The notes under the pieces were generated by a model. That model did not search any database and had not been told where the DNA came from. It saw only the letters and a list, made by a program, of their open reading frames with translations. Of a DNA stretch of 64,000 bases, positions 1 through 64,000 are shown piece by piece; positions within the stretch are counted from its first letter, which is position 1, and every line of letters begins with the position of its first letter. The translations under genes and the position numbers were made by a program. The stretch lies in the NCBI RefSeq assembly GCF_019801605.1, contig NZ_JAHVIT010000001.1, positions 1 through 64,000 on the forward strand, read 5' to 3'. The DNA is from Maritimibacter alkaliphilus. Its GTDB lineage: Bacteria; Pseudomonadota; Alphaproteobacteria; Rhodobacterales; Rhodobacteraceae.

Positions 1-264
1 ACACAGGGCAAGATCGAACGCTGGCACCAGACCCTCAAGAACCGCATCTTGCTCGAGAACTATTACCTGCCGGGCGCTCTGGAGCAGGCGATCGGCGGCT
101 TCATCGACCGCTACAACCAGCACCGCTACCACGAGAGCCTGGGCAACCTCGCGCCCGCCGACGTCTATCTCGGCAGGGCCGAAGCTATTCTGAAAACACG
201 AAAGGAGATCAAAGCCAAAACCATCGAGAAGCGCCGCTTGCTGCATCGCCAGACCGCGGCATAG
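1..264 (+). CDS. IS3-family transposase OrfB, C-terminal fragment
   Basis: This is the 3' end of an rve-type DDE transposase; the reading frame is open from base 1, so the start lies upstream of the window. The visible 87 residues carry the typical C-terminal integrase-core pattern: KIERWHQTLKNR, with the third catalytic acid as the E of KIER, then YNQHRYHESLGN and PADVYLGR. A basic tail follows. The protein would cut and join IS ends together with OrfA. It ends at TAG 262-264 and appears intact at this end. A separate OrfA remnant of the same broad family lies at 17.8 kb. Confidence 0.85.
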   Translation, partial: TQGKIERWHQTLKNRILLENYYLPGALEQAIGGFIDRYNQHRYHESLGNLAPADVYLGRAEAILKTRKEIKAKTIEKRRLLHRQTAA

Positions 265-337
265 ACTGAAACCACAACGAGCCAGGCCCTCCGTTCTCGA
301 TCAGGCCCTCGTGTCCCAAATCATCTGACGACGGACA
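1..337 (+). mobile_element. Right part of an IS3-family insertion sequence (cut by window edge)
   Basis: The transposase C-terminus at 1-264 is followed by about 70 bases of non-coding DNA ending near 337 in GACGACGGACA. Read on the other strand this begins TGTCCGTCGTC, which is plausible as an IS3-type terminal repeat. The right boundary is inferred only from where the hydrolase-like sequence resumes; the left end lies outside the window, so the inverted repeats cannot be paired. Confidence 0.4.
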
Positions 338-352
338 AACATCACCTCTGCC

Positions 353-592
353 ATGTCGTTCATGAACATGCCGCAGCTGACCTACATCAACGAGATCTCG
401 CCCCGTCCGGCCCTGATCATCGCGGGGTCGGAAGCCCACTCCCGCTACTTCAGCGAGGACGCCTATGCGGCGGCGGCCGAGCCTAAGGAGCTGATGATCA
501 TCGAGGGGGCGGATCACGTCGATCTCTACGATCAGGTGGACATCATTCCCTTCGACCGCATTCAGGACTTCTTCGAGGGCCACCTGGCCTGA
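353..592 (+). pseudogene. C-terminal remnant of an alpha/beta hydrolase
   Basis: The 79 residues resemble the last third of alpha/beta hydrolases of the YcjY/dienelactone-hydrolase type. They show the strand SPRPALIIAGSEAHSR, the EGADHVDLYD motif that carries the catalytic His, and an FFEGHL tail. The N-terminal two thirds, with the nucleophile elbow, are missing, and an in-frame TGA stands at 326-328. The break coincides with the end of the IS3 element, so disruption by the IS is the simplest explanation. A stand-alone product would have no catalytic triad. Confidence 0.6.
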
Positions 593-1017
593 AGCAAACT
601 GCTCTCTGGAGTGGACGGGGGCACCCGTCCACTCACTTCTGGCTCGTGTGTTGTGGTACGCTGTCTGCGTGAAGCAGCGGACGTGGAGCCTGCTCGTTCA
701 TGCAGGGGTGGACCTGGGCGTCTGGCGACGGCGTCTGCCTGGCCGTATGGGAGGCAGTACAAATCCTCGAACGCCACTGATGCCGAGGGAAAGGTGCGTG
801 GTCTCTTGCTGGAACGATTGCGCCGATGGGCTGGAGACGGGTCATCTGGTGCGCGGCTCCTGGTGCCCTCCAGTCGCTCCCACAGGATCCGCAGCCGTTG
901 TTCGTCAAACCACCTGCTCGTGGTCAGGGTATTGATCCGGATCAAGGTCGTTCGACGGGCGCGCAAATACATTCCCAAATGTAGATTTGTTTTCAATCTG
1001 ACGAAGGGAATGTCAGC
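593..1017. other. 425-bp stretch without a recognisable gene
   Basis: Long open frames on both strands here are arginine-rich shadows. I see no tRNA, repeat or terminator. The last 60 bases are AT-richer and end in GAAGGGAATGTCAGC before the ATG at 1018, so the promoter and ribosome-binding site of the first RTX gene should lie here. Confidence 0.5.
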
Positions 1018-3015
1018 ATGGCTCTGCTCGATGCATATGTTCGCACGGCAACCGGAGAGTTCACGGTCAACAACAGCTCCGCCACCGTCGTTTCGACTTT
1101 CTCGGACGGGCAGAGCGTCACCACGCTCGAAAACGGGAACTGGGTCACTGTCTGGCATGATCAGGACAATAGCGGCACGATCCTTGCCCAGATCTTCAAC
1201 ACTGCCGGTCAGCCCGTCGGCGATCTCATCGAGGTGAGCGAGGAGCGCCTCAGTCCGGGAGGCGCCAGATTGTACCAAGGCGATCCTGTTGTCGCGGCCA
1301 CGGCCGACGGCGGCTTTTCCGTTGCCTGGACGACGGAAGAGTACAACGGCGGATATAACACCGGCCGCAACGTGATGACACGCGCCTTCGACGCAGATGG
1401 CAGCGCTCTCGGCGCGCCGGACGTGACCATCTTGCAGTATAATCCGTCCGGTGGCATCGCGACGAGCAGCTGGGAACAGCAGCCCAGCCTGGTGCGGCTC
1501 GCCGATACCGGGGACCTCGCCCTTGCGTACTACAACGATCTCGACATCGGGGTGACGATCCTGTCGTCCGACGGTCAGAACGTCGTGACGGCCTTCCCCG
1601 CCAATCAGGTGACCGCAGAAGGCCAGCATAGCCCGCATCTCGCCGCACTGGCCAATGGGGGCATGGTCGTCACGTGGGTCGGGGATGATGCCGAGAGCGG
1701 CACGTCACAGGGGGTCTTTGCCCGACTGTTCGCATCGGACGGTACGCCGCTCGGAGATGAGTTTGGTGTGAACGCCAGCCTCTATGCCACCCAGAACGAA
1801 CCACGTGTCGCAGCTCTGGCTGACGGCGGCTTCGTCGTCACGTGGTACGATGACTATGACGAGCACACCGATGGTTTCGTTGGCCGGATGATGGCTCGGC
1901 TCTACTCCCCAGATGGCGTCGCGCAGGGGACGGAGTTCGCGGTGGCCCCTGATCTGGCGGCCTACAGCTATGGCGGCAACGCGGATCAAGATGTGCTCGC
2001 ATTGCCCGACGGCGGCTTCCTCGTGGTCTTCACCGTCGCCGTGGACAACTATGACGCCCGCACCGATATCTTCGCATATCGCTACGCCGCTGACGGAACT
2101 GCCCTGACCGGAGCGATTCAACTCGGTCAGGTCCACGACAGCTATCAGGGCACCCCGCGCGCGACGCTGCTTGCGGACGGACAGCTTGTCGTCACATGGT
2201 ACTCCGCCGAGGCCAACGGCCGTCCGGATGGCCTGTATGCCCAGATACTTCAAATGGCCGAAGAGAATGGTACGCCCAGCGAAGCGAGTGATTTCATCGT
2301 GCTTGATGGCACAGGCTGGTCCCTGAACCTCCTGGATGGCGATGACACCGTCACCGGCGGTGCCGGAAATGATCGGCTGGATGGCGGCGCGGGGCATGAC
2401 AACCTGTCCGGTGGGTCGGGGGCGGACACGCTGATCGGAGGAACGGGCGATGACACCCTCACCGGAGGTGTCTCCACGGATGACCTGCGCGACGTGATCT
2501 ACGGCGGCGAAGGCCATGACAGCATCGACGGCGGCTATGGCAACGACGAGCTGCGCGGCGACGGCGGCAACGACACGATCGTCGGCGGCTACGGCGCCGA
2601 CACGGTCATCGGCGGGGACGGCGACGATGCGCTGACCGGTCAGACCTGGTCCGATGCGATCTTCGGCGGGGCCGGCAACGATTTCATCAACGGGGGCTTC
2701 GGCCATGACCGGGTGAATGGTGGCTCCGGGGCGGACCGGTTCTACCACCTCGGCGTCGAGGGCCACGGCTCGGACTGGATCCAGGACTTCTCGAACGCGG
2801 AGGGTGATGTGCTGATCTACGGCGGCTCCGCCGCTTCGGTTGACGATTTTCAGGTGAACTTCACCGAAACGGCCAGCGCCGGAACAGTCGGGATCGAGGA
2901 AGCCTTCGTGATCTATCGACCAACCGGGCAAATCCTCTGGGCGCTCGTCGACGGTGCCGCGCAGGACAGCATCATGATCAACATCGCAGGATCGGAGTTC
3001 GACTTGCTGGGGTAG
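1018..3015 (+). CDS. RTX (Ca2+-binding nonapeptide repeat) secreted protein
   Basis: A 665-residue acidic protein without an N-terminal signal peptide. Residues 30-420 contain several degenerate 50-60 residue units built on [A/L]xDGGFxVxW followed by xARLxxxDGxxxG, probably a beta-rich adhesive or propeller-like region. Residues 440-575 are tandem GGxGxDxLx repeats that bind Ca2+ in a parallel beta-roll. The last 90 residues are a conserved tail ending AGSEFDLLG, the expected position of a type I secretion signal. The tail is nearly the same as in the next gene (YRPTGQ[IV]LWALVDG). No HlyB/HlyD/TolC export genes are adjacent. Enzymatic function unknown; an adhesin or surface-layer role is inferred. 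Confidence 0.85.
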   Translation: MALLDAYVRTATGEFTVNNSSATVVSTFSDGQSVTTLENGNWVTVWHDQDNSGTILAQIFNTAGQPVGDLIEVSEERLSPGGARLYQGDPVVAATADGGFSVAWTTEEYNGGYNTGRNVMTRAFDADGSALGAPDVTILQYNPSGGIATSSWEQQPSLVRLADTGDLALAYYNDLDIGVTILSSDGQNVVTAFPANQVTAEGQHSPHLAALANGGMVVTWVGDDAESGTSQGVFARLFASDGTPLGDEFGVNASLYATQNEPRVAALADGGFVVTWYDDYDEHTDGFVGRMMARLYSPDGVAQGTEFAVAPDLAAYSYGGNADQDVLALPDGGFLVVFTVAVDNYDARTDIFAYRYAADGTALTGAIQLGQVHDSYQGTPRATLLADGQLVVTWYSAEANGRPDGLYAQILQMAEENGTPSEASDFIVLDGTGWSLNLLDGDDTVTGGAGNDRLDGGAGHDNLSGGSGADTLIGGTGDDTLTGGVSTDDLRDVIYGGEGHDSIDGGYGNDELRGDGGNDTIVGGYGADTVIGGDGDDALTGQTWSDAIFGGAGNDFINGGFGHDRVNGGSGADRFYHLGVEGHGSDWIQDFSNAEGDVLIYGGSAASVDDFQVNFTETASAGTVGIEEAFVIYRPTGQILWALVDGAAQDSIMINIAGSEFDLLG

Positions 3016-3283
3016 GTCAGACAATCCGGTTGGGCCATGGAGGCCTTGTCGAACGGGTTCGTCCAATCGACAACGCAGCCCGGGACCGGCTGGGCGAGGG
3101 GCCGACCGGAGCGACCTGACAGAGGCACCGCACCGCACCGCCCCGCTGCTCTGCGCGCCGTGTCCCGCTGCCTGTCTATGACATCCTGACCCGGATGAGG
3201 CAGATCATGTCCGAGCCAGCCGCGCCCCGGTATGCTGCCCTTCGATGATTATGAGTGACCGGTGTGTGCAGTAGGAGGCAGGT

Positions 3284-5311
3284 ATGTCAGGTTCAATCAA
3301 AGGGTGGAGCTTCGTCTACATCGCAAGCGGTCCGGCCACGGGCCGCCATTGGGCCGGCCCGGCGCGGCTGACCTTCGAGGGTGGCACCGGCGCACCCGAG
3401 TTGATCATCGGCGACGACACCGTGACCCTTGCGCAAGCCGGGGCGCAAATCACCTACAGCAGTATCGGTGTCTACGACCGACCCACCGCCACCACGTCGC
3501 AGGACAGCCTGACGCTCGAAGGGCGTGAGGCTGATGTGATCGCCCTGCGCTGGGGGGAGGCGTTCAGCCAACTGACCTATCTGCTACGCCATTGGACTGC
3601 CCCGGGCGAGAGCCCCTATACGGGCGTGGCGCAAAACTATTTCTACCTGGACGGCGATTTGATCGAGGAGAGCGATCTGGCCGACTTTCCGGCCAACGAG
3701 ATGCAGGGCCTCATCGACATCAGCCAGATCGTTCCCTCCGACCGTTTCGTGCCCGGCACCACGATCGCGCTTGAAAGCCTCGCAGGTTACCTTGACGCCG
3801 ATTTGGTGCCCGTTGCGACGGAGGGCAATGATCTTGCGCAATTGGTGCCCCTGATGGCGCCCTTCGATGCCCTTGGCGGAGATGACACCGTCATCGGCAG
3901 TGCTTCGGACGACAGTGCCGCAGGTGGAGCCGGCAACGACAGCCTTGCCGGACTCGACGGGAATGACACGCTCTCGGGCGGCATCGGTGATGACAGCCTT
4001 CTCGGCGACACCGGCGACGACAGTCTCAGCGGCGGCGATGGCGACGACCTGTTGAGCGGCGGGGCAGGCAATGACGTCCTGTCCGAGCTCGGCTCTCAGC
4101 TGGGGCAAATCCTGCCCGCGTCGGGGAATGACACCCTGCTCGGCGGGGACGGCGACGATGTGATCAGCCTTGGCACCGGGTCCGACAGCGTGGACGGTGA
4201 GGCCGGGAATGACACGATATCGGTCGACTCCGACGGCGACGGCGGCACGACGGATGACCATACGCTGCGGGGCGGCGACGGCGACGACCAGTTCTTGCTT
4301 AACAGGGGTGGTGGCGTGGCCATGGGAGGCGCCGGGAACGATCACTTCACCTTGGATGGCGGCACCTACCGGATCGACGGCGGCGAGGGTATGGACACGT
4401 TGCGCGCGGCGCAGGCCGATCTCTCCGTCAGCCCGCTTGAGGGAGATGTCGCGATCGAGGGCATCGAGCACCTCGAGGGGTTCCGCACGGTCAGCAACCA
4501 ACTGACCGGTGATCCCAATGCAAACGCGATCACCGGCGGCAACAATTCGGATACGCTGATCGGAAACGACGGCGATGATACGCTGGGCGGAGCCGGCGGC
4601 AGGGACAGCATGCTGGGCGGGGCGGGAGACGACCGGATGGACGGCGGCATCTCGAGTGACACCCTGCGTGGTGGCGACGGAGCGGATCATCTCGAAGGCA
4701 GCTATCAGGCCGACGTTCTGGACGGCGGCGCGGGCAACGACGCGATCTATGGCGGGCTCGCAACCGGGGTGCCGCACCCGGATCTTTCCGATACGGTCTA
4801 CGCCGGTGCGGGGAATGATTTCATCTACGCGGGTTACGGCAACGATCTCGTCTATGGCGGCGAGGACCACGACACGCTTGATGGTCATGACGGTGCCGAC
4901 ACGTTGATCGGGGAGGCTGGCGATGACGTGATCTCAGGCGGCGCGCTTGGGGATGTTCTTGTCGGCGGCGCAGGCGATGACTTCCTGAACGGTGGCTTCG
5001 GCCACGACAGGCTGCACGGTGGCGCAGGGGCGGACCGGTTCTTCCACGCGGGCGAGCCCGGCGACGGCACCGACTGGGTGCAGGACTACGATGCCGACGC
5101 CGACGACACTCTTGTGCTGGCCCCAACAGCAGTGCTCTCCGACTACCAGGTAAACTTCGCCGAGACCCCCGGGGCCGGTCAGGCCGACGTAGCCGAAGCC
5201 TTCGTCATCTACCGCCCGACGGGGCAGGTCCTCTGGGCCCTGGTGGATGGTGGCGCGCAGGACAGGATCATGCTCACTATCGCAGGAACTGAATTCGACC
5301 TGCTCGCTTGA
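3284..5311 (+). CDS. RTX (Ca2+-binding nonapeptide repeat) secreted protein, paralogous tail
   Basis: A 675-residue protein preceded by AGGAGGCAGGT, a good ribosome-binding site for the ATG at 3284. The N-terminal 190 residues are unlike those of the upstream RTX gene and I do not recognise them. From about residue 195 to 585 there are many GGxGxDxLx repeats in two blocks, separated by a spacer around 330-400 that lacks the motif. The C-terminal 90 residues match the tail of the upstream protein (YQVNF.ET...EAFVIYRPTGQVLWALVDGG...IAGTEFDLLA), consistent with one shared type I exporter. The two genes are about 270 bp apart in the same orientation. Function unknown beyond Ca2+-dependent folding after export. 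Confidence 0.85.
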   Translation: MSGSIKGWSFVYIASGPATGRHWAGPARLTFEGGTGAPELIIGDDTVTLAQAGAQITYSSIGVYDRPTATTSQDSLTLEGREADVIALRWGEAFSQLTYLLRHWTAPGESPYTGVAQNYFYLDGDLIEESDLADFPANEMQGLIDISQIVPSDRFVPGTTIALESLAGYLDADLVPVATEGNDLAQLVPLMAPFDALGGDDTVIGSASDDSAAGGAGNDSLAGLDGNDTLSGGIGDDSLLGDTGDDSLSGGDGDDLLSGGAGNDVLSELGSQLGQILPASGNDTLLGGDGDDVISLGTGSDSVDGEAGNDTISVDSDGDGGTTDDHTLRGGDGDDQFLLNRGGGVAMGGAGNDHFTLDGGTYRIDGGEGMDTLRAAQADLSVSPLEGDVAIEGIEHLEGFRTVSNQLTGDPNANAITGGNNSDTLIGNDGDDTLGGAGGRDSMLGGAGDDRMDGGISSDTLRGGDGADHLEGSYQADVLDGGAGNDAIYGGLATGVPHPDLSDTVYAGAGNDFIYAGYGNDLVYGGEDHDTLDGHDGADTLIGEAGDDVISGGALGDVLVGGAGDDFLNGGFGHDRLHGGAGADRFFHAGEPGDGTDWVQDYDADADDTLVLAPTAVLSDYQVNFAETPGAGQADVAEAFVIYRPTGQVLWALVDGGAQDRIMLTIAGTEFDLLA

Positions 5312-5344
5312 TTGTGTCACCCGCTTCAATTGACGTCCCCCCCG

Positions 5345-5842
5345 TCACTCGCCGGTCTTCGCCCCCGCGAAGCTCGACTGGACCTCGATATGGCGGTGCG
5401 GGTGTCGGTCGTCGCCATGGTCGTGGACATGGGTCGCGTGGCTCTCGGCCACGGGCACGAGGGAGAGCGCGCCATGTGCCACGCCGCGTTCGAGGAACAG
5501 CGCCTCTGCCGTGGAGCTGATCTCGCCCAGCCGGCCGCGCAGGACTTCGATTTCCAGCGCGGTCGAGTGGTCCAGCGGCACGGAGAGCGCCGCCACATGG
5601 CGGTCGTGGGCGTCGAGCCGGCGTTGCGCCAGCCGTGCGCCGAGGTTCCGGGTGGTCTGGTCGACGGTATAGGACACGACGCCGAGGCAGGGGGCCTCCG
5701 ACGGGCCGTCGGGGCGTTGCAGCATGGCGCGGCGTACGAGGTCGCGGATCGCCTCGGACCGGTTCTGCGCGCCGCTGTCCTCCATGTAGTGATCGAGGGC
5801 GCCGGCGATGTCATCCGACAGGGTGATCGTGATGCGCTTCAT
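5345..5842 (-). CDS. nikR: NikR-family ribbon-helix-helix regulator lacking the canonical nickel ligands
   Basis: 165 residues. The ATG at 5842 (MKRITITLSDD) was chosen because it gives the NikR N-terminus. The DNA-binding half matches E. coli NikR closely: R3, T5 and T7 on the beta-strand that reads the operator, then NRSEAIRDLVRRA, including E30 and D34. The C-terminal ACT-like half aligns without gaps to E. coli NikR residues 65-98, but the four square-planar Ni ligands H76, H87, H89 and C95 are L, S, P and A. H79, a new H82 and H92 are present. A longer than usual C-terminal tail is His-rich (HATHVHDHGDD, HPHRH). It is divergent from nikKMLQO with a perfect operator between them, so a metal-responsive repressor role is likely, but by a different metal site. 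Confidence 0.85.
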   Translation of the reverse strand: MKRITITLSDDIAGALDHYMEDSGAQNRSEAIRDLVRRAMLQRPDGPSEAPCLGVVSYTVDQTTRNLGARLAQRRLDAHDRHVAALSVPLDHSTALEIEVLRGRLGEISSTAEALFLERGVAHGALSLVPVAESHATHVHDHGDDRHPHRHIEVQSSFAGAKTGE

Positions 5843-6022
5843 GAACGCCTCCTTTCCGGGCATGGACCGAGAGTTACCGGCGCGACGGTGGAATTCAATC
5901 CCGAGTTTGGCCGGCGGACGGTCCGTGGATGGTGCAGGTTTGGTCCGTGGATGGGCGCGTGCCACGCGAGGGCCGTCAGGCCGGGACCAGATCTGCAAAT
6001 CCGAATTGCAGCGACGGCGCTC

Positions 6023-6050
6023 GTATGATTTTTTCCGAAATGAATCATAC
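6023..6050. promoter_or_regulatory. NikR operator, perfect GTATGA-N16-TCATAC
   Basis: GTATGA at 6023-6028 and TCATAC at 6045-6050 are separated by exactly 16 bases. This is the established E. coli NikR operator pattern without mismatch. It lies 22 bp upstream of the nikK start and about 180 bp upstream of the divergent nikR start. It should repress nikKMLQO and possibly nikR when the regulator is metal-loaded. Confidence 0.9.
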
Positions 6051-6072
6051 TGCCGCTGAAGAGGTCCCCCCG

Positions 6073-6840
6073 ATGCCACCTGTCGCCCGCGCCCTTGCCG
6101 CCTGCACGCTCATCTGCGCCGTCGCGGGACCGGCCCGCGCGCATTTTCAGGAGATCATCCCCTCGGCCGACGTGCTGCCCGACGGGGGCGAGGTGACGCT
6201 GGACCTCGTCTTCACCCATCCCTTCGAGGGCGGGCCTGTCATGACCATGGCGCGGCCGGTGGCCGTGGGGGTGTTGCAGAACGGCGAGAGGACGGACCTG
6301 CTGGGCGATCTCGTGGAGGCGCCGCAGGACGGGGCCATGGCCTACAGGCTCACCCATGGGCTGGAGGCCCCGGGGGCTGCGCTCTTCTACATCGAGCCTG
6401 CGCCCTACTGGGAGCCCGCGGAGGGGAAGTACATCGTGCATTACGCCAAGGTGGTGGTGGACAGCTACGCCTCGGGCGAGGGCTGGGACGCCAGCCTGGG
6501 CTTCCCGGTCGAGATCGTGCCGCTGAGCCGGCCCACCGGGCTCTGGACCGGGAACCTCTTCACCGGCGTGGTGACCAAGGGCGGTGCGCCGGTGCCCTTC
6601 GCCGAGGTCGAGGTGGAGTTCATCAACGACCACGGCATCACCGCCCCGAGCGACGCCTACATCACGCAGGTGGTCAAGGCCGATGCCAATGGCACCTTCT
6701 CCTATGCCATGCCGGTCTCCGGCTGGTGGGGTTTTGCCGCGCTGATCGAAGGCGACGCGCCCATGACCTCGCCCAATGGCGAGGCGGTGCCGGTCGAGGA
6801 GGGCGCGCTGATCTGGGTCAACGCGAAGCCGGTGCAGTAG
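6073..6840 (+). CDS. nikK: NikK, periplasmic DUF4198 component of the nickel ECF-type transporter
   Basis: 255 residues. The ATG at 6073 was preferred over upstream in-frame codons because it gives a clean signal peptide ending GPARA at residue 23, has GAAGAGG about 9 bases upstream, and lies downstream of the NikR operator. The mature protein starts with His (HFQEI), followed by the DUF4198 beta-sandwich pattern (DLVFTHPFEG, FIEPAPYWEPAEG, carboxypeptidase-regulatory-like fold at the C-terminus). NikK is an accessory of NikKMLQO nickel transporters (Rodionov and colleagues' comparative genomics) and is thought to bind or hand over Ni2+ in the periplasm. First gene of the operon; one base separates it from nikM. 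Confidence 0.85.
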   Translation: MPPVARALAACTLICAVAGPARAHFQEIIPSADVLPDGGEVTLDLVFTHPFEGGPVMTMARPVAVGVLQNGERTDLLGDLVEAPQDGAMAYRLTHGLEAPGAALFYIEPAPYWEPAEGKYIVHYAKVVVDSYASGEGWDASLGFPVEIVPLSRPTGLWTGNLFTGVVTKGGAPVPFAEVEVEFINDHGITAPSDAYITQVVKADANGTFSYAMPVSGWWGFAALIEGDAPMTSPNGEAVPVEEGALIWVNAKPVQ

Positions 6841-6841
6841 C

Positions 6842-7474
6842 ATGGCCCATATCCCCGATGGTCTCCTCTCGCTGCCGGTGCTGATCGGCGGCAGCACGCT
6901 GGCCGCGGCCGGTGTTGCGGCCGGGCTGCGCCGGCTGGACGACCGGGCGATCCCGCGGGTGGCGATCCTCTCGGCGGCCTTCTTCACCGCCTCGCTGGTG
7001 TCGGTGCCGGTGGGCCCCTCCAGCGTGCACGTGCTGCTGTCGACGCTGATGGCGCTGATGCTGGGGCCGGGGGTCTTCCCGGCGGTGCTGGTGGCGCTGA
7101 TCCTGCAATCGGTGATGTTCGGCTTTGGCGGTCTGACGACGCTGGGGGTGAACACGCTCAACATCGCCCTGCCGGGCTACCTCGTGGCGCTGCTGATCGG
7201 GGGCGCGGTGCGCGGCGCCCGCAGGCCGGCGACGGCGGGGGTGATCGGGGGCATCGGGGCGGCGGTGGCCGTCTTCGGGACCGGGGCCATGGTGGCGCTG
7301 GCGCTCTGGCTGTCGTCCTCGGCCTATGTCCCGGCGGCGCGGATCCTGCTGGTGACCTACCTGCCGCTGGCGGCGGGCGAGGCGCTGATCTGTGGCATGG
7401 TGCTGACCTTCCTCGCCCGCGCCGCGCCGGAACTCCTGCTGCCGCGGCTTGCGGCAGGGGAGCCGGTCGCATGA
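6842..7474 (+). CDS. nikM: NikM, substrate-specificity membrane component (S-component) of nickel ECF transporter
   Basis: 210 residues with about six hydrophobic segments. It has the CbiM/NikM N-terminus M-A-H-IPDG, and a conserved second-region His in PSSVHVLLS near residue 66. In characterised NikM proteins the N-terminal amine, His2 and a His near position 67 form the Ni2+ site. Here an Ala follows the initiator Met; removal of Met by methionine aminopeptidase would place His second and restore the site (inference). It starts one base after the nikK stop and overlaps nikL by 4 nt, so the genes are translationally coupled. Confidence 0.88.
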   Translation: MAHIPDGLLSLPVLIGGSTLAAAGVAAGLRRLDDRAIPRVAILSAAFFTASLVSVPVGPSSVHVLLSTLMALMLGPGVFPAVLVALILQSVMFGFGGLTTLGVNTLNIALPGYLVALLIGGAVRGARRPATAGVIGGIGAAVAVFGTGAMVALALWLSSSAYVPAARILLVTYLPLAAGEALICGMVLTFLARAAPELLLPRLAAGEPVA

Positions 7475-8031
7475 GGCGCCTGCTGACGGCGCTCCTGCTG
7501 GTGCTGGGCCTTGCGGGCCCGGTGCTGGCGCACAGCCTGCGGGTCTTCGCCACCGTCGAGGGGGCGGAGGTCACGGGCTACGGCTTCTTCGTCGGCGGCG
7601 GGCGCCCGCAGGCGGTGACCTGGACCGCCACCATGGCCGGGCGCGACATCGCGCAGGGCCAGACCGACAGCGAGGGGGGCTTTGCCTTCCCCGTGCCTGT
7701 GCCGGTCGAGGGCACGGTCACCGTCACGATCAACTCCGGCGAGGGGCATATCGCCTCGCGCGCCCTCGGGCCGGAGCGGTTCGGCGCGGCGGCACCGCCG
7801 TTGCAGGCCGAGGCCGCGCCTGAGCCCGCGGGCGCTTCGCCCACAGCCGAGGTCACGCCTGAAATGATCCGGACAATGACCCGGACCGCCGTCGCCCAAG
7901 AGGTTGCGCCGCTGCTGGAGCGGATCGAGGAGATGGATGCGCGGATGCGCCTGACCGATGTCATCTCGGGGCTGTGCCTGATCTTCGGCATCGCGGGGAT
8001 CGCCCTCTGGGCCCGGGGGCGGCGGCCGTGA
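7471..8031 (+). CDS. nikL: NikL, periplasmic/membrane accessory of nickel ECF transporter
   Basis: 186 residues. A signal peptide ends in GPVLA at residue 20, so the mature chain would begin with His (HSLRVF). A soluble beta-rich domain with an invariant-looking GYGFFVGGGRP stretch follows, then a linker. A C-terminal transmembrane helix (residues 165-182) is followed by ARGRRP. This layout fits NikL, which replaces NikN in NikKMLQO systems. It overlaps nikM (ATGA) and nikQ (GTGA). Confidence 0.8.
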   Translation: MRRLLTALLLVLGLAGPVLAHSLRVFATVEGAEVTGYGFFVGGGRPQAVTWTATMAGRDIAQGQTDSEGGFAFPVPVPVEGTVTVTINSGEGHIASRALGPERFGAAAPPLQAEAAPEPAGASPTAEVTPEMIRTMTRTAVAQEVAPLLERIEEMDARMRLTDVISGLCLIFGIAGIALWARGRRP

Positions 8032-8738
8032 TCCTGCCTGCCGATCTGCGCCTGCGCCTCGTGGCGGTGCTCGGCGTGCTGATCCTCCTGTCCTCGCTGA
8101 CCCATCCGGGGGCAGGGCTGGTCTGGCTCTGCGCGGCGGCCCTGCTGGTGCTGGCCGATCCCGCGCCCTTTCCATGGCGCAGGCTTCTGCATCTGGAGGC
8201 CTTCCTCGTGCTGCTGCTGATCACGCTGCCGCTGACCATGCCCGGCACGCCCGTGCTGGAGCTCTGGGGGCTGAGCGCCAGCCACGAGGGCCTTGCGCGG
8301 GCGCTGCTGGTGGCGGCGAAGGTGACCGCGGCGATGCTGGTGCTGACCGTGGCCTTCGCCCGGGTGGAGCCGGTGCGTCTGGGGCAGGCGCTGCGCGGCC
8401 TGCGCTGTCCCGAGAGCCTCGTGCGGCTGCTGCTCGGGGTGGTGCGGTATCTCGGCCTGATCCGGTCCGAGGCGGCGCGCCTTCAGGAGGCGATGCGGAT
8501 GCGGTCCTTCGCACCGCGCTCGACGCTGCACACGTGGCGCAGCTATGGCAACCTGATCGGCATGGTCCTGCTGCGCGCCATGGCCCGTGCCGACAGGGTA
8601 GAGGAGGCGATGCGCCTGCGCGGCTATTCCGGCCGCGTGCCCGTCACCGACCTGCCGCCGGTGCCGCGCGGGGACTGGCTCCGGGGGGCGCTGATCCTCG
8701 GCGCGGCGCTCTGCCTTCTGATATGGGACCTGTCATGA
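8028..8738 (+). CDS. nikQ: NikQ, transmembrane T-component of nickel ECF transporter
   Basis: 236 residues if it starts at GTG 8028, which forms a GTGA overlap with the nikL stop like the other junctions in this operon. The protein has several N-terminal hydrophobic helices and the two CbiQ-family coupling motifs: ARADRVEEAMRLRGY near the C-terminus and an upstream EAMRMRSF. These Ala-Arg-Gly-type helices contact the ATPase. It connects NikM to NikO in the inner membrane. Confidence 0.85.
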   Translation: MILPADLRLRLVAVLGVLILLSSLTHPGAGLVWLCAAALLVLADPAPFPWRRLLHLEAFLVLLLITLPLTMPGTPVLELWGLSASHEGLARALLVAAKVTAAMLVLTVAFARVEPVRLGQALRGLRCPESLVRLLLGVVRYLGLIRSEAARLQEAMRMRSFAPRSTLHTWRSYGNLIGMVLLRAMARADRVEEAMRLRGYSGRVPVTDLPPVPRGDWLRGALILGAALCLLIWDLS

Positions 8739-9451
8739 CCCTGCTTGTCGACGCCGATGCGCTGACCGTTCACCGCGATGGCCGCCCGGTGCTGCGGGAG
8801 GCCGGCCTTGCGCTCGCCCCGGGCGAGCGGCTGGCCATCGTCGGCCCGAACGGGGCAGGCAAGACCACGCTGCTGCGGGCCCTCGTCGGGCTGGAGCCTC
8901 TGGCGGGCGGCAGTCTGACGCTCTTCGGCAACCCCTGCCGCCGCGAGGCGGAGTTCCGCGTGGCCCGCCGCCGCATCGGCTTCCTGTTTCAGGACAGCGA
9001 CGATCAGCTCTTCTGTCCGACCGTGCTGGAGGACGTTGCCTTCGGGCCCCTGAACCTCGGTCAGAGCTGGGCCGAGGCGGAGGCCACCGCCCGCGCGGCG
9101 CTGGAGGGTCTGGGGCTTCTCCATCTGGCAGAGCGCCTGACCCACAAGCTCTCGGGCGGGGAGAAACGCCTCGTCTGCCTTGCCGGGCTCTTTGCCATGG
9201 CGCCCGATGTCATCCTCCTCGACGAGCCCACCAACGGGGTCGACGCCGCCAATGGCGCGCGGTTCGAGGCCGCGTTGAGCGGCTTTGCCGGGGCGATGAT
9301 CCTCGTCTCCCATGACGATGGCTTCGTGACCCGGATGGCGACCCGCGGGATGCTGCTGGAAGAGGGGCGGCTGGTCCCGGCAGAGATCCATTCCCACCGT
9401 CACAGCCATGCGCATCCCCATATGCATCGCGCCCATGGGGCCAGCGACTGA
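8735..9451 (+). CDS. nikO: NikO, ATPase of nickel ECF transporter with His-rich tail
   Basis: 238 residues starting at an ATGA overlap with nikQ. ABC ATPase motifs are in order: Walker A GPNGAGKTT (37-45), Q-loop FLFQDSDDQLF, signature LSGGEK, Walker B VILLDEPTNGVD, and the switch His in VSHDD. The Q-loop variant with DDQLF is typical of CbiO/NikO. The last 20 residues are a metal-binding-type tail with HSHRHSHAHPHMH, unusual for the ATPase subunit and suggesting Ni2+ sensing or storage on the cytoplasmic side. Last gene of the operon. Confidence 0.88.
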   Translation: MTLLVDADALTVHRDGRPVLREAGLALAPGERLAIVGPNGAGKTTLLRALVGLEPLAGGSLTLFGNPCRREAEFRVARRRIGFLFQDSDDQLFCPTVLEDVAFGPLNLGQSWAEAEATARAALEGLGLLHLAERLTHKLSGGEKRLVCLAGLFAMAPDVILLDEPTNGVDAANGARFEAALSGFAGAMILVSHDDGFVTRMATRGMLLEEGRLVPAEIHSHRHSHAHPHMHRAHGASD

Positions 9452-9499
9452 GGTCAGGCGGGGCAGGGGCGAGACGTGCCCGGGCCCGACCCGCCGCGC

Positions 9500-10843
9500 T
9501 CACTCGCCGTAGGTCATGAACCGGAGCACCCGGTTCATCATCGAAATCGAACTGACCGGCATTTCGTGCCAGGACGTGAAGCGGTATGCCGCGATGTCCG
9601 ATGCCGCGACGCTGCGCCCGCGCCAGGCGCCGCTGTCGAGCATCTCGGCGAACTTCACCGATTCCTCGCGGTAGCGACTGTCCGCGTCATTCTGCTGGGC
9701 GACGCAATCGGCGGGCATCGTCTGACCGGCGGCGTTCTCGTAGGGCAGGTAGGGCAGGCTGCCGCCCGAGATCTTCCAGTTGTCCCGCCAGACGCAGGGC
9801 ACCGTGCCCTCGTAGCCGGCCTGCCTCGGATCGTTTCCGGAACTCGCCAGCCCGTAATCGGTGTTGGTGATGAAGGTCAGGGTGGGGGCCGTGTCGGGCA
9901 GGTCCCGCAGGGCGTCGAGCAGCGCGGCGGTCTTGGCCTTGAAGGCCGCCGGATCGGCGAGGACATAGGGGTAGGGATAGTCGATCACGGTGCTCGCGAG
10001 GGACAGCGGCCTCCGGTCCCTGTCCTCTGCCATGATCCGCCCGAAGGGCAGGAGCACGTCTTCGATCAGGTCGCCCGTCGCCCCGGCCGATTTCAGCGCG
10101 GGCCGACCGCCGAGCGCCCAGTTCGGCAGGTTGAACAGCAATCCCATCCGGACCGAGAGCCCGCTGGCGGTCGTTGTCTTGTGGGTATCGACCCTGTCGC
10201 GCAGGCGCTTCATGTAGGCATGCACCGCCGTGGCGGTCTGCCGTCCCGAATAGCCGCTGCGGGCCTGTCCGACGGCGCAGCTGAACGCCTTTCTGGAGTT
10301 GGTGATCAGGCGCAGGAAGGGGCCGTCCACGTCGATCCTGCGGATCGGGATGCCCGCGTCGAGCAGCCGTTTCAGCGCGGTCTCGAATTCCCAGTCCGCG
10401 GCCTCCCGGCCGAGGGTTGCCGGATCGTCACCGGGCCCGCAGCCGGTGCCGCCAAGCCCGTAGCCCGCCACGTAGGTGACGTGGAAATCGTCCGCCGTGC
10501 CCGGCCCGCGGTTCATCGTCTCCCGGACCTGCTTCAGGGCCGGACCGGCGAGGTAGGTGCCATCGGGGCGGCTGCTGTGATCCGGCGCCCGCGGAGAGAC
10601 CATCCCCTGAGACAGGACCACGCCGCGCAGGCCCGCGGCATAGAGATCGTCCCACATCTTGGCGCGCGTGGCATTCGACCGGTCGAAGACCTTGTCGAAA
10701 TCGATGGAGCGCAGCCCGGGGCCGAATTCGATCTCGCGGGTGTGGCCTGGGAGAGGCTGCACCAGCAGCAGGGTGGCGGCCAGACAGATCGCGGTGGACA
10801 GACGTCGGACCTGCGATGACAGGCTCAGGGGGAAACGGGTCAT
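9500..10843 (-). CDS. Secreted protein of unknown function
   Basis: 447 residues. The N-terminus has basic residues then a hydrophobic core (residues 17-31) and looks like a signal peptide. The mature part reads as a globular enzyme-like protein with conserved-looking stretches such as GVVLSQGMV, YVAGYGLGGTGCG, RRIDVDGPFLRL and FTSWHEMPVS, and several Cys residues that could form disulphides. The alternation of short hydrophobic strands ending in D/E (RRIDVDGP, STVIDYPYPY, LTFITNTDYG) would fit a TIM-barrel hydrolase, but I cannot assign a family. It is convergent with nikO, 48 bp away, and seems monocistronic. Confidence 0.7.
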   Translation of the reverse strand: MTRFPLSLSSQVRRLSTAICLAATLLLVQPLPGHTREIEFGPGLRSIDFDKVFDRSNATRAKMWDDLYAAGLRGVVLSQGMVSPRAPDHSSRPDGTYLAGPALKQVRETMNRGPGTADDFHVTYVAGYGLGGTGCGPGDDPATLGREAADWEFETALKRLLDAGIPIRRIDVDGPFLRLITNSRKAFSCAVGQARSGYSGRQTATAVHAYMKRLRDRVDTHKTTTASGLSVRMGLLFNLPNWALGGRPALKSAGATGDLIEDVLLPFGRIMAEDRDRRPLSLASTVIDYPYPYVLADPAAFKAKTAALLDALRDLPDTAPTLTFITNTDYGLASSGNDPRQAGYEGTVPCVWRDNWKISGGSLPYLPYENAAGQTMPADCVAQQNDADSRYREESVKFAEMLDSGAWRGRSVAASDIAAYRFTSWHEMPVSSISMMNRVLRFMTYGE

Positions 10844-11172
10844 GCGGAGCCTCCGTGCTGAGGAAGGGCAGGCGCCGGAAGATCGCGGGTCGGGGGCGGC
10901 ACCGTCGTCCTCAGGATAGGCTGGGCCGCAGCGTGATCAACCGAAAGGCGCGCCCACACGCGGCTGTGACGCGCCGTGGCTGACCGCGCCGTCTAGGAGG
11001 ATGACATATGAGCCGGTTTGCCCTGATCCGGGCGTCCTGGGGGTGCGCTTTGGCGCGATGCCGGGTGGGACAGGCGCGGCGTATCCGGTCGGCGACAGGC
11101 AGGGTTGGGGCGGGGGCGCGAGGCCCCAACGCCCCTTCGCGCCGCGGGGTGGCGCCCTCCGGCGCCCGCCGG
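10844..11172. other. Intergenic stretch, 329 bp
   Basis: No supported gene. A strong Shine-Dalgarno AGGAGG (10995-11000) is followed 7 bases later by an ATG at 11008 in a frame that then runs antisense through the SDR gene. The short MSRFALIRASWG start has no support as a full gene and may be a decayed gene start. GC-rich inverted repeats near 11110-11160 could act as the terminator of the SDR gene. Confidence 0.4.
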
Positions 11173-11904
11173 TCAGGCGTGCTGACCACCGTTCACATCC
11201 ACCGAGGCGCCATTCACGTAAGATGCCTGCTCGGAACACAGGAAGAGCACGACCCGCGCAACCTCGTCGGGTTTGCCGAGGCGGCGCAGCGGGATCACGT
11301 CGGCCATCTTCTCGGTGCCGGGCGAGAGGATCTCGGTCTCGATCTCGCCGGGAGTGACCATGTTGACCCGCACGCCGCGCGGGCCGAGCTCCGCGGCCGC
11401 TTCCCGGGTCAGCGCCTCGAGCGCGGCCTTGGAGCAGGCGTAGGCGGCCCCGGCATAGGGGTGGACCTGCTTGCCGACGATCGACCCCACGTTGACCACG
11501 GCGCCCTTGGCCTGTGCCAGCTCGGGCAGCAGGTCGCGCATCAGCGCCGCCGGGCCCAGCAGGTTGACGCCAAGCACCTGGTGCCAGATCTCGTCGCTGC
11601 TGTCGGCAATGCCGAGGCGCGCGCCGCCCTCGCCCTTGGGCGAGATCCCGGCGTTGTTGACGATGGCATGAAGCCCGTCGGGGCCGAGGCTGTCGCGCAC
11701 CCGGGCCACGAGATCGGCGCGGGCCCCCGCATCGGAGAGATCGCCCTCGAAATGATCGGTGGACCCGGCATGCCACGGGCAGCGGGCGTCGAAGGCGGTG
11801 CGCGATACGGTCAGCACGCGCCAGCCCGCGGCCTGGAAGACCTTCACGGTCGCATGGCCGATACCGCGGCTTGCACCGGTCAGAAGCAGCGTTTTCTGGG
11901 TCAT
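11173..11904 (-). CDS. Short-chain dehydrogenase/reductase (SDR)
   Basis: 243 residues, the classical SDR length. The cofactor motif TGASRGIG is at 9-16, with NNAG near 83-86. The active site is S141, Y155 and K159 (YACSK) with N114. The C-terminal SYVNGASVDVNGG region is typical of FabG-like reductases. It should catalyse an NAD(P)H-dependent carbonyl/hydroxyl interconversion; the substrate cannot be inferred. It is flanked by two gene-poor gaps, so there is no operon context. Confidence 0.88.
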   Translation of the reverse strand: MTQKTLLLTGASRGIGHATVKVFQAAGWRVLTVSRTAFDARCPWHAGSTDHFEGDLSDAGARADLVARVRDSLGPDGLHAIVNNAGISPKGEGGARLGIADSSDEIWHQVLGVNLLGPAALMRDLLPELAQAKGAVVNVGSIVGKQVHPYAGAAYACSKAALEALTREAAAELGPRGVRVNMVTPGEIETEILSPGTEKMADVIPLRRLGKPDEVARVVLFLCSEQASYVNGASVDVNGGQHA

Positions 11905-12371
11905 GGCTCTCGTACTCCCGGGGGCGTTCCCGGGACGTTCGACCGGGTGGTTCCGACTTAGGAGGCCGCGCGGCGGGCTGCAAGCCCGCGTCTTGCGTCG
12001 ATCCCCCGGCGGCGGGGGCTGGCCGGGACGGGCGCCTGATATTTCGCCACCTCGGTCGCGGCAGGAAAGGCGCCGCGGCGTCCCTCTTCAGTGCGGCGGC
12101 GGGGGGATGGCGGGCCCACCATGGGTCTGTCTCGACGGGTTTGAGCGCGCCAGATCGCGCCTGAATCCCGCCTGCACCGATCCGGCACCGGGTCCACGAC
12201 CGCGCCCGGAGCGTGCCGCCCCGCAAACGGTGCCCGCTTTCTGGGCGGAACCGCGCATTTACGCCGTAAGGGCCCCGCTGACCGGCCCGGGGCCGCGCGA
12301 AACGACGGCGCGGTCTTTCCCTTAGCGCCGCTCCGGCCTAGACGGGGCGCCGAAACGACAAGGAGACACCG
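11905..12371. other. Intergenic stretch, 467 bp
   Basis: No gene or RNA recognised. It separates the divergent SDR gene and the D-2-hydroxyacid dehydrogenase, so it should contain both promoters. The end carries a strong AAGGAG (12360-12365) that serves the 13-codon ORF at 12372. Confidence 0.4.
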
Positions 12372-12413
12372 ATGGCGACCCTCAACGACATCGCACGCGG
12401 GGCCCGCGCATGA
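12372..12413 (+). CDS. 13-codon ORF translationally coupled to the downstream dehydrogenase
   Basis: ATG 12372 to TGA 12411-12413 encodes MATLNDIARGARA. It is preceded by a strong AAGGAG with 6-base spacing, and its stop codon overlaps the ATG (12410) of the dehydrogenase as ATGA. The dehydrogenase has no obvious ribosome-binding site of its own, so coupling through this short ORF is plausible. It may instead be the leftover start of a deleted upstream gene. Confidence 0.4.
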   Translation: MATLNDIARGARA

Positions 12414-13372
12414 GCGGCCCGGTCATCGTCAACCACATCGGCCCCGAGGTGAGCGAAGCCCTCAAGGCGCACCCGAGCCAGCCCCGTGTTCTGGATGATT
12501 TCGAGCCCAAGACCCCGGGTGACCTGCCTGAGGACGTGGAGATCGTCCTGACCCGCGCCCTCGCCGAATGGCGCCAGTGCTGGGAGGATAGCGATGCGCC
12601 CGCCCATGGCCTGCCGAACCTGAAGTGGGTGCAGACCTTCTCGGTCGGGGTGGACCGCTATCCGCCGTGGCTGCTGGAAGGGCGCATGGTCACCAACGGC
12701 CGCGGCATGACCGCCCGCGCGATCGCCGAATTCACCCTCGCCGCCATCCTCCTCCGGGAGAAGCCGCTGGTGAAAGTCTCTGCCACCAGCCGCGACACCT
12801 GGGACCAGAAGGCCTTCCCGGGCCGGGTCAACGGCAAGACGCTCGGCATCTTCGGCTATGGCGCCATCGGGCAGGAGATCGTCAAGCGCGCGCTCGCCTT
12901 CGAGATGGACGTGGTGGTCTGCCGTCGCTCGGCGCCGCCCGCCGATGCGCCTGACGGCATCCGCTATGTCACCTCGCTGGACGAGATGATCGGCCAGTGC
13001 GATCACCTCGTGATCTCCGCCCCGCTGACCGACGAGACCCGCGAGATCGTCAACGCCGCGATGCTGGCCAAGGCCGCCAAGGGCCTGCACCTGATCAACG
13101 TCGCCCGCGGCGCGCTGATCAACGAGGCCGACTTGCGCGGCTGGCTCGACAGCGACCCGGAGGCCTTTGCGACCCTTGACGTGACATGGCCCGAGCCGCC
13201 GGTGGAGGGCGATCCGCTCTACACCCATCCGCAGGTGCTGCTGACGCCGCACGTCTCGTGGTCCGGCGACACGATCATGCCGCTCTTCGTGGAGAAGGTG
13301 CTCAAGGGCCTCGACGCCTACGTGGCCGGCCAGCCGCCCGAGGGGCAGGTCGACCTCAAGCGCGGCTACTGA
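12410..13372 (+). CDS. D-2-hydroxyacid dehydrogenase, NAD-binding
   Basis: 320 residues, usual family length. The Rossmann fingerprint GYGAIG is at 149-154. The catalytic triad of the family is visible as R233 in NVARGAL, E262 in WPEPPVEGDPLY and H281 in TPHVSWSG. It interconverts 2-keto acids and D-2-hydroxy acids with NAD(P)H; the substrate is not predictable. The second Rossmann position lacks the usual acidic residue (VVVCRRSAPP), and the Arg pair suggests NADPH preference. The start is fixed by the ATGA overlap with the preceding 13-codon ORF. Confidence 0.88.
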   Translation: MSGPVIVNHIGPEVSEALKAHPSQPRVLDDFEPKTPGDLPEDVEIVLTRALAEWRQCWEDSDAPAHGLPNLKWVQTFSVGVDRYPPWLLEGRMVTNGRGMTARAIAEFTLAAILLREKPLVKVSATSRDTWDQKAFPGRVNGKTLGIFGYGAIGQEIVKRALAFEMDVVVCRRSAPPADAPDGIRYVTSLDEMIGQCDHLVISAPLTDETREIVNAAMLAKAAKGLHLINVARGALINEADLRGWLDSDPEAFATLDVTWPEPPVEGDPLYTHPQVLLTPHVSWSGDTIMPLFVEKVLKGLDAYVAGQPPEGQVDLKRGY

Positions 13373-13389
13373 GCCACGCCACAGGACAA

Positions 13390-13416
13390 GGGCCCTTCCG
13401 TTTGGCGGGAGGGCCC
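13390..13416 (+). terminator. GC-rich hairpin after the hydroxyacid dehydrogenase
   Basis: An 11-bp stem (GGGCCCTTCCG pairing with CGGGAGGGCCC, one G-T pair) closes a 5-base loop 18 bases after the stop codon. There is no T-run, so it could be an attenuating or Rho-assisted terminator rather than a classical intrinsic one. Confidence 0.5.
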
Positions 13417-13579
13417 GCGCCCCGCAGGGGCCAGCGGCTCCGCCGGGCGCAGGCCCGAGGGCGCAAGGTTTCATTAGGGATGTTGGCGGGTTTTCCGGGG
13501 ATATGGGCGGCGCCTAAGTCTTTGGAAAGGTCTTCCGTGACATGGCTTCTTCCGACGGACACTTCGGAAGGACCCTGCC

Positions 13580-14740
13580 ATGCTCAAGCATCTTCTGGGG
13601 GCGGCCTGCCTCCTCGCCCTGTCATCCCTGACGCCCGCCCGGGCGGATCAGGGCATCACCGATACCACGGTCACCTTCGCGCAGGTCGCGGCCTTCGACG
13701 GGCCCGCCGCGGCGCTGGGGCAGGGCATGCGCACCGGGATCGAGGCCGCCTTTGCCGAAGCGAACCGGGGCGGCGGTGTCCATGGCCGCACCCTCGTGCT
13801 GGACACCGTCGATGACGGCTACGAGCCTGACCGCTCCATGGCGGAGGTGCGCGGCATAATCGCCGGGGATGCCCATATCGGCCTGATCGGCCCGGTGGGC
13901 ACGCCGACCTCGCAGGCGACCCAGCCGCTGGCCACCGCGGCCGGGCTGCCCTTCATCGGCCCGTTCACCGGCGCGGGCTTCCTCCGCGATCCGGCGCTCA
14001 CCAACGTGATCAATATTCGCGCCACCTACGGGGCCGAGACGGCGGTCTGGATCGACCACCTGGTCGGGGGTCTGGGGCTGGAGCGGATCGCGATCCTCTA
14101 TCAGGACGACGGTTTTGGTCGCGTCGGGCTGGAGGGCGTCACCGCCGCCATGGACGCCCGCGGCATGTCGCTGGTGGCGCAGGGCACCTACACCCGGAAC
14201 ACCGTGGCGGTGAAGACCGCGCTGCTGGAAATCCGCAAGGCTGAGCCGCAGGCGGTGGTCATGGTCGGGGCCTACAAGCCGATCGCGGAGTTCATTCGCC
14301 TCTCGCACAAGATGAAGATGGACCCGGTCTTCGTGAACATCTCATTCGTGGGCTCCGATGCGCTGGCCGTCGATCTGGGCGCAGAGGGCGAGGGCGTGAT
14401 CATCAGCCAGGTGGTGCCCTTCCCCTGGGACGCCAGCCTGCCGCTGGTCGCCGACTATCAGACCGCGCTGACGGCCTCGGACGCCTCTGCCGCCCCGGGC
14501 TTCGTCTCGCTCGAAGGCTACATCACCGGACGGGTGGCCATCGAAGCGCTGCGGGCGGCAGGGCCTGAGCTGACCCGCGCAACCTATCTTTCAGCGCTGG
14601 CCAGCCTTGGGACGCTCGATCTCGGCGGTTTCACCCTGACCTACGGAGCCGGGGACAATCAGGGCTCGGAGGTGGTTTTCCTCACGCAGATCAACGCGGA
14701 CGGCAGCTTCACCCCGGTGCCTGTCGGGCAGGGGGGCTGA
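13580..14740 (+). CDS. Periplasmic branched-chain amino acid-type substrate-binding protein
   Basis: 386 residues. Signal peptide MLKHLLGAACLLALSSLTPARA, cleaved near residue 22. The mature protein has the Peripla_BP_6 (LivJ-like) pattern: GITDTTVTFAQVAAFDGPAAALG, AEANRGGGVHGR, LIGPVGTPTSQA, IAILYQDDGFGRVG and VMVGAYKPIAEFIR. No permease or ATPase genes follow. Instead a large methyl-accepting chemotaxis protein starts 51 bp downstream, so this protein probably serves as the ligand-binding partner of that chemoreceptor. Confidence 0.88.
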   Translation: MLKHLLGAACLLALSSLTPARADQGITDTTVTFAQVAAFDGPAAALGQGMRTGIEAAFAEANRGGGVHGRTLVLDTVDDGYEPDRSMAEVRGIIAGDAHIGLIGPVGTPTSQATQPLATAAGLPFIGPFTGAGFLRDPALTNVINIRATYGAETAVWIDHLVGGLGLERIAILYQDDGFGRVGLEGVTAAMDARGMSLVAQGTYTRNTVAVKTALLEIRKAEPQAVVMVGAYKPIAEFIRLSHKMKMDPVFVNISFVGSDALAVDLGAEGEGVIISQVVPFPWDASLPLVADYQTALTASDASAAPGFVSLEGYITGRVAIEALRAAGPELTRATYLSALASLGTLDLGGFTLTYGAGDNQGSEVVFLTQINADGSFTPVPVGQGG

Positions 14741-14791
14741 GGACATGGCGGCGGCATCTGGAGGCGTGCAGGCGATGCCGGGGAACCGCGC

Positions 14792-17458
14792 ATGACTGCC
14801 GCAGTGGACGGGTCCGGGACGGACCTCGGGCGGGGGGCGTCGTGCTGGCCTGACGTCTTCGGCAGCGTGCTGGCGCGACTTGTCCTGCTGCTTGGCGCGA
14901 TGACGGGTATGACCGCTGCGGCGGTGCTCGTCGGCTGGACGGTCTTTCAGGCCATCGCCACGGAGGTGGACCAGTTGACCGAAGCGCGACTGCCGCAGAT
15001 GGAACAGCGCGCGGCCGTGGCAGAGTCGGCAGAGGCCCTCAGCAAGGTCCTCAAGGATATCCTCGCGGCACCAGACCTGGCCGCGCTCTCCTCTGCCTCC
15101 GGCGACGGGGAAACCCACTTCGCGGAGGCCGAGACACGGATCGCGGCGCTGGAGGGTGACACGGGCCGGGCCCTTGCGCCGGAACTGACCCGCGTCACCT
15201 CCGCCCTGCGCGCCTTGTCCGCCGCTCGCCGCGTCCAGTTCGAGCGAGGGGCCGAGATCGCGCAGGCCGTCTCCCGTGCGGCAGAGATCGACACGGATCT
15301 CTCCGCGGCCTTGGCGACGGTCGCGGATGATGCCTATTTTTCCCTGTCGCTGAGCGGCGAGAGCACGATCGAAGGGGTCGACAAGCGGCTTTCGACGCTT
15401 GTCGGGCGCGACGTGGCGCTGCTCTCGGCCGCGCTGCACAGCCGGGCGGAGATCAACCTCGTCAGTGGCCTCGCCCTTGCGGCGGCGCGTACCACGGACC
15501 CCGCGACCCTCTCCATCCTGCGCGATCTCGCGCTTTCCTCCGGCCAGGCGCTCGAGGGTCTGGCAGAGGCCCTGACCCACGATCCGGAAACCGCCTCCGT
15601 CGCGGTGGCGGTTCTGGCCGCCCGTGACGGGATGGCCGCTGCCTTCGAGCCTGTTTCGCTGGCGCGCAAGCCGGATATCGACACGCTGCTCGAACTGCGG
15701 CGCGGGGCCGAGACGGAATTGGCCAGCAGCCTCGACAACATCACCTTCGAGCTGGAGATCCGGACCGAGGACACGAAGGACGGCAATTCCGCCGCGATCC
15801 GCCGCCTGCTGGAGGAGCAGGTGACGCGGATCATGGAGATTGGCACGCTCGATACGGCGGCAAAGGGCGTCTTCGCCCTCGCGCTTCAGGCTGTGCTGGC
15901 CCGCGACCCGGGAGAGTTGGCGCGGCGACAGGCCGCCCTGCGGGTCGAGGCAGACCACCTGCAGGCGCTGGGCGCGGAGGAAGCGCCCGAGTTGCAGGCC
16001 GCGATCGCCGCCATGGTGGCCCTCGCGGATGCCCAGACGGGGCTCGCCCCCCTGCGGTCCGCCGTGTTGGAGGCGCAGGCTGCGGCCACGGAGGCGGCCG
16101 AGACCGCGACCGCGGCGGTCACCACGATCCGCGACCTGATCGCCCGGTCAAACGCGCAGGCCCGCGGCGCGATCCGCGGCGCGGCCTCCGCCATCGCGGG
16201 CAGTATCGCGGAGGCGCGCCAGACCCTGTCGCTGATCGGGGGCGCGAGCCTTGCACTTCTGCTCCTGCTGCCGCTGCTCGCCTGGATCACGATCGTGCGC
16301 CCGCTCAACCGCCTGACCCGGACGACGGAACGGCTGGCCGGCGGCGACTTGGCGGAGGTCTCGGGCCTGCCTCGGGCAGGGGAACTCGGGCGTCTGGCCC
16401 GCGCGTTGCAGGTGTTCCGCGCCGGGGCGCTTGAGCGCGATGCGATGCGTGTCCGGGAGGAGGCCATTGCCCGTGAACGGGCCGAGGAACAGGAGAAGGT
16501 GGTGGGTGCCCTTGCACTCGGGCTGCGGCAACTGGCGGACGGGGACCTGTCGCAGGAGATCCGAAGCGACTTCCCCGGTGCCTACGATGCGCTGCGCAAG
16601 GATTACAACACGGCCGTGCGCACCCTCAGCGGCGTGGTGGCGCAACTGTCCGACTCCTCCTTCACCATGTCCCAGAGCTCGCGCGAGATTGCCCGGGCGG
16701 CCAGCGACCTGTCGCGGCGCACGGAATCCGATGCGGCCACCCTGGCGGAAACGGCGGTCGCGCTGGATGAACTGACCCGCTCGGTCGCCTCGGCGGCACA
16801 GGGCGCGCGCAGCGCCAATGACCTGGTCGGCGCGGCCCGGCGCAGCGCCGAAACGAGCCGCGGCGTGATGACCGAGGCGGTCGCGACCATGGGCAATATC
16901 GAGGGGTCGTCGAAGCAGATCAGCCGGATCACCGCCGTGATCGACGACATCGCCTTCCAGACCAACCTGCTGGCGCTCAACGCCGGGGTCGAGGCCGCCC
17001 GCGCCGGCGACGCGGGCCGGGGCTTTGCCGTCGTGGCGCAGGAGGTCCGCGCCCTGGCGCAGCGGGCCTCGGAGGCCGCGAGCGAGATCAACCGCATCAT
17101 CGGCGAGTCCACGGCACAGATCGCCAGCGGTGTCAGTTCGGTGGGGCAGGTCGGTCAGGCGCTCGAGACCATCGTCGCCTCGGTCGCCGAGATCTCGGAT
17201 CATGTCGGTCACATTGCCACCTCGGCCGGCGAGCAATCCATCGGCATCGGAGAGATCAACACCGCCGTGGGTCAGCTGGACAACGCGACCCAGAAGAACG
17301 TCGCCATGTTCGAAGAGACCACTGCGGCCTGTGCCGCGCTGGAACAGGAGGCGCAGCAACTCTCGGGCGTGGTGGAGCGCTTCACGGTCGCCCCGCCCGC
17401 GACGGGCCCGTCGCATTGGGAAGAGACGCCGCCAACGCCGGACGCCAGCGTGGCCTGA
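14792..17458 (+). CDS. Methyl-accepting chemotaxis protein with large periplasmic domain
   Basis: 888 residues. First membrane helix at about 25-52, then a 430-residue mostly helical periplasmic domain. The second membrane helix (about 480-502) is followed by HAMP ([18 protein letters not shown]), a second HAMP-like segment near 560-600 ([10 protein letters not shown]) and the cytoplasmic coiled coil. The signalling tip is [20 protein letters not shown] near 718-738, followed by [17 protein letters not shown]. No C-terminal NWETF-type tether is present. It would control CheA from inner-membrane arrays. With the upstream binding protein it forms a probable two-gene sensory unit for an unidentified ligand. 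Confidence 0.92.
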
Positions 17459-17595
17459 ACCAGATGGCGTCTCAGGTGCAGGGGGCTGGCGCGAGCGCCT
17501 GCGAAGGGGGCCGCGCAAGCAGTCGGACGGTGCATGTGCATCGTGCCTGAGGTCAAAGAACTATTGAACGGTTCATGCGATGCGCGTTCTTTCAC

Positions 17596-17728
17596 GGAGG
17601 ACGGAGGACGGAGGACGGAGGACGGAGGACGGAGGACGGAGGACGGAGGACGGAGGACGGAGGACGGAGGACGGAGGACTGAGGACTGAGGACTGAGAAC
17701 TGAGAACTGAGAACTGAGAACTGAGGAC
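17596..17728. repeat. 19-unit heptamer tandem array
   Basis: Nineteen uninterrupted 7-bp units: 12 x GGAGGAC (17596-17679), 2 x TGAGGAC, 4 x TGAGAAC and a final TGAGGAC (17722-17728). Variants are ordered along the array rather than mixed, which fits stepwise slippage expansion. The rest of the 17459-18005 gap contains an IS3 OrfA remnant (17841-17951) and otherwise nothing recognised. On the minus strand the array reads as a periodic SSVLRPP peptide, but I see no evidence for a gene. Confidence 0.95.
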
Positions 17729-17840
17729 GCGAGAGCTTTGGTGGAAGGAGGGCCAGGATAGGGGAGAGGGAGGCTGCAATGCGACAGAGGTTTGCGTTGC
17801 CCCGTGTATGCTGGACGCCTCCTTTGCCGATTTTGAGGCC

Positions 17841-17951
17841 ATGAGAGGCCGCACCAGGTTCAACGAGGATTTCAAGAGAGATGCCGTTGCGCAAGTCAGG
17901 TAAACGGGCGACCCGGTCAGGGAGGCGGCCGGGAGCCTAGACGGAAAGTGA
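17841..17951 (+). pseudogene. Degenerate IS3-family OrfA (N-terminal remnant with in-frame stop)
   Basis: ATG 17841 opens MRGRTRFNEDFKRDAVAQVR, then TAA (17901-17903), then in the same frame TGDPVREAAGSLDGK and a TGA at 17949-17951. This follows the start of OrfA helix-turn-helix proteins (RFNEDFKRDAVAQVTERGYPVKEVA...) residue by residue, with a stop replacing one codon. The remainder of the IS is missing. It is a small scar of an old insertion between the chemoreceptor and the ATPase operon. Confidence 0.7.
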
Positions 17952-18005
17952 CGGCGGGGTCTCACGGTGGCGAGGCGCGTCGGCCGAGCGTGTCAGCGAC
18001 GCGGG

Positions 18006-18854
18006 TCAACCCTGTCGGTGCCCGGCGGCAAGCTCCACGATTTCTTCGGTGATCTCTTCCTGTCGCAGGCGGCGGGACTGGGCGACGAGGCTGTCGAGGG
18101 TCTGGGTGACATTGTCATGGGCCGCGATCATCGCGTGCATCCGCGCGACGTTCTCGGCGGCGAAGGCCAGCATCACCGCCTCGACCAGTTCGGCAACGAT
18201 GTACTCCTCGACCAGCCGGGCCAGCAGTTGCTCGGCGGGCAGGGTGAGACGCGGCGCGGCGCCGTGGGGCGGACGGGGGAAGCGGGCGTAGTCGAAGGGC
18301 ACGAGACGCTTGGTGATGACCTCGAAACTGCCCGCGCCCACGGGCGTGGCATGGACGACGCTGACGCGCGGGGTCTCGGCCTCGGCGAGCATGGCGAAGA
18401 GCGCATCGGTCAGGCCGGTTACCAGTGAGACGGCCTGCGCGGGATGGGCGATCATCGTGTCGGTCCAATGCAGCGCATGGTGGCGTTCCGCCGCGACAAG
18501 CGCCCCGCGATCGCCCACGAGGAACAGGTCGGGCGTGCCCTCCAATAGCGGGGCCGCGGCGTCGAAGACCTGCTCGTTGTAGGTCCCGGCAAATCCCTGC
18601 TCGGCGGTCAACAGGATCACCGCGTGGTGGCTGGCCGGCGCCGCACCCTGCCCATCGCGCCCGGGGTCGGGCAGCAGGGCCATGGCTTCCGCGATGGCGT
18701 CGCCGATGGTCTGGGCATAGGCCCGGATCGCCGTCACGTGCTGGTTGGCGTCCTGCACCCGGGCGGTGGCGATGCCGCGCATGGCGCCGATCACGGACCC
18801 CAGCTTGTGCACGGTGCCGATCCGGGCCTCGACCTCCGAGAGGCGGCCGGTCAC
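18006..18854 (-). CDS. atpG: N-ATPase gamma subunit
   Basis: 282 residues starting at GTG 18854, which overlaps the atpA stop as GTGA and gives the expected start ([21 protein letters not shown]). The N-terminal and C-terminal helices that form the rotor shaft are visible ([37 protein letters not shown]). The central domain is shorter and more divergent than in housekeeping gamma subunits, as expected for N-ATPases. It is the last gene of the operon, couples ion flow through the c-ring to alpha3beta3, and sits at the cytoplasmic face. Confidence 0.9.
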
Positions 18855-20467
18855 GGCGCGGCTCCGGTGTCGGCCCCGGTCTCCGTACCAGCGCTGGCGC
18901 TGTCCTCGGCGGGGGCCCCTGTCGTATCCGCAGTCCTGTCCCCGGCCCTGTCGCGCGCCATGTCCCGGACGAGGGCGGCGACGGCCTCCGTCAGGGCCTT
19001 GCGGGTTTCGGGCGGCAGTTGGCCGGTCTTGCGCAGGGCGGTCACGGCGTCTTCGGCATGGCCGTCGAGCCAGCGGCGCAGGCGGGCCCGCAGCGCGGGG
19101 ATCTGCGCCGGTGTCACGCTGTCGAGCGCCCCGTCTGCATGGGCCGCCAGCAGGGCGACCTGTTCGACCATTGTCATGCCGGCAAAGCGCGCCTGCGTCA
19201 GCAGCGCCCGGATGCGTTCGCCCTGCGCGATCTGCTTCTGCACCCGGGCGTTGCTGACGCCGCCGAACCGGGTGAACATCTCCAATTCCTGAAACTGCGC
19301 ATAGTCGAGCCTGACCCGGCCGGAGACCTGACGCAGCGCGGGCCATTGCGCCTTGCCGCCGACGCGGCTGACCGAGAGGCCCACGTCCACGGCGGGCCGG
19401 TGGTTGGCGGCGAAGAGGCTGGTATCGAGAACGATCTGCCCGTCGGTGATGGAGATCAGGTTGGTCGGGATATAGGCCGAGAGGTTGCCGGCATCGGTTT
19501 CGGCGATCGGCAGCGCGGTGAGGGAACCGCCGCCACGGGCCTGCGACAGCTTGGCGGCGCGTTCCAGAAGGCGCGCGTGGAGGTAGAAGATATCGCCCGG
19601 ATAGGCCTCGCGGCCCGGGGGCTCACGGGTCAGCAGCGCCAGTTCCCGGTGCGTGGCAGCATGGCGGGTCAGGTCGTCGATGACGATCAGCGCGTGCTGG
19701 CCCCGGTCGCGGAAATGCTCGGCGATGGACATGCCCGCGAAGGGCGCGATCCATTGCAGGCCGGGGCTGGCCGCGGCGCTGCCGACGACGAAGATGCACC
19801 GCTCGATGGCGCCGTGGCTGCGCACGGCCTCGATCACCCGCTGCACCGCCGAGGCGGGCTGGCCCACGGCGACGTAGACGCAGATCACGTCGGTGTCGCG
19901 CTGGTTGACGATGGCATCCACCGCGAGCGCGGTCTTGCCCGTGGCCCGGTCGCCGACGATGAGTTCGCGCTGCCCGCGCCCGAGGGAGAAGAGGCTGTCC
20001 ACCACCAGTACGCCGGTCTCCACCGGTTCGGTCACCTCGTCGCGGTCGATGATCGTGGGCGCCGGGCGTTCGACCGGCAGGGTCTCGCGGGTGTCGGGGG
20101 CAGGGGCGCCGTCCAGCGGGCGGCCCAGCGGGTCGACCACCCGGCCCAGCAGCGCCTCGCCCACCGGGACCTCCAGCACGCCGCCGGTATCGATCACCCG
20201 TGCGCCCGCCTCGATGGCGGAGGCGGCGTCGCAGATCACGGCGTCGATCTCCTCGGCCCCGAGGCTGTGGGCAAAGCCCATCTGCCCGCCCTCGAAGCGC
20301 AGCAGCGCGCCAAGCGCCACGTCCGGCAGGCCCGAGACCTGCGCGATGCCGTCCGCCACCCGCTCGACCCGCCCGACCGAGAGCGCCTCGGGGGCGAGCC
20401 GGGCCTGTGCCACGGCGGCGCGGCTGCGGTCGCGCCAATCGGCGGCGCTGTCGTGATCACTGCTCAT
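18851..20467 (-). CDS. atpA: N-ATPase alpha subunit
   Basis: 538 residues. P-loop GDRATGKT is at 172-179 and [12 protein letters not shown] provides the Walker B strand. The family signature region ([24 protein letters not shown]) and the arginine-finger segment near [10 protein letters not shown] are present. The C-terminus carries a 30-residue acidic Thr/Ala/Asp-rich extension of low complexity. It forms the non-catalytic sites of F1. Starts within the end of atpF (11-bp overlap) and ends in a GTGA overlap with atpG. Like other N-ATPases, there is no atpH between atpF and atpA. Confidence 0.93.
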
Positions 20468-21203
20468 GGGCGGTTTCCTCGGCGAGTCCCGCCGCGATCC
20501 GGTCGAGATCGGCGCGGAAGGTGTTGCGGACGATGGCGTGGGGGGTGTGCAGTTCGAGCCCGGCCACGAGGGCGGGGTCGGTCTCGACGCGCAACTCGAC
20601 CGGGCGCCCCAGTGCGGCGGTGAGCCGGGCGCGGGCCTCGGCCTGTTCCGGTTCGCTCAGCGGCTGCGCGGCGCGCAGGACCACCGGACCCTCGGTGCCG
20701 ATGCGGGCGCGGCTCGGCCCGGGCAGGGCGTCCAGCGCGCTGATCAGCCCGTCGAGGAAGGCGGCGGAGTGCACCCCGCCGGGCAGGCGCGACAGCAGGC
20801 GGGCGGCCATCTCCACGGCCAGATCCCCGGCCTCGGCGTGCCAGTGATGCGCCTCCTGCGCGCGCCTGCGGGCGAGGTCGGCCTCGGCCCGGGTGCGGGC
20901 GGCACGCGCCTCGGCCTCCGCTGCGGCCAGAAGGGCCTGCTTCTGCCGCGCGGCCTCCTCCTGCGCGGCCGCGATCCGTGCGGCACGATCGGCGGCGGTG
21001 GCGTCGCGCACCTCCTGCGCCTCCGCGAGGGCCCGGGTGGCGGCATCCCGCGCGGCCTCGGCCTCGTCGAGGGCGGCATGGGCGGCGGCCTGCCGCTCCG
21101 CGAGGATGCGGCTCACCGGGCGGAACAGGAACCGCGCCAGCAGCCAGACGAGCACCAGCGCGTTCACGGTCTGCAGGGCGAAGGTCCACCAGTCGAAGCT
21201 CAT
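20457..21203 (-). CDS. atpF: N-ATPase extended b subunit (b-delta-like)
   Basis: 248 residues, much longer than a usual b subunit (about 160). It has an N-terminal membrane helix ([20 protein letters not shown], residues 8-27), then a long charged Ala/Glu/Arg coiled coil (35-130). A C-terminal globular segment (about 140-248) follows the pattern of the delta subunit C-terminus ([37 protein letters not shown]). The missing atpH gene supports functional fusion of b and delta in one stator chain, a known property of N-ATPases. Confidence 0.88.
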
Positions 21204-21210
21204 GGCGGGA

Positions 21211-21459
21211 TCAGACGAAGGGGTTGGCGAAGAGCACCAGCAGCGCGATCACGAGCGTGTAGATCGCCATCGTCTCGATCATCGCGAGGCCGACGAAGAG
21301 CGTCCGGCTGAGGGTGCCCGCCGCTTCGGGCTGGCGGGCGATGGCATCCATGGCGGCGGCCACGGCGCGGCCCTCGGCGAGGGCGGGGCCGATGGCGCCG
21401 AAGCTGACGGCGAGCGCCGCCGCGAGGATCGAGACGACTTCGATCAGGTTGTCGGTCAT
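21211..21459 (-). CDS. atpE: N-ATPase c subunit (rotor ring)
   Basis: 82 residues forming a two-helix hairpin with loop ARQPEA. Helix 2 has the ion-carrying carboxylate E62 within MIETMAIYTLV; the E-T pair and Y67 resemble Na+-type sites (E-S/T...Y). Helix 1 has a second membrane carboxylate, E29 (GPALAEGRA), the double-Glu pattern described for N-ATPase c subunits. Whether H+ or Na+ is used cannot be decided from this sequence. ATGA overlap with atpB upstream and 7 bases to atpF downstream. Confidence 0.92.
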   Translation of the reverse strand: MTDNLIEVVSILAAALAVSFGAIGPALAEGRAVAAAMDAIARQPEAAGTLSRTLFVGLAMIETMAIYTLVIALLVLFANPFV

Positions 21460-22166
21460 GGCTGGGGGTCCTTCTTGTCGGTCTGGGAGGAGGGGGGCGC
21501 TTGCGGGGCATCCTCGCCCGCCGCCGCGCCGATGAAGACGGTGGCCAGCACCGCGAAGATGTAGGCCTGAACGGCACCGGTCAGCAGGTCGAGCGCCATC
21601 AGCGGGATCGGGACGAAGAGCCCGGCCAGCGACAGCACGATGCCGACCACGAAGACGCCGCTCATGACATTGCCGAAGAGGCGCACGACGAGGGAAAAGC
21701 TGCGGGTGATCTGCTCGATCAGGTTGAGCGGGATCATCACCCAGGACGGCTCCGCGAAGGTGCCGAGGTAGCCCTTCAGCCCGCGCCCGCGGATGCCGTA
21801 GAAGATGGTCGCGGCCAGCACGATGACCGCAAGCGCCGCATCGGTTTCCAGATGCGCGGTGGGCGGTTCGATCCCGGGCAGCAGGGCGCTCCAGTTCGCG
21901 ACGAGGACGTAGGCGAAGATCGTGCCGATCAGGGCGCGGTAGGGCGCGGGATCGCGTTGCATCGTGTCGCGCACCTGATCGTCGATCACCGTGACGAAGA
22001 GTTCCAGCACGGTCTGGGTGCGTCCCGGCCTGAGCGAGAGCCTGCGGGTCGTGAGAAAGCAGAGCAGCCCCAGCCCGGCCATGATGGCCCAAGTCACCAC
22101 CACCGGCGCGGTGATCCCGACCGGGCCGAGGTGGAAGAGCGTGTCGAGGCTGAGCGGGGAGTCCAT
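21456..22166 (-). CDS. atpB: N-ATPase a subunit
   Basis: 236 residues with five or more hydrophobic segments. The key half-channel Arg lies in SFSLVVRLFGNVMSG and the preceding helix NLIEQITRSFSL matches the family. An acidic/Pro C-terminus (GEDAPQAPPSSQTDKKD) extends past the last helix. The start at 22166 forms an ATGA overlap with the atpR stop, and the end overlaps atpE by 4 nt. It forms the ion half-channels beside the c-ring in the inner membrane. Confidence 0.92.
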   Translation of the reverse strand: MDSPLSLDTLFHLGPVGITAPVVVTWAIMAGLGLLCFLTTRRLSLRPGRTQTVLELFVTVIDDQVRDTMQRDPAPYRALIGTIFAYVLVANWSALLPGIEPPTAHLETDAALAVIVLAATIFYGIRGRGLKGYLGTFAEPSWVMIPLNLIEQITRSFSLVVRLFGNVMSGVFVVGIVLSLAGLFVPIPLMALDLLTGAVQAYIFAVLATVFIGAAAGEDAPQAPPSSQTDKKDPQP

Positions 22167-22453
22167 CAGCGGGCCTCGCGGGTGCGGCGCAGGACGATGG
22201 CCCGCCCGAGCAGCAGGCCGAGCGCGCCTGCCAGCAGGGGCAGGGCGCCTGCGAGGGCGCAGAGGACAAGCGCCGCCGCCAGCACCGCCAGGCGCGCCAG
22301 CTGCAGCGCGAGTGGCCGCCAGAGCGCACCGCCCGAGAGGTAGAGCTCGGTCACCCGGCGCAGGGTGCCGAAATGCACGAGCCCGAGCAGGAGCCCCGCG
22401 ACGAGTGCCGCGATGGCGGCTGGCACCGGATGGGCGGCGAGGAGGCTGGTCAT
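22166..22453 (-). CDS. atpR: N-ATPase AtpR membrane subunit
   Basis: 95 residues with three hydrophobic segments, and a conserved-type Arg pair between helices 1 and 2 (HFGTLRRVTELYL). AtpR is specific to N-ATPase operons and is proposed to interact with the double-carboxylate c subunits. Position between atpQ and atpB and ATGA overlaps on both sides identify it even though the sequence itself is weakly conserved. Confidence 0.88.
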   Translation of the reverse strand: MTSLLAAHPVPAAIAALVAGLLLGLVHFGTLRRVTELYLSGGALWRPLALQLARLAVLAAALVLCALAGALPLLAGALGLLLGRAIVLRRTREAR

Positions 22454-22829
22454 TGCTGGTGCATCCATTTCCAGGCGGCATGCAGGCCGATGGCTGCGCC
22501 GATGAAGATCGCCGGCGCGGTGAAGAACACGCCGGTGTCGAAGGTCCGGTCCGCCAGCCGGCCCAGCACGACGCCCAGCAGGATCGGCGTCACGATGGCC
22601 CAGCCGAGGATGCCGATCTGCCCCAGCCGGCTGCCGACCGAGGGTTCGGGGGCGTCGCGGGCCATCTGCGCCCGTTCGGCGGATCGGCGGGCCGCCCCGG
22701 CGGTGCGGTCGGTGTCGGTCTGCGGGGTCTCGGGGTTCGCGAGGGGCGGTGACGCGTCCTGCCCGGAGGGGAACGGTGTGGCCTCCGGCGCGCCGGGCGT
22801 GTCCTCGGGGCGATCTCCGGACGGCGGGG

Positions 22830-22833
<4 letters not shown>
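22450..22833 (-). CDS. atpQ: N-ATPase AtpQ (AtpI-like) membrane protein
   Basis: 127 residues. The first 70 are a hydrophilic, Pro/Thr/Asp-rich extension. Residues 70-127 form an AtpI-type double-helix hairpin (LGQIGILGWAIVTPILLGVV; FFTAPAIFIGAAIGLHAAWK). AtpQ lies third in the atpDCQRBEFAG order, and AtpI-like proteins are thought to assist c-ring assembly or Mg2+ supply. The start at 22833 is set by an ATGA overlap with the atpC stop. Confidence 0.85.
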
Positions 22834-25163
<2,330 letters not shown>

Positions 25164-25358
25164 ATGCGTCTTTTCATTGTTCTTGCCCTTGCGGGCACGG
25201 CACTGGCCGGCTGCGAGCGCTGCAACCCGCGCCCGAATGCAAATCTCAACATCGGTCTGGGCACCGGCGGTGTGCGCACCGGCCTGAACATCGGCCAGAG
25301 CTGCGGGCCGCTCTATGTCGGGGTTCGCGCGGGCGAGTATTATCACCCCTACTGGTGA
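25164..25358 (+). CDS. Small putative lipoprotein
   Basis: 64 residues. The ATG at 25164 is preceded by GAGGGAAG, and it gives a lipoprotein signal peptide with lipobox LAGC (Cys near residue 17). An upstream in-frame ATG would put 14 polar residues before the signal peptide and was rejected. The mature part is 48 residues, Gly/Asn-rich with two further Cys and an aromatic end (YYHPYW). The product is unassigned. Confidence 0.65.
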   Translation: MRLFIVLALAGTALAGCERCNPRPNANLNIGLGTGGVRTGLNIGQSCGPLYVGVRAGEYYHPYW

Positions 25359-25556
25359 GCGCCGGCACCGGTCCGGTCCGCGGGCAGGCGTCCTCGCCCC
25401 GCTGCGCGCAGGAAAATCCCGGTTTCCAAAGACGGGGGCTCTGAGTAAACACGCCCCGTGGCCGCGGGGCCTCTGGTGGCTGGCTCCAAGGGGCAGGCCG
25501 TGGCCAGACGCGCCGCCCCGGTCGCAGCTGCAACCCTTCAGCCCGATTGTCTGCCC

Positions 25557-26852
25557 GTGACCCCTGCTGCCCGCCTTCTCGACACCCTCGACCTCCTGAG
25601 CGACATCGATCGCCTCGCCCGCCCTGCGGATGCCGTGATCTCCGCCTGGGTCCGCGGCCGTCGCAAGATGGACGATGACGACCGGGGGGCCATCCTCGAC
25701 CGGCTCTATGCCCTCATGCGGCATCGGGCGCGGCTGGCCTGGTGGCTGGACCGGCACGGGCGCGAGGATACGTCGCGCAACCGCCTTCTGGCCTGGCTGG
25801 CCCTCGCAGAGGGCCGAAGCCCCGAACAGGTGAAGCGCCTCTGCTCCGGCGGGGCCCATGCGCCCGCGCCTCTGACCCGTGCCGAGCAGACGCTTCTGGT
25901 CAAGCTACAGGGCAGCGAGATCGAGCATCCCGACATGCCCGAAGAGGTGCGCGTCGAATGCCCGGGCTGGGCGGTCGAACCGTTGCGCCGCCGGTTCGGT
26001 GCGGATTTCAGTGTCGAGATGGCCGCCCTGCTGACGCAGCCCGCGCTCGATCTGCGGGTCAATACGCTCAAGGCGAACCGCCCGGACATGCTGCGCGCGC
26101 TGAAGACGCTCGACCTGCCGGCCGCGCCTTCGGAACTGGCGCCGCAGGGGATCCGGCTCAACCAGCGCCTGTCGCTGGGGCGGCTGGCTCCGCTGAAGAG
26201 CGGCGAGCTCGAGATCCAGGATGAAGGGTCGCAACTGGTGGCGCTGCTGGTCGGCGCCGGCCCGGGCGACCGCGTGGTCGACTTCTGTGCCGGGGCCGGG
26301 GGCAAGACCCTCGCCATCGCGGCCCAGATGGCCAACAAGGGCCGGATCATCGCCTGCGACGTCAACGAGGGCCGACTCAAGCGCGCCTCCGAGCGGTTCC
26401 GCCGCGCCGGGGTGCACAACGCCGAAACCCGCCTGCTGGCCAGCGAGACGGACCGCTGGGTCAAGCGCCACAAGGTCAGTTTCGATCGCGTTCTGGTCGA
26501 TGCGCCCTGCAGCGGCACCGGCACATGGCGCCGCAACCCCGATGCCCGCTGGCGCCCCGAGGACGATCAGGGGCTGGAGACCCTCGTGGCGCTGCAGGGC
26601 CGTATCCTGACCAGCGCCGCCCGCCTGGTGAAACCCGGTGGCCGGCTGGTCTACGCCACTTGCTCGATGTTGACGGAAGAGAACGAGGACTGCGTTTCGA
26701 CCTTCCTCGCAGCGCATCCCGAGTTTCGCGTGGTGCCGCTGCGCGAAGTCGCGCCACAGGTCACCAGATCGGCCCATGACAGCTACCTGTCCCTGACGCC
26801 CGCACGCCACGGGACGGACGGTTTCTTCGCGGCGGTCCTGCAGCGAGGCTGA
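25557..26852 (+). CDS. RsmB/NOP2-family RNA (m5C) methyltransferase
   Basis: 431 residues from GTG 25557, chosen because the family-like sequence begins with TPAARLLDTLDLL there. An ATG 99 bases upstream would add an unusual Ala-rich stretch. An N-terminal helical region is followed by the SAM-dependent domain: VVDFCAGAGGKTLAIA (motif I), IACDVNEGRLKRASERF, the catalytic-loop DAPCSGTGTWRRNPD, and YATCSMLTEENED with the second cysteine. Both cysteines required by RNA m5C methyltransferases are present, so an active enzyme on rRNA or tRNA is expected. It ends 94 bp before the att repeat of the genomic island. Confidence 0.9.
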   Translation: MTPAARLLDTLDLLSDIDRLARPADAVISAWVRGRRKMDDDDRGAILDRLYALMRHRARLAWWLDRHGREDTSRNRLLAWLALAEGRSPEQVKRLCSGGAHAPAPLTRAEQTLLVKLQGSEIEHPDMPEEVRVECPGWAVEPLRRRFGADFSVEMAALLTQPALDLRVNTLKANRPDMLRALKTLDLPAAPSELAPQGIRLNQRLSLGRLAPLKSGELEIQDEGSQLVALLVGAGPGDRVVDFCAGAGGKTLAIAAQMANKGRIIACDVNEGRLKRASERFRRAGVHNAETRLLASETDRWVKRHKVSFDRVLVDAPCSGTGTWRRNPDARWRPEDDQGLETLVALQGRILTSAARLVKPGGRLVYATCSMLTEENEDCVSTFLAAHPEFRVVPLREVAPQVTRSAHDSYLSLTPARHGTDGFFAAVLQRG

Positions 26853-26946
26853 TGGCGGACGCGTAACGGTTCGCGAGACGGACGTTAGTGTTTGGGAAAC
26901 TGTGAGCAGATGCACCGCGCCCGGCAGAGTGGCGTCGGCGTCATAT

Positions 26947-26990
26947 TGGAGGCGAGTACCGGAATCGAACCGGTGTACACGGATTTGCAA
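26947..26990. repeat. Left attachment site (tRNA-Cys 3'-half duplicate)
   Basis: Identical over 44 bases to 32753-32796. It lacks the 5' half of the tRNA and so cannot be a functional gene; after TTGCAA the sequence departs from tRNA-Cys. This is the footprint of site-specific integration. Confidence 0.93.
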
Positions 26991-27706
26991 AACTTTGTAA
27001 CCATATGAATAAACGTGAAATTATTCCTATACGGAGCCTCGTACTCGACAAAACAAACCGTGAATGCCTAGACTGGTCTCCGGCCAGTTAGTACCGCCGA
27101 CCCCCGACATATCGCATGCTTGAATATAGCGTTAGATTTGGCCCCCACCTACGGAGCATACTTGGCGAGTTCGCCAGCTCACTCCATTGGCCAACGCAGC
27201 GCAGACCGGAGCCAGCCCAAAACTAGCGACCGCCCCCAGACCTTGTGATGGCCGAACTTAACCCCAAAAAAATATAGCGCTAGAGACCAAACTCGCAGTC
27301 TTTAGGTGGCATCTGGCGATCGCCGAGTGGCATCGGGGCTTCCTCCTCTGCAAGCCAAATCAATCGATACTCTTCCTGAGCTAGCTGAGATCAATCTGCA
27401 GTAATCGAGTTGCAGCTAGGCCGACGCCATGCAGCCTTCCTCTGTAGATTCCTCAACGCTTGCTACCGGAACAAAACTTCTTAGTCATTCCTCGTCTGCT
27501 GCAAGCAACCAATCTCGCAAGCATTCTGCAGAAGTCAGTGATCTGGGCGCCGGATGACCACAAGCTAATGCAAGCTCGCCAAATCGTCTGATCAATGGCA
27601 CACACAAGCTACCGCGAGCTCACTAGGCAGCGTTAGCACTTGATCAACTCGCCCTCGCGTTGCTTCATGTGTTTGAGCCGTTATTTCGCTTTGTTACGGA
27701 GGCACT
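26991..27706. other. Non-coding left arm of the island, 716 bp
   Basis: No open frame of 60 codons on either strand. The sequence is AT-richer than the host and contains repeated short words such as ATATAGCG(T/C)TAG (near 27126 and 27276) and several CAAGCT/GAGCTC words between 27560 and 27625. It must hold the promoter of the NACHT gene and may hold an RNA or remnants of lost genes; I cannot identify either. Confidence 0.5.
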
Positions 27707-30550
27707 ATGCCCTTGGGAACCACAGTCTCAGCCCTCTTGCTCTCTATAGGTGCCAACCTCATCACTCCCGCCTTTGAGTCGGTTAAAGGAAAAATAACAG
27801 ATCCAATTCAGCAATTGCTAATTCGCTCCAAGCTGGAAACGCTATCTGCATCAGCCTTCATGAAAATGGAGAGCTACCTTAGAAATGAAGTCAGGGGTGA
27901 TTTTGCGGATGAAAAAATTTCAAGACTGGTGAAGGAGGCTGAGGTTGTTACCTTACGTATCGCCGAAGATAAAAGGGCTATCGTGGAGGCGAATCGTGAT
28001 GCAGATAGATTAGTTTCTACATATATTGAGAGGAACGGCTACCCCGAGACAATCCGCGAAGATGGAACGACAACTGCCTTTCTGCATTTGCTGACGCTCA
28101 CCGTTTCTATGACCATAGAGATACCAGGCCTACTTCAGGATTGGGAGAAGGACTCTTGGTCAATTTCATTTGAGAAACTTGATGAGCTCGCTGTTTCTCT
28201 GGCGCACCAGACTGAACGTGTTCTTAAAGTCTCTGAAAACGTAGCAACGCTATCAGATGGCAAGCTAACTATTGATAAAGCCATGGTGAGCTTGAAAAAT
28301 GCGCTCATGCAGGCAAAGGCGAGAAATCAGATCGAGATGTCTGGGTTGTCTCCCGCTCAAGCCGCGTCAGCTCAATTGAGGTCAATTTTTGTCGCCCCAG
28401 AATTAGAAACACTAAAGGATGATAGTTCGCCGCATGAAGAACGGCTCCTGTCATCCGAAGAACAGATCCTATCTGAGGTTGCGCAAGCTAACTCGGTTAC
28501 TCGCATAACGGGTCCTGCCGGCGCTGGTAAAACAACTCTTTTGAGGTGGATCGAACAGCACTATTGGACATTAAGTACCAGAATAGCAGTGAGATGCGAG
28601 CTTAGGACCATATCAGCCGCGGATCAGCTTCCGAGTTTGCTTGACCTTTTTGTTAGTTGCATTCCTGTCGGAATGAGGGGAACTCTCTCAAATGACGATT
28701 TTTCGCGCTGGCTGAATGCCGGGAGGTGTATCTTAATATTCGATGGGTTCGATGAGGTCTCACAGAAGCGTCGCGACGAGATTCTGGAGTGGATTAGGGG
28801 ATGTGTAGCGGGCTCTGATAGCGGGAACACATTTATTGTATCGTCTCGGGCGCTTACAACAGACCATCTTTCTGATGAAAGTTGGGCCATAAGCGGTTGG
28901 AAGGTGCCACGAGCGTGGGGCGTATTGGGTTTTGACGCTCAACGCGTTGAAAAATACATAAGTAACTGGCAAGAGCATATGCTTAATCCTATCGAGCGCG
29001 AAGCATTGCTGGACAGTGATCGGCCCAAAGAATTGGCGAAGACCTTTATAGAGGCGGAAACCATAAGGGAGCTAACTTCAAATCCGTTGCTGCTTTCAAC
29101 TCTGATGCTTGTCCATAGGTTTCAAGGAAAGAAACTCCCTAAGAATAGATCGGATCTCTACAAGGTGTATATCGATGGGATGCTCGGGCCATGGTATGAA
29201 AAGAAGGCGAGCAGTCGGAAGGACTTCTACTTGGAGTCTGATCAAATGAGACGATTTCTAAAGCTGCTTGCTATCGAGATGCAGGAGAGAGAAGTTCCGT
29301 CTCTACCAGAAGGGGTTGCGGGAAGAATCATCTCTCGCAACAAGGGTGCCGTTAGGTTTTCGGGCCCCAAAATATTGGAGCACATGCTTGAACGAACTGG
29401 ACTTCTTGTTGGCCCTGGTGACTATCAATTTGCTCACAAGAGCATAGGTGAGTTTTTAGTTGCGGAGGCGATTTTATCTGAAAGTTTTCGCAACAAGGCG
29501 GGAGACAGGGTCGACCGCCTCCATCTGCTCAACCATGCTTCAGAAGACTCTTGGCGTGTGGTCCTATTCCTCTGGATTGGCTTAGTTCCGTCCCTTAAAG
29601 ATCTGAAGGCATTTTGCTACAGCCTTATTCGGTCTGGCTACATTCAGATAGCCGCCAGCGTGATTGAAGAGAGATATGAAGACTTCACGCTCGATCATAA
29701 GGAAGACCTTGCAGAGCTTCTCATGGAGATATGTACGTTCAAGGCGGACAAGGTCGCCGCGATGATGGATTCTCTTACCATGGGCCGTTACGTTAACGAA
29801 ACTAGCCTTCCGGAATCCTACAGGGCTCGGTTTGAGATAGAGTCCATTGGTTGCCTTAAGATCTCTGGATTGGCGCATTTTGAGCACGAATTCGTACTCA
29901 ACGCTATTAGAGACAAAATTATCAAACCGGAGATGTTTGCCGACGGCCCGGGGGACAACTCGTTCTACTATGAGTTGTGGCAGAGCTGGATACGTACTGG
30001 CGTCGACTTACCCACCCTTATTCGCCTAAGTCCGTCCTGCCTCTCTAGAGTTCAAGCTCTAAGTTGTATCGCGAGAAGGCGTGGTCTGGTGAAATTGGAA
30101 AGCAGTCTGACCAGTAACGTTCGAGACGTTTTGTTTGTACCGCACATTATAGACAGCGTGCATGATCAGATTGCTATGGGCCGATTTGTGCGCAATCGGG
30201 ATGCTGAGCTTGGGCTGAACATTGATATTATTGAGGGGTATCTGGATATTAACCCGATATCGAGCTGGCCTGATGATTGGATTCCGCCTAAATTTGGAAG
30301 CAATGTTGGACTGATAGAATGGGAGAATGATGAGGCTTGGGCGAAATGCACTCGCACAACACCGCCGCGTTCGATGAAGATTTTAAACGAATACCGCGAA
30401 CGAGCAAGGGAGCTATGTAAGCGATCAGAAGTCACCGGTGAGTCGTCATCCGTGAATAGCATTTGGACGCTGGAAACTGAAGATAGTCTTTTCGAATTTG
30501 TATCCAAGGATATTATGGAAAGAGGAGATCTGGGTAGTGATCACCGATAA
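27707..30550 (+). CDS. NACHT-domain STAND NTPase, probable anti-phage defence protein
   Basis: 947 residues. The ATG at 27707 is preceded by GGAGG with 5-base spacing. Residues 1-260 are mostly helical, start with a hydrophobic segment (residues 5-23) and have no recognised effector motif; this position matches the helical N-terminal domains seen in bacterial NACHT proteins. The NACHT NTPase has Walker A GPAGAGKTT (269-277) and Walker B CILIFDGFDE (341-350) with the small residue and second acid typical of NACHT rather than AP-ATPases. A sensor-like SSRALTTD and the winged-helix-like region follow, including LTSNPLLLSTLMLV and YQFAHKSIGEFLVAE, a hallmark of NACHT NTPases. The C-terminal 340 residues show no LRR or TPR periodicity. 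Codon use is AT-rich, unlike neighbours, indicating transfer. Confidence 0.88.
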   Translation: MPLGTTVSALLLSIGANLITPAFESVKGKITDPIQQLLIRSKLETLSASAFMKMESYLRNEVRGDFADEKISRLVKEAEVVTLRIAEDKRAIVEANRDADRLVSTYIERNGYPETIREDGTTTAFLHLLTLTVSMTIEIPGLLQDWEKDSWSISFEKLDELAVSLAHQTERVLKVSENVATLSDGKLTIDKAMVSLKNALMQAKARNQIEMSGLSPAQAASAQLRSIFVAPELETLKDDSSPHEERLLSSEEQILSEVAQANSVTRITGPAGAGKTTLLRWIEQHYWTLSTRIAVRCELRTISAADQLPSLLDLFVSCIPVGMRGTLSNDDFSRWLNAGRCILIFDGFDEVSQKRRDEILEWIRGCVAGSDSGNTFIVSSRALTTDHLSDESWAISGWKVPRAWGVLGFDAQRVEKYISNWQEHMLNPIEREALLDSDRPKELAKTFIEAETIRELTSNPLLLSTLMLVHRFQGKKLPKNRSDLYKVYIDGMLGPWYEKKASSRKDFYLESDQMRRFLKLLAIEMQEREVPSLPEGVAGRIISRNKGAVRFSGPKILEHMLERTGLLVGPGDYQFAHKSIGEFLVAEAILSESFRNKAGDRVDRLHLLNHASEDSWRVVLFLWIGLVPSLKDLKAFCYSLIRSGYIQIAASVIEERYEDFTLDHKEDLAELLMEICTFKADKVAAMMDSLTMGRYVNETSLPESYRARFEIESIGCLKISGLAHFEHEFVLNAIRDKIIKPEMFADGPGDNSFYYELWQSWIRTGVDLPTLIRLSPSCLSRVQALSCIARRRGLVKLESSLTSNVRDVLFVPHIIDSVHDQIAMGRFVRNRDAELGLNIDIIEGYLDINPISSWPDDWIPPKFGSNVGLIEWENDEAWAKCTRTTPPRSMKILNEYRERARELCKRSEVTGESSSVNSIWTLETEDSLFEFVSKDIMERGDLGSDHR

Positions 30551-30831
30551 GGGCTTATCGCGCGCTCTGAAGGTCTTGGGTGGTTGATCTCGCAATGTTA
30601 AGGAGTGCTCGCTAGCCCTCAGTGTCGCTTTGGACAAGGTTATGCGGCCGTTTGCGTGGATACTGCGATTTTGACGCACGTTATTCCCAGTCGCTCGGTA
30701 GTCACACTTGCGGCATTGGGAGCTGTTTGCTCCGCGTGGATATTGAAGGGTCTCATGCTGTCCGGTCTGGGTAAGTGATCGCTCAGTGTGGCGTTTTGGG
30801 GCGCCTCGCGGAGCAGTCGCTTCTTGCCGCT

Positions 30832-31227
30832 CTATGGTACCCTTTTGAACGCGGGATGGTACGCTCGGTGTTCCTTACGTAGGTAGTCGACCATTCTAGT
30901 GTACTCATTTCCAGTCTTGCTTAGATGGCTCTGGAAGGGCTTAACAGTGCTAAACCCGGCGTTTGGTAGCCCTATCCATTGAATGCCGGTCTGTGCTCGT
31001 TTATATGCGTACATGCGCGCGCAGAAACCCACTCGAGCGTCCGTGAATACGCGCGACGCTAGCCTCTCGCCCCCGGAGACATACACATCGGAGGGGGCGG
31101 GAGGCCGGCAGCATACGTACCCCTTGTTCCAATATGCATTTAGTGACAGCGCGAGCCGTCCCTCGTAGGGCGAAACTATGTTTGTGGGGAGGCCTGCTGA
31201 CGGGCGAGCGATGGAACTATTCGACAC
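30832..31227 (-). CDS. Hypothetical protein in the island (uncertain)
   Basis: 131 codons starting at GTG 31227, with TGAGGACC about 9 bases upstream as a weak ribosome-binding site. The composition is ordinary (aromatic residues, mixed charge, e.g. LSLNAYWNKGYVCCRPP and GNEYTRMVDYLRKEHRAYHP), unlike the Arg/Ser-rich shadows elsewhere. No family is recognised. It is convergent with the NACHT gene. It could be a genuine cargo gene or chance in low-GC DNA. Confidence 0.35.
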   Translation of the reverse strand: MSNSSIARPSAGLPTNIVSPYEGRLALSLNAYWNKGYVCCRPPAPSDVYVSGGERLASRVFTDARVGFCARMYAYKRAQTGIQWIGLPNAGFSTVKPFQSHLSKTGNEYTRMVDYLRKEHRAYHPAFKRVP

Positions 31228-31357
31228 GCGGCGCCGGGGTCCTCAAGCGATAGCCAGACATCGCGCCGGGTGTCAAGAAAACGCCTGCATTTTAAGGCGG
31301 TTTCTCAAGCAGACTGGTATAGTTGTCACGTTTTGTCTTATACGTTTAGTGACAGCG
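31139..31357. repeat. Direct repeat TTTAGTGACAGCG upstream of the integrase module
   Basis: Copies at 31139-31151 and 31345-31357 are identical over 13 bases. TGTCAC at 31324-31329 is an inverted match to the GTGACA core of the second copy (31349-31354). Spacing and position, 160 bp before the first integrase-module gene, suit arm-type integrase sites or a regulator operator; this is inference. Confidence 0.4.
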
Positions 31358-31518
31358 TCCGGCTGCTTCTGGGTATATCTTCCTAGCTTCCTTGTCCGTG
31401 AGTCGCGGGCCATCTACCTTACCCCAACGAGACGGTTTGCCTGTGCGCCCAACTGCACATTCACCCCTTCGGTGCGCAAACCTGACGTAGAGAACGGCAA
31501 TCTTCTGTTGGTGGAAAA

Positions 31519-31692
31519 ATGGCGGCGACGAACATCGAACAAAAGGCCCTCAGCCTGCTGAATGCATTTGAACGGGCTGGCAAGTCGGTAAGCCGCGTTA
31601 TGGTGGATGGCCGGAAGATCGAAATCGTTCTTCGCCAGAACAGTGAAGTTGATGAGTTTGATAGGATAGATATGACCCATGGCAAAACGTGA
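31519..31692 (+). CDS. Small protein overlapping the integrase start
   Basis: 57 residues: MAATNIEQKALSLLNAFERA, then GKSVSRVMVDGRKIEIVLRQ and an acidic end. It overlaps the integrase start by 14 bp in another frame, so the two are translationally coupled. The composition (charged helix, then a short beta hairpin with RVMVDGRKIEIVL) looks natural. It could be a recombination directionality factor or integrase partner; there is no recognised helix-turn-helix, so the role is open. Confidence 0.65.
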   Translation: MAATNIEQKALSLLNAFERAGKSVSRVMVDGRKIEIVLRQNSEVDEFDRIDMTHGKT

Positions 31693-32692
31693 GCTCCCCA
31701 AGTACGTCTATCGCCAGCGCAACGGCATCTATTTTCAACGCCGGGGCTGGGCCTCTCAGAAATTCAAAAACGAATTCGGCTCTCCTGAGTTCTGGAAGGA
31801 ATACGCCGATATTCTCGGTGGTAAGGAAAAGCCACAGCGGGTCACGTCCCGCAATTTCCGCGCTCTGGTGAAGAGCTACCACAAGTCCCCCAAGTACGCG
31901 CGGCTCAAGACGCGCACGGCGCTGGACTACGACAAGTACCTGGAGTTTTTCGTCTCGATCATGGGCGACGCCAACCCGGCGGCCATGAAGCGCAAAGACG
32001 TGATCCGCATGCGCGACAGCAACGCCCATAAGGTCTACTTCGCCAACTACTCGCTGCGCGTGCTCCGTGTCCTGATGGAGCACTGCGTCGATCTGGGCTG
32101 GCGGGAGACCAACCCGGCGCGGGGTGTGGCGGAGCTGAAGTCAGAGACGGTAAAGCAGCGCGAGCCTTGGCCGCGCGAACTCCTCGACGCCTTCCGGGAG
32201 GCGTGCCCACTCGGGACGCGGGAACGGCTCGTGATGGAGCTCTGCGTCTGCACCGGCCAGCGGATCGGGGACGTTCTCGAAATGCGCTGGTCCGACATTC
32301 AGGAGGGCGCAATCGTCCTCCAGCAGAACAAGACCAAGAAAGTTCTCTGGGTACCGATCCTGCCGGAGCTGCAAGCGGCGCTCGACGTCGCCAAGCGCAA
32401 CTCGGTCTTCATCGTGACCAATGAGCGGGGGACCAACTCTTGGTCCTATCGCGGCGCATCACATGCCGTGCGCGAGGTCCGCAAGAAGATCGGGGCGCTC
32501 GACTACGACATTCATTCGTGGCGCTACAACGCGGCCTGCGAGCTTCTGGAAGCGGGCTGCGAGGATGATCTGATCGCCGCCGTGACGGGCCAGAGCCCGG
32601 CCATGGTTCTGCACTACACCAAGAAGGTTCGCCAGCGCCTGAGGGCCATCCAAGCGCAGCGGATGAGAACAGAACAAAAACAGAATGTTTAG
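31679..32692 (+). CDS. int: Tyrosine site-specific recombinase (integrase)
   Basis: 337 residues. The N-terminal SAM-like core-binding domain spans about 55-150. The catalytic residues are in the expected order: R195 (CTGQRIGDVLEMRW), Lys in the beta hairpin (QQNKTKKVLWVPI, K218-K221), H279-x-x-R282 (HSWR), and nucleophile Y313 (LHYTKK). The residue usually His/Trp before Tyr is Q305 (TGQS). Gene end lies 60 bp from the tRNA-Cys 3' end, the standard arrangement for tRNA-integrating elements. It should recombine the 44-bp att sites. GC content is host-like, unlike the NACHT cargo. Confidence 0.93.
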   Translation: MAKRELPKYVYRQRNGIYFQRRGWASQKFKNEFGSPEFWKEYADILGGKEKPQRVTSRNFRALVKSYHKSPKYARLKTRTALDYDKYLEFFVSIMGDANPAAMKRKDVIRMRDSNAHKVYFANYSLRVLRVLMEHCVDLGWRETNPARGVAELKSETVKQREPWPRELLDAFREACPLGTRERLVMELCVCTGQRIGDVLEMRWSDIQEGAIVLQQNKTKKVLWVPILPELQAALDVAKRNSVFIVTNERGTNSWSYRGASHAVREVRKKIGALDYDIHSWRYNAACELLEAGCEDDLIAAVTGQSPAMVLHYTKKVRQRLRAIQAQRMRTEQKQNV

Positions 32693-32707
32693 ACTTTTGC
32701 TTAGACT

Positions 32708-32749
32708 TTTTCAGGGGCCTTGTCGCGCTTCGCGCTAAGCCCCTGAAAA
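32708..32749. other. Inverted repeat between integrase and tRNA
   Basis: TTTTCAGGGGC (32708-32718) pairs perfectly with GCCCCTGAAAA (32739-32749), with a small internal GCGC hairpin in the loop. There is no T-run after it on either strand, so it is not a classical terminator. It could still end integrase transcription or bind a recombination protein. Confidence 0.5.
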
Positions 32750-32752
32750 CGC

Positions 32753-32796
32753 TGGAGGCGAGTACCGGAATCGAACCGGTGTACACGGATTTGCAA
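32753..32796. repeat. Right attachment site inside tRNA-Cys
   Basis: The 44-bp stretch from the CCA end to the anticodon loop is identical to 26947-26990. Strand exchange probably occurs near the anticodon loop end, as for many tRNA-specific tyrosine integrases. Confidence 0.93.
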
Positions 32797-32826
32797 TCCG
32801 CTGCGTCACCACTCCGCCAACTCGCC
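32753..32826 (-). tRNA. tRNA-Cys (anticodon GCA)
   Basis: The minus-strand sequence begins GGCGAGT (32826) and ends ACTCGCC-T-CCA (32753), giving a 7-bp acceptor stem with encoded CCA. The anticodon arm GCGGA-TTGCAAA-TCCGT has loop anticodon GCA. The T arm ACCGG-TTCGATT-CCGGT is intact. The gene remains complete because the island's att site restores its 3' half. Confidence 0.96.
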
Positions 32827-33157
32827 ATCCGTGGTGTGTGACCGGCGTTTAGCCGAAGGCGGAGGTGGGTGCAAGAGGCTCGATGCGTGACGTGGGGCAG
32901 GGCGGATGTCTGCGAGCGGTGGGCGCGCGCGAAGGAGGGCCCGGGGTGGGGCGGCCGGGGGGCTCGGTAGGGCCGGACCTCTGCCGGAACGCCAGCCTGT
33001 GGAGAAACGTGAACAATTCGTTTCCAAACCATAATTTCGCCCCGATTGGGCGCTAGCTTCGGTTCCGACGGGGGCACAACGGCGTGCCGAGGGCTGCGGC
33101 CCGACCCGGCAGTCTGAAACCCCTGACCAGCGTATCCTCAGCCGCGGAGAAACCGCC

Positions 33158-34456
33158 ATGCCCCTGACCGTCTTGAGAGTGTCCGCCGCCGCCGTGCTCG
33201 TCGCCTCTGTCGCGACTGCCGTCGTGCCTCACCTGACGGACTACATCTCCACCAATGCCATCGTGAACGCACCACTGGTTTCGGTGAATGCGCCCTTCGA
33301 CGGGGTGGTCGACATGCCCAGCCTCGGCCCCGCACGCGCGGTCCGGAAGGGCGACGTGATCGTCGAACTCCGGGAAGACCGGAATCAGAGCAGCGGCGTC
33401 CGGGCGCTCAACAGCGAGGTGGAGACGATTTCGGGCGAAATCATGGCCCTGCAGATGCAGAGGAACCGGCTGCGCGTGCTCTCGGAGGACCTTGAGGCGC
33501 GCCGCGCGTCGCAGATCGAGGCGCGGGTCGCCTGGTACGAGGTGCGCCTGCAGGAGGCGCAGGCGGATGTGGCGAGCGCCGAGAGTGCCGTGAGCCGGGC
33601 CGAGGCAATTGCCAACCGGGCCGAACGGCTGCTGGAGCGTGGGAACATTGCCGAGAGCGACGTGATCGAGGCCCAGGCCGATCTGGCCGAGGCCCGGGCG
33701 GCGCTGGCCCGTCAGCAGGCGGTGATCTCGCGGATGGAGATCGAGCGCGAGTACCTCGCCGGGGGCGACGTCATCGACCTCGCCACCAATGATATCGAGC
33801 GGGTGGACTACCGGATCGACGAGCTGGCGGTGCGGGATGCGGATCTCGATGCGCAGCTGCTGTCGCGTCAGACGCGGCTGGCCGCGCTCAAGCGCGAGAT
33901 CGACGCCCTGCAGGTCGAAAAGCTGCGCAACGAGCGGTTCCGCCCGGTCGCGGCCGCCGAGGGCGTGATCTGGGAATCCTCCGGGCAGAAGACCGCCGCG
34001 GTTGCCACCGGGGAACAGGTGGTCCAGATGCTGGACTGTTCGCGCCGCTTCCTCGAATTCATCCTGCCCGAGCGCTACTTCGAGGCGATCACGCCCGGCA
34101 CCCCGGTGTCGGTGCAGTTGAAGGGCTCCGACGAGACTTTCGAGGCCGAGATTTCCGCCGTCTATGGCGGCGGCGCGCGTCCGAACCTGAAGATGCAGGC
34201 GGCACAGCCGCGGCTCGACAACCGCGAAGGGCTGCGCGTGATCGTGCGGATGCCGGCGGTGGATGTGTCGCAGGTGACCGTGGCCCGTGGCTTCTGCGAC
34301 GTGGGCCGGTCCGCCGAGGTGCGCTTCCGTGGCAAGTCCGAGACGCTGGTGGCCGGGATCCTCGACCGCGTGAAGGACGTGACGGGCCTCTTCCCCGAGG
34401 CGGTGGCCCTCGACAGCCGCAGCGACGGGGCGCCGGACGCGCCCGTCACCAACTGA
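33158..34456 (+). CDS. bgsB: HlyD-like membrane fusion protein of a beta-glucan synthase pair (BgsB-like)
   Basis: 432 residues. One N-terminal membrane helix (about 6-25), a biotinyl-lipoyl-like half (APFDGVVDMPSLGPARAVRKGD), a long coiled coil (about 80-270, with QMQRNRLRVLSEDLEARR) and the returning beta-barrel (VAAAEGVIWESSGQKTAAV, PGTPVSVQLKGSDETF). It lies 13 bp before a GT2 synthase. This order and pairing match bgsBA of Sinorhizobium meliloti, where the fusion protein is needed to export mixed-linkage beta-glucan. The symbol is by analogy. It would span the periplasm between the synthase and the outer membrane. Confidence 0.75.
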   Translation: MPLTVLRVSAAAVLVASVATAVVPHLTDYISTNAIVNAPLVSVNAPFDGVVDMPSLGPARAVRKGDVIVELREDRNQSSGVRALNSEVETISGEIMALQMQRNRLRVLSEDLEARRASQIEARVAWYEVRLQEAQADVASAESAVSRAEAIANRAERLLERGNIAESDVIEAQADLAEARAALARQQAVISRMEIEREYLAGGDVIDLATNDIERVDYRIDELAVRDADLDAQLLSRQTRLAALKREIDALQVEKLRNERFRPVAAAEGVIWESSGQKTAAVATGEQVVQMLDCSRRFLEFILPERYFEAITPGTPVSVQLKGSDETFEAEISAVYGGGARPNLKMQAAQPRLDNREGLRVIVRMPAVDVSQVTVARGFCDVGRSAEVRFRGKSETLVAGILDRVKDVTGLFPEAVALDSRSDGAPDAPVTN

Positions 34457-34469
34457 CGGAGCTGCCGGA

Positions 34470-36521
34470 ATGCCCGAACACCTGATCCCCCTCGCGCTGG
34501 TCGCGGCGGTGCTTCTGGCCGTGCCGCGGCGCTGGCTCAGCGGGCCGGGCCTGCGCAACGGTGCGGTGACGCTGCTTCTGGTGGCGGTGGCCCTTCTGGT
34601 CCTGCGCTACCTCGTCTGGCGCGTGACCGAGACCTTGCCGGTCGCGGGGACCCCGCTGGGCGAGGCGGCCTTTGCCTGGGGGCTCTTCGCGCTCGAGATG
34701 GTGATCTGGTTTGATACCGCGCTGCTCTTCGCCATGCTTTCGCGCCGACGTGACAATTCCGCGGCCGCCGACGCGGGCGAGGCGCGCCTGCGCGCGACGC
34801 CTGCGGCAGAGCTGCCGACTGTTGATGTCTTCATCGCCACTTACAACGAGGAGCTGGAGGTGCTGGAGAAGACCATCGTCGGGGCGCTGGCGCTGGACTG
34901 GCCGGCGGATCGGTTGCGGGTGGTGGTGCTCGACGATGGCAAGCGGGACTGGCTGCGCGATTTCTGCGCCGCCAAGGGGGCGGATTACTTCACCCGCGCC
35001 GACAATGCCCATGCTAAGGCCGGCAACATCAACGCCGCGATCAAGCGGACCGATGGCGAGTATTTCATGGTGCTGGACGCGGACTTCGTTCCGCAGCACA
35101 ACTTCCTCTACCGTGCCATGGGGCTCTTCGAGGATCCCAAGGTGGGGATCGTGCAGATCCCGCACTCCTTCTACAACGCCGATCCGATGCAGACGAACCT
35201 GCGGATGCGCCACACGCTGCCGGACGATCAGCGGTTCTTCTTCGGGACGATCATGGCCGGACGTGACGGCTGGGATGCGGCCTTCTGCTGCGGCTCGAAC
35301 TCGATCACCCGGCGCGCGGCGATCGAGGCGGTGGGCGGCGGGCTGCCCTCCGGCTCCATCACCGAGGACATGCTGCTGACCCTCGCGCTGCTGCGCAAGG
35401 GCTACGTCACGCGCTACCTGAACGAACGGCTCGCCATCGGGCTGGCGCCGGAGTCGCTCTCGGCGATGTACGTGCAGCGGGCGCGGTGGGCGCGGGGGGC
35501 GATCCAGATTCTCTTCCTCCGGCAGGGGCCTCTCGGGCCCGGGCTGGCGCTGCACCACCGGCTGTTCTTCCTGCCGCTGCACTGGATGCTGCAGCCGATT
35601 ATGGTGCTGGCGACGCTGACCGTCCCGGCAATCTGTCTCTGGACCGGCTGGTCGCCGATGCCGATGATCCCGGTGCGCGAGTTGGTGAACTTCCAGCTTC
35701 CGGTGATCCTCGCGACGCTGGGAACGCTGCGTCTTGTGGCGCCGGAGGGGTTCTTCCCTCTGGCCTCCACGGTGCACGCCGCGCTTCAGGCCCCGCGCAT
35801 CCTGCCCACCGTGATCACCACGCTGATCCAGCCCCATGGCCATGCGTTCAAGGTGACGCCCAAGGGCAGCGCCGCGGCGGACGGGGCAATCGACCGGGTG
35901 ATGATCTTCGCGCCCGCTGTCCTGATGCTGCTGACCGCACTCGGCTTCAGCTTTAACGCCAATATCAACACCCGTATCCTCGACAGCGTGGAGCAGCTGC
36001 CGCTGATGGCCTTTTGGGCCGGCTACGCGATGATGGTGCTGCTGGTCGTGCAGGTGGTGGCAGTCTCCACCGGGCGGCCCCACAGCGAGGAGCGCTTCTT
36101 CGTCGAGATGCCCTGCAAGGTCGGGAACCGTCCGAGCAATGCGGTCGCCGCTCGGATCGACTGGCTCTCTCTCTCGGCGGCGGGGGTGACGCTGCTGGAA
36201 CTGGACAAGATCGGGCACAACCTGCGGTGGGTCGAGCTTCGAATCCCCGGCGTCGGCCCGGTCGCTGCCCGTGTCGTGCGTCAGGAGGATGCCGAGCTGC
36301 GCCTGTCCTTCGAGATCACCTCGGAGGCGCGGCGCGACGAGTTGATCCGCAAGCTCTTCACCACCGGGCTGGAGAACCGCATTTCGAGCCGGTGGGCGCT
36401 GAACGTGAGCCTCGGGATGGTGTCGCGCGCCTTCCTGCGCACCCGGCGTGCGCGTCCCATGGCCCCCGCGACGGCGCATCCGCAGCCGCCCGCATGGCTG
36501 CTGGAGGCAACCGCAGGCTGA
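34470..36521 (+). CDS. bgsA: Processive GT2 glycan synthase, BgsA/BcsA-like
   Basis: 683 residues. N-terminal membrane helices are followed by a GT-A domain with all processive-synthase motifs: D in VVVLDDGKRDW (about 154), DAD in MVLDADFVPQ (about 203), TED in SITEDMLL (about 298) and QRARW (about 336). Four further C-terminal helices follow. The soluble C-terminus (about 545-683) resembles a PilZ position, but only S-x-x-G (LSLSAAG) of the c-di-GMP motifs is recognisable and the RxxxR is absent. No BcsB or cellulase is adjacent. S. meliloti BgsA makes (1-3)(1-4)-beta-glucan and binds c-di-GMP through a non-PilZ C-terminus; the same is inferred here. Confidence 0.8.
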   Translation: MPEHLIPLALVAAVLLAVPRRWLSGPGLRNGAVTLLLVAVALLVLRYLVWRVTETLPVAGTPLGEAAFAWGLFALEMVIWFDTALLFAMLSRRRDNSAAADAGEARLRATPAAELPTVDVFIATYNEELEVLEKTIVGALALDWPADRLRVVVLDDGKRDWLRDFCAAKGADYFTRADNAHAKAGNINAAIKRTDGEYFMVLDADFVPQHNFLYRAMGLFEDPKVGIVQIPHSFYNADPMQTNLRMRHTLPDDQRFFFGTIMAGRDGWDAAFCCGSNSITRRAAIEAVGGGLPSGSITEDMLLTLALLRKGYVTRYLNERLAIGLAPESLSAMYVQRARWARGAIQILFLRQGPLGPGLALHHRLFFLPLHWMLQPIMVLATLTVPAICLWTGWSPMPMIPVRELVNFQLPVILATLGTLRLVAPEGFFPLASTVHAALQAPRILPTVITTLIQPHGHAFKVTPKGSAAADGAIDRVMIFAPAVLMLLTALGFSFNANINTRILDSVEQLPLMAFWAGYAMMVLLVVQVVAVSTGRPHSEERFFVEMPCKVGNRPSNAVAARIDWLSLSAAGVTLLELDKIGHNLRWVELRIPGVGPVAARVVRQEDAELRLSFEITSEARRDELIRKLFTTGLENRISSRWALNVSLGMVSRAFLRTRRARPMAPATAHPQPPAWLLEATAG

Positions 36522-36710
36522 GGCGTCGGACCCCCGCGATCCTTTCCCGAAAGTGAAGATTTACGGGCCAATTCACTTGTTTTTGGCCATTTTCACGGCA
36601 GACCGTGACCCCCGTGACCCAGCGTCGGAAAAACCGCCCGCTCAGCCGTTGCCGGGCGCAGGCAATTGTGGCAAAACCCCACTCAAGTTTTCCGAACTCA
36701 CGAGTTTAGT

Positions 36711-37361
36711 ATGACCGACTTCGCCGCCCGCCGCACAATGATGGTCGATGCACAGGTTCGCCCTGCGGATGTGACCAAGTTCCCGATTATCGACGCGATG
36801 CTCGCGATCCCGCGGGAGGCCTTCGTGCCGGGCGAGAAACGCGAGGCCGCCTACCTTGGCGACAATATCGACCTCGGCGGTTCGCGCGTGATGCTGGAGC
36901 CCCGCACCCTCGCCAAGATGCTCGACGCGCTCGACATCCAGCCCGATGAACTGGTGCTCGACCTCGGCTGCGCGCAGGGCTACTCCGCCGCCGTCATGTC
37001 GCGCCTCGCCGAAGCGGTGATTGCCGTGGACAGCGAAGAGATGCTGGGCGACGCGCAGGCGACCCTCTCGGAGGTTGGCGCGGACAGCGTTGTGGTTCAG
37101 GCGGGCGACCTGACCGCCGGCGCGCCGGAACACGGCCCCTACGACGTGATCGTGCTGGAAGGCGCGGTCGAGGTGCTGCCTGAGGCGCTGACCGATCAGC
37201 TGAAGGAAGGCGGCCGCATGGCCGTGCTCTTCGCCGAAGGCGCGCTCGGCACCGTCAAGGTGGGTTACAAGATCGACGGACAGATGAGCTGGCGCTTTGC
37301 CTTCAACGCCGGTGCGCCGGTGCTGCCGGGCTTCGAGCGTCACGGAGCTTTCACGTTGTAA
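36711..37361 (+). CDS. PCMT-family methyltransferase-like protein
   Basis: 216 residues from ATG 36711 (MTDFAARRTMMVDAQVRPADV). The Rossmann SAM motif is VLDLGCAQGYSAAVM. The N-terminal part matches protein-L-isoaspartate methyltransferases (IIDAMLAIPREAFVPGEKREAAYLGD). The segment that carries the isoaspartyl-binding Thr-Ile-Ser in active PCMT is replaced (GGSRVMLEPRTLAKML), so classical repair activity is doubtful. It sits just upstream of tolC, a position where related proteins occur in alphaproteobacteria; a helper role in envelope export is possible but unproven. Confidence 0.8.
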   Translation: MTDFAARRTMMVDAQVRPADVTKFPIIDAMLAIPREAFVPGEKREAAYLGDNIDLGGSRVMLEPRTLAKMLDALDIQPDELVLDLGCAQGYSAAVMSRLAEAVIAVDSEEMLGDAQATLSEVGADSVVVQAGDLTAGAPEHGPYDVIVLEGAVEVLPEALTDQLKEGGRMAVLFAEGALGTVKVGYKIDGQMSWRFAFNAGAPVLPGFERHGAFTL

Positions 37362-37368
37362 GTGAATA

Positions 37369-37384
37369 CAGCCCGCGAGGGCTG
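37369..37384 (+). terminator. Short GNRA-loop hairpin between the PCMT-like gene and tolC
   Basis: CAGCCC-GCGA-GGGCTG: a 6-bp perfect stem with a GNRA tetraloop, 8 bases after the stop codon and without a T-run. It may stabilise the mRNA end or attenuate transcription. Confidence 0.35.
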
Positions 37385-37446
37385 ACGGCAGGATAACAAA
37401 AAGTGACCTCGGCCTCGATGGCCGCAAAGGGACAAGAGGGACGAGC

Positions 37447-38862
37447 ATGAAAGCACTGGCAGGCAAGACCAAAGGGATCGCACTTGCGGCGGGCATCGGG
37501 CTCCTGGGCCTCTCCCCGGCAAGTGCGGAAACGCTGACCGATGCCCTGGTCAGCGCCTACGAGACCTCGGGACTTCTGGAACAGAACCGCGCGTTGCTGC
37601 GGGCTGCGGACGAGGATGTGGCGCAATCGCTGGCGCAGCTGCGCCCGATCATCGGCTGGTCTGCGGACGTGACCCACACGGCGTCGGAATCGGCGACGGC
37701 CTCTACCAGCTACCGCATGGTGAACAACAACTCGAGCTCGGCCTCGATCGGTCTCTCCGCGCAGTTGCTGGTCTTCGACTCCGGCCAGACCCGTCTGGGC
37801 GTCGACGTGGCCAAGGAAACCGTGCTCTCGACCCGTCAGTCGCTGATCGCGGTGGAACAGTCGGTGCTGCTGAACGCGATCACCGCCTATCTGAACGTCC
37901 AGCTGAACCAGGAAATCGTGAAGCTGCGCCAGAACAACGTTCGCGTGCTGGGCGAGGAACTGCGCGCCGCACGGGACCGGTTCGACGTGGGCGAGGTGAC
38001 CCGTACCGACGTGGCACAGGCCGAATCCTACCTCGCACAGGCCCGCGCCTCGCTGACCCTCGCTCAGGGCGACCTGACCGACGCGCGCCTGACCTACATC
38101 AACGTGGTCGGCCATGCGCCCGGCAACCTGGCCAACGTGAATGCCGCGCCGATGCTGCCCAACTCCTCCGACCAGGCGGTGCAGGTGGCCCTCGCGGCGC
38201 ACCCCTCGCTGATCCAGGCGCAGAAGTCCGTCACCATCGCCGAGCTCCAGGTCGAGATCGCGCGCCGTTCGGTCGCGCCCACCGTCTCGCTGAACGGCTC
38301 GCTGGGGGCCTCGCGCAGCCTCGACAGCGATGCGAAGTCGAACTCGGCGACCATCGGTCTGAGCGTTTCGGGCCCGATCTACTACGGCGGCCAGATCGCC
38401 TCGCTGCAGCGTCAGGCGATGCAGAGCCGTGACGCGGCCCGCGCGAACCTGCTGCAGGTCAGCGACGACATCCGCGAATCCGCCGGCTCCGCCTATGCGC
38501 AGATCTCCGTGACGGCCTCCTCCCGCTCGGCCAGTGCCGAGGCGGTGCGCGCCGCGCAGGTCGCCTTCGAAGGTGTCCGCGAGGAAGCTTCGCTCGGCGC
38601 ACGGACCACGCTGGAAGTGCTCGACTCCGAGCAGGACCTTCTGGATGCCCGCGCCAACCAGATCTCGGCCGAGGTGAATCAGCGTCTCGCCGGCTATGCC
38701 CTGCTCTCGGCCATGGGCAAACTGACCGCCAAGGACCTGAACCTGCCGGTCACGCTCTACGATCCGACCGACTATTACAACATGGTCAAGGGCGCTCCCG
38801 CCGCGATCTCCGCGCAGGGCCGGAGCCTCGATCGCGTGCTTCGCTCGATCGGAAAACAGTAA
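37447..38862 (+). CDS. tolC: TolC-family outer membrane channel protein
   Basis: 471 residues. Signal peptide MKALAGKTKGIALAAGIGLL... cleaved after SPASA near residue 27. Two OEP repeats with long helices are visible: ARDRFDVGEVTRTDVAQAESYLAQA (about 175-200) and VAFEGVREEASLGARTTLEVLDSEQDLLDAR (about 375-405), the typical TolC/CyaE motif. It forms the trimeric channel-tunnel for type I secretion and efflux. It may serve the RTX proteins at the left of the window, though that link is only inferred. Confidence 0.93.
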   Translation: MKALAGKTKGIALAAGIGLLGLSPASAETLTDALVSAYETSGLLEQNRALLRAADEDVAQSLAQLRPIIGWSADVTHTASESATASTSYRMVNNNSSSASIGLSAQLLVFDSGQTRLGVDVAKETVLSTRQSLIAVEQSVLLNAITAYLNVQLNQEIVKLRQNNVRVLGEELRAARDRFDVGEVTRTDVAQAESYLAQARASLTLAQGDLTDARLTYINVVGHAPGNLANVNAAPMLPNSSDQAVQVALAAHPSLIQAQKSVTIAELQVEIARRSVAPTVSLNGSLGASRSLDSDAKSNSATIGLSVSGPIYYGGQIASLQRQAMQSRDAARANLLQVSDDIRESAGSAYAQISVTASSRSASAEAVRAAQVAFEGVREEASLGARTTLEVLDSEQDLLDARANQISAEVNQRLAGYALLSAMGKLTAKDLNLPVTLYDPTDYYNMVKGAPAAISAQGRSLDRVLRSIGKQ

Positions 38863-38889
38863 AACAGCGCCTATCCGTTGTGTGAACTG

Positions 38890-38920
38890 GGGCCTCGCGG
38901 TACACTCGACCGCGAGGCCC
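38890..38920 (+). terminator. Strong hairpin between tolC and the PopZ-like gene
   Basis: An 11-bp perfect stem (GGGCCTCGCGG and its complement) with a 9-base loop, 27 bases after the tolC stop. There is no T-run. It also lies 17 bases before the next start codon, so it might instead influence translation of that gene. Confidence 0.5.
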
Positions 38921-38937
38921 AAAGCAGTGCGAGAATT

Positions 38938-40689
38938 ATGCCCGATCCCGTAACGAATCTTCAGATTGAGGACGTACTGTCCTCCATCCGTAAGCTTGTG
39001 TCCGAAAACAACCGGGCAGAGGCGGGGATGTCCGCCGCCGCGAAAACCGCCAAGCGCGAATCGGAGGCCGCCGCTACAAGCACAGCGGGTGTCGCCGCCG
39101 GCGCGCAGCAGGCCCCTGACAGGCTTCTCCTGACGCCCTCCCTGCGGGTCGAGGATCAGGCCGAAGACGAGGGCGAGGAGGCCGGGGACTTCGATCTCGA
39201 AGCGGCCCTTGCCGAAGCGGAGGCAGACACCGAAGGCAGTGTCAAAGTGGCCGCGTCCGAGGAGGACGCCGAGGACTTCGACCGGGATCACTTCGCCTTC
39301 TCTGCGGACCAGCTGGCCGATCATATTGCCGAGGATATCGCAGCCGCGCTTGCCGCCAGTCAGCCTGCATCCGAGGCTGCCGAACCGGCCCGTCGCCAGA
39401 CGCCCGAGGCCGGGCGCCGCCGGGCGCCACTGTTCCCCCGTCTCGGCGGGGAGGCCGCCGCCAAGGCGCCCCCGGCCAAGCCGGAGCCTGCGCCTGTCGC
39501 ATCCGATCTGAGCGCCGAACCGGATGCAGATGGTGCCGACGACGCACAGTCGGCCCATGCTGCCGAAGAGGCGGTGGTCACCGATATCATGTCGCTGCTC
39601 AGTGCCGCGCGCTCGGCGCTCGATGCCGTGACGCAGGACAAGGTGACAGAGGCAAAGGACCCGCTGCAGCGGGCGCAGGAAGAACTGCGCCGTCTGTCGG
39701 CCACCGTGGCGCCGCTCGCCTCCGTGCCGCAGGCCGCGCGCCGCGCCGCGCCCGTCCAACCTGAGGTCGTTCAGCCTGAGCCCGGGCAACCGGAGGCCGC
39801 ACAAGCCGTCGAGGCGGAGCTGGAAGACCATTCCGCCGAGGCCGACAGCTACGTGGCCGAGGAAGACTACGCCGACGACTACGGGGCAGACGGCTACGAG
39901 GATTTCTGGGACGGCAACACCGCCCTGCGCGAAGACGATGAGAGCGCCGCCGAGGTGCTTTCGGTCGCCGCACGTGCCCCGGCGCGCGACGGCTCGCTCG
40001 AGTCCCGGATTGCCGAGCTCGAAGCCGCGGTCGCCCATCGGGACGACGAGTGGGAGCCCGACGGCACCGAAGAGGGCGCCGAAGAGGATGTACTGCCGTG
40101 GAGCGGCCAGTTCGATCCGGACGAAGTGCTGGCAGAAGCGGCCCGCGAGGCCGCGGCGAAGCGGGCGGCCGAGGATGAGGCCGACGAGGTCGAGGCGCCC
40201 TTCATCGAGGTCACCGAGGAGACAGTCTTCGAGGCCGAGATCGTGCAGTGGGATGCGGAGGTCGAGGACGACGCCGAGGCAGAGGATGACGCCTGGGAAG
40301 ACGTGATCCCCGAGGCGGCCATGGCGCAGGGCTCCGCGGAGGCGCTCGACAGCGAGGATGACTGGCAGGACGCCGACGACGGGCTGACCCGCGCGATCGG
40401 GGATCAGGCCGCCGCCGCGGCCTTTGCCGCGGCCTACAGCGCCACCGTCGATGCGGTGGAAGGGGGGCTGGACCACGCCCACGCCCCCGTTTCACGCGAG
40501 GTGGCAGAGGCCCCTGACGCCGCGCCCCTGCTGAGCGGTGCCATCGACCGAGAGGAACTGCGGGAGTTGGTGAGCGAGATCGTCCGACAGGAGCTTCAGG
40601 GCGCGCTCGGTGAGCGGATCACCCGCAATGTGCGCAAGCTGGTGCGCCGCGAGATCCACCGTGCGCTGATCTCGCAGGACCTGATCTGA
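38938..40689 (+). CDS. PopZ-like acidic scaffold protein (DUF2497-type)
   Basis: 583 residues from ATG 38938. The N-terminus MPDPVTNLQIEDVLSSIRKL matches the start of PopZ-type proteins (EDILASIRRIV). A very long acidic, Ala/Glu/Asp-rich and probably disordered middle (about 50-520) follows. The C-terminus is a short helical, basic module (REELRELVSEIVRQELQGAL, then RNVRKLVRREIHRAL) in the place of the PopZ oligomerisation region. Caulobacter PopZ is about 180 residues, so this one has a much longer linker. A polar organising role is inferred from architecture only. Confidence 0.6.
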   Translation: MPDPVTNLQIEDVLSSIRKLVSENNRAEAGMSAAAKTAKRESEAAATSTAGVAAGAQQAPDRLLLTPSLRVEDQAEDEGEEAGDFDLEAALAEAEADTEGSVKVAASEEDAEDFDRDHFAFSADQLADHIAEDIAAALAASQPASEAAEPARRQTPEAGRRRAPLFPRLGGEAAAKAPPAKPEPAPVASDLSAEPDADGADDAQSAHAAEEAVVTDIMSLLSAARSALDAVTQDKVTEAKDPLQRAQEELRRLSATVAPLASVPQAARRAAPVQPEVVQPEPGQPEAAQAVEAELEDHSAEADSYVAEEDYADDYGADGYEDFWDGNTALREDDESAAEVLSVAARAPARDGSLESRIAELEAAVAHRDDEWEPDGTEEGAEEDVLPWSGQFDPDEVLAEAAREAAAKRAAEDEADEVEAPFIEVTEETVFEAEIVQWDAEVEDDAEAEDDAWEDVIPEAAMAQGSAEALDSEDDWQDADDGLTRAIGDQAAAAAFAAAYSATVDAVEGGLDHAHAPVSREVAEAPDAAPLLSGAIDREELRELVSEIVRQELQGALGERITRNVRKLVRREIHRALISQDLI

Positions 40690-41090
40690 CCGGACCTTAT
40701 CTCTAGGCAGGGCGATCTTTAGGCGGGGCGCCCGGTTGCGGCGTGGCCCGCCCAACTGTGGCTTTGCATCGGTTGTGGCTCTGGCCCGGCGCCATCCGGT
40801 ACGATGCGATCCGGGCCGATCCGGACCACACACGCCCAGCCAGCCCAACGTGGCGATCATGGCGCTCAGCCGGTCTGAGCACTCCGCCTTAGCTTGGCCA
40901 GAGCCAGCTCGAGCCGCGCGGTTTGTTCCGGGCCACCGTCGGCCTGACCTTGCACCGTCCCCAGTTGCGTAGACCTTGCCGCCGCGTCGGTCTCCCGCTG
41001 TCAGCGGGCAGACCTCCTCCTGTCTTCCGGTCGCGCGGCGAAGGGGCGTTCCGGCCTTCGCGGGCGGCCTCTCTGGCGCTGCGTGCGCCT
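40690..41090. other. Intergenic stretch, 401 bp
   Basis: It lies between two convergent genes. On the minus strand one frame around 40880-41010 has a coding-like composition (TDAAARSTQLG, then LELALAKLRRSAQTG and a stop) but no start codon after an in-frame stop, so it may be a gene remnant. No clear terminator or RNA recognised. Confidence 0.4.
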
Positions 41091-42548
41091 TCAGCCGGTC
41101 GGCATCTCCCGCGCGAGGGTCCAGAGGTGGTCGAGGTCCAGATGCGCCTCCAGATGTGCGGCGAGCGCATCCAACGTGTCCTCCACCCCGGTCTCGTAGC
41201 CCGGCTGCGACGCGGCACCGATCCCGGCGAGGTAGGCCGCGCGGAAGCCATCGGCGGCAAAGAGCCCGTGCAGGTAGCTGCCGCGCACCTGGCCCGAGGC
41301 GCTGCTGGCCCCTTCGGCCCGCGCGCCGACCGAAAGCCACGCCCGCCCGCAATCGGGGCCCGTAGTCTCGCCGAGGTGAATCTCGTAGCCATCGAGCGCC
41401 GTGTCGCTCTCGGGATGGTGCGCCTGCACCAACCCCAGCCGCTTGGCCGGTCGCATGACCGTCTCCACATCAAGCAGACCCAGCCCCTCGACGCTGGACG
41501 GCGCGCCCTCCAGCCCCTCCGGGTCCGAGACCTGCCGCCCGAGCATCTGGTAGCCGCCACAGAGCCCCAGCACATGCCCGCCGCGCCGCACATGGGCGGC
41601 AAGGTCGATGTCCCAGCCCTCGGCCCGGAAGGCGGCGAGATCGGCAATGGTGGACTTGCTGCCGGGGATCAGCACGAGCGCTGCATCGCCGGGCAGGGGC
41701 TGGCCCCGGCGGATCAGCTGCACCTCGACCCCGGGTTCGGCAACCAGCGGGTCGAGATCATCGAAGTTGGCGATCCGGGGCAGGCAGGGCACGGCGATCT
41801 TCACCGCGCCGCCCGGCCGCTGGACGAGGTCCAGCACATCCTCCGCCGGCAGCCTCCAGGCCGGCTCGAACCACGGGACGACGCCGAGGGAGGGCCAGCC
41901 CGTGGCCTCTTCCACCACCCGCAGCCCGCCGTCGAAGAGCCGCGGATCGCCCCGGAACTTGTTCACCGCGAAGCTCGCGATCATCGCCGCGTCCTCGGGC
42001 GCCAGAACCGCCTGGGTGCCCACCAGCTGCGCGATGACGCCACCCCGGTCGATGTCCCCCATGAGGATCACCGGCACCCCGGCGGCCCGGGCAAAGCCCA
42101 TGTTGGCGATGTCACCCGCGCGCAGGTTCACCTCCGCCGGGCTGCCCGCGCCCTCGACCACCACGAGGTCGGCCTGTGCCGCGAGCCGGTGAAAGCTCTC
42201 CAGCACCTGGGGAAGCAGGCTCTGCCGCCTGCCGGTGAACTGCCGCGCCTCCCAATGGGCCAGACGCTGCCCGCGCAGGACGATCTGCGCGCCGGTCTCG
42301 CTCTCGGGTTTCAGGAGGACGGGGTTCATGTCGACATGGGGCGCGACCCGCGCCGCCCGGGCCTGCAGCGCCTGTGCGCGGCCGATCTCGCCGCCCTCGG
42401 GGGTCACGGCGGCGTTGTTTGACATGTTCTGCGGCTTGAAGGGGCGCACCCGCAGCCCACGGTTCGCGAAGGCCCGGGCGAGCCCCGCGACGATCATCGA
42501 CTTGCCGGCGTTGGAGCCGGTTCCCTGGATCATGAGTGCGCGGGCCAT
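41091..42548 (-). CDS. cobQ: Cobyric acid synthase
   Basis: 485 residues from ATG 42548. The DTBS-like N-terminal domain has the P-loop [11 protein letters not shown] (7-17), KPQNMSNNA and [10 protein letters not shown]. The C-terminal triad glutamine amidotransferase domain has nucleophile Cys in [11 protein letters not shown] and the His of RGSYLHGLF. It amidates four side chains of adenosylcobyrinic diamide in cobalamin synthesis. No other cob genes are adjacent, and no cobalamin riboswitch is apparent in the 200 bp upstream. Confidence 0.95.
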
Positions 42549-42690
42549 GGCAATCCTCCTGCCGCCCGTCTTGGCGGGGCAGGGGGCGCGGTGCAATGGC
42601 AATTTCAGGGGGGAAATCCCGGGGACTGTTCCGGGGGGGCTATTCCCGGGGCAGGCTCAGGGGCGATCCGGGCAAAGCATGATGGCCAAG

Positions 42691-42718
42691 AAAAAACGCG
42701 CCCCGCTTGGGGGCGCGT
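42691..42718 (-). terminator. Rho-independent terminator of the DUF6280-like gene
   Basis: On the minus strand, ACGCGCCCC-(CAAG)-CGGGGCGCGT is followed by TTTTTTCTT. It lies 31 bases after the stop codon at 42749. Confidence 0.9.
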
Positions 42719-42748
42719 CTTTGTTGGAGGGCTCTTCGTCTGTTCGGA

Positions 42749-43069
42749 TCAGGCCGCTTCGGCCTGCTCGGCGGCGTGCCGGCGTTCGCTTTCCTCGCGC
42801 GAGAGGGCGACGGAGGTGCGGACACCCTTGGACACGAATTCCATCAGACCGGACACGACCCGTTCGTTCGGATCGATGCCGGCGCAGCTTAGAACTTCCC
42901 GACCATCGCGCGACCGGGCCCAACGAGCGATCTGCTCCGGACCGTTGCCGTATTTCTTGTCATCCGCGATGGCGTCGTCGAGTGCAGCCAGTACAACGGC
43001 TGCGAACAGTTTACGAGCACGGTTGCCCTGTTCATTATTGAAGGCCGTGCCGTCAACGAAATCTTTCAT
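42749..43069 (-). CDS. Conserved hypothetical protein (DUF6280-like)
   Basis: 106 residues, mostly helical and charged, starting MKDFVDGTAFNNEQGNRARK. The stretch LFAAVVLAALDDAIADDKKYGNG then IARWARSRDGREVLSCAGIDP has the look of a small DNA- or RNA-associated alphaproteobacterial protein; I recall it as DUF6280 but cannot verify. It is divergent from efp (about 210 bp) and has its own strong terminator, so it is likely well expressed. Function unknown. Confidence 0.75.
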   Translation of the reverse strand: MKDFVDGTAFNNEQGNRARKLFAAVVLAALDDAIADDKKYGNGPEQIARWARSRDGREVLSCAGIDPNERVVSGLMEFVSKGVRTSVALSREESERRHAAEQAEAA

Positions 43070-43282
43070 GATTCGTCCTTTTGTTTTTGCTCTTGTGCTT
43101 CTGGGGCGACGCGCTTTATGGCGAATTAGATGCGATTCGGATAGCGTCCTGACGCAAGTCCGTCATGCTTTATTTGCATGGCACGGGAGGGGCGTCGCAT
43201 ATCTCCGGTCTCCTTGCCAGTGGCTCTGCCCGGATATATAGGAGGCACGAATTTTCTATCAACCAGAGCAGCGGTATCCGGC

Positions 43283-43846
43283 ATGCCCAAGATCAACGGC
43301 AATGAGATTCGCCCCGGCAACGTGCTGGAGCATAATGGCGGCCTCTGGGCCGCAGTGAAGGTCGACCACGTGAAGCCCGGCAAGGGCGGCGCCTTCGCGC
43401 AGGTCGAGATGAAGAACCTGCGCAACGGCTCGAAGCTGAACGAACGCTTCCGGTCCGCGGACAAGGTCGAGCGCGTGCGCCTCGAGCAGAAAGACCAGCA
43501 ATTTCTCTACGAAACCGACGGGATGCTGGTGTTCATGGACACGGAAACCTATGAACAGATTGAACTTCCTGCAGATCTTCTGGGCGAGCGTCGCCCGTTC
43601 CTGCAGGACGGCATGACCATCGTGGTGGAATTCTACGACAGCGAGGCGCTCAACGCGTCCCTGCCGCAGAAGGTCACCTGCAAGATCGTCGAGACCGAGC
43701 CGGTGGTTAAGGGGCAGACCGCTGCCAACTCCTTCAAGCCCGCGACCCTCGACAACGGCGTCAAGGTCATGGTGCCCCCCTTCATCGGTCAGGACGAGGA
43801 CATCATCGTCAACACCGAAACCATGGAATATTCCGAGCGCGCCTGA
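43283..43846 (+). CDS. efp: Translation elongation factor P
   Basis: 187 residues, the usual EF-P length. The KOW-like N-terminal domain has K34 at the tip of [10 protein letters not shown], the lysine that is modified by EpmA/EpmB in many bacteria. Two OB domains follow with [20 protein letters not shown] and [18 protein letters not shown]. It rescues ribosomes stalled at polyproline. ATG 43283 was chosen over upstream in-frame codons because [14 protein letters not shown] is the family N-terminus. Confidence 0.97.
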
Positions 43847-43865
43847 CGCTGCGTCACGGGAATCG

Positions 43866-43897
43866 AAAAGGCCGGGTCCCTGCGACCCGGCCTTTTT
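43866..43897. terminator. Bidirectional terminator between efp and ygfZ
   Basis: AAAAGGCCGGGTC-(CCTGC)-GACCCGGCCTTTTT: a 9-bp GC stem flanked by A-run and T-run on opposite sides. It can terminate efp on the plus strand and the convergent ygfZ on the minus strand. Confidence 0.93.
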
Positions 43898-43939
43898 CAT
43901 GTCACGCAGACGTGACCGATGGGGGAGGGGCTGCGGGCC

Positions 43940-44671
43940 TCACTCGGCCTTCGCGACCGTCGCATCGCCCGCCCGCATCTCGCCTTCGGCCCGGTCGAAG
44001 CGCAGCCAGGCGATGGCGCGGTCGCCCGAACGGGTCATCAGGACGCCGGCCACCTTCTCGCCCGCGGTGATCTCTGTCCCCGGCTCGGCGGGGCCCTCGA
44101 CGGTCACCAGGGCCAGGCCCTTGCGCAGTTCCGTCTTGTGCTTCATCCGCGCGGTGACCTCCTGGCCCACGTAGCAGCCCTTGCGGAAGTCGACGCCGTG
44201 CAGCCGCTCGAAACCGTTTTCGAGGATATAGCTCTCCGGCGTCAGTTCGATCCCGGTTTCGGGGATGCAATGGGCCACGCGGATCGCGTCCCAGTCGCTG
44301 CCGTCATCGCCGCCCTCGGCACCGTAGAGCCGCCAGCCGAGCGCGTCATGCCGGGGATCGGCCACTGCGCCCTCGGGGGCCGGGCCGGTGCCGCGTTTCA
44401 CCTGCAGGTCGGTCTCCTCGATCTCGACCTTGGCGCGCAGTTTGTACATCTTCAGCCGCTGTAGCAGGCCGGGGGCCAGCGTGGCCTCCACGTCCAGCAG
44501 CACGGCCTCGCCCTGCGCCACGAGGAAGAAATCCGCGAGGTACTTGCCCTGCGGCGTCAGCAGCGCGGCATAGACCGCGCCCCGGTCGAGCCCCGCGATG
44601 TCATTGGTGACCAGCCCCTGAAGGAAGTCCCGGGTCTCGGGTCCGGTGAGGCGGAGGATGCTGCGCGTCAT
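43940..44671 (-). CDS. ygfZ: YgfZ/GcvT-like tetrahydrofolate-binding protein
   Basis: 243 residues from ATG 44671. The signature K-G-C-Y-x-G-Q-E is present as FRKGCYVGQEVTARMKHK, with the essential Cys. The N-terminal GcvT-type part is MTRSILRLTGPETRDFLQGL then VTNDIAGL. The protein supports repair or assembly of iron-sulfur enzymes (for example MiaB-type) using folate. It is divergent from a small glycosyltransferase-like gene. Confidence 0.9.
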   Translation of the reverse strand: MTRSILRLTGPETRDFLQGLVTNDIAGLDRGAVYAALLTPQGKYLADFFLVAQGEAVLLDVEATLAPGLLQRLKMYKLRAKVEIEETDLQVKRGTGPAPEGAVADPRHDALGWRLYGAEGGDDGSDWDAIRVAHCIPETGIELTPESYILENGFERLHGVDFRKGCYVGQEVTARMKHKTELRKGLALVTVEGPAEPGTEITAGEKVAGVLMTRSGDRAIAWLRFDRAEGEMRAGDATVAKAE

Positions 44672-44737
44672 GTCGTCTTCCTTTCCTGCTTGGCACCGTA
44701 ATATAGGGTTGGGGCGCAGGGACAACAGGGGCCGACC

Positions 44738-45286
44738 ATGCCAGCAGCCATCAGTGTCATCATTCCCGTGGCCAACAGTGCCCGCAGCCTGCCGGGCTGC
44801 TGTGCCGCGCTCATGGAGGGGCTGGAGGAAGGCCTGCTGCGCGAGCTTCTGGTGGCCGACATGGGGAGCGAGGACGACAGCCTTCGGATTGCCGACGCCA
44901 TGGGCGGCGAGGCCGTGCGCGGGCCGAAGGCGCTTGGCGATGCGGTGGCGCAGGCCAAGGGGCAATGGCTGCTCCTCCTGCGGCCCGAGACGCGGCTGGC
45001 GCGGGGCTGGACGGTACCGGTGGCCGATCACCTCTCCTCCGGGCAGCGGCCCGTGCACTTCCGCATGGTGCAGGATGCGCCGGGGCTGGGGGTGCGGTTC
45101 GCGGCATCGCTTGCCAACCTGCGCAGTGGCCTCACGGGGCGGGCGGTGCCGCTTCAGGGCCTGCTGGCACCCCGCCGCGTGGTGGAAAAGGCCAGCGTGC
45201 CCGGCGGCGGCGATCCCATGGCCGGGCTCTTTCGCCGGGTGCGGGGCACGGGCAGCCTGCCTGCGGAGATCCGCGTGACGGGCTGA
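44738..45286 (+). CDS. Small glycosyltransferase-like (GT2 fold) protein
   Basis: 182 residues. It starts as a GT2 domain: ISVIIPVANSARSLPGCCAAL, then LLVADMGSEDDSL in place of the usual DGSxD, and LRPETRLARGW at the place of the DxD motif. The metal-binding DxD is therefore missing, and the domain is shorter than typical GT2 enzymes (about 230). It could be an alphaproteobacterial GT with altered metal site or a non-catalytic homologue. Confidence 0.65.
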   Translation: MPAAISVIIPVANSARSLPGCCAALMEGLEEGLLRELLVADMGSEDDSLRIADAMGGEAVRGPKALGDAVAQAKGQWLLLLRPETRLARGWTVPVADHLSSGQRPVHFRMVQDAPGLGVRFAASLANLRSGLTGRAVPLQGLLAPRRVVEKASVPGGGDPMAGLFRRVRGTGSLPAEIRVTG

Positions 45287-45296
45287 CCGCCGTCGA

Positions 45297-47270
45297 TCAG
45301 CCGCGTCGTCCGAAGACGCCCGTCGCCAGCCGGCGCCAGAACCCTGCCTCGGCCCGGTCGCCCGCGGCCTCCTTCGCGGCCCGCGCCCGCGCGGCCTTGT
45401 CCCGCGCCATGGCATCCGCGGAGGGCCCGTCGGTGCGGAACTGCAGGTCATGCAGCTTGGCATAGATGCCACCGCGCGCCAGCAATTCCTCGTGGCGGCC
45501 CTGATCCACCACCTGCCCGCGGTCCATGACCACGATCTTGTCCGCGCTGCGCACGGTCGAAAGGCGGTGCGCGATCACCAGCGTCGTCCGGCCCTTGGCC
45601 AGCTTCTCCAGCGCGCCCTGCACCACGGCCTCGCTCTGCGCATCCAGCGCCGAGGTCGCCTCGTCCAGCAGCAGCACCGGCGTGTCGCGCAGCAACGCCC
45701 GGGCGATCGCCACCCTCTGCCGTTGCCCGCCGGACAGCGCCGAGCCGCGCGGGCCCACCGGCGTTTCCAGCCCGAGCGGAAGATTGGCCACGAAATCGGC
45801 CACGTGGGCGGCCTCCAGCACCTCCTTCAGCCGGGCCTCCGAGATATCGGTGCGCCCCAGCAGGATGTTCTCGCGCAGGGTCTCGTCGAAGAGCGCGGCA
45901 TCCTGCGATACGACCGAGAAACGGTCACGCAGATCGCCGAGTGCCATCGCCGAAACCGGCACGCCGCCCAGCTCCACCTTGCCCGAGGCCGGGTCCACCA
46001 ACCGCGTGAGCAGGTTGAAGATCGTCGATTTCCCCGCGCCCGAGGCCCCGACCAACGCCGTGGTCTGGCCCGGTTCGGCGGTAAAGCTCGCGCCGCGCAG
46101 CACCTCGGTTTCACCGTAGGAGAGGCGAACGTCATCCAGCACCACGCCCGGCACGCCCGTGGGGGCGGGCACCGGCTTGGCGGGCGAGACGATGGAGGGC
46201 TTTGTCTCCAGCAGTTCGCGCAGCCGCTCCATGGCGGCGGCGGCCACCTGCCACTGGCCGCTGACGGCCCCGAGGCGGCGCAGCGGCTCGAAGGCAAAAC
46301 CGATGGCGGTGAAGAAGGACATGAACTGGCCCACAGTCTTCTCGCCCGCGATGATCTCTCCGCCGCCGAAGATCAGCACGCCGACGAAGCCGACGCCGGC
46401 CATGATGTCGATCAGCCCGGGGATCGAGGCGGCCCCAAGCGTGGCGCGCACCTCGGCCCGCACCAGCTGATCGGTCAGCGCGCCGTAGCGTTCGGACTGG
46501 TAGCGTTCCAGCCGGTTCAGCTTTACCGGCACGACGCCGTGGAACACCTCGTCCAGCCGGGTGGCCAGCTTGGCACCCAGATCGCGCGCCTCCCGCGCCC
46601 GGCGGCGCACGAACTTCTGCACCACCGCCGAGGGGGCCACCATGACCGGCGCGCCGATGCAGGCGATCAGGGTCCAGCGCCAGTCGACCGAGACGGCCAC
46701 GCCCATCAGGATCACCAGCGCCACCGCGTCACGTCCCGCCCCGGTCAGCACCGAGGACCAGACGTTGTTGATCTGCTGCACGTCGCTCTGCACCCGCTGG
46801 ATCAGGAAGCCAGGCGGGTGGCTCTGATGGAAGGAGCCGTCCTGCGTCATCAGCCCGTCGAGCAGATCGCGCCGCATCTTGGCCGAGGATTTCTGCGAGA
46901 TCGTCGCCAGCAGGCCCTTCTGCGCGACCGAGGCCACGGCCCGGGTCAGGAAGATCGCGAGGATCGCCAGTGCCACGCCGGTCATCGCACCGGTGTTCCC
47001 GTCGAGGAAGACCTCGTCGAACATCGGCTTCATCATCCAGCTGAGCGCGCCCAGCATGGAGCCCTCCAGCCCCATGAAGATCACCGCGAGAACGAGCAGC
47101 AGGATGTGGTGGCGCAGGTAGCCCTGCCAGAGCCACGTCAGCAGCCCCTTGCCATGGTCCACCGCAAGGGTTGGCGGCGCTGCGGAGGCCGTGGAGGCAG
47201 GCGGCGCTGGCGTCCTGTCCGGTGTCTTCCCGGCGGGCGGGGCAGGCGGGGGTGTTTCGGTCTCGGCCAT
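45297..47270 (-). CDS. ABC exporter, fused permease-ATPase (MsbA-like)
   Basis: 657 residues. A Pro-rich cytoplasmic N-terminus (about 1-45) precedes six membrane helices (about 50-330). The ATPase part has Walker A GASGAGKST, signature LSGGQRQRVAIARALL, Walker B VLLLDEATSALD and the switch H in IAHRLSTV. The coupling region contains FHQSHPPGFLIQRVQSDVQQ. Type IV (MsbA/lipid or drug) exporters have this plan; the substrate is unclear. It overlaps the upstream phosphatase by ATGA, so the two are co-translated. Confidence 0.9.
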   Translation of the reverse strand: MAETETPPPAPPAGKTPDRTPAPPASTASAAPPTLAVDHGKGLLTWLWQGYLRHHILLLVLAVIFMGLEGSMLGALSWMMKPMFDEVFLDGNTGAMTGVALAILAIFLTRAVASVAQKGLLATISQKSSAKMRRDLLDGLMTQDGSFHQSHPPGFLIQRVQSDVQQINNVWSSVLTGAGRDAVALVILMGVAVSVDWRWTLIACIGAPVMVAPSAVVQKFVRRRAREARDLGAKLATRLDEVFHGVVPVKLNRLERYQSERYGALTDQLVRAEVRATLGAASIPGLIDIMAGVGFVGVLIFGGGEIIAGEKTVGQFMSFFTAIGFAFEPLRRLGAVSGQWQVAAAAMERLRELLETKPSIVSPAKPVPAPTGVPGVVLDDVRLSYGETEVLRGASFTAEPGQTTALVGASGAGKSTIFNLLTRLVDPASGKVELGGVPVSAMALGDLRDRFSVVSQDAALFDETLRENILLGRTDISEARLKEVLEAAHVADFVANLPLGLETPVGPRGSALSGGQRQRVAIARALLRDTPVLLLDEATSALDAQSEAVVQGALEKLAKGRTTLVIAHRLSTVRSADKIVVMDRGQVVDQGRHEELLARGGIYAKLHDLQFRTDGPSADAMARDKAARARAAKEAAGDRAEAGFWRRLATGVFGRRG

Positions 47271-47953
47271 CAGAACAGCTTCTTCGGCGCTTTCTCGAAG
47301 GAGGCCTGAGCTGCCTCCTGATCATATTCGGTGGCGACCCACTCCTCGAAGCTGATCGCGCGATGCGCGTTGCGCGCGGCGTAGAGGTCGAGGATGTGGT
47401 CCAGCACGCCGGTCTTGGTCCAGCGGAAGTGGACGTATTTCACCGACAGCATCCGGCGCGCCTCTTCCACGGGGCGGCCCTCGACCACCATGAGGTAGAC
47501 CGCCGAGGCAAAGCCTGCGCGGTCTGCGCCCGATTTGCAATGCATCACGAAGGGCGGCTCGATCTCCCGGAGCGCGGCGATCAGGGCCAGCAGCTCGGTG
47601 CGGGAGGCGGCCTTGCGGGCATAGAGCCGGGTCGAGATAAGCTTCAGGCCGAGCTGCTCGCAGGTTTCGGCCTCGGTCAGGTAATGCGCCTGGGTGCCGG
47701 AGCCGCGCAGGTTCAGCACCGTACGGATCCCCATGGCCTTCATCTTCGCGAACCGCTTCCGCGTCGGGTGGTTCGACCGCCAGACGCCCGGTGAAATCTG
47801 GAAGAAGTTGGTCCAGACGCAGCGCAGGACGGCATGATCGAACCAGAGGTTGTAGATCTCTGCCCTGCGGCGGTTTTCCGGCGTCGACAGGTCGGTGTTG
47901 TAGGAGCGTCGCAGCTCCTTCTCCCAGCGTTGAAATCTGGCGAAGGGGTTCAT
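47270..47953 (-). CDS. Tyrosine/dual-specificity phosphatase family protein
   Basis: 227 residues from ATG 47953 (MNPFARFQRWEKELRRSYNTD). The P-loop HCKSGADRAG fits the HCx5R catalytic signature, with Cys as nucleophile. The upstream strand LRGSGTQAHYLTEAETCEQLG and downstream VYLMVVEGRPVEEA fit the bacterial DSP/PTP (Y_phosphatase3-like) pattern. The co-translated ABC exporter downstream suggests a role in envelope lipid or polysaccharide dephosphorylation, but this is inference. Confidence 0.82.
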   Translation of the reverse strand: MNPFARFQRWEKELRRSYNTDLSTPENRRRAEIYNLWFDHAVLRCVWTNFFQISPGVWRSNHPTRKRFAKMKAMGIRTVLNLRGSGTQAHYLTEAETCEQLGLKLISTRLYARKAASRTELLALIAALREIEPPFVMHCKSGADRAGFASAVYLMVVEGRPVEEARRMLSVKYVHFRWTKTGVLDHILDLYAARNAHRAISFEEWVATEYDQEAAQASFEKAPKKLF

Positions 47954-48099
47954 GTGGAGTCCCGTGGCTGCTTCTGCCCGCTGAAGGGCCGCAACCATCT
48001 AAGCAAGGCTTCCCTGCATGGCAAGCATGGCGCGGGCGATTGACGCGGCGCTTCATCGGGCTAATGGTGTCCGCGCTCCATGATTTCCACGAGGTTGAA

Positions 48100-49296
48100 A
48101 TGTCTCTTGCCAACGGCCGCACGCATCTTGCCATTCCGGGCCCCTCGATCATGCCCGATGCGGTGTTGCAGGCCATGCACCGTGCCGCGCCCAATATCTA
48201 CGAAGGTGATATCGTCACTCTCGTCGAAGGGCTGATCCCCGACCTGCGCAAGGTGGCGCGCACGGAACATGCGGCAACGATCTATATCGGCAACGGTCAC
48301 GCGGTCTGGGAGGCCTCGCTCTGCAACGTCATCAACCCCGGTGACAAGGTTCTGGTGGCGGCCACCGGGCGCTTTGGTCACGGCTGGGCCGGGCAGGCCG
48401 CGGGCGTGGGGGCCGATGTGCAGGTGCTCGACTTCGGGCTCAAGTCTCCGCTCGATGCCCAGAAGATCGAGGACGCGCTGCGCGCAGACACCAACCACGA
48501 GATCAAGGCCGTGCTGGTGAACCACGTAGACACCGCCACCTCGATCCTGAACGATGTGCCCTCGGTCCGCGCCGCCATCGACGCCGCCGGCCACCCGGCG
48601 CTGCTGATGGCCGATTGCATTGCCTCCATGGGCTGCGACCGCTTCGAGATGGACGCCTGGGGCGTGGATATCGCGATCACCGGGTCCCAGAAGGGCCTGA
48701 TGGTGCCCCCGGGGCTCGGCTTCGTCTTCTTCGGCCCCAAGGCCAAGGCAGCGCGCGAGACGGTCGAGCGCGTGTCGCTCTACTGGGACTGGAAACCGCG
48801 CTCCGAGCCGTCCTACGTGGCCGAGTACTTTGGCGGCACCTCGCCCACCCACCACCTCTTCGGCCTGCGCGCCGCGCTCGACATCATGCATGGCGAGGGG
48901 ATCGAGAACGTCTGGGCCCGCCACGACAGCCTTGCCCGCGCCCTCTGGGCCGCCTGCGATGCCTGGGGCCAGGGCGGCCCGCTGGCCATGAATGTGGCGG
49001 ATCCCGCGCACCGGTCCCGCGCGGTGACGGCACTGTCGCTCGGCGGTGACAATGGAGAACGGCTGCGCAAATGGTGCGCGGAGGAGGCGGGCCTGACGCT
49101 GGGCATCGGTCTGGGCATGGCACCGCGCGGCAGCGCCGAGGCGGCGGGCTTCTTCCGCATCGGCCACATGGGGCACCTGAACGCCCATGTCATGCTGGGC
49201 ACGCTGGGCACGATCGAGGCCGGTCTCACCGCGCTCGACATCCCCCACGGCACAGGCGCGCTGAGCGCCGCCGCCAAGGTCATCGCCGCCGGCTGA
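48100..49296 (+). CDS. PLP-dependent aminotransferase, alanine/serine-glyoxylate type
   Basis: 398 residues from ATG 48100 (MSLANGRTHLAIPGPSIMPD). Aminotransferase class V features: IYIGNGHAVWEASLCNVINPGDKVLV, PLP-binding D in LLMADCIASMGC and the Schiff-base Lys in ITGSQKGLMVPPGLGFV. It probably transaminates between a small amino acid and glyoxylate. Divergent from the phosphatase gene. No photorespiratory or serine-cycle gene is next to it. Confidence 0.88.
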   Translation: MSLANGRTHLAIPGPSIMPDAVLQAMHRAAPNIYEGDIVTLVEGLIPDLRKVARTEHAATIYIGNGHAVWEASLCNVINPGDKVLVAATGRFGHGWAGQAAGVGADVQVLDFGLKSPLDAQKIEDALRADTNHEIKAVLVNHVDTATSILNDVPSVRAAIDAAGHPALLMADCIASMGCDRFEMDAWGVDIAITGSQKGLMVPPGLGFVFFGPKAKAARETVERVSLYWDWKPRSEPSYVAEYFGGTSPTHHLFGLRAALDIMHGEGIENVWARHDSLARALWAACDAWGQGGPLAMNVADPAHRSRAVTALSLGGDNGERLRKWCAEEAGLTLGIGLGMAPRGSAEAAGFFRIGHMGHLNAHVMLGTLGTIEAGLTALDIPHGTGALSAAAKVIAAG

Positions 49297-49353
49297 CCCC
49301 AGGGAGGGGGGCACGCCGCCCCCCTTCATCTTTCCCGAAATACTCCGGGGGAA

Positions 49354-49517
49354 TTGCGCCGCCCGCGGCGCAAGGGGGCAGAGCCCCCCGGAATTTTGCA
49401 AAATTCCGGACCGGAAAATGCGCATTTTCCGGAGACACCCGCGAGGGTGCGCCCGACACACACCATGCGTAGAAAAGTCTTCGAAGACTTTTCCCAAGAA
49501 TTTTCGAAAATTCTTGG
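49354..49517. repeat. Cluster of perfect palindromes and hairpins
   Basis: In order: TTGCGCCGC-CC-complement (49354-49373); GGGGGC-AGA-GCCCCC (49374-49388); CCGGAATTTTG and its complement (49388-49409); CCGGAAAATGC and its complement (49411-49432); a 5-bp hairpin CACCC-GCGA-GGGTG (49436-49449); GAAAAGTCTTC and its complement (49472-49493); CCAAGAATTTTC and its complement (49494-49517). The last two directly abut. The set fills the gap between convergent genes and may terminate them or be a repetitive extragenic element. Confidence 0.9.
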
Positions 49518-49528
49518 TGTCGCAGGCC

Positions 49529-49729
49529 TCAGCCGCGCGCGGACCGGCGGCGGTCCAGCAGGGTGATGAGGTGGTTCAGCCCCAGCCCGGCCAGCAGCAG
49601 CCCCGGCAGGCCCCAGAGCGCAGAGATGACGCCGAGGATCCAGAGCAGGTTGATGAACCCCATCCAGAGGGTCGCGGTGGTGTAATCGGGGGCGGAGACG
49701 TGAGAGGAATCGGGGGAGGAATCGTGCAT
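49529..49729 (-). CDS. Small two-helix membrane protein
   Basis: 66 residues from ATG 49729. A hydrophilic N-terminus precedes two hydrophobic helices (about 20-39 LWMGFINLLWILGVISALW; about 41-56 LPGLLLAGLGLNHLITLL), then RRRSARG. The positively charged end suggests a cytoplasmic C-terminus. No family is recognised. It sits between the palindrome cluster and the hisC-like gene (78 bp away, same strand) and may be co-transcribed with it. Confidence 0.65.
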   Translation of the reverse strand: MHDSSPDSSHVSAPDYTTATLWMGFINLLWILGVISALWGLPGLLLAGLGLNHLITLLDRRRSARG

Positions 49730-49806
49730 GGTCGGACTTTCGCGGGGAGAGCCCGATTGAAGCCCGCAGACGGCCCCGGATCAAGCGCCGGGGCTGCGCT
49801 GATTGC

Positions 49807-50934
49807 TCAGGTCCGTTCTGCGGCCCGCGCATGGCGCGCGGCGTCCAGCGCGCCGGGCAGGGCCTCGGCCAGCAGGTCCATCTGAGCGGGCGTGCCGCAG
49901 GAAATCCGGATGCAGCGGTTCTGCGGCGCCACGAAGGGCATCCGCACGAACACCCCCTGCGCCACCAGCGCGTCCAGCACGGCCTTGGCAAAGGCCCCGT
50001 CCGCGCCGCAGTCCACGGCGACGAAGTTGGTGGCCGAGGGCAGGGCGCTCAGCCCGTTCGCGGCCGCGATCTCGCCGATCCGTTCCCGCGACGCGGCGAC
50101 GGCGGCGCGGGTCTGCGCCAGCCAGTCTGCATCCTGAAGGGCCGCAAGAGCCCCGGCCTGCGCGGCGCGGTTCATGCCGAAGTGGTTGCGGATCTTGTCG
50201 AAGCTGCGGATCAGCTCCGCCGCGCCAAGCGCATAGCCCACCCGGGCGCCTGCCATGCCATAGGCCTTGGAGAAGGTGCGCATCCGGATCACCCGCGGAT
50301 CGTCGATCGGCAGGGGCAGGGCGGCGTCCTCGGGGGCGAATTCGCCATAGGCCTCGTCGAGGATCAGCAGCGTGTCCTCGGGCAGGGCGGCCAGTGCCTC
50401 GGCAATCTCCGCGCCGGGCAGGTAGCTGCCCATCGGGTTGTCGGGGTTGGCGAAATAGACCAGCTTGGCCTTCACCTCGGCGCCGCGTGCGATCAGGGCG
50501 CGCAGGTCTTCGCTGTCGCCCAGGTAGGGCACCATTTCCAGCGTCCCGCCAAAGCCGGTGACGTGGTAGTTGAAGGTCGGATAGGCGCCCTGCGAGGTCA
50601 CCACCATGTCGCCCGGGCCCACCAGCAGCCGCACAAGGTACCCCAGCAGCGCGTCGATGCCTTCGCCCACGACGATGTTCTCGATCCCGCACCCATGGTG
50701 CGCGGCCAGCGCCTGCCGCAGCTCCCAGGACAGCGGATCGCCGTACATCCAGATCTCGCCCGAGGTCGCCTGCATCGCGGCAATCGCCTTGGGCGAGGGG
50801 CCGAAGACGTTCTCGTTCGCGCCCAGACGGGCGGTGAAGGGCGCGCCGCGCAGGCGTTCCATCTCCTCGGGGCCGACGAAGGGCACGGAGGCGGGCAGGG
50901 CGGAGACCAGATCGGTATAGCGGGGTCCAGACAT
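49807..50934 (-). CDS. hisC: Histidinol-phosphate aminotransferase-like PLP enzyme
   Basis: 375 residues from ATG 50934 (MSGPRYTDLVSALPASVPFVGPE). Class I/II features: RLGANENVFGPSP, YGDP, FANPDNPMGS, LILDEAYGEF and the PLP Lys in TFSKAYGMAGARVGY. The C-terminal Arg that binds the substrate phosphate/carboxylate is in NRCIRISCGTP. HisC-type enzymes transaminate histidinol phosphate or aromatic amino acids; which applies here cannot be decided without other his genes nearby. Confidence 0.85.
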   Translation of the reverse strand: MSGPRYTDLVSALPASVPFVGPEEMERLRGAPFTARLGANENVFGPSPKAIAAMQATSGEIWMYGDPLSWELRQALAAHHGCGIENIVVGEGIDALLGYLVRLLVGPGDMVVTSQGAYPTFNYHVTGFGGTLEMVPYLGDSEDLRALIARGAEVKAKLVYFANPDNPMGSYLPGAEIAEALAALPEDTLLILDEAYGEFAPEDAALPLPIDDPRVIRMRTFSKAYGMAGARVGYALGAAELIRSFDKIRNHFGMNRAAQAGALAALQDADWLAQTRAAVAASRERIGEIAAANGLSALPSATNFVAVDCGADGAFAKAVLDALVAQGVFVRMPFVAPQNRCIRISCGTPAQMDLLAEALPGALDAARHARAAERT

Positions 50935-51096
50935 GGCAGGCGCGATACGCCCGAAGCTCCGTTCCGGGCAAGCAGATTCTTCTCCTGCTATGTTCACATT
51001 CTGCAACAAACCGTTCTGCCGTGACGTCCCGGTGGACCGCCCGGCGGGGCGCGTGACAGGCTCCGGCCATCAGGCGCCATCAGGAGGAGGACCCAG

Positions 51097-51885
51097 ATGC
51101 CCCGCGTTTCCGTCGAGATCACCGATCACGTCGCCCATGTCACCCTGACCCGGGGCGACAAGATGAATGCCGTCGACAACGCCATGGCGGAGGCCATCGT
51201 CGAGGCCGGCGAGGCGCTGCTGCCGCGGGGCGACATCCGCGCCGTGGTGCTCTCGGGCGAGGGGCGGGCCTTCTGTGCCGGGCTCGACGTGGCCTCCTTC
51301 GGGGCGGCTCTGATGCGGGACAGCTCCGACTGGCTGATGCCGCGCAGCCATGGCGCCTCGAACCTGATGCAGCGGGTGGCGATGGTCTGGCACGAGATGC
51401 CGGTGCCGGTGATCGCGGCGCTGCAGGGCGTAGCCTTCGGGGCGGGCTTCCAGCTGGCGCTCGGCGCGGACATCCGCATCGCCCATCCCGCCTGCAAGCT
51501 CGCGGTGATGGAGATGAAATGGGGCCTCGTGCCCGACATGGGCGGCATGGTCCTGCTGCCGCGGCTCTGCCGCTCGGACGTGATCCGCCGCCTGACCTAC
51601 ACCGCCGATCCGGTGACCGCAGAGCAGGGCCTCGCCATGGGGTTGGTGACCGAACTGGCCGAGGATCCGCTGGCCGCCGCCCGCACCATGGCCACGGGCA
51701 TCGCCGGGCGCAGCCCCACCGCGATCCGCGCGGCCAAGGCGCTGATCGGCCACGCCGAGGGCGGGGCCGGGATGGAGGAAGTGCTGCTTGAGGAGAGCCG
51801 CGCGCAGGTCGGCCTCATCGGTGGCAAGGATCAGCGCGAGGTGGTCGCCGCGAACATGGCCGGGCGCGCACCGGTCTTCGGCTGA
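51097..51885 (+). CDS. Crotonase-family (enoyl-CoA hydratase/isomerase-like) protein
   Basis: 262 residues, with GGAGGAGG upstream of ATG 51097. The oxyanion-hole strands are VVLSGEGRAFCAGLDVASF and AALQGVAFGAGFQLALGAD. At the first catalytic Glu position of classical enoyl-CoA hydratase the sequence has Gln (GAGFQLALGAD), while the second Glu is kept (VMEMKWGLVPDMGG). Hence canonical hydratase activity is uncertain, and an isomerase, hydrolase or other crotonase reaction is equally possible. Confidence 0.85.
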   Translation: MPRVSVEITDHVAHVTLTRGDKMNAVDNAMAEAIVEAGEALLPRGDIRAVVLSGEGRAFCAGLDVASFGAALMRDSSDWLMPRSHGASNLMQRVAMVWHEMPVPVIAALQGVAFGAGFQLALGADIRIAHPACKLAVMEMKWGLVPDMGGMVLLPRLCRSDVIRRLTYTADPVTAEQGLAMGLVTELAEDPLAAARTMATGIAGRSPTAIRAAKALIGHAEGGAGMEEVLLEESRAQVGLIGGKDQREVVAANMAGRAPVFG

Positions 51886-51999
51886 GCCCTGAGCACCCTG
51901 CGGTCAGCGGGGCTCTGCCCCTCTGCGCGAGACAACCACGTGACTGGCCGTGCCCCCGCATCGGCTGGAGCCCGGGACCGGGCCCCGGGGAGACCCCAA

Positions 52000-52035
52000 A
52001 CGAAAGGGCGCGCCCGGCAGGACGCGCCCTTTCGT
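52000..52035. terminator. Strong hairpin between the crotonase and the acidic protein gene
   Basis: A 13-bp perfect stem, ACGAAAGGGCGCG and its complement, with a 10-base loop. The CTTT of the stem gives a partial U-run in both directions. It lies between convergent genes ending at 51885 and 52086, so it probably serves both. Confidence 0.75.
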
Positions 52036-52085
52036 GTCTGGGAACCGTGTCCGGGACCTGAGCGGGGCCGGGGCCTGCGGGCAGA

Positions 52086-54839
52086 TCAGCCCGCGGCGCG
52101 TTGATCGGGGCGGAAGCTGATCCGGTCGGAGACCGTGAACCGGCCACCCTTGACCTTGCGGATCTTGCCTTCGCGCAGCAGTTGCCCGAAGGAGCGCAGC
52201 CCGTCCTCGCGCGAGAAGCCTTCCATCTCCAGCTGGCGGACCTTGGTCATCAGCTGCGGCCGCGAGAACTGATCGCGCCCTTCCACGAAGGAGAGGTAGG
52301 ACGCCGCGGCCTCCAGCACGTCGGGCAGGGCCACGGCGCCCATGCTTTCGGCGAACTCCGAGAAGGAGCCGGCCTCGGCGGCGCTTGCGGCGACATCGCC
52401 GCGGGGCTCTGCCTCGTTGTCATCCTCGACCCGGCGGGCGAGGTCGGCCATGGTCACGCGGCGCGGACGCACCGGGGCCATCTGGCTGACGTCGGTGGTG
52501 TCGATGCGCTGCTCGGCCACCAGCTTCAGCGGGGCGGGACGGTCCTCGGCGCGGCGCGTGGGCGTCTGGCCGGAGGGGCGGGCGCGGCGGGGGCGCACGA
52601 CCTGGGCCAGGTCCTCGCGGTAGGCATCGGTCTTCTTGGGCGCGGCGCCAAGTTCGGAACCGGCCTGTTTCTCGGCGCGGGTCGCGGCCACGGCGGCGCG
52701 CAGGTGGGCGATCGCGCTGCGGCGACGGTTGCCTTCGCTCTCGCCCAGCTGGTTGTTGGTCTCGGCGAGGATACGGTCCATGTCGCCTTCTGTGGCGGCT
52801 TCGTTCAGGCGGGCGCGGCGGGCCAGAACCGGGCGGCGCGGGGACACCGGGGCAGCCTCTTCGACAGCAGCCTCGTCCTCTTCCGCAACGTCGACCTCCG
52901 CGACGGTTTCGTCGTCGGCCTCATAGGCGGCCTCATCGGCAGCTTCATCCTCTGCGAGGCTCTCGTCCTCAAAGGCCTCCTCTGCGGTGGCGTCTTCCTC
53001 GACGCGCGCCTCGGCGAGGGCTGCGGGTTCCAGAACGTAGGGCGCCTCCTCCTCGAAGGTCTCCTCTTCCGCGGAGATGGCCTCTGCCTCGTCGAAGGCC
53101 TCTGCGGTGATCTCGTCCATTTCTTCCTCTGCGACGTCGACCTCGGCCTGGGCGATCAGATCGTCCTCCTCGTCGGAGAGGTCATCGGTGTCATGCGCGG
53201 TCAGGTCATCCGCCTCGGCGGTGGCGCTGATCGAGTCCTCGTGGATGTCGCGCAGGGCCGCCCGCAGGTCCGCCTCATCCTCGGAGGACAACGAGCTCTC
53301 GTCGGCGTCGTAGCCGTCGAAATCCTCGTCCTCGTAGGTGTCGTCCTCGGCGTAGGCGGCCTCGTAGGCCTCCTCCCCGAAGCTCTCGTCCTGCTCCAGC
53401 GCGGGGGCAGCGTCAGACATCTCGATGGCGTCGGAGGCGTCATCGATCTCTGCTGCATCCTCGAAGGTGTCGGGCGCCTCGACCATCTCGACCTCGACGG
53501 CTTCGGGCTCATCGACCATGTCGAGGGTGTCCGGCGTGGCGGTCATCTCGATCTCGGTCTCTTCGATCTCGTCAGCTGCTGCGGCCACAGGGGCAGCGGC
53601 TGCCGGGGTGCGCAGGGGCGTCGCGGCGTCGTCCTTCACCACGGAGGCGAGCGAGCGTGCGGCGGGGCGCGGGCCGCCTTCCAGATCGGAGCGCTTGACC
53701 TTCATCACGCGGGCCCAACCGGTCGCGGGCTCTTCCGCCGGTGCGGGGGCCTCCTCGGCAAAGGCCACGTCTTCCTCGTAGTCCGCCTCGGCTTCGACCT
53801 CTTCGTAGGCCTCGGCGTCGAAGGCGTCCTCGACAAGGGTGTCCTCGTCTTCGTCCTCCGCGTCGAACGCCATCTCCGCGTCATCGGCCTCGTCCTCGGC
53901 GACGAAGTCCGTCTCCTCGACAGCGTGCAGAGCGGCGATGTCGATCTCGGCGGTCTCGACCCCGGCGTCCTCGTCCTCGAAGAAGGCGTCTGCGTCGACG
54001 ATCTCGGCCGGCTGGCGCGAGACGACGGCGCGGATGCGCTGCAGCTTGGCGGCGACGGAATTGTCCATGGCGGGGGCGGCGGGCGTGTCGGCCACGGCCT
54101 CGGCGAGGAGGTTTTCTTCCTCGGCATCATCCTCGTCGTCGAAGTAGGACAGGACGGCCTCTTCGTCGGCGTCGGTGTCCTCCTCCGCGGGATGGGCCAG
54201 GGCGTCATCCCAGAGGTTGTCGGTGCTCTCGTTCAGCGCGTCCTCGATGGCGGCGCTCAGGAGGCTTTCCTCTTCGGCGGTGTCCTCGGCCACGTCCGCT
54301 TCAAGGTCGGTCGCTTCAAGCTCTTCCGCTTCGGCCTCCAGCTCCTCCGCCTCGGCAACCACGGGGGCATCCTGCAGCGGGATCTCGACCTCTGCGATCT
54401 CCTCGACGGCGACCTCTGCGGCCTCTTCCTCTGCCTCGGGGGCTTCGGCGACCGGCGTTGCGGGGGCAGATTGGGCGGGGGCGGATTGGGCAGGGGCGGA
54501 TTTGACGGGCGCCGCCTGAACGGCCTCTTCCGCGACATCCTCGGCGACGGCCTGCGCCATGGGAGCGGCGGCGGCAGGTGCGGCGGCCAGACCCGGACGC
54601 AGCAGGATGCCGCCTTCCTGGGCGCGGGCCTCGACGCGGTGGCCGTCACGGGCCGCGATGCGGGCGATCAGCTCGGGGTCGGGGGTCGGGGGTTCGGCAC
54701 CGAAGTAGCGGTCATCGGCCGCCAGATCGCGGAAGTATTCCGCGATGGACTTCATCATGTCGAAGGCGTCGTCAAACCCCTCGAGGGTGCAAGAGAACGT
54801 GCCATAGGACACCGTGAGGATCTTGTTCGACTCTACCAC
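52086..54839 (-). CDS. Large acidic protein of unknown function with conserved ends
   Basis: 917 residues. The N-terminal 80 residues form a compact domain (MVESNKILTVSYGTFSCTLE then FDDAFDMMKSIAEYFRDLAA DDRYFGAEPP). Residues 90-620 are extremely acidic (runs of Glu/Asp/Ala, some EDED) and surely disordered. The C-terminal 300 residues contain basic segments (RRPVLARRARL, KKTDAYREDLAQVVRPRRARP) and a final module like a winged helix (FSRPQLMTKVRQLEMEGFSR.., KIRKVKGGRFTVSDRISFRP). Homologues are often annotated as CheA-like by N-terminal similarity, but no kinase domains exist here. It is divergent from the thiamine pyrophosphokinase gene. Confidence 0.7.
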   Translation of the reverse strand: MVESNKILTVSYGTFSCTLEGFDDAFDMMKSIAEYFRDLAADDRYFGAEPPTPDPELIARIAARDGHRVEARAQEGGILLRPGLAAAPAAAAPMAQAVAEDVAEEAVQAAPVKSAPAQSAPAQSAPATPVAEAPEAEEEAAEVAVEEIAEVEIPLQDAPVVAEAEELEAEAEELEATDLEADVAEDTAEEESLLSAAIEDALNESTDNLWDDALAHPAEEDTDADEEAVLSYFDDEDDAEEENLLAEAVADTPAAPAMDNSVAAKLQRIRAVVSRQPAEIVDADAFFEDEDAGVETAEIDIAALHAVEETDFVAEDEADDAEMAFDAEDEDEDTLVEDAFDAEAYEEVEAEADYEEDVAFAEEAPAPAEEPATGWARVMKVKRSDLEGGPRPAARSLASVVKDDAATPLRTPAAAAPVAAAADEIEETEIEMTATPDTLDMVDEPEAVEVEMVEAPDTFEDAAEIDDASDAIEMSDAAPALEQDESFGEEAYEAAYAEDDTYEDEDFDGYDADESSLSSEDEADLRAALRDIHEDSISATAEADDLTAHDTDDLSDEEDDLIAQAEVDVAEEEMDEITAEAFDEAEAISAEEETFEEEAPYVLEPAALAEARVEEDATAEEAFEDESLAEDEAADEAAYEADDETVAEVDVAEEDEAAVEEAAPVSPRRPVLARRARLNEAATEGDMDRILAETNNQLGESEGNRRRSAIAHLRAAVAATRAEKQAGSELGAAPKKTDAYREDLAQVVRPRRARPSGQTPTRRAEDRPAPLKLVAEQRIDTTDVSQMAPVRPRRVTMADLARRVEDDNEAEPRGDVAASAAEAGSFSEFAESMGAVALPDVLEAAASYLSFVEGRDQFSRPQLMTKVRQLEMEGFSREDGLRSFGQLLREGKIRKVKGGRFTVSDRISFRPDQRAAG

Positions 54840-55001
54840 TGTTCAATCTCGCTTCTAATGCGTTTCTTGGAACAATCCGCGACTTCTACGTCCGGTTTCG
54901 ATAGCGAGGACAATGCTGTCCAACCTGCCCGAATCTATGGTGCATCCGGTGTCATTTTGTGACGATATTGTGTTTCGAGTCCATTGAGGGCAGGAAGGGC
55001 C

Positions 55002-55694
55002 ATGCCCAACGTGATCGTGACCTCTGACCGGCCCGTCGCCCTTTTCGGCGGCGCCGGTGCCGAAAAAGAAGTGGTTAACGCTGTTCTGGCGCTCTGTGGC
55101 CCCGTGGCGGCCGCCGATGGCGGGGCCGATGTGGCGCTGGCCCACGGGATCGTGCCGCAGGCGGTCATCGGCGACATGGACAGTCTAAGTGCCGCCGGAC
55201 GTGCCGCAATTCCGCCGGGATCGATTCACGGAATCACCGAGCAGGAGACCACGGACTTCGACAAGGCGCTGCGCAGCATCGCTGCGCCGCTGATCATCGG
55301 CGCCGGATTCCACGGCGCGCGGATGGATCACCAGCTGGCCGCGTTTACCGTGCTGGCGCGCCACGCGGACCGGCGCTGCCTGCTGGCCGGGCCCGAGGAC
55401 TGCGTCTGCCTGATGCCGCCGCGGATCGAGCTGCAGGCGACGCCGGGCGAGTTCCTGTCACTGTTTCCACTGGGGCCGGTAATGGGCCGCTCCGAGGGGC
55501 TGGAGTGGCCCATCGACGGCATCGCCATGACGCCCGCCGGGCGGGGTGGCACCTCGAACCGGGTGACGGCGGACCGCGTGGTGATCGAGGTCGACGCGCC
55601 GCTGATGCTGCTGATCAGGCCGCGGGCGGCGCTGGCGGGATCGGCCCGGGCGCTGATGGCCGCGCCCGCGCGATGGCCCGCTCCCGCCAGATGA
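55002..55694 (+). CDS. thiN: Thiamine pyrophosphokinase
   Basis: 230 residues from ATG 55002. The TPK motifs are AADGGADVAL, AVIGDMDSLS and QETTDFDKAL, which bind ATP, Mg2+ and thiamine, and GFHGARMDHQLA follows. The second half (LFPLGPVMGRSEGLEWPID then GTSNRVT) is the thiamine-binding domain. It converts thiamine plus ATP to thiamine pyrophosphate in the cytosol. Its last 80 bases overlap the convergent DMT transporter gene. Confidence 0.9.
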   Translation: MPNVIVTSDRPVALFGGAGAEKEVVNAVLALCGPVAAADGGADVALAHGIVPQAVIGDMDSLSAAGRAAIPPGSIHGITEQETTDFDKALRSIAAPLIIGAGFHGARMDHQLAAFTVLARHADRRCLLAGPEDCVCLMPPRIELQATPGEFLSLFPLGPVMGRSEGLEWPIDGIAMTPAGRGGTSNRVTADRVVIEVDAPLMLLIRPRAALAGSARALMAAPARWPAPAR

Positions 55695-56571
55695 CGTAGA
55701 GACCGGCCCCCACGGTGATCGCGATTCCGAGGGCCGCCAGCCCATCCGGCAGGTCGCTGAACAGGATCAGCCCGTAGAGCGTGGCCATCGGGATCTCGAG
55801 ATACTGCATCGGCGCCAGCGTCGCCGCGGGGGCGAATTTCAGCGAGCCGGTCATCAGCAGGTGCCCACCGGTGCCCAGCAGACCCAGCAGCAGGATCAGC
55901 CCGGCGGTTCCCGCCTCGGGCATCGGCATCGCAAGCGCCTCGATCCCGAAGAGGTTGCCCGCCAGCACCGGCGGCAGCGTCACGAGGCAGGCAATCCAGC
56001 CCGAGACGACCTGCAGCGTCACGGCATCCGTCTGTTTCGCCACCTGCCGGGTCACCAGCATGAAGAGCGCAAAGCTCACCGCCACCCCCAGCGGCAGCAG
56101 GGCGATCAGCCCGACCTCGGCAAAGCTGGGCTGGATCACCAGCAGCGTGCCGGCAAAGCCCACGGCGCAGGCGATCAGGCGGCGCGGGCCGACTTCCTCG
56201 TTCAGGAAGACCTTGCCGAGCAGCAGCAGGATGAAGGGCATGACGAAGGCGATCGCGATCGTGTCGGCCAGCGGCATGTAGCGCAGCGCGATGAACATCA
56301 TGGTGATGCCCGCGATATGCAGCAGGGTCCGCAACACCGAAAGCTTGAGCAACTGCCGGCGATAGCGCCAGTCGCGCCCGGTGATCAGCACCACGGGCGT
56401 CAGCAGGATCGCCTGCAGGAAGAACCGCAGGAAGACCAGCGGCCAGAGCGGCGCATAGGCCCCGAGGATCTTGGCAAGTGCATCGCCGAGCGGCGCAGTG
56501 ATGCAGAAGCCCAGCATCAGCAGGATGCCGAGCAGCGGGCGGTCTTCGGTCTGGGTGGGGGCTTGGCTCAT
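55615..56571 (-). CDS. EamA/DMT-superfamily permease
   Basis: 318 residues from ATG 56571, with ten hydrophobic segments in two EamA repeats of about 140 residues (first: GILLMLGFCITAPLGDALAK ... PFILLLLGKVFLNEEV; second: GLIALLPLGVAVSFALFMLV ... LEIPMATLYGLILFSD). The C-terminus is Pro/Ala rich. It exports or imports an unidentified small metabolite across the inner membrane. The 3' end overlaps that of thiN by 80 bp on the other strand. Confidence 0.87.
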   Translation of the reverse strand: MSQAPTQTEDRPLLGILLMLGFCITAPLGDALAKILGAYAPLWPLVFLRFFLQAILLTPVVLITGRDWRYRRQLLKLSVLRTLLHIAGITMMFIALRYMPLADTIAIAFVMPFILLLLGKVFLNEEVGPRRLIACAVGFAGTLLVIQPSFAEVGLIALLPLGVAVSFALFMLVTRQVAKQTDAVTLQVVSGWIACLVTLPPVLAGNLFGIEALAMPMPEAGTAGLILLLGLLGTGGHLLMTGSLKFAPAATLAPMQYLEIPMATLYGLILFSDLPDGLAALGIAITVGAGLYVIWRERAIARARPSAPGPIPPAPPAA

Positions 56572-56709
56572 GGCCGGGACGCTAGGCAGGGCGCGGGGTT
56601 TTGGCAATCCGCATCCTGGGGGCAGGGCGCCCTTCCCGGCGGCCCGATCTAGGGGCTTTCCCGCGGCGGGCCGGGGCCCCGCGCAGGGCCCGGGCCTTCG
56701 CCGGCGGTG

Positions 56710-57321
56710 TCAGGCGGCGGCGATCTTCTCCACCGCCTCGGCGCAGGTCATCACGTCGGTGACCGACCCCAGCGAGACCAGCGTCGCGTCATGGACCTTC
56801 TGCGAGAAGGCCGCGCAGCCGTCCGAGAGCAGCACCGTGTGGATGCCGCGCAGGTGCGCGTCGCGCAGGGTCGAGGCGACGCCGCCGTTGGTGACGATCC
56901 CGCCGACGATCAGCGTGTCCACCCCGATGGCCTTCAGCACGTATTCCAGCCGGGTCTGGTAGAAGGCGGAGTAGTTGATCTTCTCCACCGTGAAATCGGC
57001 GGGCTTGAGGCTGTCGACGAGGTCATGACCAAAGCTGCCCGGCTCGAAATCGCCCCGGCCGAGGAAGGGGCGCAATTCCTTCAGGTGCGGGGCGATCAGC
57101 GGCTCGCGCCCGTGGTGCGGCACCAGCGTGAACTGGGCCGAGACATAGCTGCCCCCCTTGGCCCGCAGCGCGTCGATCACCGGTTTCACCTTGTCCGGCA
57201 GGGCGGCGATCTCGGGCGCGCTCTGACCGCCGCGGCCATAGGCCCCCTCGGGATGGAGGAAATCGTTCTGCAGATCGATGGTCAGCACGGCGGTGCGGGC
57301 CGGGTCGATGGGGTGGCTCAT
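56710..57321 (-). CDS. Isochorismatase-fold hydrolase without the catalytic cysteine
   Basis: 203 residues. The family frame is complete: D16 in VLTIDLQNDFL, K114 in EKINYSAFY, and the cis-peptide region VGGIVTN. However, the nucleophile in the pattern TNxCVxxT is Gly147 (TNGGVAST). Cys-dependent amidases (nicotinamidase, carbamoylsarcosine hydrolase, RutB) need that Cys, while isochorismatases such as PhzD and EntB have Gly there and hydrolyse a vinyl ether with Asp and Lys. So an enol-ether or similar cleavage, or loss of amidase function, is suggested. It is just downstream of the GntR regulator gene (90 bp, same strand). Confidence 0.82.
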   Translation of the reverse strand: MSHPIDPARTAVLTIDLQNDFLHPEGAYGRGGQSAPEIAALPDKVKPVIDALRAKGGSYVSAQFTLVPHHGREPLIAPHLKELRPFLGRGDFEPGSFGHDLVDSLKPADFTVEKINYSAFYQTRLEYVLKAIGVDTLIVGGIVTNGGVASTLRDAHLRGIHTVLLSDGCAAFSQKVHDATLVSLGSVTDVMTCAEAVEKIAAA

Positions 57322-57410
57322 GGTCGGGATCCTTGTTGGGAGAGGCGTTTTTCGTGGCCGCGCGTTGTGGCGCTGCGCCCGGAAGCCGCGACGCCCCCGG
57401 CGCGGACCGG

Positions 57411-58262
57411 TTATGGCGTCTTAGGGGCCTTGGTCGCGGGCGCGCCCGGTCGGTCGGGGCGGCCTTCGGGGCGTCCGGTGGGGCGGGGCACCCAGGCGGC
57501 GCCGTTGTCGCCCTGCACCCGGCGCATCGCCACTTCGATCTGGTAGAGCTCGGGCCGGTAGAGCACCCGGATGAATTCCACCGCGCGGTCCTGCGCATCG
57601 AAGACGACGCGCCGCGTGTCGATGAGCGGGGCGCCCATCGGCACGTCCAGCGCGGCGGCACTGAGCGCATCGGCCAGCGTGGCGGTGATCGTCTGGGTGG
57701 CCGAGCTGACGGAAATGCCCGCGCGCTCCAGCTGCAGCAGCATGGGCGTCGGGCTTTCGGCCTCAAGCGCGGCGCCTTCGGCCACGTCTTCGGGGATCCA
57801 GGCCTCGAGGAAGGAGACGCTCTGATCGTTCAGCGAGCGGACGCGGCGCGATTGCAGCGCTCGCGCGCCCTCGGGCAGGTTCAGCGCCGCGCGGATTTCA
57901 GGCGGGGCGGGCATCAGGGCCGAGGAGAGGACGCGCACGGAGGTGTTGCGCCCCATCTCGCCGACCTTTTCCAGCAGGCCGTCGATACTGGCCTTCAGCG
58001 GTTGCGGCGGCAGCCGGTCGGTCACCCGCGTACCGCTGCCGCGCTTGCGGATCACCAGCCCGGTATCGGCCAGTTCGTTGAGCGCCCGCTTGGCCGTGAT
58101 CCGCGACACGTCATAGGCCTCGCAGAGCTCTGCCTCGCCCATGATCTTGTCGCCGGGCCGCAGGGCGCCGCCATGTATCTGGCTGCGCAGCAGGAGATAA
58201 AGCTGCTGGTAAAGCGGGACCGGAGAGCCCGGATCGAGGGTGGCGCTATTTTGGGCTGTCAC
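57411..58262 (-). CDS. GntR-family (HutC/UTRA) transcriptional regulator
   Basis: 283 residues. The winged helix-turn-helix spans about 15-82 (PLYQQLYLLLRSQIHGGALRPGD, AELCEAYDVSRITAKRALNELA, LVIRKRGSGTRV). A UTRA effector domain (about 100-245) includes LQSRRVRSLNDQSVSFLEAW and DTRRVVFDAQDRAVEF. A Pro/Gly-rich 30-residue tail (RPTGRPEGRPDRPGAPATK) is unusual. It is divergent from the catabolic operon that begins with the monooxygenase and should be its ligand-responsive repressor. Confidence 0.88.
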   Translation of the reverse strand: MTAQNSATLDPGSPVPLYQQLYLLLRSQIHGGALRPGDKIMGEAELCEAYDVSRITAKRALNELADTGLVIRKRGSGTRVTDRLPPQPLKASIDGLLEKVGEMGRNTSVRVLSSALMPAPPEIRAALNLPEGARALQSRRVRSLNDQSVSFLEAWIPEDVAEGAALEAESPTPMLLQLERAGISVSSATQTITATLADALSAAALDVPMGAPLIDTRRVVFDAQDRAVEFIRVLYRPELYQIEVAMRRVQGDNGAAWVPRPTGRPEGRPDRPGAPATKAPKTP

Positions 58263-58307
58263 GATCTGTCCCTGCTGAAGCTGTCTGCCGGTGTCATCTT
58301 TATCGTT

Positions 58308-58364
58308 GACATAATGATATATCTATAGGCCAAATGAAATGGCTTATTGGCATAACATTATGAC
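58308..58364. promoter_or_regulatory. Candidate GntR operator/promoter region
   Basis: The 150-bp divergent gap has an AT-rich core. GACATAATG (58308-58316) and CATTATGAC (58356-58364) are inverted copies with one mismatch. TTGACA (58306-58311) overlaps the first half-site and could be a -35 element, but I see no well-spaced -10. This is a candidate binding site for the adjacent UTRA-type regulator. Confidence 0.45.
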
Positions 58365-58414
58365 AAACGGGCGCCGGCCCTGCCGGATGCCCGAAAAATA
58401 GAGGAAAGAGGCCC

Positions 58415-59587
58415 TTGGCGCAGAAGACAATCCTGATCGTGGGCGCAGGGCCGGTGGGGCTGACCCTTGCATGGCGTCTGGTCGAGGCCGGGCTCGACGT
58501 GAAGGTTTTCGAGGCAGATGCCGAGATTTCCGACCAGCTCCGCGCCTCCACCTTCCATCCGCCGACGCTGGACATGCTGGCGCCTGCGGGAATCACGCAA
58601 AAGCTGATCGACAAGGGGCGCATCACGCCGACGTGGCAGATCCGCATGCAGTCCACCGGCGAAAAGGCCGAGTTCGATCTTGCCGTGCTGAAGGACGACA
58701 CCGATCACCCCTATCGCCTGCAATGCCGTCAGGCCGAGCTGAGCCGCGCCGTCCATGCCCTGCTGCCCGAAGGCACGGTGCAGTTCGGCGCCGAGGTGAC
58801 GGAGGTGTCGCAGGATGCCTCGGGCGTGCGTCTGGTGGCCAATGGCGAAGAGTATCGTGGCTGGGCCATCGTGGGCTGCGACGGGGCGCGCAGCCTCGTG
58901 CGCAAGGCCGTCGGCGCCGAGTTCGAAGGCACGACCTACCCGGAAAGCACGATCCTCGTGACCACGCATTTCCCGTTCGAAGAGCACCTCGAAGGGCTGT
59001 CGGGCGTGAACTACATCTGGAAGCCGGGCGGCACCTACTCGCTGCTGCGTCTGCCCGATCTCTGGCGTGTCTCCCTGCACCCGCAGGAGGGTCAGGAGGT
59101 CGAAGAGGCGCTCTCCGACGCGTCCATCCGCGCTCAGACCCGCGCCGTGGTGCCCGAGGCCGGGGATATCGATATCGAAGAGAAGCGGGTCTACCGCGTC
59201 CACCGCCGCGTCGCCTCGACCTACCGCAAGGGGATGATGTTCCTTTGCGGGGATGCGGCGCACCTCAACAGCCCCAAGGGCGGTATGGGGCTGAACGGCG
59301 GCGTGCACGATGCCTTCAACCTCGCCGAGAAACTGGCCGCCGTCGCGGCGGGCGAGAGCGACGCGCTGCTCGACCTCTACGAGGCGCAGCGCCGACCCAT
59401 CGCCCGGGATGACATCCTTGCACAGGCGGATGAAAACCGCCGCCGCATGAACACCACCGACCCGGAAGAGCGTATCAATCACCTGCGCCGGCTGCAGGGC
59501 ATTTCGGCCGATCCGGCGAAAGCGCGCGAGTTCCTGCTGCGCTCCTCGATGATCAGCGGGCTGCGCCGCATGGCAGAGCTGGCATGA
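58415..59587 (+). CDS. FAD-dependent aromatic-type monooxygenase
   Basis: 390 residues from TTG 58415, chosen because GAGGAAAGAG lies 4-6 bases upstream and the FAD-binding strand follows directly (LAQKTILIVGAGPVG, GxGxxG 10-15). Other class A flavoprotein motifs: RASTFHPPTLDML, VGCDGARS (DG), and CGDAAHLNSPKGGMGLNGG (GD). It should hydroxylate an aromatic or N-heteroaromatic compound with NAD(P)H and O2. First gene of a catabolic operon with SDR, aldehyde dehydrogenase and TRAP genes; its stop overlaps the SDR start (ATGA). Confidence 0.88.
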   Translation: MAQKTILIVGAGPVGLTLAWRLVEAGLDVKVFEADAEISDQLRASTFHPPTLDMLAPAGITQKLIDKGRITPTWQIRMQSTGEKAEFDLAVLKDDTDHPYRLQCRQAELSRAVHALLPEGTVQFGAEVTEVSQDASGVRLVANGEEYRGWAIVGCDGARSLVRKAVGAEFEGTTYPESTILVTTHFPFEEHLEGLSGVNYIWKPGGTYSLLRLPDLWRVSLHPQEGQEVEEALSDASIRAQTRAVVPEAGDIDIEEKRVYRVHRRVASTYRKGMMFLCGDAAHLNSPKGGMGLNGGVHDAFNLAEKLAAVAAGESDALLDLYEAQRRPIARDDILAQADENRRRMNTTDPEERINHLRRLQGISADPAKAREFLLRSSMISGLRRMAELA

Positions 59588-60306
59588 CCCGCGCACTGGC
59601 CATCCTTGGCGGCTGCGGCGGCATCGGGCGCCAACTGGTGCGCGACGCGCAGGCGGCGGGCTATACGCCCATCGTGCTGGACCTGCCGCGTTCGATCGCG
59701 GCTCACCCGTTGGAGGGCGTGACCTGCATCGCCGTCGATGCCACCAGCGAGGGCAGCCTCGCCGCCGCCGCCGCGCAGCTGCCGAAACTGGCCGGGGTGG
59801 TGAACCTCTGCGGCTACGTGACCGAGGCGCTGCCGGTGATGGACCACGACGCCGCCGACTGGGCCGCGGCGATGGAGGGCAACCTGCACTCCGCCTTCCT
59901 CGCGGCGAAGGCGCTGGTGCCCCACATCGCGCCGGGGGGCGCGCTGGTGATGACCGGCTCGGGCCTTGGCCATTTCGCGCGTCCGGGCTACGGGCCCTAT
60001 GCGTTGTCCAAGGCGGGCGTCGCCATGCTGACCAGGCAACTGGCGCTGGAGCTGGCCCCCGACGTGCGGGTTAACTGCGTCGCGCCCTCGGCGGTGGAAA
60101 CCGCCTTCCTCACCGGCGGCACGGGCCGCTCGGACGAGGAGGCGCCCAGCCGGTTCGATACCACGGCCTACGGCGCCAACATTCCCATGGGCCGCATCGC
60201 GCAGCCCGCGGACATCACCCAACCCATTCTCTTCCTGCTGTCGGATGCGGCTGGCTACATCACGGGCCAGATCCTGCACATCAACGGCGGCGCCTACATG
60301 CCATGA
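59584..60306 (+). CDS. SDR oxidoreductase of the catabolic operon
   Basis: 240 residues starting at an ATGA overlap. The cofactor motif is GGCGGIG instead of the usual TGxxxGIG, and the NNAG segment is NLCGYV. S-Y-K is visible as TGSGLG, then YALSK. The final part LLSDAAGYITGQILHINGGAYMP fits SDRs. The altered NNAG region suggests an unusual SDR subgroup. It probably oxidises an alcohol or dihydrodiol-like intermediate produced by the monooxygenase step, an inference from position. Confidence 0.85.
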   Translation: MTRALAILGGCGGIGRQLVRDAQAAGYTPIVLDLPRSIAAHPLEGVTCIAVDATSEGSLAAAAAQLPKLAGVVNLCGYVTEALPVMDHDAADWAAAMEGNLHSAFLAAKALVPHIAPGGALVMTGSGLGHFARPGYGPYALSKAGVAMLTRQLALELAPDVRVNCVAPSAVETAFLTGGTGRSDEEAPSRFDTTAYGANIPMGRIAQPADITQPILFLLSDAAGYITGQILHINGGAYMP

Positions 60307-60316
60307 AAGACCTGAC

Positions 60317-61807
60317 ATGAGCTTTGACCTTCCCATCCAGCCGCCCGAACGCATCACCGGCCTCGTCAACGGGACGGCCAGCCTTGGGGGCGGCATCGAC
60401 CTGCCGGTCTTCTACCCGGCCACCGGCGCGCAGATCGCCACGCTGACCGAGGATGACGAGACCGCAGTCGCCCGCGCGGTCGAAGCGGCCCGCGCCGCCT
60501 TTGACAAGGGGCCGTGGCCCGGCCTGAGCACCGCCAAGCGGATCGAGGCGCTGGAGGCCTGCCGCGAGACGATCCTTGCCAACGTGGACGAACTGGCGCG
60601 GCTGGAATGCGCGGCCACGGGCCTCGTCCTGAAGGAGTTGCGCGCGCGCCACATGGTCCGCGCGGCCTACAACTTCCGCTTCTTCGCCGAGTACATCAGC
60701 CAGTCGGCGGGCCAGAGCTACACCCAGACCGAAGGCTACCTGACCACGGTCACCCGCGAGCCGGTGGGCGTTGCTGCCCTGATCGCGCCGTGGAACGCGC
60801 CGGTGGCGCTGGCCACGATGAAGATCGCCGCCGCCCTGGCCTTTGGCAACACTGCCGTGTTGAAACCGTCCGAGCAGACGCCCATGGCGCTGGCCCGGCT
60901 GGTCGAACTGTTGCAGGAGGTGCTGCCCGAGGGCGTGCTGAACATCGTCAACGGGCGCGGCGCCGTGACCGGGGCGGCGCTGGTGGCCCATCCCGGGGTC
61001 GATCTCGTCAGCTTCACCGGCGGGACGGAAACGGGCCGGGCGATCATGTCCTCCGCCGGGCGCAACCTCGTGCCCTGCACGATGGAGCTGGGCGGCAAGT
61101 CGGCCAATATCATCTTCGCCTCGGCCGATCAGGACCGGGCGCTGGACGGCGCGCTTCAGGGCATCTTCTCCAACAACGGTCAGCAGTGCCTCGCAGGCTC
61201 GCGCGTGCTGGTGGAACGCAAGGTCTTTGACGATTTCGTGGGCCGGTTCCGGGAACGGGCGGCCAAGGTCCGCGTGGGCGATCCGTTGGCCGATGACACC
61301 GAGGTCGGGCCGCTGGCGTCGCTGGCGCATATGAACCGGGTGCTGGGCTTCGTCGACAAGGCGCGCGAGGACGGCGGGCAACTGCTGGTGGGCGGCACCC
61401 GGCGCGAGGATCTGGGCGAGGGCTACTTCATCTCGCCCACGGCGGTATTGGCGCATTCCAACGCCGACCGCTGCGCGCAGGACGAGATCTTCGGCCCCTT
61501 CGCCACCTTCATTCCCTTCGACACGGCGGACGAGGCCGTGGCGATCGCCAATGACACGGCCTTCGGGCTGGTCAGCTATGTCTGGTCGGATCACCTGCCG
61601 ACGGTCATGGCGACGACCCCGAGCCTGCGCTCCGGCGTGGTCTGGGTCAACACGCCGATGATGCGCGAGCTGCGCGCACCCTTCGGCGGCTACAAGACCT
61701 CCGGCGTGGGCCGCGAGGGCGGCGCCTCCTGCGAGGCGTTCTACACGGAAGAAAAGACCACGACCATTCCGACGGCCCCGCCGGCGCTGCGGCGCTTCGG
61801 GGCCTGA
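60317..61807 (+). CDS. Aldehyde dehydrogenase family protein
   Basis: 496 residues from ATG 60317 (MSFDLPIQPPERITGLVNGT). All catalytic positions are present: N160 in IAPWNAPVA, E257 in MELGGKSA, C291 in NNGQQCLAGSR, and the NAD motif SFTGGTETG. It oxidises an aldehyde to a carboxylate with NAD(P)+. It begins 10 bases after the SDR stop, so it belongs to the same operon and probably acts after it. Confidence 0.92.
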   Translation: MSFDLPIQPPERITGLVNGTASLGGGIDLPVFYPATGAQIATLTEDDETAVARAVEAARAAFDKGPWPGLSTAKRIEALEACRETILANVDELARLECAATGLVLKELRARHMVRAAYNFRFFAEYISQSAGQSYTQTEGYLTTVTREPVGVAALIAPWNAPVALATMKIAAALAFGNTAVLKPSEQTPMALARLVELLQEVLPEGVLNIVNGRGAVTGAALVAHPGVDLVSFTGGTETGRAIMSSAGRNLVPCTMELGGKSANIIFASADQDRALDGALQGIFSNNGQQCLAGSRVLVERKVFDDFVGRFRERAAKVRVGDPLADDTEVGPLASLAHMNRVLGFVDKAREDGGQLLVGGTRREDLGEGYFISPTAVLAHSNADRCAQDEIFGPFATFIPFDTADEAVAIANDTAFGLVSYVWSDHLPTVMATTPSLRSGVVWVNTPMMRELRAPFGGYKTSGVGREGGASCEAFYTEEKTTTIPTAPPALRRFGA

Positions 61808-61857
61808 GGCCGGGTTGATCGGAAGACCTCATAAATAACCAACAGGGAAACGAAACA

Positions 61858-62868
61858 ATGTCTTACTTCAAAACCTTCGCGGGCTCCATCGCCCTTGCGG
61901 TCGCGGCCATGTCCACGCCCGTCGTCGCCGCCGACATGATCAAGGTCGGTGCCTTCGTGCCCGAGCAATCCACCGGCGTGGCCAAGGTCATCAAGCCCTG
62001 GCTCGAAGCTGTGCAGGCCGAGGCGGGCGACACGGTCAAGATGCAGCCCTTCTGGGGCGGCACGCTGGGCAAGGACCCGTTCAAGCAGTTCGAACTGGTG
62101 CAGAACGGCGTGGCCGACGTGACCTGGGTGCTGCCCGGCTACACCGCGGGCCAGTTCCCGGAAATGGGCCTCTTCGAGCTGCCCTTCTTCTTCCGCACCG
62201 CGCAGGAAGCCTCGGCCGTGGGCTGGAAGCTGAACGAGATGGGCCTGCTGACCGGGTTTGACGGCGTCCATGTCGTCGGCTTCTTCGCCGCCGAACCCAA
62301 CGCGATCTTCATGAAGACCACGGTCGACAGCCTCGACGGGCTCGCCAACCTCAAGGTCCGCTCGGCTGGTGCGATCCAGGCCAAGTGGCTGGAAAGCCTC
62401 GGCGCGGCGCCCCAGACGCTCAGCTCGGCCGAGTTCAACGAGGGCATCTCGCGCGGGACGGTCGATGGGGCGATCCAGGGCTGGACCGGCATGAAGACCT
62501 TCAAGTCGCTGCCGCTGGTCGATCAGGCGATCGAAGCGCCTGCCGGCGCGATCCCCTTCCTGCTGCTGATGAACGAACGCAAGTGGGAAGGCCTCTCGCC
62601 CGAACTGCAGGAGATCGTCATGAAGCACGGCGGCATGGCCTTCGCCGAGGCCGGCGGTGAGGCCTATGCCTCTGCCGGGGCCGCGATCCGTGAAGAGGTC
62701 AAGGCCGAGGGCCGGATCGCGATCATGGAGTTGAGCGACGAAGAACTTGCCAAGTACGAAGAGGCCGCCAAGCCGATCCACGACGAGTGGATCGCCAGCA
62801 CCCCCAACGGGCAGGCGGTCTATGACGCGGCGGTCGAGCTGCTGGCCGACATGCGCGGCGAAAGCTGA
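61858..62868 (+). CDS. TRAP transporter substrate-binding protein (DctP type)
   Basis: 336 residues. Signal peptide MSYFKTFAGSIALAVAAMSTPVVAA, cleaved near residue 25. DctP pattern: QFELVQNGVADVTWVLPGY, GLFELPFFFRTAQEAS, LANLKVRSAGAIQAKWLESL (with the Arg that binds carboxylates) and SRGTVDGAIQGW. It captures a carboxylate in the periplasm. It is preceded by AACAGGGAAACGAAACA and followed by the two permease genes. Confidence 0.92.
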   Translation: MSYFKTFAGSIALAVAAMSTPVVAADMIKVGAFVPEQSTGVAKVIKPWLEAVQAEAGDTVKMQPFWGGTLGKDPFKQFELVQNGVADVTWVLPGYTAGQFPEMGLFELPFFFRTAQEASAVGWKLNEMGLLTGFDGVHVVGFFAAEPNAIFMKTTVDSLDGLANLKVRSAGAIQAKWLESLGAAPQTLSSAEFNEGISRGTVDGAIQGWTGMKTFKSLPLVDQAIEAPAGAIPFLLLMNERKWEGLSPELQEIVMKHGGMAFAEAGGEAYASAGAAIREEVKAEGRIAIMELSDEELAKYEEAAKPIHDEWIASTPNGQAVYDAAVELLADMRGES

Positions 62869-62879
62869 GAGAGGGCGTC

Positions 62880-63425
62880 ATGAACACCGCTCAGAAGATC
62901 GACCGGATCACCCAGAACGCGGCCGTCATCGGCTTTTCCGGGCTCGTGGTCATGGCGCTTCTCATCACCTGGGACGGGGCGGCACGCTACCTGTGGCTGC
63001 CCCGGATCTCGGGCTTCTCGGACTATGGGGAGGTCGTCTTCCCCATCGTCATCGCAAGCTGTTTCCCGGCCGGTCTGCTGCGCCAGACCAACGTCACCGT
63101 CCGGGTCTTCGGCACGCTGGGCGGACCGCGCCTGCACGCCGCGTTGGAAGCTTTCGGCGCGCTGCTGACGCTGGCCTTCTTCGGCCTGCTCACCTGGCAG
63201 TTCATCCGCCTCACCGGCCAGTTCGAAAGCGGCGGGCGCACGACCCGCACCATCGGCCTGCCGCTGGCGCCCTACTGGTACGTCGTCACCGCCATCATGG
63301 CCGTCTGTGTCCCGGTGCAGGTCTACGTGGCCTGGTCGTGGATCAAGGCCGCGCTGCGCGGTGACACGCCCGACATCGCCGCCCTGCGCGATGGCGAAGA
63401 AGACCTTGCCGATTTCGAAGGATAA
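62880..63425 (+). CDS. TRAP transporter small permease (DctQ type)
   Basis: 181 residues with four membrane helices (about 18-36, 50-68, 86-105, 127-148), the DctQ arrangement. It begins 11 bases after the binding-protein stop with GAGAGGG upstream and lies 6 bases before the large permease. It pairs with DctM to form the Na+-driven transporter. Confidence 0.9.
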   Translation: MNTAQKIDRITQNAAVIGFSGLVVMALLITWDGAARYLWLPRISGFSDYGEVVFPIVIASCFPAGLLRQTNVTVRVFGTLGGPRLHAALEAFGALLTLAFFGLLTWQFIRLTGQFESGGRTTRTIGLPLAPYWYVVTAIMAVCVPVQVYVAWSWIKAALRGDTPDIAALRDGEEDLADFEG

Positions 63426-63431
63426 GCCCTC

Positions 63432-64000
63432 ATGTTTTCCGATCCATTCGTGACCGGCCTGCTCGGGCTGGCCGCCATGTTCGCGCTGATCGTCCTGCAG
63501 GTGCCCGTGGGCATCGCCATGGGGCTGACCGGCGTGGTGGGCTGCGGCCTGATCATCGGCTTCGGCCCGGCGCTGACCCTGCTGGCGACCGAGCCCTCCT
63601 CGGCCATGTCCTCCGAGGGCTATGCCGTAATCGCCATGTTCCTGCTGATGGGCAACTTCGCCCATGTGGGCGGCCTCTCGCGCGAACTCTACAAGCTCGC
63701 CTATGTCTACCTCGGCCACCTGCGCGGCGGCCTCGTCTTTGCCACCGTCGGGGCCTGCGCGGGCTTCGGCGCGATCTGCGGCTCCTCCGTGGCGACGGCG
63801 GCGACCATGGCGCGCATCGCGCTGCCCGAGATGCTGGAGCGCGGCTATGCCAAGTCGCTGGCCGCGGGCTCCATCGCCGCCGGCGGGACGCTGGGGATGA
63901 TCGTGCCGCCCTCGGTGGTGATGATCCTCTACGGCATCCTGACCGAGAACTCGATCATCGCGCTCTTCCTCGCGGCCATCGTGCCGGGGGTCATCGCCGT
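63432..64000 (+). CDS. TRAP transporter large permease (DctM type), truncated by the window edge
   Basis: 189 residues visible of a protein normally about 430 long; the frame remains open to base 64000. ATG 63432 (MFSDPFVTGLLGLAAMFALI). DctM hallmarks: FLLMGNFAHVGGLSRELYKL, GAICGSSVATAATMARIALPEM and GMIVPPSVVMILYGILTEN. It carries the Na+-coupled translocation path. Confidence 0.92.
   Translation, partial: MFSDPFVTGLLGLAAMFALIVLQVPVGIAMGLTGVVGCGLIIGFGPALTLLATEPSSAMSSEGYAVIAMFLLMGNFAHVGGLSRELYKLAYVYLGHLRGGLVFATVGACAGFGAICGSSVATAATMARIALPEMLERGYAKSLAAGSIAAGGTLGMIVPPSVVMILYGILTENSIIALFLAAIVPGVIA

Follow-up and report, generated by a model that had tools for sequence, protein, structure and literature searches.

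A compact tRNA-Cys island of Maritimibacter alkaliphilus with a microvirus-like replication origin and a putative NACHT immune gene as a probable satellite of ssDNA microviruses

The analysed stretch of Maritimibacter alkaliphilus DNA (64,000 nt of contig NZ_JAHVIT010000001.1; hereafter the window) harbors an island of 5,806 bp at tRNA-Cys. As proposed in the initial annotation, it is bounded by a 44-bp direct repeat (26947–26990 and 32753–32796, 100% identical), and Pfam and the ORF sequences confirmed that a tyrosine integrase, a small ORF and a 947-aa NACHT protein lie between the repeats. The proximal att copy (32753–32796) forms the 3′ part of the intact tRNA-Cys detected by ARAGORN and Rfam on the reverse strand (32753–32826), and the distal copy (26947–26990, forward strand) is the duplicate of this part made by integration, an arrangement repeated in six sister elements. 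Besides the tRNA, the Rfam scan yielded a sub-threshold tmRNA match over the distal att copy. All three genes are located on the forward strand. The integrase (337 aa, 31679–32692; PF00589, 1.7e-15) has 609 homologues at E ≤ 1e-40. The small ORF (57 aa, 31519–31692) shares its last 14 nt with the start of the integrase gene, and the upstream region from −160 to −5 is conserved in sister elements. The similarly positioned gene iolg of PICMIs, the phage-inducible chromosomal minimalist islands of Vibrionaceae, is reported to be required for excision (PMC10803314); by analogy, the small ORF is a possible candidate for an excision partner of the integrase.

The NACHT NTPase gene (27707–30550) encodes a protein matching PF05729 with 40.4 bits (cut-off 26.7), consisting of a helical N-terminal part, the NACHT domain (265–423) and a long C-terminal part. 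It has 70 homologues. The GxxGxGKTT and DGFDE columns are conserved across homologues, and the ATPase motifs are intact as in bacterial NACHT (bNACHT) STAND proteins. The structure model (pLDDT 77.8) had NOD2, NLRC4 and NLRP3 as top PDB matches. Scanning the protein with PADLOC gave no match above 17 bits, and the NCBIfam model DS8_antiphage reached 28.1 bits at a cut-off of 790. The best reading is that of a putative NLR-like immune gene, which would be the single defence cargo of the island. Conservation of the NACHT gene at this locus in genomes lacking att repeat and integrase, named at the outset as a finding that would speak against the island, was not observed; among 385 genomes of the class the gene was found in its own genome only (1/385), with only five of the genomes shown belonging to the same family. 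In the contigs of the named genomes, a single-sequence query found no relatives and an alignment query found one at 29% identity.

Six further complete elements were found at the same tRNA-Cys site, with integrases 75–82% identical to that of the window, so that seven complete elements are available, all between 5,050 and 5,877 bp long. The six sister genomes or contigs carry the 44-nt core at both element ends, in five of them exactly as in the window and in L097 with one base different in both copies; chance can therefore be dismissed as the origin of the repeat. Their cargo is unrelated, in most cases another anti-phage system for each element, and includes, for example, a type IIG RM system, Dsr1, SIR2-HerA and an OLD-like ATPase. 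CBASS is present in an eighth element, which is truncated at the end of its contig. Strong defence matches were obtained in the cargo of five of the ten integrase loci inspected (window, L053, L058, L076, L077, L097, L098, L101, L103 and L108; L100, L102, L105, L107 and L109 were outside the cargo annotation). These sisters with the same att and the same kind of integrase but other defence systems support the earlier view of a small tRNA-Cys cassette that serves defence and is devoid of transfer genes. In the genus, the remaining islands at tRNA-Cys are about 10–31 kb long; searching the genera of G485 and G749, with two genomes each, revealed no new element. Not noted in the initial annotation, the integrase module occurs once more on the same contig, at 886 kb (99% identity at the amino acid level), where the stretches scanned showed a single att. 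For the window copy, the search for an empty site was negative; close homologues of its rsmB-like left neighbor occur in 3 of 21 relatives (G006, G007 and G016), where tRNA-Cys is located away from this homologue. An empty site beside L098, looked for in G794, gave scattered matches only (66–82%).

In addition to the genes of the initial annotation, a conserved non-coding cassette was detected at 31062–31148. Like the integrase and the small ORF, it is common to most elements; it lies about 420–640 nt upstream of the integrase and comprises a covarying hairpin followed by the motif CTTGTTnnnnTATGCATTTAGTGACA. In the window, the 13-bp stem of the hairpin (31062–31105, forward strand) is formed by pairing of 31062–31074 with 31093–31105, and across 11 elements 8 of the 13 pairs are changed on both sides. 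The microvirus-type origin motif follows at 31123–31148 (forward strand, 0/22 mismatches), with a predicted Rep nick between 31126 and 31127, and the end of the motif recurs in weaker form at 31339–31354 on the same strand (TATACGTTTAGTGACA; direct repeat D15, 4/22 mismatches). The cassette keeps its position beside the exchanged cargo. Among 15 integrase loci, the motif is degraded in L077 and L109 and absent at ≤6 mismatches in L105 and L107, of which L105 is nevertheless matched by the origin model (E 0.009); L078, L079, L099 and L106, with upstream sequences too short for this purpose, are outside the count. In L091–L095 and L104, which have 66–69% identical integrases, no motif was found at ≤6 mismatches. 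The origin model matched the window at 31055–31148 and, over 388 genomes, found 14 places: nine integrase elements, eight of which had been used to build the model, four apparently integrated microviruses, and one circular plasmid of 5,779 bp. Derivation of the motif from a site of the host chromosome, for instance dif, was rejected, as it is unmatched in 385 of the 394 genomes.

Comparison with phages pointed to a single group. A stretch of 41 nt of the window matched 5 of 50,697 phage records, all of them microviruses and four of them Roseobacter phages. With the L108 and L101 origins as queries, four Roseobacter microviruses ranked at the top (E 1e-3); with the L100 origin, blastn found no microvirus. 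The origin model, built from the elements alone, found five of six microviruses picked by their capsid only. The CTTG of the island is placed where the annotated phiX174 origin begins (CTTG precedes that origin). Judged from its sequence, the cassette reproduces the region where marine Microviridae start replication, with both hairpin and nick-site motif. It is exact in the Roseobacter microviruses CRPss-151 and -152 and also matched in -153 and -155; CRPss-154 is without the motif. CRPss-151 to -155 and -251 are similar in length to the island. Microvirus genomes measure 5,398–5,669 bp (12 circular contigs) and 5,409–5,978 bp (Roseobacter isolates); the sizes of the elements bracket those of microvirus genomes, and the island with its 5,806 bp falls within the range of such helpers (5,398–5,978 bp). 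As to genes, the Roseobacter microviruses encode Rep and capsid with no integrase annotated (four records), whereas the island shows the reverse. A tblastn search of the island with microvirus Rep, capsid, pilot and peptidase proteins gave a best E value of 0.72, and no Rep, capsid or transfer genes were detected. In the island, neither the capsid nor the Rep of a member of the Microviridae was thus found; comparison of its three proteins with Pfam, NCBIfam, PHROGs and PADLOC revealed no particle genes or helper-type replication genes of its own, nor any relaxase or transfer genes as expected for an integrative conjugative or mobilisable element.

We propose, with a probability of roughly 0.7, that ssDNA microviruses have in this island an integrated satellite with a defence system as cargo. 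That a microvirus helps in replication and transfer is suggested by the size of the elements and by the non-coding origin, which by its sequence identity would be the cis signal for such a helper. Of the earlier description as a "stand-alone defence cassette", the compact defence cassette holds, and "stand-alone" is probably wrong. The integrase, probably together with the overlapping small protein, would excise a circle. Upon microvirus infection, the microvirus Rep would nick the borrowed origin and drive rolling-circle synthesis. Since the circle is as long as a microvirus genome, the island single strand could be taken up by the microvirus capsid and carried into another cell, where it would integrate at tRNA-Cys, with the NACHT protein or the other defence systems of the sisters as cargo benefiting the host against competing phages. 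To our knowledge, no helper is known for this species.

Three other explanations were weighed. An ordinary tRNA island, with a cassette that is regulatory or related to the integrase and matches microviruses by coincidence, is highly improbable: wherever an element has the cassette, it does lie upstream of the integrase, but the window stretch was matched by microviruses only among all phage records, the reversed pattern was found 0 times in 394 genomes, 200 shuffled islands gave one match in all at ≤4 mismatches (the real island has one at 0), and none of 18 control loci, six of them with related (66%) integrases, matched the origin model. The borrowed origin might instead be a decoy which titrates Rep or diverts replication, i.e. 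an anti-microvirus device on islands moving by other means. An origin without any replication gene and the mostly defensive remaining cargo would suit such a device; it requires no fixed length, however, while the seven complete elements keep to 5.05–5.88 kb and the origin-bearing plasmid also has 5.78 kb, and we regard it as unlikely.

It also appears quite doubtful that the origin is a relic acquired from integrated microviruses, in islands moved by tailed-phage transduction or other helpers. Apparently integrated microviruses do occur in the same family, relatives have, from reading their sequences, phage-like genes at the same tRNA-Cys, and Pseudomonas islands with integrase and defence genes and without transfer genes are reported to be moved by jumbo phages (PMC12595487). 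A relic, though, would neither keep the hairpin by compensatory changes across 11 elements nor keep the origin in a constant place beside exchanged cargo.

Regarding known systems, the satellite proposed here resembles PICMIs (67 elements, 6.7 kb on average; PMC10803314), which are described as likewise small and marine, with an integrase, a small gene overlapping int and phage defence, and without capsid-remodelling genes. PICMIs, however, are reported to carry alpA and a primase, to be inserted beside fis and to be packaged as concatemers in tailed phages (PMC10803314), whereas the island has its tRNA-Cys site and microvirus origin and neither alpA nor primase among the genes scanned; of int, alpA, primase and location beside fis, only int is present. 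Islands adjacent to tmRNA such as I55 of Pseudomonas share with it a tyrosine integrase, direct repeats, putative defence and, as reported, the lack of known transfer genes (PMC12595487). They are moved by jumbo phages, and the abstract mentions neither a microvirus origin nor a small, fixed size (PMC12595487). The satellite pDolos also has a single-stranded-DNA phage as helper, an inovirus (PMC11389934); it is described as an autonomous plasmid with a filamentous helper, whereas the island integrates and would use an icosahedral microvirus. Tycheposons and VEIMEs are further proposed phage-satellite families of marine bacteria (PMC11389934).

More generally, and a little less firmly, we consider it probable that icosahedral ssDNA phages have integrative satellites which hijack them solely by copying the origin and keeping to a length that fits the capsid, without replication or packaging genes and with one exchangeable defence system. 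The latter would fill the remaining 3–4 kb of the element, and at least one small Rep_3 plasmid would use the same trick of origin and length. Since the satellites compared here (PICMI, I55, pDolos) are reported to use tailed or filamentous helpers, reliance on a bare origin and a limited length would be an even more minimal strategy, with no gene for replication, packaging or capsid remodelling involved. Such a strategy would account for the movement between marine bacteria of defence islands that have one system and no transfer functions, and microviruses would become carriers of bacterial immunity. Capsid size would then limit which defence systems can spread, with systems fitting in about 4 kb as the prediction. 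The Roseobacter microvirus records name host strains, which makes the satellite idea directly testable.

Searching IMG/VR for the integrase gave 4 loci with a single sequence and 10 with an alignment, one of these a 28% match; with so few viral contigs, mass packaging is not visible there. The lengths of integrase-bearing contigs peak at 4.8–6.7 kb (27/119), a distribution that is uncontrolled and may reflect assembly breaks at att. The origin model allows a search for such elements in any genome. With a 16-mer, 16 of the 80 contigs listed (of 84) were without microvirus capsid and Rep: 15 contigs of no demonstrated microvirus identity and one, L192, which is the L076 element.

Upstream of the integrase gene, the sister elements have about 90 non-coding bp in common (31062-31148 in the window island), within sequence that has otherwise diverged. 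This cassette consists of a 13-bp GC hairpin followed by CTTGTTnnnnTATGCATTTAGTGACA, which starts 418-640 nt before the integrase gene in the 11 well-matched loci. Across 11 elements, changes on both sides were found at 8 of the 13 hairpin pairs, and 94.4% of the cells pair in register compared to 54.5-60.8% in slid controls. Single-sequence folding was less striking, with a z-score of -1.63 for the window versus -4.4 to -5.3 for the microviruses tested. Among the 15 integrase loci with enough upstream sequence, 11 carry the 22 fixed motif bases with at most three mismatches (none in the window). Degraded motifs are present in L109 (five mismatches) and L077 (six mismatches, hairpin present), while no motif with up to six mismatches was found in L105 and L107 of these 15 loci.

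Exact copies of the 16-mer TATGCATTTAGTGACA are found in 84 IMG/VR contigs, and 64 of the 80 listed have homologues of microvirus capsid or Rep. In most of the displayed flanks a hairpin lies immediately upstream of the 16-mer, and in the three contigs whose ORFs were read, Rep starts 16-26 nt after the motif. The Rep of these contigs matches PF23343 and phrog_942, the capsid phrog_514. The capsid search led to the Roseobacter phages CRPss-151 to -155 and CRPss-251, and all four fetched records are classified as Microviridae. CRPss-151 and -152 carry the exact motif and hairpin directly before Rep and CRPss-251 a variant; in CRPss-154 the motif was not found. An unselected test, in which 41 nt of the window were compared with 50,697 phage records, gave five matches: one is a tortoise microvirus, the other four are Roseobacter microviruses. 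The same four Roseobacter microviruses were on top (E 1e-3) for the origins of L108 (12 matches, others E 3) and L101 (18 matches, others E≥3); that of L100 matched no microvirus, but three Streptomyces phages at E 0.8-9. Judged by sequence, the cassette of the elements is a microvirus origin. Since the annotated origin of phiX174 begins directly after CTTG, CTTG^T of the island is likely the nick site (predicted at 31126^31127). In three viral contigs with phage-like genes (L168, L178, L190), the 16-mer follows a small inverted repeat, and its surroundings are shared among the three.

A covariance model of the origin was built from 11 elements and applied to 21 microvirus sources chosen by the 16-mer (13), a 26-letter pattern (2), or the capsid (6). 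Twenty, including five of the six chosen by capsid, matched at E≤1, and 17 at E≤0.01; also matched were four of six integrase-element sources, two of these being in the training set, and none of 18 control loci (tRNA-Cys or 66%-integrase). In 388 genomes searched with the model, 13 had a match at E≤0.001, at 14 places in total. Nine are integrase elements in eight genomes (eight of the nine were training sequences) and four are apparently integrated microviruses with Rep homologues adjoining the origin (G488, G083, G514, G782). Apparently integrated microviruses with the origin beside Rep were seen in five genomes of the family (L210, L211, L240, L241, L242). The remaining place is the 5,857-nt contig G085:C2 (L239), with the cassette at 270-369 and a 78-nt terminal repeat, therefore probably a circle of 5,779 bp. 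A Rep_3 plasmid initiator is encoded on it, microvirus genes were not found at E≤1e-5, and it is possibly a plasmid-type microvirus satellite. A search with an origin pattern across 394 genomes yielded 14 places, in nine genomes; a reversed control pattern yielded none in the same set. Three of these places are contigs of G649 (L212, L213, L214) with zero to one mismatch and neither the integrase nor a microvirus Rep nearby; in L214 (6,793 nt), a Rep_3 initiator is encoded.

Integrase homologues numbered 609 at E≤1e-40, the named hosts among the 120 listed being mostly Roseobacter-clade bacteria; at E≤1e-110 the integrase was found in 13 genomes of a set of 394 from the family, sampled at about one per genus. 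Seven complete elements are flanked on both sides by the same core: the window island (5,806 bp), L058 (5,443 bp), L076 (5,240 bp), L097 (5,050 bp), L098 (5,763 bp), L103 (5,299 bp), and L108 (5,877 bp). The core of L097 is one base off that of the others, and its inner side adjoins other sequence without an intact tRNA. In L101 the distal core is present, the contig stopping before the other end. The integrase is split into two pieces in L105, L107, L109, and also L108. With 5,050-5,877 bp, the complete elements match in size 12 circular microvirus contigs (5,398-5,669 bp) and the Roseobacter phages (5,409-5,978 bp). phiX174 can package origin-bearing DNA of suitable length. Of 119 integrase-bearing contigs, 27 fall in a peak at 4.8-6.7 kb, around this length, against 10 at 2.5-4.8 kb and 5 at 6.7-8.6 kb, as expected of circular DNA but also of assembly breaks at att. 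At other tRNA-Cys genes of the window's genus (G006, G019, G003, G008, G001), the next att lies about 10-31 kb away.

The initial annotation had pointed to a comparison of cargo between the same att repeats, and sister elements indeed exchange it, for the most part with differing defence systems. Five of ten cargos inspected gave strong defence matches: type IIG RM in L098 (1,602.6 bits), Dsr1 in L108 (1,216.7 bits), SIR2 and HerA in L076 (186.7 and 559.7 bits), CBASS with E2, cyclase, and phospholipase in L101, and PDC-S73 in L077 (445.5 bits). Weaker matches were obtained for three, i.e. an OLD/GajA/AriA-like ATPase in L097 (64-76 bits), an ApeA-like protein in L053 (34.6 bits), and the NACHT protein of the window. 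For the other two, the Pfam search gave no known defence family, but a HipA-like kinase (L058) and a nuclease domain (L103). By sequence reading, phage-like genes (terminase-like, capsid-like) adjoin tRNA-Cys att copies in L056 and L077, in the latter next to a defence element.

As the initial annotation had stated for transfer genes, none were detected in the island, and neither were Rep or capsid genes. Integrase and small ORF would excise the island; in PICMI, an int-overlapping gene is reported to be required for excision (PMC10803314). A helper Rep would replicate the island, a helper capsid would package it, and after integration in a recipient cell the defence cargo may provide a benefit. 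Of the systems compared, the nearest in lifestyle are PICMI (PMC10803314) and tmRNA islands (PMC12595487), and the nearest in helper type is the inovirus satellite pDolos (named in the review PMC11389934). By anatomy, the window island is a phage satellite; in the full sense, which includes transfer by a helper, it is a putative one. Phage satellites as such are already known; a limited literature check on other questions brought up no described microvirus satellite, and within that scope the helper type and the strategy appear new.

The 44-bp direct repeat with intact tRNA-Cys, the integrase, the overlapping small ORF, and the 947-aa NACHT gene were all recovered at the initially described location (26947..32796, the tRNA extending to 32826). 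The GC content of the island is 52.1%, that of the flanking 20 kb on either side 70.8% and 68.5%. Relatives of the NACHT protein comprise nine near-full-length proteins at 38-65% identity, one shorter, and then others near 30%; among 385 genomes of the class searched, only the window's own has the gene. Its predicted structure (mean pLDDT 77.8) best matches NOD2, NLRC4, and NLRP3. Because PADLOC gave no match above 17 bits, we only infer a role in defence, from the domain and the genetic company of the gene. The contig of the window contains a second copy of the integrase module (99% aa), at 9980-11101 of L053 (876-896 kb), accompanied by an inverted 48-nt att; the scanned stretches showed no further att. 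Collinearity with G011:C4 (about 80-92%) extends over its flank, L053:1-9980. Left of the window island, an RsmB/F-type rRNA methyltransferase gene is located at 25458-26852. Close homologues occur in 3 of 21 same-genus genomes and not near tRNA-Cys, and the left flank is therefore rearranged or accessory.
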